In this document: positions 1-36,879 of the stretch, one piece after another
Layout: the number at the start of each line of letters is the position of its first letter
Position numbering within the stretch: position 1 is the first letter of the stretch
Program-made: the position numbers and the translations under genes
NCBI GenBank assembly: GCA_905236025.1
Contig: CAJOOB010000015.1
Span: 1 to 36,879 of the forward strand
Direction: 5' to 3'
Source: an uncultured Lachnospiraceae bacterium
Lineage (GTDB): Bacteria; Bacillota; Clostridia; Lachnospirales; Lachnospiraceae
DNA: 36,879 bases
The notes under the pieces: generated by a model
The model's database searches: none
Told to the model about the DNA's origin: nothing
The model's input: only the letters and a program-made list of their open reading frames with translations

Positions 1-1
1 A

Positions 2-1819
2 CCGGGAACATGTTCGATTTATGCTCAGACAGTTGATACGGGTACGGACGGTTCGCTAATCGGAACGTGTGATTTTACAATTGAGGAACCTGTTACTGCC
101 ATAGCCCTGGATTATAATGACGTTACTCTTTCCATAGGTGATACATTCAGGCTTACAACTCTGATTACGCCATCTAATGCAACAAATCAGGCAGTGACAT
201 GGTATTCATCCAATACGGATGTTGCGACGGTTGATGATACGGGACTTGTGACTGCGGTTGCGAGCGGTAATGCTGCAATTCTTGTTCAGTCAGATGACAG
301 CGGTGTTACAGCAATGTGTAACATTACGGTATATCAGAATGTAGAAAGTATTGAGTTAAGTTATACTACAATCAGCGTAAGAATGGGAACGGTATTCTGG
401 TTATATGCAAATGCTCTTCCAACAACAGCAAATGACAGAACAATTACCTGGTCAAGTTCGGATGAATCTTTGGCCACGGTTGATTCATCGGGTATGGTTA
501 CAACACTTGAAACCGGTGATGTATATATTACGGCAACAAATGAGGCATCGGGTATTTCTGCAAAATGTACGGTGACAATTACAGAACCTGTTACGGGTAT
601 TACACTCAGTGACAGTTCAATTGAAATAATGGCTAATGATCAGTATTTACTTGTTCCTTCAATTACACCTATTGATGCAAGCAATAAAAACGTGACATGG
701 GAATCTTCCAATGAAGCGGTTGCGACGGTCGATGACAGCGGCGTTGTAACGGGTGTTGCGGGTGGTACATGTATTATCATTTGTACAACGGAAGAAAGAG
801 GACTTATTGCAAGCTGTCAGGTAACGGTTGATGAATATGTTACGGGACTTACAGTTACAAATAACAGTACTTACTTAAATGTGGGTACTTCAAGATATTT
901 AACCGCAACGGTTACGCCGACAACGGCCTCAAACCAGGATTTAAGCTGGTCATCAAGTAATACTTCGGTTTGTACGGTTAATTCTAAAGGAAGAATTACA
1001 GGTATAAGCGCAGGTACGGCAGTAATTACCGTTGCAACAACGGACGGCAGTGAGATTACGGCATATACAACGGTTCAGGTAATTAAACCTGTTACATCAA
1101 TTACCGTTTCGCCTTCTAAGGTTACGGTGATTGAAGGAAATACCGCAACGGTTACTGCAACAACAACTCCGTCCGATGCAACAATCCAGACATTTACATG
1201 GACAAGTTCGGATGAAACCGTTGCAACGGTTGACTTTGACGGTGTAATAACCGGTGTAAGCAAGGGTACATGTTATGTATATGCTACATCGGATGACGGA
1301 AACGAAATCGTGGGTAAGGTTAAAGTTACCGTAAAAGCTGCGGTTCCGGCAACGAGCGTGGTTGTGAGTACGGATCAGTTGGTATTGCTTCCGGGACAGA
1401 CACGTTCACTTACGGTTAAGGTTTATCCGAAGACAACAACGGATACATATTCATGGATTTCATCTGACACATCCGTTGTAACATATGACACAAAGAATCA
1501 CTGCTTTGTAGCTAAAGGACAGGGTAATGCAACAGTAACATGTGTAGCGGAATCCGGTGTGTTAGATACGGTGGAAGTCATTGTACTTGCACTTAACGCG
1601 GTTGATATAACGATTGAAAAATATGATACATATACACTTGATGTATTTGGTGCAACGGAAAATATTACATGGTATACAAGAAACAACAGAATCTGTACAA
1701 TTGCATCTGACGGCACCGTTACCGCAAGAAGAACGGGTACAACATTTGTATATGCAAAGGTTAACGGAGAGGTGCTTTACTGCAAGGTAACCGTCGTTAA
1801 TATGAAAGACTTAGATTAA
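2..1819 (+). CDS. BIG2 (bacterial Ig-like group 2) repeat surface/adhesion protein, 5'-truncated by window edge
   Basis: Frame is open from base 2 (PGTCSIYAQTVDTGTDGS...) with no stop upstream of the listed ATG at 194. Repeated BIG2 signature (VTWxSSNxxVATVDxxGxVTxxxxGxxxIxxxxxDGxxxxCxVTV) occurs about 7 times. Stop at 1819, terminator directly downstream. Confidence 0.93.
   Translation, partial: PGTCSIYAQTVDTGTDGSLIGTCDFTIEEPVTAIALDYNDVTLSIGDTFRLTTLITPSNATNQAVTWYSSNTDVATVDDTGLVTAVASGNAAILVQSDDSGVTAMCNITVYQNVESIELSYTTISVRMGTVFWLYANALPTTANDRTITWSSSDESLATVDSSGMVTTLETGDVYITATNEASGISAKCTVTITEPVTGITLSDSSIEIMANDQYLLVPSITPIDASNKNVTWESSNEAVATVDDSGVVTGVAGGTCIIICTTEERGLIASCQVTVDEYVTGLTVTNNSTYLNVGTSRYLTATVTPTTASNQDLSWSSSNTSVCTVNSKGRITGISAGTAVITVATTDGSEITAYTTVQVIKPVTSITVSPSKVTVIEGNTATVTATTTPSDATIQTFTWTSSDETVATVDFDGVITGVSKGTCYVYATSDDGNEIVGKVKVTVKAAVPATSVVVSTDQLVLLPGQTRSLTVKVYPKTTTDTYSWISSDTSVVTYDTKNHCFVAKGQGNATVTCVAESGVLDTVEVIVLALNAVDITIEKYDTYTLDVFGATENITWYTRNNRICTIASDGTVTARRTGTTFVYAKVNGEVLYCKVTVVNMKDLD
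86..1815 (+). repeat. Tandem ~249-258 bp (83-86 aa) BIG2-coding repeats, ~6 full plus one shorter C-terminal unit
   Basis: Repeat starts at about 86 (EPVTA), 335 (QNVES), 584 (EPVTG), 833 (EYVTG), 1085 (KPVTS), 1343 (VPATS) and 1592 (LNAVD). Spacing is close to 249 bp. Confidence 0.85.
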
Positions 1820-1851
1820 TATTCCAAACTCCAATACAATTCTACTGCGAG

Positions 1852-1874
1852 AACCTCCCTGATGGGAGGTTTTT
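1852..1874 (+). terminator. Rho-independent terminator of BIG2 gene
   Basis: AACCTCCC-TGAT-GGGAGGTT followed by TTT; perfect 8-bp stem. Confidence 0.85.
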
Positions 1875-1901
1875 GCTTGTCCTTTTTAACCGTAGTTTAT
1901 A

Positions 1902-1931
1902 TTGCCAAAAATAAGCTTTATGTGATAAAAT
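1902..1931 (+). promoter_or_regulatory. Candidate sigma-A promoter for the zinc-ribbon gene
   Basis: TTGCCA-N18-TAAAAT, ~60 bp upstream of ATG 1993. Confidence 0.45.
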
Positions 1932-1992
1932 ACAAAGGTATTTTGTATAAAATCGGTTGGATAACCATCGAAAGAAAGTGTAGAGGTTTATT

Positions 1993-3702
1993 ATGCGATG
2001 TAATAAATGTGGAGCGGAATGCAAAGACAATCAGGCATTTTGTTTAAATTGCGGAAATCCGCTGCAGGTTGTTCCTGATTTTAACCTTATTGAAGCGGAA
2101 CTTGCCGGTAAGGTTGAAGAACTTCTTGATGAAGAAAAGGACGAACCAAAAGAAGAATTAGAAGAACTTGATATTAACGAGCGCCCGACCAAGTGCTTTG
2201 ATGAAGACCTTGGTATGCAGCTCAAGATGATTAATATAAATAACGAAAACAGAAAGAATGTAAATAAGCCTTTCTTTGAGGAAAACAAGGCAGAATCTGA
2301 TTTGCTTGATTTTAACGGAGAAGGCGGTGAAACAAGAAGCATTGATTCAGACCTTATCCGTAAGGGAGCTGATTCTAATGAAATTGTGGCTCATCCTCAA
2401 CCTGAAACAGAAGACGAGGATGATGATTATGATGATGAACCGGATTATTTTGAAAGCATGGATCCGGCTCTTAAAAAAAAGATGATTAAAATCACGCTCA
2501 TCTCTGTCGCAGCTTTTATAGGTGTTTTGATACTTGTATTTGTAATTATTCATGTATTAAAAAACAGAGATACCGAAAGTGATTATACAAAATATTACAA
2601 TGCTGCAGTTGAAAGCCTTGAAAAGTCTGATGCAGACAGCGCATTAACATTAATTGACAATGCAATAAAAAATGCAACAACGGATGAAGAAGAAATCAAG
2701 GCAAGAGAATATAAGGATACAATTTTACAGCTTATTGATGATTCTGATACGGAAAGAATTGAGAATTTAAAGGCGCTTATTGAGCTTGATTCAACCAATG
2801 CTTCATATTATGAAAAACTTGCCTCCATTTATTCAGAAACCGAAAATTACGCTGCTTTATTAAAACTTGTAAGTTCCGTAACGGATGAAGACATTTTGGA
2901 ATCATTAAGCGAATACTTGCTTGAAAGCCCTACGGCAAGTGTTGAAAGCGGCACATATGATACGGTTCTTACAATTGAGCTTTCAACCGATGAAGAAGCA
3001 GATATTTATTATATTTTAACGCAAACAGAAAACGAGTCTCCTGCGGTTACAAAGACCGATAAGGTATATACTGCGGCGCTTGAAATCACGGAAGACGGAA
3101 CATATTACTTATATACTGTTGTTATTAACGAAGACGGTCTTTCAAGTCTTGTTGCAACCTATACGTACGAAGTCGCAATTTCAACGCTTTCAGCCCCTGA
3201 CGTATCGCCTGCAAGCGGCAAGTACACTGATTACAGCACGTATATTACCGTAACCGTTCCTGACGGATATACCGCATATTACGTATACGGTGATGATACT
3301 GAAACTCTTTCAACGGAGTCAGAAGTATATACAGAACCAGTCCAAATGAAGATGGGTGCAAATAACTTCAAGGTATTCTATGTAGATGCCGATGGCCGCG
3401 AAAGTGGAGTAACGGACAAGGTATACAGACTTGAACCTGCACAGAATCACACCATCGCGGAAGGTAAAGCGGCAATACTTAAATATTCAGGATTTTCTGA
3501 AGATGATGTAACAATCAGCTGGCTTGAAAATCTTACAACAGAGTATTACGGATATTACATTTATGAGGTTACCGGCATTAATGATATGGTTATGTATTAT
3601 GCATATGATTATTGTGCGGATAACGGTGTGTTTACGGTTACCGTAACGCAAGACGCTGACAGTGGTGATTTTATTTACACAGTTAACGAAGAAGAGGAAT
3701 AA
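1993..3702 (+). CDS. Zinc-ribbon domain membrane protein (N-terminal CxxC..CxxC ribbon, acidic linker, single TM, extracytoplasmic region with CHB_HEX_C-like segment)
   Basis: MRCNKCGAECKDNQAFCLNCGNP zinc ribbon; TM helix ITLISVAAFIGVLILVFVIIHVL; SPASGKYTDYSTYITVTVPDGYTAYYVYGD resembles chitobiase/beta-hexosaminidase C-terminal-type repeats. Confidence 0.8.
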   Translation: MRCNKCGAECKDNQAFCLNCGNPLQVVPDFNLIEAELAGKVEELLDEEKDEPKEELEELDINERPTKCFDEDLGMQLKMININNENRKNVNKPFFEENKAESDLLDFNGEGGETRSIDSDLIRKGADSNEIVAHPQPETEDEDDDYDDEPDYFESMDPALKKKMIKITLISVAAFIGVLILVFVIIHVLKNRDTESDYTKYYNAAVESLEKSDADSALTLIDNAIKNATTDEEEIKAREYKDTILQLIDDSDTERIENLKALIELDSTNASYYEKLASIYSETENYAALLKLVSSVTDEDILESLSEYLLESPTASVESGTYDTVLTIELSTDEEADIYYILTQTENESPAVTKTDKVYTAALEITEDGTYYLYTVVINEDGLSSLVATYTYEVAISTLSAPDVSPASGKYTDYSTYITVTVPDGYTAYYVYGDDTETLSTESEVYTEPVQMKMGANNFKVFYVDADGRESGVTDKVYRLEPAQNHTIAEGKAAILKYSGFSEDDVTISWLENLTTEYYGYYIYEVTGINDMVMYYAYDYCADNGVFTVTVTQDADSGDFIYTVNEEEE

Positions 3703-3736
3703 TTTAAAAATTATAATAATAAAGGATATGTAAAAG

Positions 3737-3780
3737 GATAGCCGTATAAGTGTTTTTAAATATTTATACGGTTATCTTTA
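3737..3780 (+). terminator. Hairpin/terminator between zinc-ribbon gene and tex
   Basis: GATAGCCGTATAA (3737-3749) pairs with TTATACGGTTATC (3764-3776), 13-bp stem with one G-U pair, followed by TTTA. Confidence 0.6.
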
Positions 3781-3793
3781 TGAAAGGGATATT

Positions 3794-5947
3794 ATGGATA
3801 TTATACAGATAATTACGGACGAATTACAGGTTAAGAAATGGCAGATTGAAGCGGCAGTTAAGCTTATTGATGAGGGAAATACCATTCCGTTTATTGCAAG
3901 ATACAGAAAAGAAGCAACAGGAACATTAAATGACGAACAGCTTCGTAATCTTGGGGAAAGACTTACATATTTAAGAAATCTTGATGAAAGAAAGAGTGCA
4001 GTTCTTGCAAGTATAGAAGAACAGGGAAAACTTACCGAAGAACTTAAAAAGAGCATTGAAGATGCTGTTACTTTGGTTGCGGTTGAGGATTTATACCGTC
4101 CCTACAAGCAAAAGAAACGTACAAGAGCAACAATGGCAAAGGAAAAAGGGCTTGAACCTCTTGCAAATCTCATATACCTTCAGGCCTTAAAAAAGCCGGC
4201 AGAGGAGTATGCAAAAGACTACATAAACGAAGAAAAAGGCGTTAATACAGAAAAAGATGCAATAAACGGCGCAATGGACATTATTGCTGAAAGTGTATCC
4301 GATGATGCGGATTATCGTAAATACATAAGAGACATTACTTTTAAAGAAGGAAGTATTGTTTCTTTGGCAAAAGATAAGGAAACATCTACGGTTTATGATA
4401 TGTATTATGAATATACGGAAATGATTTCGAAGATTCCGGGACACAGAGTACTTGCCTTAAACAGAGGAGAAGACGAAAAAATCTTAACCGTAAAGATTGA
4501 AGCACCTGTTGAAAAAATCCTTAATTATCTTAAGAGTAAGGTGATTTTAAAAGATGATAAATATTCGGCGCCAATACTTAACGATGTCTGCGATGATGCA
4601 TACGACAGACTCATTGCACCGGCTATAGACCGTGAAATAAGAAATATGCTCACGGAAAAGGCGCAGGACGGAGCAATTAAGGTTTTTGGAAAGAATTTAG
4701 AACAGCTCTTAATGGCACCGCCGATTGCCGGAAAAGTCGTTTTGGGTTGGGATCCGGCATTTAGAACGGGCTGTAAGATTGCGGTTGTTGACGAAACAGG
4801 TAAGGTTTTGGATACAACAGTTGTATATCCTACACAGCCGACAACACCTGCAAAAATTGCGGATGCAAAAAAGAAAATATATGAACTTATAAAAAAATAC
4901 AATGTTTCTTTGATATCTTTGGGAAACGGTACTGCATCAAGAGAATCGGAACTTATTATTACGGAATTGTTAAAGGAAATCCCTGACAAGGTCTTCTATG
5001 TAATAACAAATGAGGCGGGAGCATCAGTTTATTCGGCTTCAAAGCTTGCAACGGAGGAATTTCCAAACTTTGATGTGGGACAAAGAAGCGCTGCATCAAT
5101 TGCAAGACGTGTACAGGATCCGCTTGCGGAACTTGTAAAGATTGATCCAAAGTCAATCGGTGTGGGACAATATCAGCATGATATGGACCAAAAGAAGCTT
5201 GGAGAGTCCTTAACCGGAGTTGTTGAAGATTCGGTAAACAAGGTTGGCGTTAACTTAAATACCGCTTCTGTATCACTGTTACAGTATGTATCGGGAATAA
5301 GTAAGGTGATTGCTAAAAACATTGTTGACTACAGGGAGGCAAACGGAAGCTTTAAAAACAGAAAAGAGCTTTTAAAGGTTCCAAAACTTGGACCAAAGGC
5401 GTATGAGCAGTGCGCGGGCTTTCTTAGAATAAGCGGCGGAACGGAAGCGCTTGACAATACAGCGGTTCATCCTGAATCGTATGAGGCTGCAAAGGCGTTA
5501 CTTAAAACATTGGGACTAAGTGAAGAGGATATTGCAAACGGCGGCACAACCGGCATAAAGAAAAAGATTAAGGATAAAGATAAACTCGCCAAAGAACTAA
5601 ATATCGGTGAAATTACGTTAAGTGATATTATTGATGAAATTGAAAAACCGGGCAGAGATCCGAGAGAAGATATGCCAAAACCGATTCTTCGCTCTGATGT
5701 ACTTGAGATGAAGGATTTAGAGCCGGGGATGATACTTAAGGGTACCGTAAGAAATGTTATTGATTTTGGTGTGTTTGTGGATATCGGGGTACACCAGGAC
5801 GGCCTTGTACATATTTCTCAGATATGTGACAGATACATCAAACATCCGTTAGAAGCAGTGAGTGTTGGGGACATTGTGGATGTAAAGGTAATCTCGGTAG
5901 ATGAAAAAAAGGGGAGAATTTCATTAACGATGAAAGGTATAAACTAG
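3794..5947 (+). CDS. tex: Tex family S1 RNA-binding transcription accessory protein
   Basis: 717 aa; N-terminal Tex domain (IPFIARYRKEATGTLNDEQLR), YqgF-like core (LGWDPAFRTGCKIAVVDETGKVLDTTVVYP), helix-hairpin-helix (NTASVSLLQYVSGISKVIAKNIVDYREANG) and C-terminal S1 domain (GTVRNVIDFGVFVDIGVHQDGLVHISQ). Confidence 0.97.
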   Translation: MDIIQIITDELQVKKWQIEAAVKLIDEGNTIPFIARYRKEATGTLNDEQLRNLGERLTYLRNLDERKSAVLASIEEQGKLTEELKKSIEDAVTLVAVEDLYRPYKQKKRTRATMAKEKGLEPLANLIYLQALKKPAEEYAKDYINEEKGVNTEKDAINGAMDIIAESVSDDADYRKYIRDITFKEGSIVSLAKDKETSTVYDMYYEYTEMISKIPGHRVLALNRGEDEKILTVKIEAPVEKILNYLKSKVILKDDKYSAPILNDVCDDAYDRLIAPAIDREIRNMLTEKAQDGAIKVFGKNLEQLLMAPPIAGKVVLGWDPAFRTGCKIAVVDETGKVLDTTVVYPTQPTTPAKIADAKKKIYELIKKYNVSLISLGNGTASRESELIITELLKEIPDKVFYVITNEAGASVYSASKLATEEFPNFDVGQRSAASIARRVQDPLAELVKIDPKSIGVGQYQHDMDQKKLGESLTGVVEDSVNKVGVNLNTASVSLLQYVSGISKVIAKNIVDYREANGSFKNRKELLKVPKLGPKAYEQCAGFLRISGGTEALDNTAVHPESYEAAKALLKTLGLSEEDIANGGTTGIKKKIKDKDKLAKELNIGEITLSDIIDEIEKPGRDPREDMPKPILRSDVLEMKDLEPGMILKGTVRNVIDFGVFVDIGVHQDGLVHISQICDRYIKHPLEAVSVGDIVDVKVISVDEKKGRISLTMKGIN

Positions 5948-5972
5948 GTTTATATAAAAAAGGAGAAGGAGA

Positions 5973-7097
5973 ATGAAAAAAGAAAACGTTTTATGGGCGC
6001 AGGAAGTAAGAGAAAAAATCGTAACAAAAACAGATGTAACGGTTAAAAGAGCCGGCAAAATAATTCCGTATACAACAAAGGACGGAAAGTATGTCGATCT
6101 TTCCGCAAAGGACATTGGGTGGTGGACAAACGGCTTTTACGGCGGAATGCTTTGGCAGCTCTACAACTACACAAAAAATGATTTTTATAAAGATATTGCT
6201 CTTTGGATTGAAAATGAGTTAGACAGAGCGCTTTTTGACCACAGAGCAATGGATCACGACAGCGGTTTCAGATTTTTACCTGTCTGCATACCTGATTATC
6301 TGCTTTTTGACAGTAAAGAAGCCTATAACAGACTTCGTCTTGCCGCTGATAATCTTGCAGGTCGTTTTAACCCTGTTGGATTTATCAGAGCGTGGAACGA
6401 TCCATGCGATGCATCCACTGCGGGATGGGCAATAATTGATTGTATGATGAATCTTCCGCTTTTATACCGTGCGTATGAAAACACGAAAGACTGCAGATAC
6501 TTAAATATTGCCACAAGACATGCGGATACGGCAATGAAATATTTTATAAGAGAAGACGGTTCCGCAAATCATATATGTGAATTTGATCCAAAGACCGGCG
6601 AATTCGTAAGGAGTTACGGCGGTCAGGGATATAAAGAGGGTTCAAGCTGGACAAGAGGTCAGTCCTGGGCTCTATACGGATTTACCTTAAGTTACCTTCA
6701 TACAAAAGAAGAAAGATATTTGGATACCGCTAAAAAGTCAGCAAATTACTTTATTTCAAATATTCCTGAAAGTGGACTTATTCCGGTTGACTTTATCCAG
6801 CCAAAAGACTGTACATATGAAGATTCGACGGCTGCGGCCATTGCTGCCTGTGGACTCATTGAACTTTCAAAGGTATGTGAGGGTGATGAAGCTGCAAAAT
6901 ATGAAGATGCAGCCATGAAACTTCTTAAAGCGCTTGTTGAAAACAGATGTGACTTTAGCACGGATAAGGATAACATTGTGGAAAAATGTACTGCTGCCTT
7001 TAACGATAAGGACCATGAGTTTGCAATTGTTTACGGAGATTATTATCTCGTTGAGGCAATTTTTAAATTAACAGGCGATGCAATAATGATCTGGTAG
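5973..7097 (+). CDS. Glycoside hydrolase family 88 (unsaturated glucuronyl/rhamnogalacturonyl hydrolase-like), cytoplasmic
   Basis: 374 aa; WWTNGFYGGMLWQLYNYT, HDSGFRFLPV (catalytic-Asp region), AGWAIIDCMMNLPLLYRA (second Asp region), SSWTRGQSWALYGF. No signal peptide. RBS ggagaaggag. Confidence 0.92.
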   Translation: MKKENVLWAQEVREKIVTKTDVTVKRAGKIIPYTTKDGKYVDLSAKDIGWWTNGFYGGMLWQLYNYTKNDFYKDIALWIENELDRALFDHRAMDHDSGFRFLPVCIPDYLLFDSKEAYNRLRLAADNLAGRFNPVGFIRAWNDPCDASTAGWAIIDCMMNLPLLYRAYENTKDCRYLNIATRHADTAMKYFIREDGSANHICEFDPKTGEFVRSYGGQGYKEGSSWTRGQSWALYGFTLSYLHTKEERYLDTAKKSANYFISNIPESGLIPVDFIQPKDCTYEDSTAAAIAACGLIELSKVCEGDEAAKYEDAAMKLLKALVENRCDFSTDKDNIVEKCTAAFNDKDHEFAIVYGDYYLVEAIFKLTGDAIMIW

Positions 7098-7115
7098 TGT
7101 TAAAGGAGGTAAGGT

Positions 7116-9200
7116 ATGTTTAAACCAAAGACGACAGACTTTGATTTAAGCCCTTATACCGGCTTAACAAGAGAGTCATGGATAGAAGCGGGGGAATACA
7201 TACTGGACGGGATTTTTAGACATATCAAAGACTTTAACGATCCGGTTGTCTTAAAAAGAACGGAAACAGAGATTACTTATCCGCATAAAAACGCGCCAAA
7301 GGAAGTACTTGAACTTGAAAAAAAGGCGGAAATGTTTGAAGGCTTAACAAGAACCTTCTTTATTGCCGCCCCAATGATACATATAAATCCTTCGCTTGTA
7401 TGCAATAACTTAAATCTAAGAGAGTACTACAAAAAACAGATTTTAAGAGCGTGTACAAGCGGCGATGAATATTGCGCGGGTACATATGAAGAATTACAGG
7501 CCATTGACAAATTCAGGGATCCGTTCAGATGTTTCCAGCAGACAGTTGAAACCTGTGCGCTTGTAATAGGGCTTTATTTATCAAAAGAAGAAATCTGGGA
7601 TACATATACAAAGGCTGAAAAAGATGTGATTGCAGCCTTTCTTTCAAGTTTTGCAAAGGCGCCTACGGTTCCTCAAAACTGGAGACTCTTTAACATGCTT
7701 GACATGGCGTTCCTTCACATGGAAGGTTATGAAATCAACAAAAATATAATGCGCGATCATGCCCAGGCAATTCTTAATTATTATGTTGGCGATGGCTGGT
7801 ACAGAGACGGAATGGGCTTTGATTATTACTCATGCTGGGCATTTAACGTATACGGACCGATTTGGAGTAACTGGTACGGATATGAAAACGAACCGGAAAT
7901 AGCCGCAAAATTTGAAGAGCATTCAAACAAATTAATGGAAACATATGCGGATTTTTTTGATAAAGACGGTTTTGTAAATATGTGGGGAAGAAGTAACATA
8001 TACAGAAATGCTGCAACGAGTGCATTTGACGCAAACTTTTTCTTAAAGAACCATAAATGCAATCCGGGGCTTGCCAGAAGAATATCATCGGGTGCGTTGA
8101 TGCAGTTTTTGGGACGTGATGATACGTTTATGGACGGCGTGCTTACAATTGGCTTTTATAAGCAGTTTTCACCGCTTGTTCAGGGATATTCATGTGCAGG
8201 TTCCCCGTTTTGGATGGGAAAAGCGTTTATGTGTTTGCACTTACCGAAAGACCATCCGTTTTGGACAGAAAAAGAAGCTGAATCAACCTTTGAAAAACTT
8301 GGTAAAGGCGGGGTAAAAGAAACGGTATTAAACGGACCGGGCCTGGTATTTTCAAATCATGAAGCAAACGGAGAGACGATTTTAAGAACCGGTAAGGTAA
8401 ACAATAGTAAAAATGACCTTCACAGAACGTGGAATTACGGGAAACTTGCGTATAACACAAAATATCCGTGGGAAGCAACGCCTGTGATTATAAATGAAGT
8501 TAATATAAAATCAGGCGAAGTTGAATCCATGCAGTATATCTTGAAAGATGTTACAAGCGGGAAGGTAAGTTCTACAAACGTTACATTCTATTGCGGCGAA
8601 AAAGACGGTGTATTATACAGAAGACAGTATTTTGATTTTGATATTTCGATCGAAAACTGCTGGATACAGGGAATAAACCTTGCAGATGTCACAGTTCCAT
8701 ATGGTATTTTAAGAATCGATAAGCACAGACTTTTTAGAAGACCGGTTGAATTTACCTTAGGTTCATACGGTTTCCCTGATAATAATACACAGATTAAAGA
8801 ATTAAGCGGACCATGCAATGCAAAAGCAATAGTATTTAAGGGCTACGATGCGCTTGGTAATGAAAAGCAGATGGCCATGACTGCGTATTACGGCTTTGAA
8901 TCGATGGGATATATTAAATCTGCGGGTTCAAATCCCGATTCCGAAAAATCATTAATTGCATATGCAAAGATGAGCGTTAATACCATGTATGATGCAAGTG
9001 AACCGTATGTAATGATATCTTTATGTATAACTAAAGAATCGCATGAAGATTTTAAGGAAGAAGATTTATTCCCGATAAAGGAAATAATAAATACGGATTC
9101 CGCAGGTACCGGTAGTTACGGAGATACAATACTAAAGTTACGAGACGGCAGGGAAGTATGTGTTAACTTTGAGGGAATCGAAGCAAATCTGACGCTGTAA
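7116..9200 (+). CDS. DUF2264 domain-containing protein, probable partner of the GH88 hydrolase
   Basis: 694 aa; N-terminal LSPYTGLTRESWIEAGEYILDGIF and AKAPTVPQNWRLFNMLDMAFLHMEGY are recognisable DUF2264 motifs. 18 bp downstream of GH88; no signal peptide. Confidence 0.88.
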   Translation: MFKPKTTDFDLSPYTGLTRESWIEAGEYILDGIFRHIKDFNDPVVLKRTETEITYPHKNAPKEVLELEKKAEMFEGLTRTFFIAAPMIHINPSLVCNNLNLREYYKKQILRACTSGDEYCAGTYEELQAIDKFRDPFRCFQQTVETCALVIGLYLSKEEIWDTYTKAEKDVIAAFLSSFAKAPTVPQNWRLFNMLDMAFLHMEGYEINKNIMRDHAQAILNYYVGDGWYRDGMGFDYYSCWAFNVYGPIWSNWYGYENEPEIAAKFEEHSNKLMETYADFFDKDGFVNMWGRSNIYRNAATSAFDANFFLKNHKCNPGLARRISSGALMQFLGRDDTFMDGVLTIGFYKQFSPLVQGYSCAGSPFWMGKAFMCLHLPKDHPFWTEKEAESTFEKLGKGGVKETVLNGPGLVFSNHEANGETILRTGKVNNSKNDLHRTWNYGKLAYNTKYPWEATPVIINEVNIKSGEVESMQYILKDVTSGKVSSTNVTFYCGEKDGVLYRRQYFDFDISIENCWIQGINLADVTVPYGILRIDKHRLFRRPVEFTLGSYGFPDNNTQIKELSGPCNAKAIVFKGYDALGNEKQMAMTAYYGFESMGYIKSAGSNPDSEKSLIAYAKMSVNTMYDASEPYVMISLCITKESHEDFKEEDLFPIKEIINTDSAGTGSYGDTILKLRDGREVCVNFEGIEANLTL

Positions 9201-9210
9201 AAAAATACAA

Positions 9211-9244
9211 AAAAAGAGATATTAACATTAATATCTCTTTTTTC
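9211..9244 (+). terminator. Rho-independent terminator after DUF2264 gene
   Basis: AAAAAGAGATATTA-ACAT-TAATATCTCTTTTTT; 14-bp stem and T-run. Confidence 0.85.
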
Positions 9245-9351
9245 GTTTAAATATTAAAGGGCATTACAAACATATTTAAACCATACAAACCAATTATTAT
9301 TCACCATTCCTACCTTATAACCCGAAAAGTTCCTTTAATCCCCATTAGTTT

Positions 9352-9388
9352 AAAATATTGCACTTCACTCCAACAGCAATATTTTTTT
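9352..9388 (+). terminator. Terminator-like hairpin in the unexplained deoB-upstream intergenic region
   Basis: AAAATATTGC (9352-9361) pairs with GCAATATTTT (9376-9385), followed by a T-tract. Confidence 0.45.
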
Positions 9389-9647
9389 CTCCGAAAACAT
9401 CTTTTTATAACCTGAAACCGTGGTGCTTTATCTATGATGTCTATTATAGAAAATTTAACAAATGTTGCAGGAAAGATAATTTGAATATAATTTTTGCAGC
9501 GCCTCATAAATATGTTTGGGTGGAGGGTGCGGTTAAAAGTGATATAAAATGTGATGAAAAAAGAAATTCGGAGAATTGCCCTTTTTTTAATAATTATCTA
9601 ACCTACAGACAAACATTTAGCATACGTAAAAATTTTGGTCAATACAC

Positions 9648-9686
9648 TTCACAAAAATTTCAGTTAGATTTCACAAAACCGTCACC
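9648..9686 (+). promoter_or_regulatory. 11-bp-phased direct-repeat operator (Pho-box-like architecture) upstream of deoB
   Basis: TTCACA-N5-TTCAGT-N5-TTCACA-N5-GTCACC at 9648, 9659, 9670 and 9681, exactly 11-bp steps. Ends 33 bp before the -35 of the candidate promoter at 9719. Confidence 0.5.
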
Positions 9687-9718
9687 GGAGAGGGGAGCCT
9701 TAATAAACTTATAAAATC

Positions 9719-9747
9719 TTGATAATACTGAGAAAATGTAGTAAAAT
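9719..9747 (+). promoter_or_regulatory. Candidate sigma-A promoter for deoB-pdp
   Basis: TTGATA-N17-TAAAAT. It overlaps the automatic ORF start at 9719, supporting translation from ATG 9806 instead. Confidence 0.6.
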
Positions 9748-9805
9748 TAAGAAAATAATGAATGTGAAAATGTTAAAATTTCATACGGAAAGGCAGGCGG
9801 TGACC

Positions 9806-10999
9806 ATGGCTATATTTAACAGATGTATCTGGATTGTTTTAGACAGTGTTGGTATTGGCGGTGCAAAAGATGCGGCGCGTTTTAATGATGAAGGAACAAA
9901 TACAATTCTTCATACCTCTGAGTATATGAACGGATTAAAGATTCCAAACCTAGTTTCGCTCGGACTTGGAAATATTGACGGCATTATGGGAGTTGATAAG
10001 TCAGACGCACCGATTGGTGCGTACGCAAGAGTTCATGAACTTTCAAACGGCAAAGATACAACAACGGGGCACTGGGAGATGATCGGAATTGAATCAAAGC
10101 TTCCGTTTAATGTGTATCCTGACGGATTTTCGGATGAGATCATTGAAAAATTCCTTACCGAAAGCGGGTTAAAGAAAAAAGGAATAACGAAGGTTTTGGG
10201 AAATAAGCCCGCAAGCGGAACTGAGATTTTAAAGGAACTTGGAGAAGAGCATTTAAAAACAAAAGAACCCATTGTTTACACATCTGCGGACAGTGTTTTC
10301 CAGATTGCCTGCAATGAAGCGGTTTATTCAAACGAAGAGCTTTATGACATGTGTAAGGCTGCAAGAAAAATTCTTGTCGGAAAAGATTCTGTTGCAAGAG
10401 TAATTGCAAGACCTTTTATTGGTAATACTAAAGATGGCTTTGAAAGAACTCCGGCAAGAAGAGATTTTTCTTTAAAGCCACCTGCAAATAACCTTCTTGT
10501 ATATATGAAAGAAGCGGGAATGAACGTTGCGGCTGTTGGAAAAATCGAAGATATTTTTGCGGGTGTGGGTATCACAAAAGCCGTTCATACAAAGGATAAC
10601 GAGGACGGAATGGACAAAACCCTTTTGTATATGGATGAAGTTAAGGATGGACTTATCTTTACAAACCTTGTTGAGTTTGATTCAAAGTGGGGACACAGAA
10701 GAGATCCGAAAGGTTACGGAGAAGGGCTTGAAGCCTTTGATGTTCGTTTAAAAGAAATCCTTGATAAAATGAGGGAAGATGATGTTTTATTTATAAATGC
10801 TGACCATGGCTGCGATCCGACATACAAAGGCACGGATCACACAAGGGAAGATGTCATGCTTTTGGCATACAAAAAGAATATGACACCTGTAAATATGGGC
10901 GAAAGATTTTCGTTTGCGGATATTGGACAGACAATTTCAGAAAACTTCGGTTTAAAGGCGCTTGATACGGGCGAGTCATTCTTAAATTATTTAATGTAA
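9806..10999 (+). CDS. deoB: Phosphopentomutase
   Basis: MAIFNRCIWIVLDSVGIGGAKDAARFNDEGTNT; DTTTGHWEMIG; INADHGCDPTYKGTDHTREDVMLL. ATG 9806 preceded by an aaggcaggcgg SD; the upstream extension to 9719 contains the promoter. Confidence 0.97.
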   Translation: MAIFNRCIWIVLDSVGIGGAKDAARFNDEGTNTILHTSEYMNGLKIPNLVSLGLGNIDGIMGVDKSDAPIGAYARVHELSNGKDTTTGHWEMIGIESKLPFNVYPDGFSDEIIEKFLTESGLKKKGITKVLGNKPASGTEILKELGEEHLKTKEPIVYTSADSVFQIACNEAVYSNEELYDMCKAARKILVGKDSVARVIARPFIGNTKDGFERTPARRDFSLKPPANNLLVYMKEAGMNVAAVGKIEDIFAGVGITKAVHTKDNEDGMDKTLLYMDEVKDGLIFTNLVEFDSKWGHRRDPKGYGEGLEAFDVRLKEILDKMREDDVLFINADHGCDPTYKGTDHTREDVMLLAYKKNMTPVNMGERFSFADIGQTISENFGLKALDTGESFLNYLM

Positions 11000-11018
11000 A
11001 AGGAAAGAGGGTGAAATT

Positions 11019-12320
11019 ATGAGTACGGTAGATATTATTCTTAAAAAAAAGCGCGGAGAAGAACTTTCAAGCGAAGATATAAATTATATAGTTTCGGGTT
11101 ACACAAAGGGAGAAATACCGGATTATCAGATTTCAGCCCTTTTAATGGCTGTTTGCTTTAACAAAATGAACGAGCGTGAAACATACGATTTAACAATGGT
11201 AATGGCACGAAGCGGCGATATGCTTGATTTAAGCAGGATAAACGGTGTTAAGACAGATAAACATTCTTCCGGTGGTGTGGGCGATAAAACCACACTTGTT
11301 CTTGCGCCGATTATTGCGGCATGTTCGGTTCCTGTTGCAAAGATGAGCGGAAGAGGACTTGGACATACGGGTGGAACAATTGATAAATTGGAAAGTATAC
11401 CGGGCTTTAGAACAACAATGTCTGATGAAGATTTCATAAATAACGTAAATAAACATAAGATAGCCGTTGTCGGTCAAACGGCAAACCTTGCCCCTGCGGA
11501 TAAAAAACTTTACGCACTCAGAGATGTGACGGGGACTGTAGATAATCAGTCCTTAATTGCATCCAGTATTATGAGTAAGAAAATTGCTTCGGGTGCAGAT
11601 GCAATTGTTTTGGACGTCAAATGCGGAAGCGGTGCATTTATGAAGGATATAGAAAGTGCCACAAATCTTGCGCATATGATGGTTGATATTGGTAAAAGAG
11701 CGGGAAGAAAGGTGTGCGCCGCAATTACAAATATGGATCAGCCGCTTGGGTATAAGATTGGTAATTCTTTGGAAGTTGAAGAGGCCATTGACACACTTAA
11801 AGGAAAGGGACCAAAGGATTTAACCGTTTTATGTTACGTGCTTGGTTCAAGAATGCTTTATCTTGCAAATGCCGCAGAAAGTATTGAAAAAGGTGCGGAT
11901 ATGGTAAAAGAGGTTATTGAAAACGGTAAAGCCCTTGCAAAATTTGAAGAATTTGTTGAAATACAGGGCGGAAACAGGAATGTTACAAAGGATTACAGTA
12001 TTCTTCCAACTGCTAAATATACGTATGATGTGATTGCACAAGGCGGAAAGTTCGTAAAAAAAATAGATGCGGAAATGATTGGAAAAGCAGTGCTTATACT
12101 TGGCGGAGGCCGCCTTACAAAGGAATCAAAGATAGATTTATCCGTTGGAATTGAACTTAAATGTAAGGTTTCGGAAAGTACGAAGGACGGACATATTGCA
12201 ACGGTTTATTCTTCTTCGGAAGAGAAGGCGAAAAAAGCGGTTGAAACGGTGTTAAAAGCATATACGCTTAGTGATGAAAGGCAGCCTGTTCCAAAGCTTT
12301 TGTATGCCTGTGTTGATTGA
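11019..12320 (+). CDS. pdp: Pyrimidine-nucleoside phosphorylase
   Basis: 433 aa; KTDKHSSGGVGDKTTLVLAPIIAACSVPVAKMSGRGLGHTGGTIDKLESIPG signature. 19 bp after deoB. Confidence 0.96.
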   Translation: MSTVDIILKKKRGEELSSEDINYIVSGYTKGEIPDYQISALLMAVCFNKMNERETYDLTMVMARSGDMLDLSRINGVKTDKHSSGGVGDKTTLVLAPIIAACSVPVAKMSGRGLGHTGGTIDKLESIPGFRTTMSDEDFINNVNKHKIAVVGQTANLAPADKKLYALRDVTGTVDNQSLIASSIMSKKIASGADAIVLDVKCGSGAFMKDIESATNLAHMMVDIGKRAGRKVCAAITNMDQPLGYKIGNSLEVEEAIDTLKGKGPKDLTVLCYVLGSRMLYLANAAESIEKGADMVKEVIENGKALAKFEEFVEIQGGNRNVTKDYSILPTAKYTYDVIAQGGKFVKKIDAEMIGKAVLILGGGRLTKESKIDLSVGIELKCKVSESTKDGHIATVYSSSEEKAKKAVETVLKAYTLSDERQPVPKLLYACVD

Positions 12321-12345
12321 TATATTTTGTGTTTTGTGGTAGTAT
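12317..12345 (+). promoter_or_regulatory. Candidate promoter for LtaS-like gene
   Basis: TTGATA-N17-TAGTAT, starting within the pdp stop region. Confidence 0.45.
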
Positions 12346-12351
12346 TAAGGC

Positions 12352-12373
12352 CCTGACGGATTTATCTGTCAGG
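12352..12373 (+). promoter_or_regulatory. Stem-loop in 5' leader of LtaS-like gene
   Basis: CCTGACGGA-TTTA-TCTGTCAGG, 9-bp stem with one G-U pair, no T-run after it. Confidence 0.5.
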
Positions 12374-12406
12374 AGATAGTGAGAAAAGGATAAAAAGGAA
12401 GAAAAA

Positions 12407-14452
12407 ATGTTTAAAAAGATAAGCAGTAAGATTAAAGATTACTTTAAAGATCTTTTTAGTGACAAAATAAAAAGAGGAATGACAATTGCTTTTTTTGCGG
12501 TGCCTTTGCTTGTTACAGTCATTATTGAAATATTAAACAGAAGGTCTTTTATAAAGTGTCTTAAATTTATGTTTGGTTCACCGCTTGCATTTATTGCAAA
12601 TGCAGGCATTATATTCTTTACGTTTTCTTTTGTGTTACTTTTAAGAAAAAGGTATTTCGGAATAATGACAATTGCCGTAGTCTGGCTTGCATGCGGTATT
12701 ACCAATTTCATATTAAAATCATACAGAGAAACGCCGTTTACGGCTTCTGATTTCAGAAATATAGATTCGGCCCTTAAACTGTTTGATAAATATTTGAGCG
12801 TAACCTCAATATTACTCTTAATTGCTGCATTTATGGTTGTAATAATTATTATTGGAATTATATTTATTAAGAGTCCAAAATTTGCACCAAAAATCAATTA
12901 CATAAGAAATATGTTTTTTGTGGCCATTGCCGCCATTTTGTGCTATTTTTCACTTATTGTGGCATCTTTCTTTGGTCAGATTTCAACCAAGTTTTCAAAT
13001 CTCACGAACGCATATTTTGAATACGGTTTTACATACTGTTTCTGCAACAGCCTTTTTAATACGGGTGTTGATAAGCCGAGTGATTATTCGGAAGATACAA
13101 TCGAAAGCATCAAGGAAACGGTTGAAAGTACTGAAACTGTTAATGAAGATGAGGTTTCAACCCCTAATATTATTTTTTTACAGCTTGAGTCTTTCTTTGA
13201 TGTGACTTTGGTTGAAGGACTGGAGGTTTCGCAAGATCCAATCCCTAATTTCAGAGCGCTTTTGGAAGAATATCCGTCCGGATATTTAAACGTAAATAAT
13301 GTGGGCTACGGTACAGCAAACACCGAATTTGAGATTATGACAGGAATGAACCTTGAAGACTTTGGTCCGGGTGAATTCCCGTTTAAGACAATTTTAAGAA
13401 CGACAACATGCGAAAGTATTGCATATAATCTTAAGGAATACGGGTATGCGACACATGCAATGCATAATAATACCGCAACCTTTTATTCAAGATATAAGGT
13501 TTTTGCAAACCTTGGCTTTGATGATTACGAATCAAGTGAAACAATGGTAATTACCGAATATACACCGCTTGGATGGGCTAAGGACTCGGTGCTTACCGGT
13601 GAAATTGAGGATGTTCTTACATCGACTGATACACAGGATTTAATATACTGTATTTCAGTGCAGGGACACGGCGCGTATCCTGTAACACAAACTCTTGAAG
13701 ACCCTGTGATTACCGTTGACGGTATTGATGAAGACAGATATTACCAGTTTGAATATTACGCAAACATGATTTATGAGATGGATCAGTTTATTGCGGAATT
13801 AATTGACATGCTTGAAAGCATTGATGAGGATACAATCCTCGTTATGTACGGAGACCACCTCCCAAGCCTTGGAATTACGGAAGATGACATACCATGCTCC
13901 ATTTATCAGACGCAGTATGTTATCTGGAATAATTTTGATCTGGATTTGGATGATGCGGATATTGAGACATATCAGCTTGCTTCAAGAATATTAGAGGCGC
14001 TTAACATGGATGCGGGCATCATTAACAAGTTCCACCAGGTATATGCAGACGGAGATGAAACAACGTATCTTACAAACCTAAAGACTCTTGAATATGATAT
14101 TTTGTACGGGGAAAAATACGTATATGGCGGTACAAATCCGTACGTTGCAACAGATATTGTCTTTGGCCTTAAAGATATTATAATCGGAGATGTATATGTG
14201 GATGAGGAACTCGGAAAAATTGTTGTTTCAGGCTCCGGATTTACGACGAGCTGTTATGTGTACATCAACGAAGAAGAATACGAAACGGAATTTGTGGACG
14301 AAAATACTTTAACGATTGAACTAACTGATTTAGCGCAACTTGATTCGATTGTTGTAAGTATGAATACATCAAGTGTAGTTTTAAAAACTTCTACGGAATT
14401 TATATACACGGGCGAGGATTACGTATATCAGGGCGCCGAACCGCAGGAGTAA
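12407..14452 (+). CDS. LTA synthase family sulfatase (LtaS-like, 5 predicted N-terminal TM helices) with extra C-terminal TIG/Ig-like segment
   Basis: Hydrophobic N-terminal half, then NIIFLQLESFFDVTLVEGLEVSQDPIPNFRALLEE, GYGTANTEFEIMTGM, ILVMYGDHLPSLG typical of LtaS-type alkaline phosphatase-fold enzymes. Confidence 0.9.
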   Translation: MFKKISSKIKDYFKDLFSDKIKRGMTIAFFAVPLLVTVIIEILNRRSFIKCLKFMFGSPLAFIANAGIIFFTFSFVLLLRKRYFGIMTIAVVWLACGITNFILKSYRETPFTASDFRNIDSALKLFDKYLSVTSILLLIAAFMVVIIIIGIIFIKSPKFAPKINYIRNMFFVAIAAILCYFSLIVASFFGQISTKFSNLTNAYFEYGFTYCFCNSLFNTGVDKPSDYSEDTIESIKETVESTETVNEDEVSTPNIIFLQLESFFDVTLVEGLEVSQDPIPNFRALLEEYPSGYLNVNNVGYGTANTEFEIMTGMNLEDFGPGEFPFKTILRTTTCESIAYNLKEYGYATHAMHNNTATFYSRYKVFANLGFDDYESSETMVITEYTPLGWAKDSVLTGEIEDVLTSTDTQDLIYCISVQGHGAYPVTQTLEDPVITVDGIDEDRYYQFEYYANMIYEMDQFIAELIDMLESIDEDTILVMYGDHLPSLGITEDDIPCSIYQTQYVIWNNFDLDLDDADIETYQLASRILEALNMDAGIINKFHQVYADGDETTYLTNLKTLEYDILYGEKYVYGGTNPYVATDIVFGLKDIIIGDVYVDEELGKIVVSGSGFTTSCYVYINEEEYETEFVDENTLTIELTDLAQLDSIVVSMNTSSVVLKTSTEFIYTGEDYVYQGAEPQE

Positions 14453-14458
14453 CAGTAT

Positions 14459-15292
14459 ATGATTCCTTTTATTATAATCTTGTCCATGGCCGCGCTTTTG
14501 GTTTTTCGCGGTTTGTACGAAGTAAGGCATTATAAGATTTCAAAATGTGAAATTGAAGGAAAAACGAAAGCCAAGTTTGTGCTCATAAGCGACATGCATG
14601 CATGTACTTATGGGCGCAAGCCTGTTAATGGCGGCCTTGTTTTGGATATAAGAAAAGAAAATCCTGATTTTATAATAATTGCCGGTGATATGTATACGGC
14701 AACAAAAAAGGAAAAGAATTTAGATGAAACAGATGAATTTATAAGGGAATTATGTAAGATTGCGCCGGTTTATTACGGTGTCGGCAATCATGAAGACAGG
14801 ATTGAAAGAAATCATAATTACTCTGTTACAAAGAATCATCTTGATAAGATAAAAGAAACAAAGAATCTTTATTATCTCTCCGATGAAAGTGCTTCTTTTA
14901 ATGATGAAATAACGATTTTGGGACTTAATTTAGAACACGTTGTGTATAAAGAAAAGCCGGCGGATTTAAAAGATAATTACTTAACCAAAAAACTTGGAGA
15001 GTTAAATAAAGATAAATACAATATTTTGATTGCCCATAATCCTAAATATGCAAAGGCGTATGCAAAATACGGGGCAGATTTAACACTTTGCGGACATGTA
15101 CACGGCGGTATTGTGAGACTTCCTTTTTTGGGAGGCCTTATTTCAACGGATTTTAAGCCGTTTCCAAGGTATACAAAGGGGTTATATAAAGTCTTTGATA
15201 AAAATGTTTACGTTACATCGGGACTTGGCTCTCATCATATTAATTACAGGCTCTTTAACATGCCTGAAGTTGTATCGATTGAAATTATTTGA
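14459..15292 (+). CDS. Metallophosphoesterase (YkuE-like), membrane anchored
   Basis: FVLISDMHACTYG, IIIAGDMYTA, YYGVGNHEDR, LIAHNPKYA, LTLCGHVHGGIVRLP metallophosphoesterase motifs. N-terminal hydrophobic helix. Confidence 0.93.
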   Translation: MIPFIIILSMAALLVFRGLYEVRHYKISKCEIEGKTKAKFVLISDMHACTYGRKPVNGGLVLDIRKENPDFIIIAGDMYTATKKEKNLDETDEFIRELCKIAPVYYGVGNHEDRIERNHNYSVTKNHLDKIKETKNLYYLSDESASFNDEITILGLNLEHVVYKEKPADLKDNYLTKKLGELNKDKYNILIAHNPKYAKAYAKYGADLTLCGHVHGGIVRLPFLGGLISTDFKPFPRYTKGLYKVFDKNVYVTSGLGSHHINYRLFNMPEVVSIEII

Positions 15293-15306
15293 TTTTAATG
15301 TATAAT
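15279..15306 (+). promoter_or_regulatory. Candidate promoter for scpA inside the 3' end of the metallophosphoesterase gene
   Basis: TTGAAA-N16-TATAAT. Confidence 0.6.
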
Positions 15307-15338
15307 TAAAAAGTTGAAAAAAATGAAAGTCGGTTGTT

Positions 15339-16127
15339 ATGAAGATTGAGTACAAATTAGATGCTTTTGAAGGGCCGCTTGACCTTTTGCTGCATCTTAT
15401 TGAAAAGAATAAAGTAAGCATATATGACATTCCTATTGTTGAAATAACGGATCAGTATTTAGAGTGTGTAAATAACGCAGAAGTCGATGATTTGGACGTT
15501 ATGAGTGAGTTTCTTGTAATGGCTGCAACTCTTTTAAGCATTAAATCCAGAATGCTTCTTCCAAAGCCGGAAAATCCGGAGGAAGAGGTTGAAGATCCAA
15601 GAGAGGAACTCGTTGAAAAACTTTTGGAATATAAGATGTATAAATATATTTCTTACGAGCTTAAAGATAAAGAAATTGATGCGGGAAAAGCTTTGTATAA
15701 AAAACCGAATATCCCGAAAGAAGTCCTTGATTACGAGGCGCCGATTGATTATGATTCGCTGCTTGACGGTGTAACTTTAAGTAAATTAAATGAAATATTT
15801 ACAATGGTTATGCAAAGAAATCTTGATAAGATTGACCCAATCAGAAGTAATTTCGGTAACATTGAGCAGGAAGAATTTAATCTTACGGAAAAGATGAATG
15901 ATGTTAAGGCTTATGTAATAAAGAATAAGACCTGCAGCTTTAAGAAGATGCTTGAGGGAAATCATACAAAAATGAATATGATTGTATCTTTCCTTGTTAT
16001 TCTTGAAATGATGAAAGTGGGCTTTATCACAACCACGCAAGACGGAGTTGGTGAAGATATAATTATTACAATGACGGATCTTGGCGAAAAAGCCTTAGAA
16101 AGCCTGGAGCTTACATCGATTGGATAA
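15339..16127 (+). CDS. scpA: Segregation and condensation protein A
   Basis: YKLDAFEGPLDLLLHLIEKNKVSIYDIPIVEITDQYLECV...LSIKSRMLLP is a classic ScpA N-terminus. Confidence 0.97.
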   Translation: MKIEYKLDAFEGPLDLLLHLIEKNKVSIYDIPIVEITDQYLECVNNAEVDDLDVMSEFLVMAATLLSIKSRMLLPKPENPEEEVEDPREELVEKLLEYKMYKYISYELKDKEIDAGKALYKKPNIPKEVLDYEAPIDYDSLLDGVTLSKLNEIFTMVMQRNLDKIDPIRSNFGNIEQEEFNLTEKMNDVKAYVIKNKTCSFKKMLEGNHTKMNMIVSFLVILEMMKVGFITTTQDGVGEDIIITMTDLGEKALESLELTSIG

Positions 16128-16146
16128 GGATATGGAGATTAATAAA

Positions 16147-16719
16147 ATGGAAATAGAAAAATACGAGGCTGCAATTGAAGCCGTGCTCTTTGTTATGGGC
16201 GAATCGGTGGAGATTGAAAAGTTAGCGGCGGCAATAGAGCAGGATGTTGAGACAACAACGAGAATTGTACATAACATGATGGATAAATATGATTCTTCGG
16301 ACAGAGGGATTAAGATAATCGAGCTTGAAAACTCGTATCAGATGTGCACAAAGTCTGAACTTTACGATGCTCTTATAAGAGTCGCAAAGGCTCCTAAAAA
16401 ACAGGTTTTGACGGATAAGCTTTTAGAGACTTTGTCAATTGTTGCATACCGTCAGCCGGTTACAAAAATGGAGATTGAGCAGATAAGAGGCGTTAACTGT
16501 GACCATTCGGTTCAAAAGCTTGTCGAATACAACCTTATTACGGATGTGGGCAGAAAGGAAGCGCCGGGAAGACCTTTACTTTACGGTACGACAGAGGAAT
16601 TCTTAAGAAAATTCGGTGTTAAATCATTAGAAGAACTTCCTGAAGTGGAAGAAGAAGTGGTGGAGAGTTTTAAGCAGGAAGCGGAAGAAGAGCTTGGTCA
16701 GCTTAAACTTGACATATAA
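16147..16719 (+). CDS. scpB: Segregation and condensation protein B
   Basis: KYEAAIEAVLFVMGESVEIEKLA; LETLSIVAYRQPVTKMEIEQIRGVNCDHSVQKL; GRPLLYGTTEEFLRKFG. Start ambiguous: TTG 16120, ATG 16132 or ATG 16147 (GGAG 9 nt before the last). Confidence 0.95.
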   Translation: MEIEKYEAAIEAVLFVMGESVEIEKLAAAIEQDVETTTRIVHNMMDKYDSSDRGIKIIELENSYQMCTKSELYDALIRVAKAPKKQVLTDKLLETLSIVAYRQPVTKMEIEQIRGVNCDHSVQKLVEYNLITDVGRKEAPGRPLLYGTTEEFLRKFGVKSLEELPEVEEEVVESFKQEAEEELGQLKLDI

Positions 16720-16787
16720 TCGCCAATTTCAGAAATAACTTTATAAAAAATTAATCATGGCACAACGGCGTCGCTTTAAAATGTTAC

Positions 16788-16815
16788 TTGAATAAGCGGG
16801 CTGTTGTGCTATAAT
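16788..16815 (+). promoter_or_regulatory. Promoter of the decarboxylase/transcarboxylase operon
   Basis: TTGAAT-N16-TATAAT. Confidence 0.65.
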
Positions 16816-16842
16816 TAACATGGCGAAAATTTCGAATAGAAA

Positions 16843-16863
16843 TCATCACTTATCCGGTGATGA
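16843..16863 (+). promoter_or_regulatory. 5'-leader hairpin immediately upstream of the RBS of the carboxyltransferase gene
   Basis: TCATCAC-TTATCCG-GTGATGA, perfect 7-bp stem, then ggagga SD and ATG 16880. Confidence 0.5.
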
Positions 16864-16879
16864 GAATGGAGGAAACAAC

Positions 16880-18268
16880 ATGGCAACAGATTCAGCAAGA
16901 GCAAGAGTTAACTCTCTACTTGATGAAAACAGCTTTGTTGAAATCGGTGCATTGGTAAATGCAAGAAATACCGATTTCAATCTTGCTAATGTGCAGACTC
17001 CTGCCGATGGAGTAGTGACCGGTTACGGTCAGATTGATGGTCGCCTGGTATATGTTTACAGCCAGGATTCATCTGTACTCGGCGGAGCAGTTGGGGAGAT
17101 GCATGCAAAGAAAATTGTTAAGATTTATGAGATGGCAGTCAAAGTCGGGGCGCCTGTAATCGGACTTATCGATTCATCAGGTATCAGACTTGAGGAGGCT
17201 ACGGATGCATTAAATGCGTTCGGTGAAATATATAGGGCAAAGGCTAAGGCAAGCGGTGTTGTTCCACAGATAAGTGCCGTATTTGGCAATTGCGGCGGCG
17301 GTCTTGCGATTATTAACGGTTTATCTGATTTTACATTTATGGCAGATAAAGCAAAGATTTTTGTCAATTCACCAAATGCTGTTGACAACAATAAAGAAGA
17401 GGTATTAGACACTGCTTCGGCTAAGTTCCAGGCAGAATCCGGAAATGTCGATTTTGTCGGCTCCGAAGAAGAAGTTATCGGTGCTTTAAGACAATTCGTT
17501 TCTTTATTGCCTTCAAACAACGAAGCATATGATGCGGAAGTTGATAATGATGATGATTTAAACAGAAACCTTGAAGGCTTTGAAGTGCTTAACAAAAATG
17601 CTCTTTTTGCAATTTCAAAGCTTGCTGATTTCGAAGATATGAGTAATGTTTTTGAAATCAAGAAAGATTTCGGTAAAGATATTGTTGCTGCCCTTGTAAG
17701 AATTTCAGGCAGAACAGTCGGTGTTGTTGCATGTAACGAAAAGAAGCTTTCGGCAGACGGCGCAGACAAGGCCGCAAGACTTATTCGTTTCTGTGATGCG
17801 TTTGAACTTCCTGTAATTACACTTGCAGATACAAACGGTTTTGCAACAACCAAGGATGATGAAATTCGTCTTCCAAAGGCTCTTTCAGAGCTTACATATG
17901 AATATGCAAACGCAACTGTTGCGAAGATCACGGTTATTTGCGGAGAAGCTGTTTCAAGCGCATACAATGTATTTAACTCAAAAGGTCTTGGCGCTGATGT
18001 TGTTTATGCATGGCAGGATTCAAAGATTGGTATCATGAATTCAAAAGATGCAGCATACATCTTAAAGAAAGATGATTCACAGTCATTAGAAGAACTTGAA
18101 AACGAATATGAAACACTTCAGGGCAGCGTAATGTCAGCGGCCAAGAGAGGATATGTTGATACAATCATTTCTCTTTGTGATACAAGAAAGTACCTTATCG
18201 GTGCACTTGATATGCTTTACACAAAGTCGGAAGATGTTTTATACAAAAAGCATGGTTCGGTAAAATAG
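16880..18268 (+). CDS. Biotin-dependent carboxyltransferase domain protein (12S/MmdA/PccB-like, divergent)
   Basis: LLDENSFVEIGALV...DGVVTGYGQIDGRLVYVYSQDSSVLGGAVGEMHAKKIVKIYEMAVKVGAPVIGLIDSSGIRLEE...ASGVVPQISAVFGNCGGG. Start set to ATG 16880 with SD ggagga; the auto-ORF start at 16820 lies near the transcription start. Confidence 0.9.
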   Translation: MATDSARARVNSLLDENSFVEIGALVNARNTDFNLANVQTPADGVVTGYGQIDGRLVYVYSQDSSVLGGAVGEMHAKKIVKIYEMAVKVGAPVIGLIDSSGIRLEEATDALNAFGEIYRAKAKASGVVPQISAVFGNCGGGLAIINGLSDFTFMADKAKIFVNSPNAVDNNKEEVLDTASAKFQAESGNVDFVGSEEEVIGALRQFVSLLPSNNEAYDAEVDNDDDLNRNLEGFEVLNKNALFAISKLADFEDMSNVFEIKKDFGKDIVAALVRISGRTVGVVACNEKKLSADGADKAARLIRFCDAFELPVITLADTNGFATTKDDEIRLPKALSELTYEYANATVAKITVICGEAVSSAYNVFNSKGLGADVVYAWQDSKIGIMNSKDAAYILKKDDSQSLEELENEYETLQGSVMSAAKRGYVDTIISLCDTRKYLIGALDMLYTKSEDVLYKKHGSVK

Positions 18269-18303
18269 TAAATACGGATATACGAAAGAAAAGAGGAATC
18301 TAA

Positions 18304-19080
18304 ATGAAGAAATTCACAAAGTTATTTCTTGTTTTAGCAATGATTTTAAGCATGTCCTTAACCGTATTTGCAGATATAGATGAAGATTATGAACTTACCG
18401 CGACAGACAAGGAAACGCTCATAGCGGCGGGAGATACCGTTATGGAAGATGTAATCTCGGGACTTAGTGGTCTTACGGCAAACGATATTGAATATTATAT
18501 CGGTCACCTTTACGGAGATTATGTTACCTTGTATCAGTCATACTACGATATGTATACAACAGTCGGTGAAATTGAAGATTATTCTGCATCTGACTGTACA
18601 TACGAAGATGGTAAATTCTATCTTACATATGAACTTACATGCGAAAACGGTACAGGAACACTTACACTTACATTTGCGGAACTTACAATCGGTTCTACAT
18701 GTTCATTAACGGATGCAGGTACAACTGTTGCTTATATAAACGGTACGTTTGCGACAGGAACTGCAAATTCTGAGGAAGCTTCAATCTCAACGGCCGTACT
18801 TAACACGGCAATGGGCCTCTTCACCGTTTTCATCATACTTGTTGTAATTATGTTTATCATTTCATTACTTCAGTATGTGAACAAGATTCCGGAATTGTTT
18901 AAATCAAAAGAAAAACCGGAATACCTTGACGATGAAGATGATTTTGTTGCAAGAGTAGAACAAAATGAAAGCAACGAAATGGATAATATGGAACTTATTG
19001 CCATTATTACTGCGGCAATCGCCATGGAAACAGGCGCATCACCGGACAATTTTGTTGTTCGCAAGATTAAGAGAAGATAA
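18304..19080 (+). CDS. OadG-family Na+-pump decarboxylase gamma-like subunit with secreted N-terminal extension
   Basis: Signal peptide MKKFTKLFLVLAMILSMSLTVFA, ~140-aa extracytoplasmic region, TM LFTVFIILVVIMFIISLLQYV, short C-terminal ELIAIITAAIAMETGASPDNFVVRKIKRR typical of OadG-like subunits. Position in oad operon. Confidence 0.8.
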   Translation: MKKFTKLFLVLAMILSMSLTVFADIDEDYELTATDKETLIAAGDTVMEDVISGLSGLTANDIEYYIGHLYGDYVTLYQSYYDMYTTVGEIEDYSASDCTYEDGKFYLTYELTCENGTGTLTLTFAELTIGSTCSLTDAGTTVAYINGTFATGTANSEEASISTAVLNTAMGLFTVFIILVVIMFIISLLQYVNKIPELFKSKEKPEYLDDEDDFVARVEQNESNEMDNMELIAIITAAIAMETGASPDNFVVRKIKRR

Positions 19081-19103
19081 ATACGAAAGGAATTTGTAAT
19101 ATT

Positions 19104-19472
19104 ATGAAGACTTATAAAATTACCGTTAATGGTTTTGAATATGAAGTTAGCGTTGAAGAAGTAAGCGGAGGCAGCGTAGCTAAGACAGCATCTGCACCTG
19201 TATTTGCAAAGCCTCAGGCAGCATCTGCAGCACCTGCAGCAAGCCAGTCAGCAGCCGGAAGCGTTAAGATTACTGCTCCAATGCCCGGTAAGATTCTTTC
19301 AGTTAAGGCTGCAAAGGGCGACAGCGTTAAGAAGGGCGATGTGATCATGATTCTTGAAGCAATGAAGATGGAAAATGAAATCGTTGCTTCACAGGACGGC
19401 ACAATTGCAAGCATTAATGTTAACGAAGGAGCAACTGTTGAAGCAGGTACTTTACTTGCATCATTAAACTAA
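19104..19472 (+). CDS. Biotin carboxyl carrier protein (biotin/lipoyl attachment domain)
   Basis: ITAPMPGKILSVKAAKGDSVKKGDVIMILEAMKMENEIVASQDGTIASINVNEGATVEAGTLLASL; EAMKM biotinylation motif; Ala/Pro-rich linker. Confidence 0.96.
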   Translation: MKTYKITVNGFEYEVSVEEVSGGSVAKTASAPVFAKPQAASAAPAASQSAAGSVKITAPMPGKILSVKAAKGDSVKKGDVIMILEAMKMENEIVASQDGTIASINVNEGATVEAGTLLASLN

Positions 19473-19492
19473 TTTTGATTGGAGACGATTAA

Positions 19493-20641
19493 ATGGATTA
19501 TGTACTTACAACGATGGATAATCTGGTACATCAGACAGCATTCTTCAATCTTACGGTAGGTAATTACATAATGATATTGGTTGCTTTGTTCTTCCTTTAT
19601 CTTGCAATTGCAAAGCAGTATGAGCCGCTTTTGCTTGTACCTATCGCATTTGGTATGCTTTTGGTTAACATTTATCCTGACATTATATTATCGGCGGAAG
19701 AATCTTCCAGCGGATCTGCCGGCCTGTTTTATTTCTTCTTCCAGTTGGATGAGTGGAGTATTCTTCCTTCTCTTATTTTCCTTGGAGTTGGAGCAATGAC
19801 GGATTTTGGTCCGCTTATCGCAAATCCGGCAAGTTTCCTTTTGGGAGCAGCCGCACAGTTTGGTATTTATGTAGCATATTTCCTTGCCATATTTATGGGC
19901 TTTAATGATAAGGCTGCAGCTGCCGTTTCAATTATCGGCGGTGCAGACGGACCAACATCTATCTTCCTTGCAGGTAAGCTTGGACAGACTTCACTTATGG
20001 GCCCAATCGCGGTGGCGGCATATTCATATATGTCACTTGTACCAATTATTCAGCCACCGATAATGAAGTTACTTACAACAAAAAAAGAACGTAAGATAAA
20101 AATGGAGCAGCTTCGTCCTGTTTCAAAACTTGAAAAAATTATATTCCCAATTGTCGTAACAATTGTCGTTTGTTTGTTACTTCCAACCACAGCACCGCTT
20201 ATCGGTATGCTTATGCTTGGTAATCTCTTCAGGGAATCAGGCGTTGTTAAACAGCTTACAGAAACTGCTTCAAACGCCCTTATGTACATTGTAGTTATTT
20301 TGCTTGGTACATCGGTAGGTGCAACCACATCTGCAGAAGCTTTCCTTAATATTTCTACAATCAAGATTGTTATACTCGGTCTTGTTGCTTTTGCTTTTGG
20401 TACCGCAATGGGTGTACTTATCGGAAAACTTATGTGTGTACTTACACATGGGAAAATCAATCCTCTTATCGGTTCAGCCGGTGTTTCGGCTGTTCCAATG
20501 GCTGCGAGAGTTTCGCAGAAGGTCGGTGCTGAAGAGGATCCTACTAATTTCCTTCTCATGCATGCTATGGGACCGAACGTGGCAGGCGTTATCGGTACTG
20601 CAGTTGCAGCCGGTACGTTTATGGCTATTTTCGGAATTTAA
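19493..20641 (+). CDS. oadB: Sodium ion-translocating decarboxylase subunit beta
   Basis: GVGAMTDFGPLIANPASFLLGAAAQFGIYVAYFLAIFMGF...AAVSIIGGADGPTSIFLAGKL...GSAGVSAVPMAARVSQKVGAEEDPTNFLLMHAMGPNVAGVIGTAVAAG. Confidence 0.97.
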   Translation: MDYVLTTMDNLVHQTAFFNLTVGNYIMILVALFFLYLAIAKQYEPLLLVPIAFGMLLVNIYPDIILSAEESSSGSAGLFYFFFQLDEWSILPSLIFLGVGAMTDFGPLIANPASFLLGAAAQFGIYVAYFLAIFMGFNDKAAAAVSIIGGADGPTSIFLAGKLGQTSLMGPIAVAAYSYMSLVPIIQPPIMKLLTTKKERKIKMEQLRPVSKLEKIIFPIVVTIVVCLLLPTTAPLIGMLMLGNLFRESGVVKQLTETASNALMYIVVILLGTSVGATTSAEAFLNISTIKIVILGLVAFAFGTAMGVLIGKLMCVLTHGKINPLIGSAGVSAVPMAARVSQKVGAEEDPTNFLLMHAMGPNVAGVIGTAVAAGTFMAIFGI

Positions 20642-20689
20642 AGATTACTTGATTTGTTGTTGCAAAAAATTGCAACGGAAAGGAATATT

Positions 20690-22102
20690 ATGGCAGAAGT
20701 TGTTAAAAAGCCTGTAAAAATTACAGAAACTGTTTTAAGAGATGCCCATCAGTCCCTTATTGCAACCCGTATGACAACAGAGCAGATGCTCCCAATCATC
20801 GAGAAGATGGATAAGGTTGGATACAATGCGGTTGAATGCTGGGGCGGAGCAACGTTTGATGCTTCTTTGAGATTCTTAAAGGAAGATCCTTGGGAAAGAT
20901 TAAGAAAGCTTCGTGACGGATTTAAGAATACAAAATTGCAGATGCTCTTCAGAGGACAGAATATCCTCGGCTATCGTCATTATGCTGACGATGTTGTTGA
21001 ATACTTTGTTCAGAAGTCAATTGCAAACGGTATTGATATTATCAGAATTTTTGACTGTCTTAATGATATAAGAAACCTTGAATGCGCTACAAAGGCTGCA
21101 AAGAAGGAAAACGGAAACGTTCAGATTGCTCTTTCTTATACATTGGGAGACGCTTATACACTTGATTACTGGAAAGATATGGCTAAGAAGGTTGAAAGCC
21201 TTGGCGCTGATTCTCTTTGTATTAAGGATATGGCAGGACTTTTGGTTCCTTATGCCGCAACAGAACTTGTTAGTGCACTTAAAGAATCAGTTAATATCCC
21301 TATTGAACTTCATACACATTACACCTCAGGTGTTGCTTCAATGACATACATGAAGGCTGTTGAAGCAGGTGTTGATATTATTGATACGGCCATTTCTCCT
21401 TTTGCGCTTGGTACAAGCCAGCCGGCAACAGAAGTTATGGTTGAAACATTTAAGAATACTCCTTACGATACAGGCCTTGATCAGAACCTTCTTGCTGAAA
21501 TAGCAGATTACTTCAGACCTTTACGTGAACAGGCACTTGAATCGGGCCTTTTAAATCCAAAGGTTTTGGGTGTTAATATTAAGACTCTCTTGTATCAGGT
21601 ACCGGGCGGTATGCTTTCAAACATGATTTCCCAGCTTAAGGAAATGCATGCTGAAGATAAATATGAAGAGGTGCTTAAGGAAATCCCAAGAGTTCGTAAA
21701 GACCTTGGTGAGCCGCCTCTTGTTACTCCTTCATCACAGATCGTTGGTACTCAGGCTGTTATGAACGTTATTAACGGTGAGAGATACAAGGTTTGTACAA
21801 AGGAATGTAAGGATATTTTGGCCGGTCAGTACGGTCAGACTGTTAAGCCTTTCAATGAAGAAGTTGTTAAGAAGGCAATTGGTGACAGAGAGCGTATAAC
21901 ATGCAGACCGGCGGACTTAATTCCAAACGAGCTTGATAAGATTGAAGCTGAAATGAAGGAATGGAAGCAGCAGGATGAAGATGTGCTTACATACGCACTT
22001 TTCCCAAAGGTTGCTTTAGACTTCTTTAAGTACAGAAAAGCTCAGCAGGATAAAGTTGATTTAAGTAAGGCTGATACCGAAAACGGAGCTTATCCGGCTT
22101 AA
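20690..22102 (+). CDS. oadA: Oxaloacetate decarboxylase alpha / 5S-type carboxyltransferase subunit, without biotin domain
   Basis: VKITETVLRDAHQSLIATRMTTEQMLPIIEKMDKVGYNAVECWGGATFDASLRFLKEDPWERLR. 470 aa, ending without an AMKM domain. Start ATG 20690 (SD aaagga) preferred over TTG 20654. Confidence 0.96.
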   Translation: MAEVVKKPVKITETVLRDAHQSLIATRMTTEQMLPIIEKMDKVGYNAVECWGGATFDASLRFLKEDPWERLRKLRDGFKNTKLQMLFRGQNILGYRHYADDVVEYFVQKSIANGIDIIRIFDCLNDIRNLECATKAAKKENGNVQIALSYTLGDAYTLDYWKDMAKKVESLGADSLCIKDMAGLLVPYAATELVSALKESVNIPIELHTHYTSGVASMTYMKAVEAGVDIIDTAISPFALGTSQPATEVMVETFKNTPYDTGLDQNLLAEIADYFRPLREQALESGLLNPKVLGVNIKTLLYQVPGGMLSNMISQLKEMHAEDKYEEVLKEIPRVRKDLGEPPLVTPSSQIVGTQAVMNVINGERYKVCTKECKDILAGQYGQTVKPFNEEVVKKAIGDRERITCRPADLIPNELDKIEAEMKEWKQQDEDVLTYALFPKVALDFFKYRKAQQDKVDLSKADTENGAYPA

Positions 22103-22113
22103 GAGTTGAATTT

Positions 22114-22152
22114 AAGACCATGTAAGAATATTTGTCTTGCATGGTCTTTTTT
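22114..22152 (+). terminator. Rho-independent terminator of the decarboxylase operon
   Basis: AAGACCATGTAAGA ... TCTTGCATGGTCTTTTTT; 14-bp stem with one G-U pair. Confidence 0.88.
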
Positions 22153-22170
22153 AAGAAAGGGACATTAGGT

Positions 22171-23343
22171 ATGAACAAAGAGCAAATTACATCTGTTGAA
22201 AAAGACATTAAAACGGATATTCAAAAATCTAAAATGTCACGAGACAGAATAATTGTAAGAACAGGATTTGTCGGCATTTTTGCAAACGTATTTCTTGCTG
22301 CCTTTAAAGTGCTTGCCGGTCTTTTATCAGGCTCTGTCGCTATTTTAATGGATGCGGTTAATAATATTTCCGATGCGGCTTCTTCTCTTGTAACAATTAT
22401 CGGTACGAAGCTTGCGGGAAAAGCGCCGGATAAAAAACATCCTTTCGGACACGGAAGAATTGAGTATTTAAGTGCAATGATTATATCCGGTCTTGTTTTA
22501 TATGCAGGTATTACTTCTTTGGTAGAATCGGTTAAAAAGATTATTGACCCTGTTACGCCAACGTACGGAGCGCTCACTTTTACAATTGTTTCCGTCGGTG
22601 TTGTTGTAAAGATTGTTTTGGGATTATATGTTAAAGGTGTCGGAGAAAAGGTTAATTCTTCTTCCTTAAGAGATTCGGGGGCAGATGCGCTTTTGGATTC
22701 CATAATCTCTGCATCCACGCTTGTTGCGGCTATCGTCTTCGTGATTACGGGACTGTCTTTGGAAGCGTGGCTTGGTGCGATTATTTCTTTAATTATCATT
22801 AAATCGGGTGTTGAAATGCTTAAAGAAACCATTTCTGAAATTCTTGGCGAAAGAGTGGACGGAGAAATGGCAAGAAGCATTAAGAAAACGGTTTGTTCTT
22901 TCGACGATGTTCTTGGTGCATATGACCTTGTTTTAAATAACTACGGACCTGAAACATTTAACGGCTCTGTTCATATTGAAGTCTATGATACTTTTTCTGC
23001 TGCTGATCTTGATGAACTTATTCGTAACATTACTTATAAGGTTTATGAGGAACACAACGTGTTGCTTAACGCAGTGGGCGTTTATTCCGTCAATACAAAG
23101 GATGAAAGAGCGTTAAAGATTCAAAAGGAAATAAGAGATATTGCTTTAAAGAATGAATATGCACTCCAGATGCATGGCTTTTATATAAATGATAATACAA
23201 AGACCGTAAGGTTTGATGTTGTTATAAGCCTTGATGCAAAGGACAGAAAGGCAATTTATGATGAGATTGTAAGGGAAGTATCGGAAAAATTCCCTGAGTT
23301 TAATTTTGTTATTGCCATGGATATTGATTTTTCTGAGCTTTGA
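22171..23343 (+). CDS. Cation diffusion facilitator (CDF) family transporter
   Basis: KVLAGLLSGSVAILMDAVNNISDAASSLVTIIGTKLAGKAPDKKHPFGHGRIEYLSAMIISG is the CDF signature with the HD/NxxD metal site. Start ATG 22171; the listed 22132 start lies in the terminator. Confidence 0.96.
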   Translation: MNKEQITSVEKDIKTDIQKSKMSRDRIIVRTGFVGIFANVFLAAFKVLAGLLSGSVAILMDAVNNISDAASSLVTIIGTKLAGKAPDKKHPFGHGRIEYLSAMIISGLVLYAGITSLVESVKKIIDPVTPTYGALTFTIVSVGVVVKIVLGLYVKGVGEKVNSSSLRDSGADALLDSIISASTLVAAIVFVITGLSLEAWLGAIISLIIIKSGVEMLKETISEILGERVDGEMARSIKKTVCSFDDVLGAYDLVLNNYGPETFNGSVHIEVYDTFSAADLDELIRNITYKVYEEHNVLLNAVGVYSVNTKDERALKIQKEIRDIALKNEYALQMHGFYINDNTKTVRFDVVISLDAKDRKAIYDEIVREVSEKFPEFNFVIAMDIDFSEL

Positions 23344-23348
23344 TAACC

Positions 23349-23377
23349 TTGAAATACACTTTTGTATGGAATATAAT
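23349..23377 (+). promoter_or_regulatory. Strong sigma-A promoter of rpiR-like gene
   Basis: TTGAAA-N17-TATAAT. Confidence 0.75.
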
Positions 23378-23397
23378 TTGATTGTTTTTTAATCAAA
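23377..23397 (+). promoter_or_regulatory. Inverted repeat over the predicted start site of the rpiR promoter (candidate operator)
   Basis: TTTGATT-N7-AATCAAA directly after the -10 box. Confidence 0.5.
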
Positions 23398-23412
23398 CAC
23401 ACAGAGGAATAT

Positions 23413-24303
23413 ATGAAAAACTTAGTTGATAAAATAAACGAAAACTACAATAACATGAGTAAAAGCCAGAAAAAGCTTGCAAATTATATTCTTACTCAGT
23501 ATTCAAAAGCTGCTTTTATGACTGCAGTTAAGCTTGGTGAGGCTGTCGGATTAAGCGAATCGACGGTTGTCAGATTTGCATATTATCTTGGGTACGACGG
23601 GTATCCTCAAATGCAGGAAGAAATAACCGCGCTTGTTCAAAGTAAGATTGGACAGATGGAAAGAGTTAATCTTACTCCTGCAGTAAGAACGGAAGATGAA
23701 AATACGTTTGAAAAGATCTTTAATTCGGATGCAGAGAGGGTTTTATATACAAAGCAGGATGTGGAGCCTGAAATCTTTGAGAAGGCTTTGGATATTTTAT
23801 CAGACGCAAAGAGAATTTTTGTTATCGGTATTCGTGGATGTAAGCCGGTTGCCGAACTTTTGGCATATAACTTAAAATATGTATGCGAAAACGTAATATG
23901 CGTTACAACCAGCAATTCAACCGAACTTATGGAACAGCTTACAACCGTGGGACCAAATGATGCAGTTGTGGGTATCAGTTTCCCAAGATATTCAATTGCC
24001 ACAATCAGGGCTTTGGAGTATGCAAATGCTGCAAGAGCAAGAATTATAACAATTACTGATGAAAAACTTTCACCGATTAATCTTTATTCTTCCTGCGTTT
24101 TAACCGCAAAGAGCGATTTGACGGGGTTTATTGAATCATATACTTCCTGTGTGAGCCTTATAAATGCATTAAGCATTATGCTTTATTCGAGAAATACGGC
24201 TAAAGTTAAGAAGATTATTTCTAAGCTTAATAAGATTTATAAAGCGTATAAGATTGGCGATGGCGAAGAACTTGAAGATATTAGCGGAGATATTTTGTTG
24301 TAA
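23413..24303 (+). CDS. MurR/RpiR family transcriptional regulator (HTH-6 + SIS domain)
   Basis: INENYNNMSKSQKKLANYILTQYSKAAFMTAVKLGEAVGLSESTVVRFAYYLGYDGYPQMQEE; SIS domain DAKRIFVIGIRGCKPVAELLAYNLKYV. Confidence 0.94.
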   Translation: MKNLVDKINENYNNMSKSQKKLANYILTQYSKAAFMTAVKLGEAVGLSESTVVRFAYYLGYDGYPQMQEEITALVQSKIGQMERVNLTPAVRTEDENTFEKIFNSDAERVLYTKQDVEPEIFEKALDILSDAKRIFVIGIRGCKPVAELLAYNLKYVCENVICVTTSNSTELMEQLTTVGPNDAVVGISFPRYSIATIRALEYANAARARIITITDEKLSPINLYSSCVLTAKSDLTGFIESYTSCVSLINALSIMLYSRNTAKVKKIISKLNKIYKAYKIGDGEELEDISGDILL

Positions 24304-25532
24304 TGAGTAAAGTCTGTATAATTGGCGGCGGAGCTGCGGGAATGGCGGCTGCGATTGCTGCTGCAACCCGTGGAAACGAGGTTAGCATCTTTGAAAAAAA
24401 CGAAAAACTTGGAAAGAAAATATTTATCACGGGTAAAGGCAGATGTAACCTTACAAATGCCGCGCCTATGGATGTTATTATGAAAAACATTGTACATAAC
24501 CCGAGGTTTATGTACAGTGCTTTTATGCAGTTTGACAATAATGATATTGTTTTTTTGCTTAATGAAGAAGGCATTGAAACCAAGGTTGAACGCGGAAACA
24601 GAGTGTTTCCGGTATCTGATAAAGCCTATGATGTTACGGAAGGCTTAAAAAGAAGGTTAAAAAAGCTTAACGTAAATGTTTTGTTAAATACACAGGTCAC
24701 CGATGTTGCAACTAAGGACGGTGCGGTATCGGGCGTTTATACGAAAAAAGAATTTCATCCGGCAGACTGCGTGATTGTTGCGACGGGCGGTATGTCATAC
24801 CCAAGTACGGGTTCAACGGGAGACGGGTATAAGTTTGCACAAAAGCTCGGGCACACTGTTACAGAACTTTTGCCTTCTTTGGTAATGCTTCATACGAAAG
24901 AAGATTATGTGGCTTCTTTAAGCGGACTTTCTTTAAAGAATGTGTCCGCTAAATTTGTTTGCAATAATAAGGTTTTGTATGAAGAATTCGGTGAGATGCT
25001 TTTTACGCATAACGGTGTGAGCGGCCCCGCTGTTTTAAGCGGAAGCGCATATGTTACAAAGGCTCTTTTTGAATCAAAAGAGGTTTTACTTTATATTGAT
25101 TTAAAACCCGCACTCGATAAAAAGACTCTGGATGCAAGGATTCTTAAGGATTTTGAATCGGAAAAGAATAAGAATTTTGATAATTCCTTAGATGCTTTAT
25201 TGCCAAAAAGCTTAATCCCCGTTATAGTTAAAGAAAGCGGCATTGACCCGAAACAAAAGGTTAATTCAGTTACAAAAGAAGAGAGAGAAAAACTTGTTGA
25301 TACAATAAAGGGACTTACATTACATATTACAAAGACCGGTGATTTTAATGAAGCAATCATTACATCGGGCGGTGTTTGCGTAAAGGAAATCAACCCAAAG
25401 ACAATGGAGTCAAAGTTAATTTCCGGGCTTTATTTTGCGGGAGAAGTGCTTGACGTTGATGCGCTCACGGGCGGATTTAATTTACAGATTGCATGGTCAA
25501 GCGGATTTGCTTCCGGTAATAATATTTATTAG
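24303..25532 (+). CDS. NAD(P)/FAD-dependent oxidoreductase, HI0933/YhiN/BaiN-like flavoprotein
   Basis: VCIIGGGAAGMAAAIAAATRGNEVSIFEKNEKLGKKIFITGKGRCNLTN; TGGMSYPSTGSTGDGYKFAQKLGH; GLYFAGEVLDVDALTGGFNLQIAWSSG. TAATG overlap with the upstream gene. Confidence 0.95.
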   Translation: MSKVCIIGGGAAGMAAAIAAATRGNEVSIFEKNEKLGKKIFITGKGRCNLTNAAPMDVIMKNIVHNPRFMYSAFMQFDNNDIVFLLNEEGIETKVERGNRVFPVSDKAYDVTEGLKRRLKKLNVNVLLNTQVTDVATKDGAVSGVYTKKEFHPADCVIVATGGMSYPSTGSTGDGYKFAQKLGHTVTELLPSLVMLHTKEDYVASLSGLSLKNVSAKFVCNNKVLYEEFGEMLFTHNGVSGPAVLSGSAYVTKALFESKEVLLYIDLKPALDKKTLDARILKDFESEKNKNFDNSLDALLPKSLIPVIVKESGIDPKQKVNSVTKEEREKLVDTIKGLTLHITKTGDFNEAIITSGGVCVKEINPKTMESKLISGLYFAGEVLDVDALTGGFNLQIAWSSGFASGNNIY

Positions 25533-25551
25533 TTTTAAAGGATGGATTAAA

Positions 25552-26220
25552 ATGTACAAAATAGCTGTTGACGGACCTGCGGGGGCAGGCAAGAGCACAA
25601 TTTCAAAAATGGTAGCAAAGGAGATTGGGTTTATTTATGTTGATACCGGTGCTTTTTTTAGAACAATTGCGCTTGGATGCATAAAGGGAAATGTTGATAT
25701 TTCAAATGAAGAAGCCGTAAATGAGGCAATTAAGACATTTGATATTTCTTTTGCGTATGAAAACGGTGAACAGCAGGTTTATTTAAATAAAGAAAACGTA
25801 TCTTCGTTAATAAGAACGGCCGAAGTTTCAAGCGCCGCATCTGTTGTTTCTGCTTATAAAGCCGTAAGACAAAAGGTTAATGTTTCGGAATATGAAATTT
25901 CCGAAAAAGAAAATGTGGTAATGGACGGAAGGGATATTGGAACAACCGTGTTTCCTGATGCTTCCGTAAAAATATATTTAACCGCAAGTTCATACATACG
26001 TGCGGTGAGAAGACTTAGGGATTACGAAAAAAAGGGAATTAAGGCCTCTATAGAAGAGGTTGAAAAAGAAATTATCGAAAGAGATGAAAGAGATATGCAC
26101 CGTGAGATTTCTCCGCTTACAAGGGCGGAAGATGCGGTGTTTTTGGACAGCTCTGATTTAACCGTTGATGAAGTTGTTTCAAAGATGGTTACAATTATTA
26201 AATCAAAAATCGAATTATAA
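25552..26220 (+). CDS. cmk: Cytidylate kinase
   Basis: MYKIAVDGPAGAGKSTISKMVAKEIGFIYVDTGAFFRTIA; MDGRDIGTTVFPDASVKIYLTASSYIRAVRR. The listed start at 25435 overlaps the upstream gene. Confidence 0.97.
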   Translation: MYKIAVDGPAGAGKSTISKMVAKEIGFIYVDTGAFFRTIALGCIKGNVDISNEEAVNEAIKTFDISFAYENGEQQVYLNKENVSSLIRTAEVSSAASVVSAYKAVRQKVNVSEYEISEKENVVMDGRDIGTTVFPDASVKIYLTASSYIRAVRRLRDYEKKGIKASIEEVEKEIIERDERDMHREISPLTRAEDAVFLDSSDLTVDEVVSKMVTIIKSKIEL

Positions 26221-26233
26221 AGGATAAGTTTAA

Positions 26234-27082
26234 ATGGAAGTTATTGTTGCAAAATCAGCAGGCTTTTGCTTTGGCGTTGAAAGAGCCGTTAAAAGTGCAT
26301 ATGATGAAGCGGGCAGAGAAAATGAAAAGATTTATACATACGGTCCAATCATACATAATGAACAGGTTACAAATGATTTGGCAAAAAAAGGAGTTAATAT
26401 CATTAATTCCTTAGAAGAACTTGAAAGTCTGGATTCCGGCACTGTTATCATGCGTGCTCACGGCGTAAGTAAATCTGTTTACGATAAGATTTCAAAGAAT
26501 GTTAAGGTTGTTGACGCAACATGTCCTTTTGTTTCTAAAATACACAGAATTGTAAATGAAGAAAGTTCCAAGGGAAAACATATAATAATTATCGGTAACG
26601 ATGGTCACCCTGAGGTGGAAGGAATTAAGGGCTGGGCAGTCGGTAAAACCTTTGTAATCAGCAGTGAACAGGACGCACTGGAGTTCGCTGATGAAATGGG
26701 CGCAAGTTTATGTATCGTATCACAGACCACTTTCAATGTCAAGAAATTTCATAAATTGGTTGAAATAATTGAAAAAAAGGGTTACAATAGTAGCGTTGTG
26801 AATACGATTTGTGATGCTACAAGCAAACGGCAGGCAGAAGCCGGACAGTTGGCTTCTCGCGTGGATGCTATGATTGTTGTTGGTGGCGTTCATAGCTCTA
26901 ATACGCAGAAACTTTATGAAATATGCAAAAATGAGTGCTCGAAGACATATCTCATTCAGACAGTAGATGATTTGCAGGATTTCATGCTGGCGGGCTGCAA
27001 TGTGGTTGGTATTACAGCAGGGGCATCTACACCCAATAATATTACAGAGGAGGTTCAAAATTATGTCAGAAGAAAGTTTTGA
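26234..27082 (+). CDS. ispH: 4-hydroxy-3-methylbut-2-enyl diphosphate reductase
   Basis: MEVIVAKSAGFCFGVERAVKSAYDEA; VIMRAHGVSK; VDATCPFVSKIHRIV; GITAGASTPNNITEEV. Confidence 0.97.
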   Translation: MEVIVAKSAGFCFGVERAVKSAYDEAGRENEKIYTYGPIIHNEQVTNDLAKKGVNIINSLEELESLDSGTVIMRAHGVSKSVYDKISKNVKVVDATCPFVSKIHRIVNEESSKGKHIIIIGNDGHPEVEGIKGWAVGKTFVISSEQDALEFADEMGASLCIVSQTTFNVKKFHKLVEIIEKKGYNSSVVNTICDATSKRQAEAGQLASRVDAMIVVGGVHSSNTQKLYEICKNECSKTYLIQTVDDLQDFMLAGCNVVGITAGASTPNNITEEVQNYVRRKF

Positions 27083-28175
27083 ACAATTGCTTGAAGAATC
27101 ATTAAAAACAATACGAAACGGGGAGGTTGTCGAAGGTACTGTTATCAGCGTTAAGGAAGACGAAATTATTCTTAACATCGGTTTTAAGTCTGATGGTGTT
27201 ATAACCAGAAGTGAATATACAAGTACGCCAAATGTTGATCTTACTACAGTTGTTAAAGTCGGTGACACGATGGAAGCAAAAGTTGTAAAAGTTAATGATG
27301 GCGACGGACAGGTACTTCTTAGCTACAAGAAATTAGCAGCTGAGAAGGGCAGTCAGAAACTCGAAGAAGCATACGAAAACAAAGAAGTGCTTAAAGCAGT
27401 AGTTACTAATGTTACAAACGGCGGCCTTACAGTTGTTGTTGACGAAACAAAGGTATTTATCCCTGCGAGTCTTGTTTCTGATTCTTTCGAAAGAGATTTA
27501 GACAAATACAAAGGTCAGGAAATTGAATTCGTTATTACAGAATTCAATCCAAGAAAGAGAAGAATCATTGGTGATCGCAGACAGCTTCTTGTTGAAAGTA
27601 AGAAGAAACTCCAGGAAGAAGTTCTTGGTAAGATTGCCGTTGGTGATGTTGTTACAGGTACAATCAAGAATGTAACAGATTTTGGTGCATTTGTTGATTT
27701 AGGCGGTATTGACGGTCTTCTTCACATTTCTGAAATGTCATGGGGTCATATTGAACATCCTAAGAAGGCATTTAAGATTGGCCAGGAAGTTAAGGCTTTA
27801 GTTAAGGATATTGACGGTACAAAGATTGCTCTTTCTCTTAAATTTGATGAGACAAATCCTTGGAACGGCGCTGCAGAAAAGTATGCGAAGGGCAAGGTTG
27901 TTAAGGGTAAAGTTGCAAGAATGACTGACTTCGGTGCTTTCGTCGAACTTGAAACAGGCATTGATGCTTTATTACATGTTTCACAGATTTCAAAGGAACG
28001 TATCGAAAAACCGGAAGATATGCTTAAGCTCGGTCAGGAAGTTGAAGCTTGTGTTGTTGATTTTAACGAAGCTGAAAAAAAGATCAGCCTTTCAATCAAG
28101 GCACTTTTACCTGACGCAGATGAAAATACAGAAGCAGAAGAAGTTACTGAAACTACAGAAGCTACAGAAGCTTAA
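27063..28175 (+). CDS. rpsA: 30S ribosomal protein S1 homolog (four S1 domains)
   Basis: MSEESFEQLLEESLKTIRNGEVVEGTVISVKEDEIILNIGFKSDGVI... with S1 repeats including GTIKNVTDFGAFVDLGGIDGLLHISEMSWGHIEHPKK. Start at ATG 27063 after ggagg, 20-nt overlap with ispH. Confidence 0.95.
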   Translation: MSEESFEQLLEESLKTIRNGEVVEGTVISVKEDEIILNIGFKSDGVITRSEYTSTPNVDLTTVVKVGDTMEAKVVKVNDGDGQVLLSYKKLAAEKGSQKLEEAYENKEVLKAVVTNVTNGGLTVVVDETKVFIPASLVSDSFERDLDKYKGQEIEFVITEFNPRKRRIIGDRRQLLVESKKKLQEEVLGKIAVGDVVTGTIKNVTDFGAFVDLGGIDGLLHISEMSWGHIEHPKKAFKIGQEVKALVKDIDGTKIALSLKFDETNPWNGAAEKYAKGKVVKGKVARMTDFGAFVELETGIDALLHVSQISKERIEKPEDMLKLGQEVEACVVDFNEAEKKISLSIKALLPDADENTEAEEVTETTEATEA

Positions 28176-28191
28176 TAATTTTATTTGATTA

Positions 28192-28222
28192 AAAGACTTT
28201 GGATTATCCAGAGTCTTTTTTT
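28192..28222 (+). terminator. Rho-independent terminator of cmk-ispH-rpsA
   Basis: AAAGACTTTGGA-TTA-TCCAGAGTCTTTTTTT. Confidence 0.88.
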
Positions 28223-28243
28223 GTTGAAATTCAGCGATTATTC

Positions 28244-28272
28244 TTGAATGATTTTGAAAAATATAATATAAT
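28244..28272 (+). promoter_or_regulatory. Candidate sigma-A promoter of the cheR-like gene
   Basis: TTGAAT-N17-TATAAT. Confidence 0.6.
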
Positions 28273-28335
28273 ACCATTATCATAATCGTGTGAAAATATT
28301 ATGAATGTAAAAACTTGAGAAGGCAGGGACTGCGT

Positions 28336-29109
28336 ATGGATTACGAAGGATTTAAAGCGGGTGTATTAAAGTTAACCCACATTGATTTGAATGCTTACAA
28401 AGAAAAGCAGATGAAGAGAAGAATTGATTCTCTTATTGCAAAAGAAAAGTATACGGGATATGACACTTATCTTGAGGGATTAAAGAAAGATACAAGATTA
28501 TTTAATGATTTTGTAAATTATCTTACAATTAATGTATCTGAATTTTACAGAAATCCGGATCAGTGGAAGATTCTTGAAAACGAAATTATTCCGGATCTTA
28601 TTAATAAGAGCGGAAAGCATCTTAATATCTGGAGTGCGGCATGTTCGACCGGTGATGAGCCATATTCACTTGTAATGTTACTTTCAAAGTTTATGCCTCT
28701 TTCTGATATTAAGATTACGGCAACTGATATTGACAATCAGGTTATTGAACAGGCTAAAGCAGGTATTTACGGCGTAAACAGTTTAAAAGGACTTCCAAAG
28801 GAATTCCTTGATAAGTACTTTACAAAGATTACCGATAAGAGTTATGCGATTTCTGATGAAATCAAAAAGAGAGTCGAATTTAAGAAACATAATCTCCTTC
28901 TTGATCCTTATCCGAAGAATCTTGATATGATTGTTTGCAGAAACGTTCTTATTTACTTTACTGATGAAGCTAAACATGATATTTACAAGAAGTTTAACGA
29001 TTCATTAAAGAGTGAAAGATATTTGTTTATTGGAAGTACAGAGCAGATTATGGAATATAAGGAACTTAATTATACTTCCTGTAAAACTTTCTTCTATAAG
29101 AAAAACTGA
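28336..29109 (+). CDS. cheR: CheR-type protein-glutamate O-methyltransferase
   Basis: NVSEFYRNPDQWKILENEIIPDL; LNIWSAACSTGDEPYSLVMLL; TATDIDNQVIEQAKAGIY; DMIVCRNVLIYFTDEAKHDIYKKFNDSLKSERYLFIGSTEQI. Start ATG 28336 preferred over TTG 28315. Confidence 0.94.
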   Translation: MDYEGFKAGVLKLTHIDLNAYKEKQMKRRIDSLIAKEKYTGYDTYLEGLKKDTRLFNDFVNYLTINVSEFYRNPDQWKILENEIIPDLINKSGKHLNIWSAACSTGDEPYSLVMLLSKFMPLSDIKITATDIDNQVIEQAKAGIYGVNSLKGLPKEFLDKYFTKITDKSYAISDEIKKRVEFKKHNLLLDPYPKNLDMIVCRNVLIYFTDEAKHDIYKKFNDSLKSERYLFIGSTEQIMEYKELNYTSCKTFFYKKN

Positions 29110-29142
29110 TTTAGTTTATAATATAAGTAAGTTATTTATTTT

Positions 29143-29170
29143 ATCGAGTAGGGATTTATCCCTACTCGAT
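29143..29170 (+). terminator. Perfect 13-bp inverted repeat between cheR and rsmD (terminator or bidirectional hairpin)
   Basis: ATCGAGTAGGGAT-TT-ATCCCTACTCGAT; only a short T-run follows. Confidence 0.55.
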
Positions 29171-29193
29171 TTACGAGAAAAGGAGAAATAATA

Positions 29194-29763
29194 ATGAGAG
29201 TAATTGCAGGGACTGCAAGAAGTCTTCCGTTAAAAACTTTGGAGGGCCTTGAAACAAGACCGACAACGGACAGAATAAAGGAGACTTTATTTAATATGAT
29301 CAATATGGATGTTCCTTCTTCTGAATTTTTGGATTTGTTTGCTGGTTCCGGCGGTATTGGGATTGAGGCTTTGTCACGCGGTGCAAACGGTGCCGTTTTT
29401 GTTGATAATAATAAGAAGGCTGTGGATATTATTAATTCCAATCTTGCTTTCACAAAGCTTGCCGATAAGGCTTTGGTTATTAATTCTGACGCTAATATGG
29501 CTATCGGTGAGTGCGAAAGGCAAAACAAGAAGTTTGATATTGTCTTCATGGACCCGCCATATAATAAAGAATATGAAAAACAGGTCTTGAAAAGAATAGC
29601 AAATTCGTCCATAATAAGCGAGGATACATTAATAATTGTTGAAGCTTCTCTTGAAACGGATTTTTCGTATGTTACGGAGCTTGGCATGAACATTAGAAAA
29701 GAAAAGCTTTATAAGACTAATAAACATGTGTTTTTGGAGCTTTCGCAAAATGCGGAAAGGTAA
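29194..29763 (+). CDS. rsmD: 16S rRNA (guanine(966)-N(2))-methyltransferase RsmD
   Basis: [63 protein letters not shown]. Confidence 0.97.
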
Positions 29764-29767
29764 AGGG

Positions 29768-30256
29768 ATGATTAAGAAAGCGATTTATCCGGGGAGTTTT
29801 GATCCGGTAACTTATGGACATATTGATATTATCAAGAGAGCGGCTGAGGTCTGTGATGAGCTTATTGTGGCGGTTTTGAATAATAATTCAAAAAGTCCAT
29901 TGTTTTCTGTTGATGAGCGTGTTAGAATGTTAATTGACGTGACTAAAGATCTTGAAAATGTTAAGGTTGGTTTCTTTTCAGGACTTTTAGTTGATTACTG
30001 CAGAGAAGAAAAAGCAGACGTTATAGTTCGTGGGTTAAGGGCGATAACCGATTTTGAATATGAACTCCAGATGGCACAGACTAACAGAGTTATGTGTCCT
30101 GAAGTAGATACAATATTCTTTACAACGGATATTAATTATTCGTATTTAAGTTCGACAACAGTTCGCGAAATTGCCGGTTATCATGGTGATATCAGGGCAT
30201 TCGTTCCCGGTATAGTAGCAGATGCGATTGGTGAAAAGGTTAAGGAGGCAAAGTAA
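29768..30256 (+). CDS. coaD: Phosphopantetheine adenylyltransferase
   Basis: [84 protein letters not shown]. Confidence 0.98.
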
Positions 30257-30921
30257 TGAGTACGCATAAGAGCGAGATAGAAGAATTAATAGAGGAATTG
30301 GACAGCTATATTGATTCATGCAAGAATCTTCCAATGTCGAAAGTTAATATATCTGTTAATAGGGATGAAATTAAGAATTATATCAGAGAGATGGAGTTAA
30401 AGACTCCTGAAGAAATCAAGAGATATAAAAAGATTGTAGCTAACCAGGACGCTATTTTAAAAGATGCAAAGCTTAAAGCGGAAAACATGCTTAAGAGCGC
30501 ACAAACCCAGTATGATACAATGCTTAATGATGCAAAGGCTCAGACAGCCGATCTTATCAGCGAACATGAGATTATGCAACAGGCATATGCTCAGGGCAAT
30601 GAATATGTTGCGGATGCATCAAACAGAGCGAACCAGATTATTGATAAAGCTTCGGCGGAAGCAAATAATATCGTAATGAGCGCTGTTCAGTACACGGATG
30701 ATTCTCTTGCGGATATTCAAAAAATACTTACATATTCAATGGATAATTTCCAAAAAGCATATGAAACCATGATGGCACAGCTTAATAAGAGCCTTGAAAT
30801 TGTTATTAACAACAGACAGGAACTTCGTGCACAGGATGAAGCAGAGGAAGCGGCACCTGAAGCAAGTAAAGCCGAAGGCGACGGATATGTTAATTACAAT
30901 GTTAATGCAGAAGATATGTAA
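30256..30921 (+). CDS. Coiled-coil protein, DivIVA/ATP synthase b-subunit-like, conserved with coaD
   Basis: Heptad-rich Ala/Glu/Lys/Gln helical region; N-terminal MSKVNISVNRDEIKNYIREMELKTPEEIKRYKKI. TAATG overlap with coaD. Confidence 0.8.
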   Translation: MSTHKSEIEELIEELDSYIDSCKNLPMSKVNISVNRDEIKNYIREMELKTPEEIKRYKKIVANQDAILKDAKLKAENMLKSAQTQYDTMLNDAKAQTADLISEHEIMQQAYAQGNEYVADASNRANQIIDKASAEANNIVMSAVQYTDDSLADIQKILTYSMDNFQKAYETMMAQLNKSLEIVINNRQELRAQDEAEEAAPEASKAEGDGYVNYNVNAEDM

Positions 30922-30936
30922 TATTTAGATTTACAC

Positions 30937-30960
30937 CGGCGTCGGATAAGTCCGACGCCG
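30937..30960 (+). terminator. GC-rich perfect hairpin after the coiled-coil gene (atypical terminator, no U-tract)
   Basis: CGGCGTCGGA-TAAG-TCCGACGCCG. Confidence 0.5.
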
Positions 30961-30987
30961 TAACTATGTAAACGGAGCATCTTTTTA

Positions 30988-31809
30988 ATGATTTTATACA
31001 GTATAGCAAGCGGAAGTAACGGTAACTGCACTTTTATAAGCGATTCAAACACCAACATTTTGGTTGATATCGGAGTCAGCAAAAAGAGAGTGGAGGAAGG
31101 TCTTAAGGAGAAAAATATTGATCCTAAAGACCTTGACGGGATATTTATTACGCATGAACATTCGGATCATATCAGTGGTCTGGGTGTTTTTTCAAGAAAA
31201 TATAATGTTCCCATTTATTCAACTTCTGAGACAATTGAATACATAAAATATCAATGTTCTAACATTTCCGGAGGGAAGGGTTCGTTAGGTTGTGTCGATC
31301 CGGATTTATTTAATGCAATTGATTCTGATTCAGACATTAAATTTAAAAGTTTAAACATTCACCCGTTTTCAATTTACCATGATGCCGTAAACCCTGTGGG
31401 ATACAGGGTTTCGTCAGGCGATGAAAAGGTTGCGGTTGCAACTGATATGGGCCATTTTGATGATTATATCATTAATAATCTTAAAGGCCTTGATGCAATC
31501 TTATTAGAAGCAAATCATGATATAAGAATGCTTGAAACAGGCAATTATCCGTATCAGTTAAAACAAAGAATTCTTGGCGATTACGGACATTTATGCAATG
31601 AAATGAGCGGAAGGCTTTTGGATATTATTTTGCATAATAATTTAAAACATGTTGCTTTGGGGCACTTAAGCCATGAAAACAATTATCCGGACCTTGCATA
31701 CGAAAGTGTTAGAAATGAAATCAATTTAAGCGAAAGCGAATTTAAGGCAGATGATTTTGACATCTCGGTTGCTTCAAGAGAAATGCCGAGCTGCTATTTC
31801 GAGTTTTGA
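30988..31809 (+). CDS. MBL-fold metallo-hydrolase (YycJ/WalJ-like)
   Basis: ILYSIASGSNGNCTFISDSNTNILVDIGVSKKRVEEGL; IFITHEHSDHISGLGVFSRKY; VATDMGHFDDYI; LLEANHDIRML; HVALGHLSHENN. Confidence 0.94.
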   Translation: MILYSIASGSNGNCTFISDSNTNILVDIGVSKKRVEEGLKEKNIDPKDLDGIFITHEHSDHISGLGVFSRKYNVPIYSTSETIEYIKYQCSNISGGKGSLGCVDPDLFNAIDSDSDIKFKSLNIHPFSIYHDAVNPVGYRVSSGDEKVAVATDMGHFDDYIINNLKGLDAILLEANHDIRMLETGNYPYQLKQRILGDYGHLCNEMSGRLLDIILHNNLKHVALGHLSHENNYPDLAYESVRNEINLSESEFKADDFDISVASREMPSCYFEF

Positions 31810-31838
31810 TTGATTTTTGAAAATTTATTTAATATAAT
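31810..31838 (+). promoter_or_regulatory. Candidate sigma-A promoter of the ACT/PFL pair
   Basis: TTGATT-N17-TATAAT. An ATGCC...GGCAT hairpin lies in the leader at 31864-31878. Confidence 0.6.
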
Positions 31839-31894
31839 ACCTTGTACACAATAAAGACTTAAAATGCCAATAGGGCATACAGAAAGGAACACCA

Positions 31895-32167
31895 ATGAAA
31901 AAGGCCATTATAACTGTAGTAGGAAAAGATACCGTGGGAATTATTGCAAAGGTTTGTACATACCTTTCAGAAAATTCAATTAATATACTTGATATATCAC
32001 AGACAATAGTTCAGGATTACTTCAACATGATGATGATTGCTGACTTATCAAAATCAGACAAGACAATCGGTGCGGTTGCAAGCGAACTTGAAAACCTTGG
32101 TAAGGAAATTGGCGTTCAGGTAAAGGTTCAGACTGAAGATATTTTTAACGCAATGCACCGTATATAA
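31895..32167 (+). CDS. ACT domain-containing protein (UPF0237 family)
   Basis: MKKAIITVVGKDTVGIIAKVCTYLSENSINILDISQTIVQDYFNMMMIAD. Confidence 0.95.
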   Translation: MKKAIITVVGKDTVGIIAKVCTYLSENSINILDISQTIVQDYFNMMMIADLSKSDKTIGAVASELENLGKEIGVQVKVQTEDIFNAMHRI

Positions 32168-32196
32168 CAAAGACTTTATCATGAAAGGATATTGAC

Positions 32197-33561
32197 ATGA
32201 TTAATATATTTGAAGTAAATGAAACAAACCAGATGGTTGAACAGGAAAATTTAGATGTTCGTACCATAACAATGGGTATAAGCCTTTTGGATTGTATGGG
32301 AACAGACCTTAATGAGGTTTGTGAAAAGATTTATAATAAGATTATAACAAAAGCTGAAAAGCTTGTTGAAACCGGTGAAGAAATAAGTCACGAAATCGGC
32401 GTTCCGATTGTAAATAAGCGTATCAGCGTAACTCCAATCGGCTTAGTCGGTTCTGCATGCTGTAAAACAACCGATGATTATGTCATGATTGCAAAGACTC
32501 TTGATAAGGCTGCAAAGAAGGTTGGCGTCAATTTCCTTGGTGGCTATTCGGCGCTTGTTTCAAAGGGTATGACTCCGTCTGAAGAACTTTTGATAAGATC
32601 AATTCCAAAGGCTCTTGCTGAAACGGATATTGTCTGCAGCTCCGTTAATGTTGGCTCTACAAAGACCGGTATTAATATGGATGCCGTAAGACTTATGGGT
32701 GAAATTGTAAAGGAAACTGCTGAACTTACAAAGGAAAATGACTCAATCGGATGTGCAAAGCTTGTTATTTTCTGTAATTCAGTTGATGATAATCCGTTTA
32801 TGGCAGGGGCTTATCACGGTGTAACGGAAGCTGACTGTATTATTAACGTTGGTGTTTCCGGACCGGGTGTTGTAAGACATGCTCTTACAAAAGTTAGAGG
32901 CGAAAGCTTTGAAGTTTTGTGCGAAACAATTAAAAAGACTGCATTTAAGATTACAAGAGCAGGTCAGTATGTTGCGCAGGAAGCTTCAAAACGTTTAAAT
33001 GTACCTTTTGGTATTATTGACCTTTCACTTGCGCCTACACCGGCAATCGGTGACAGCGTTTCGGATATTTTGGAAGAAATCGGGCTTGAATCAACGGGAG
33101 CTCCGGGTACAACCGCTGCGCTTGCACTTTTAAACGACCAGGTAAAAAAAGGCGGCGTAATGGCCGGCTCATATATTGGCGGATTAAGCGGTGCATTTAT
33201 TCCTGTCAGTGAAGATCAGGGTATGATTAACGCAGTTGAACGCGGTTCACTTACCATTGAAAAACTTGAAGCAATGACATGCGTATGTTCTGTTGGTCTT
33301 GATATGATTGCAATTCCGGGAGATGTTAAGGCAACAACCATTTCCGGTATTATTGCGGATGAAGCGGCTATAGGCATGATTAACCAGAAGACAACAGCCG
33401 TAAGAGTTATTCCTGTTATTGGAAAAGGCGTGGGAGAAAAGGTTGAATTTGGCGGATTGCTTGGATATGCGCCAATCATGCCTGTAAACAATTACTCATG
33501 TGATGCGTTTGTAAATCGTACAGGACGTATACCTGCACCAATTCACAGCTTTAAGAATTAA
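32197..33561 (+). CDS. PFL family protein (UPF0210/DUF711)
   Basis: [106 protein letters not shown]. Confidence 0.95.
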
Positions 33562-34797
33562 TTACCGGACTACCAGGGTTTTTCTGGTATATTCGGTCGG
33601 GATGTCTTCTTTATACAAAGACATATATACCATACGATAAATACTGTCGGCGCGGCCGTTAAGCTTTGCCTCGTCTTTAGCCGCCAGGGCCGTGTCTGAG
33701 TTATTTTTATTAAGAGATTTTAAATCTTTTGCATAATTTACAATGCAAAAGATTTTGTTTTTTTCAAGGTTTTCCTTCACTTTTGCAAGTAAATCAGAGG
33801 AGTCTTTTTTAAATCCCAAAACAAAGGTAATGCTTGGAAAAGAAGATACATCGGATTTTTTAATATCAAGCATTATGTGTAAGAGAGCGCGGTCGATGGC
33901 CGTCTTTACCAGATCTTTGCTTTTTAATACGTCGCCAAAATCGCTAAAAGTCTTATAAGAGTCCGATTTATTAATAATTTTATTTGATAAATCCTGTGAG
34001 ACGCCGTAAATATTGGAAAAATCACGGGTTTCAATTAATTTTGTGCCGAGAACTTTTGAAAAATCATCATTTGTAAGCGGCTTTAAGTCCTGATTACTCA
34101 TATTATTTAATATATAGTTTCTTAAAGCAGAGGCGCTGTAATTAATATCTTCTTTGTTTTTTGAATGATAATCTGCAAAAGCTCTTTTTATGCATATTGG
34201 GGTGATTTTATTGTTAAGTCTTTCAATTGCTCTTAAATACTCAATCGCTAAGATGTTATTAGGTGAAGAAACAACGGATTTGACTGTATTTAATTCGAAA
34301 CCTTTAATCAATGAAACGTCTTTATCATCTGTTTCTTTTGTAAAAATAAAGTCAACGAGTGCGTCATATCCTGCAAATGCAAAGTTTTTGCCGTTTTCAA
34401 GACTTTCTTTAATTTTATCAAAATAACTTTCCCTGTAATTATTAATAATACGTGCGATAGCAGATAAAAGCTCTAAATCATCACATTCCGCACCAAAGGC
34501 AAGGTGAGTGATTCCTGCGTTATATAAAAGCATAACGCCGGCACTTGCAAAATTTTCTGCACTTGACGTTGCATATGCAACGGGGAGTTCAAGAACCAGT
34601 GAGACACCGTTTAATAAAGCGCTTTTTGCACGTTCATATTTATTGAATATGGCTACCTGCCCGCGCTCTGTGTAATTTCCGCTCATAAGTGCAATTATTT
34701 TTGCATCCGTAACTCTCTTTAAAGACTCGTCAATAAGGTATTTGTGGCCTTTGTGGAAAGGGTTGTATTCACTTATTATTCCAATAATATTTTCCAT
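33562..34797 (-). CDS. tmcAL: tRNA(Met) cytidine acetate ligase-like nucleotidyltransferase
   Basis: MENIIGIISEYNPFHKGHKYLIDES; MSGNYTERGQVAIFNKYERAKSALLNGVSLVLELPVAYATSSAENFASAGVMLL. Confidence 0.95.
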   Translation of the reverse strand: MENIIGIISEYNPFHKGHKYLIDESLKRVTDAKIIALMSGNYTERGQVAIFNKYERAKSALLNGVSLVLELPVAYATSSAENFASAGVMLLYNAGITHLAFGAECDDLELLSAIARIINNYRESYFDKIKESLENGKNFAFAGYDALVDFIFTKETDDKDVSLIKGFELNTVKSVVSSPNNILAIEYLRAIERLNNKITPICIKRAFADYHSKNKEDINYSASALRNYILNNMSNQDLKPLTNDDFSKVLGTKLIETRDFSNIYGVSQDLSNKIINKSDSYKTFSDFGDVLKSKDLVKTAIDRALLHIMLDIKKSDVSSFPSITFVLGFKKDSSDLLAKVKENLEKNKIFCIVNYAKDLKSLNKNNSDTALAAKDEAKLNGRADSIYRMVYMSLYKEDIPTEYTRKTLVVR

Positions 34798-34826
34798 CTT
34801 GTTCCAATTTTTCTAATTTTTTTTAA

Positions 34827-34855
34827 ATTATATCAAACCGCCGAAATTCTTACAA
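34827..34855 (-). promoter_or_regulatory. Candidate sigma-A promoter of tmcAL
   Basis: Minus strand TTGTAA-N17-TATAAT. Confidence 0.55.
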
Positions 34856-34856
34856 G

Positions 34857-34906
34857 TTCAGTAAAAGTTTTAATGGATTTCACCTTTCTTTCACATTTAA
34901 ATGATA
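34857..34906 (+). promoter_or_regulatory. 11-bp-phased direct-repeat operator (second Pho-box-like lattice), upstream of the lipoprotein gene
   Basis: TTCAGT-N5-TTTTAA-N5-TTCACC-N5-TTCACA-N5-ATGATA in exact 11-bp register; shares TRGATTTCACM with 9666-9676. Confidence 0.5.
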
Positions 34907-34985
34907 TTCTACCCTAAACATCATTAGATGATTACATAAATTAACTGTTGAATATTGAAACTATTTTATAGATGAAAGGAAAAGT

Positions 34986-36794
34986 ATGAAGAGACAATTA
35001 AAGACATTACTTGCATTACTTATGGTTCTTGCTCTTTCCTGTATGCTTTATGCGTGTGGAGACACCGACACATCAAGTGCTGTAGGTACAAAATCAAACA
35101 CAGATTCTTCTGATGATACGACAGAAGAAGACACATCCGAAACATCAGATGATGACACAGACGATGATGATTACAACGAAGAAGATGATGATGATGATGA
35201 TGACTCAGATTCAGACACAACCACAACGACGGCGTCATATACAACCGCGACATACAGTGCGGCTGAGACAACCGAAACTTATGATTCATCATCAGTTACA
35301 AATAAGATTACATTAAACGGAAGTTCAATAACAACAACGGGAAGCGGGACAACCGTTTCAGGCTCAACCGTAACCATTACGGATGAAGGCGTTTATTATG
35401 TATCAGGTACCCTTTCCAATGGCCAAATTATAATTGATGCAGACAGTGATGCATCAGTAACACTTGTTTTAAACGGAGTAACAATTACGTGCAGTGACAG
35501 TGCGCCAATCTACGCAAAACAGTGCAGCATTCTTATAATTAACCTTGTTTCCGGAACAACATCAACGCTTACGGACGGAAGCTCATATACATACGAATCT
35601 GCAGACAGCGACGAACCGAATGCCTGTCTTTACTGTGATGATAATATGACAATTAACGGAAGCGGAAAGCTTGCTGTAAATGCAAATTACGCAAACGGTA
35701 TTACTGCCAAAGACGTATTAAAGATTTATAACGGAAATATCGTGGTAGATGCTGTAAATAACGGTATTACCGGTAAAGATGCCTTGATTATTACCGGAGG
35801 AACGATTAAAGTTACATCGGGCGGAGAAGCGTTAAGAGCTTCAAATTCATCAGATGCATCTAAGGGTTACATCCTTATTACGGGCGGTACATTTACATTA
35901 GACGCAGGAGATGATGCAATCCAGGCAGAAACCGTACTCACAATTGAAGGTGGTACGTTTGACATAACAGCGGATTTGAAGGGTATTAAGGCGGATACGT
36001 CCGTATCGATTACCGGCGGAACAATTGTGATGGATGTTGATGACGATGGCATCCACTCAAACGGATCAATTACAATAAGCGGCGGAGATATTGAAATTGC
36101 TGCTGATGATGACGGTATTCACGCTGATGTTTCAATTGACATTACAGGTGGAACAATCGATATTACATATTCGTATGAAGGTGTGGAAGCAGAGACAATT
36201 ACATTTGCCGGCGGTACAACAACAATTTATGCAACGGATGACGGCGTTAATGCTTCTGTAAATACAGGATCCGCAAACATCTATATTGAGGGCGGCGTAT
36301 TGTATGTAACAACTGCAAGCGGTGATACGGACGGTCTTGATTCAAACGGAAACATCACAATAAGCGGTGGCTTTACCGTTGTATACGGTGGATCAAGTAT
36401 GGGCAATGTGGCAGGCTCAATCGATGTTGACGGAAGCATATCAATGACAGGCGGTACGGTTGTTGCTTTAGGCGGTATCTGTGAAACACCAAACAGCTCA
36501 AACTGCGGTACGGTTGTAATGAGTGGAACAAGCTTCTCGTCCGGTACTTATATTGTTAAGGATTCAAGCGGAAACACACTTATTACATTTAGCGTAAGCG
36601 GTACATATTCAAGCGGATGGATTGCGTCAGAATATATTGAGCCATCTTCGAACAGTAATTATACACTTTATAAAGACGGTTCATCATTCTACAGCTGGAC
36701 TCAGTCATCAAATACAGTGGGAAGTTCATCTTCACAGGGAGGCTTTGGTGGTGGAAACAGCAATCCACCGGGTGGAAACAACAGAAGATGGTAA
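34986..36794 (+). CDS. Lipoprotein with DUF4353-type carbohydrate-binding / right-handed beta-helix repeats
   Basis: Lipobox LLMVLALSCMLYAC; Asp/Glu/Ser/Thr-rich linker; repeated ITGGTxxIxxxDDGIHA coils; C-terminal GGFGGGNSNPPGGNNRRW. Confidence 0.88.
   Translation: MKRQLKTLLALLMVLALSCMLYACGDTDTSSAVGTKSNTDSSDDTTEEDTSETSDDDTDDDDYNEEDDDDDDDSDSDTTTTTASYTTATYSAAETTETYDSSSVTNKITLNGSSITTTGSGTTVSGSTVTITDEGVYYVSGTLSNGQIIIDADSDASVTLVLNGVTITCSDSAPIYAKQCSILIINLVSGTTSTLTDGSSYTYESADSDEPNACLYCDDNMTINGSGKLAVNANYANGITAKDVLKIYNGNIVVDAVNNGITGKDALIITGGTIKVTSGGEALRASNSSDASKGYILITGGTFTLDAGDDAIQAETVLTIEGGTFDITADLKGIKADTSVSITGGTIVMDVDDDGIHSNGSITISGGDIEIAADDDGIHADVSIDITGGTIDITYSYEGVEAETITFAGGTTTIYATDDGVNASVNTGSANIYIEGGVLYVTTASGDTDGLDSNGNITISGGFTVVYGGSSMGNVAGSIDVDGSISMTGGTVVALGGICETPNSSNCGTVVMSGTSFSSGTYIVKDSSGNTLITFSVSGTYSSGWIASEYIEPSSNSNYTLYKDGSSFYSWTQSSNTVGSSSSQGGFGGGNSNPPGGNNRRW
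35184..35204 (+). repeat. (GAT)6-GAC trinucleotide tract encoding poly-Asp
   Basis: gatgatgatgatgatgatgac inside the acidic linker of the lipoprotein. Confidence 0.85.
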
Positions 36795-36822
36795 CAGGAT
36801 TTTAGATAATTCTATTGATTTG

Positions 36823-36858
36823 AAATGGCAGATTTATAATCTGCCATTTTATTTTTTT
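36823..36858 (+). terminator. Rho-independent terminator of lipoprotein gene
   Basis: AAATGGCAGATT-TAT-AATCTGCCATTT followed by TATTTTTTT; perfect 12-bp stem. Confidence 0.88.
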
Positions 36859-36879
36859 GCCTGTATCTTAAATAAAAAA

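Follow-up and report, generated by a model that had tools for sequence, protein, structure and literature searches.

A phased four-box promoter of a Lachnospiraceae surface lipoprotein gene and its probable place in an htrA-type regulon

In a 36,879-nucleotide stretch of DNA from an uncultured Lachnospiraceae bacterium (hereafter, the window), a series of short T-rich hexamers lies between tmcAL and a divergently transcribed lipoprotein gene, and a comparable array is found upstream of deoB. This locus raises the question of whether such a lattice is a genuine regulatory site and, if so, which of the two flanking genes it serves and to which regulon that gene belongs. All five hexamers of the original prediction are found where they had been placed, at 34857, 34868, 34879, 34890 and 34901; the fifth, ATGATA, is present but overlaps the extended -10 element (34902-34910) and is not counted as a box of the lattice (Table 1). 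The 11-bp phase proposed for the TTCA units holds, although TTCA itself occupies only three of the five slots, and the 11-nt core described as common to this site and the deoB site does occur in both, starting at 9665 and 34874, one base ahead of the positions first given. At one conserved position box 2 does not follow the consensus, and box 4 is separated by N9 from the -10 hexamer of the lipoprotein gene. A consensus scan of the plus strand found no sigma-A -35/-10 pair for this gene. Transcription is predicted to start at about 34917, with a 5' leader of about 69 nt in which no notable structure was detected (z 0.45).

Table 1. Features of the lipoprotein and deoB sites in the window and boxes of the three orthologous loci
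Feature	Position	Strand	Remarks
Box 1, TTCAGT	34857-34862	+	Outer upstream repeat; grid offset -24; window sequence
Box 2, TTTTAA	34868-34873	+	Weak T-rich repeat; grid offset -13; window sequence
Box 3, TTCACC	34879-34884	+	Core repeat; counterpart of first CACA of htrA-type promoter
Box 4, TTCACA	34890-34895	+	Core repeat at the -35 place; equals second CACA, 9 bp before -10
Extended -10, TGaTATTCT	34902-34910	+	Hexamer TATTCT at 34905-34910; TG one base ahead
Target gene, secreted lipoprotein	34986-36794	+	Asp-rich linker; Cthe_2159 carbohydrate-binding domain (PF14262, E 2e-90)
tmcAL, divergent neighbor	33562-34797	-	HIGH nucleotidyl transferase (PF05636, E 2e-95)
tmcAL promoter, TTGTAA-N17-TATAAT	34827-34855	-	Sigma-A, 10/12 matches; TG before -10
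Four-box array upstream of deoB: TTCACA, TTCAGT, TTCACA, GTCACC	9648-9686	+	11-bp steps; boxes start at 9648, 9659, 9670, 9681
Likely deoB promoter, TTGATA-N17-TAAAAT	9719-9747	+	Sigma-A; 32 bp downstream of the array
L063 boxes, AACACA-TTTGAT-ATCACA-ATCACA			11-bp phase
L065 boxes, AACACA-TTTTCA-ATCACA-ATCACA			11-bp phase
L102 boxes, AACACT-TTTCTA-TTCACA-TTCACA			11-bp phase

A link to a wider class of promoters emerged from the comparison with 299 genomes of the family, in which the pattern TTCAC-N6-TTCAC-N9..11-TATAAT matches 14 times and its reversed control 4 times. Since one of these matches sits before an HtrA-like gene, the upstream regions of htrA in relatives, identified as PF13365 matches, were collected (n = 30). 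The pattern CAC[AC]-N7-CACA-N9-TAnnnT is present in 17 of the 30, at 66-139 nt ahead of the start codon, compared with 0-1 of 30 for shifted spacings, and a matrix built from these 17 promoters detects 26 of the 30 at a threshold of at least 9 bits. The htrA gene of the present genome also carries such a promoter (AACACA-N5-TACACA-N9-TATTAT). Because the training set consisted only of htrA promoters from other genera, with this genome left out, the matrix is independent of the finding that it was used to assess. In the window, it ranks the lipoprotein site first with 17.7 bits, 10.7 bits above the next position (7.0), a score reached by 1 of about 2.66 million positions from other genomes. In terms of the class definition, nnCACA-N5-nnCACA-N9-TAnnnT without a -35 element, the site reads TTCACC-N5-TTCACA-N9-TATTCT, with one box ending in CACC instead of CACA.

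The more specific form CACA-N7-CACA-N9-TAnACT has 68 matches family-wide, spread over 41 of 60 genera, and its reversed control has 5. In the genomes common to both searches, 22 of 49 matches lie just upstream of a PF13365 (htrA) gene, as judged by comparing coordinates by hand. When 71 sites were aligned (three matches within coding sequences were afterwards removed, leaving 68), TTCA-like and TTnA-like elements became apparent at -24 and -13 from the first CACA, exactly 22 and 11 bp ahead of the core hexamer, giving a grid of boxes at -24, -13, -2 and +9. These upstream boxes played no part in the selection of the sites; TTnA occurs at -24 in 36 and at -13 in 33 of the 68, the next commonest offset having 14. 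The resulting architecture, box-N5-box-N5-nnCACA-N5-nnCACA-N9-TAnACT, precedes htrA in most related genera. With a matrix comprising the four boxes and the -10, the lipoprotein site scores 18.9 bits, a value not attained anywhere among 2.65 million background positions; the runner-up in the window has 0.1. A variant of the promoter in which CACA is replaced by CATA (TTCATA-N5-TTCATA-N9-TATAAT or nearly so) was also observed, before a second gene for an HtrA-like PDZ protease at L191 (contig C111 of this genome), L332, L336, L339 and L348; this version precedes the HtrA-like gene of the C111 type in 6 of 20 cases.

Conservation at the locus itself could be followed over some distance only, as the best tmcAL identities in relatives are about 40% and the comparison set contains no close relative. 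A long divergent lipoprotein gene is present at 4 of 106 tmcAL loci, namely in the window and at three others, and all four encode Cthe_2159 lipoproteins, the other three being 37-39% identical to that of the window. The four-box scores at these loci are the top four of the set (21.5 at L102, 21.3 at L065, 18.0, and 13.3 in the window), and none of the remaining 102 loci, which lack the lipoprotein gene, exceeds 8.2. In line with the original prediction, relatives with the same neighborhood retain the spacing: all three hold four boxes at exact 11-bp steps, so that tandem head-to-tail repeats of about 11 bp, the arrangement of OmpR/PhoB-type operators, are found in the window and in each of the orthologous loci. 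Box 2 is weak and T-rich there too (TTTGAT, TTTTCA, TTTCTA), and the closest -10-like hexamer, TAAAAT, lies 8 bp past box 4, compared with 9 bp here. L063, L065 and L102 are alike around the core boxes and may represent a single lineage, that is, fewer than three independent witnesses.

Chance phasing has nonetheless to be weighed, given that TTCA is a frequent word in AT-rich DNA. On the plus strand of the window, two positions, 9648 and 34857, have at least three TTCA words in five 11-bp slots, and the minus strand has one such position, compared with an average of 0.2 over the two strands combined in dinucleotide shuffles; other grid periods mostly give totals of 0-2, and a period of 21 gives 4. 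This excess, taken alone, is only suggestive. In the whole genome, TTCA-N7-TTCA-N7-TTCA is only modestly enriched (24 matches versus 13 in the control), and an array defined by TTCA only was dropped because it abstracts the motif wrongly; in 60 genomes of the family, strict triple repeats of TTCAC had 3 matches and were uninformative. What decides against chance is the sequence evidence from other genomes: enrichment across genera is specific to the spacing, the upstream boxes fall at 11-bp steps, and the lattice is kept at the orthologous locus. The phased lattice is thereby confirmed as a real feature, and it is extremely improbable that the site represents fortuitous phasing of T-rich intergenic DNA or an alternative-sigma promoter that functions without a repeat-binding activator. 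An alternative reading makes tmcAL, on the opposite strand, the gene that the array activates or represses, in place of the lipoprotein gene. It draws on the position of box 1, which abuts the tmcAL -35 element (34850-34855) just as originally noted. The boxes share the plus-strand direction with the -10, from which they are separated by the N9 spacing of the class, the tmcAL promoter is near-consensus in its own right, and the array is absent from those 102 tmcAL loci that have no divergent lipoprotein gene, all of which makes this reading very unlikely. Of the earlier proposal that the array could act on either gene, the half concerning the lipoprotein gene survives: the site most likely activates this gene and not tmcAL, and steric repression of tmcAL might occur as a side effect.

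The relationship between the two arrays of the window is less straightforward. With a matrix restricted to the boxes, the deoB array has the top score in the window (19.7 bits, reached by only 2 background positions) and the lipoprotein site comes second (13.3 bits), which agrees with the suggestion that both belong to one regulon, but no -10 was found in register at N9 after the deoB array. Because such a -10 is lacking and the likely deoB promoter lies further down, the array might act from upstream or might repress.

Elsewhere in the genome, the promoter pattern has 10 exact matches, a count that depends in part on the finding itself, in that CACC was admitted in the first box on account of the window site, in contrast to the independently trained htrA matrix; about 2 would be expected from base composition by our estimate. 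The matches comprise the window site, htrA, ftsH, a second Cthe_2159 gene (on contig C71), a divergent pair on contig C42 and four others, mostly inside genes, and together with the family-wide excess of the motif they bear out the predicted enrichment beyond the two original regions. Under the four-box model htrA scores 28.7 bits, ftsH 18.4 and VTC 14.2, the VTC-DUF4956 operon matching the pattern with one mismatch, and the transcripts that resemble small RNAs score 24.1 and 12.5 bits (C42) and 16.2 bits (C113); the second Cthe_2159 gene matches the pattern but obtains only 2.9 bits. A third Cthe_2159 gene, on C42, was rejected as a direct target, as a small-RNA-like transcript and a terminator intervene. 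The ftsH promoter of this genome (L260:4428, minus strand, corresponding to contig C93 of G000) is high-scoring; the ftsH genes of relatives have no class promoter in the same register, and some display TTCAC repeats before a possible -35. Neither ftsH nor VTC was retained as a family-wide member. Since both carry the motif here but relatives do not generally share it, the content of the regulon varies between genomes.

Many other promoters of the class lead into hairpins and terminators instead of a gene, and no ORF was found in these predicted hairpin transcripts. Seventeen stretches contain a U-rich UCAU, which in 14 is followed by a stem of 9 or more pairs (82%, versus 1.8% in shuffles) and in many by a C-rich stretch, the stem sequences varying among members. 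The three such predicted transcripts of this genome, two on C42 and one on C113, share U4-7CAUA, a hairpin, CCCCCU and a terminator. The divergent C42 pair (L259:5694, minus strand, and 5797, plus strand; about 9.6-9.9 kb on C42 of G000) is built of a 5' hairpin, U4-5CAUA, a GC-rich hairpin, CCCCCU and a terminator, and the C113 transcript, of the same build (L266:475, minus strand, on contig C113 of G000), adjoins a tRNA-like sequence. A second putative subtype, observed in other genera (L391, L397, L403, L406, L407), has a short hairpin followed by a sequence resembling ACUAUCUCCCCCCUCAU and likewise lies behind a CACA-N7-CACA-N9-TAnACT promoter. No match was obtained in Rfam at the gathering threshold, and relaxing the search to E values up to 1 returned matches at chance level only, far below the cut-offs. 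Small RNAs of this class are apparently undescribed so far; the predicted modular molecules (5' hairpin, UUUUUCAUA, variable GC-rich hairpin, CCCCCU, terminator) could block Shine-Dalgarno sequences.

Among known systems, the closest in design is CiaR of streptococci, which controls htrA and several small RNAs from promoters composed of a direct repeat, NTTAAG-N5-TTTAAG, and a -10 located ten bp past the last repeat (PMC3091779). The N5 direct repeat, the -10 shortly after it and the combination of htrA with small RNAs as targets are all found here, a manner of working that constitutes similarity and not membership: the repeat is CACA instead of TTAAG, there are four boxes, the two upstream ones weaker, and the bacterial family is a different one. 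The CiaR recognition sequence TTTAAG-N5-TTTAAG is not present at the window site, whose boxes are TTCACM, and the small RNAs share a type of promoter, not a demonstrated homology, with those of CiaR. The CssRS secretion-stress system controls htrA and htrB. The CssR box of Bacillus subtilis is the octamer TTTTCACA (PMC6749698). Boxes ATTTCACC and CTTTCACA of the window match it at 6/8 and 7/8 positions, respectively, a likeness in octamer sequence. To our knowledge, small RNAs are no part of the CssR regulon. PHO boxes, too, are direct repeats of 11 bp to which OmpR-family regulators bind head-to-tail, and their Streptomyces core, GTTCACC, is close to TTCACC (PMC4415409). The site could then be bound by PhoP/PhoB and the gene respond to phosphate starvation, a reading to which the motif before the VTC (polyphosphate polymerase) gene of this genome lends itself. 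The VTC promoters of relatives, however, are mostly without the motif, the sole PhoU match in the incomplete genome is a 571-aa cotransporter-like protein and not part of a pst operon, and the targets are envelope proteases, surface lipoproteins and small-RNA-like transcripts, among which htrA and the small-RNA-like transcripts dominate, instead of phosphate genes. A PHO regulon, the first idea considered, is unsupported by these targets and we regard it as unlikely. A search of the available literature returned no relevant described counterpart of the regulon in this bacterial family.

The reading that we favor, and consider highly probable, is that the site provides the Cthe_2159 lipoprotein gene with an activator-dependent promoter, controlled by a regulator of the OmpR/PhoB type within an htrA-type regulon that most likely responds to envelope or secretion stress. 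By analogy with PhoB/PhoP, two dimers of the phosphorylated response regulator would occupy the four tandem hexamers, which at 11-bp intervals would lie along the same side of the double helix. With the -35 missing, the dimer at boxes 3 and 4 would substitute for it and bring sigma-A RNA polymerase to the extended -10 located 9 bp further on. A single regulator would serve the htrA protease, the small RNAs and the lipoprotein, here and across the family, and it is because htrA and the small RNAs would answer to the same regulator that the lipoprotein is assigned to an htrA-type regulon. The assembly, 85% complete, encodes six OmpR-family regulators, and at this completeness the search for a motif link to any of them yielded weak hints only. 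A cluster of response regulator, histidine kinase and HtrA-like genes on C111 was discarded as the regulator locus, the arrangement not being recognized in relatives. In another genus, the motif lies 23 nt ahead of the start of an OmpR-family response regulator gene (L386:1554-2306), a candidate for an autoregulated regulator; its best match in this genome, the C90 regulator, is only 40% identical, which is suggestive but not decisive.

The lipoprotein gene is probably part of a family-wide regulon, with cell-envelope stress as the most likely theme. It is the small RNAs and the regulator that merit follow-up. On balance, we lean slightly toward the existence of an undescribed family-wide regulon in which one response regulator, acting at four-box promoters, would govern HtrA, surface lipoproteins and multi-copy modular small RNAs; with the same slight preference, we view it as a counterpart, in Lachnospiraceae-like gut bacteria, of CiaRH and its csRNAs that uses a different recognition sequence. 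If this is correct, it would account for a class of promoters without a -35 and connect the quality control of proteins with a surface lipoprotein that is conserved and binds polysaccharide. It would also predict small RNAs that carry C-rich stretches, perhaps of anti-Shine-Dalgarno character, and belong to no Rfam family, and it would provide a stress regulon that can be put to the test in an abundant group of gut bacteria.
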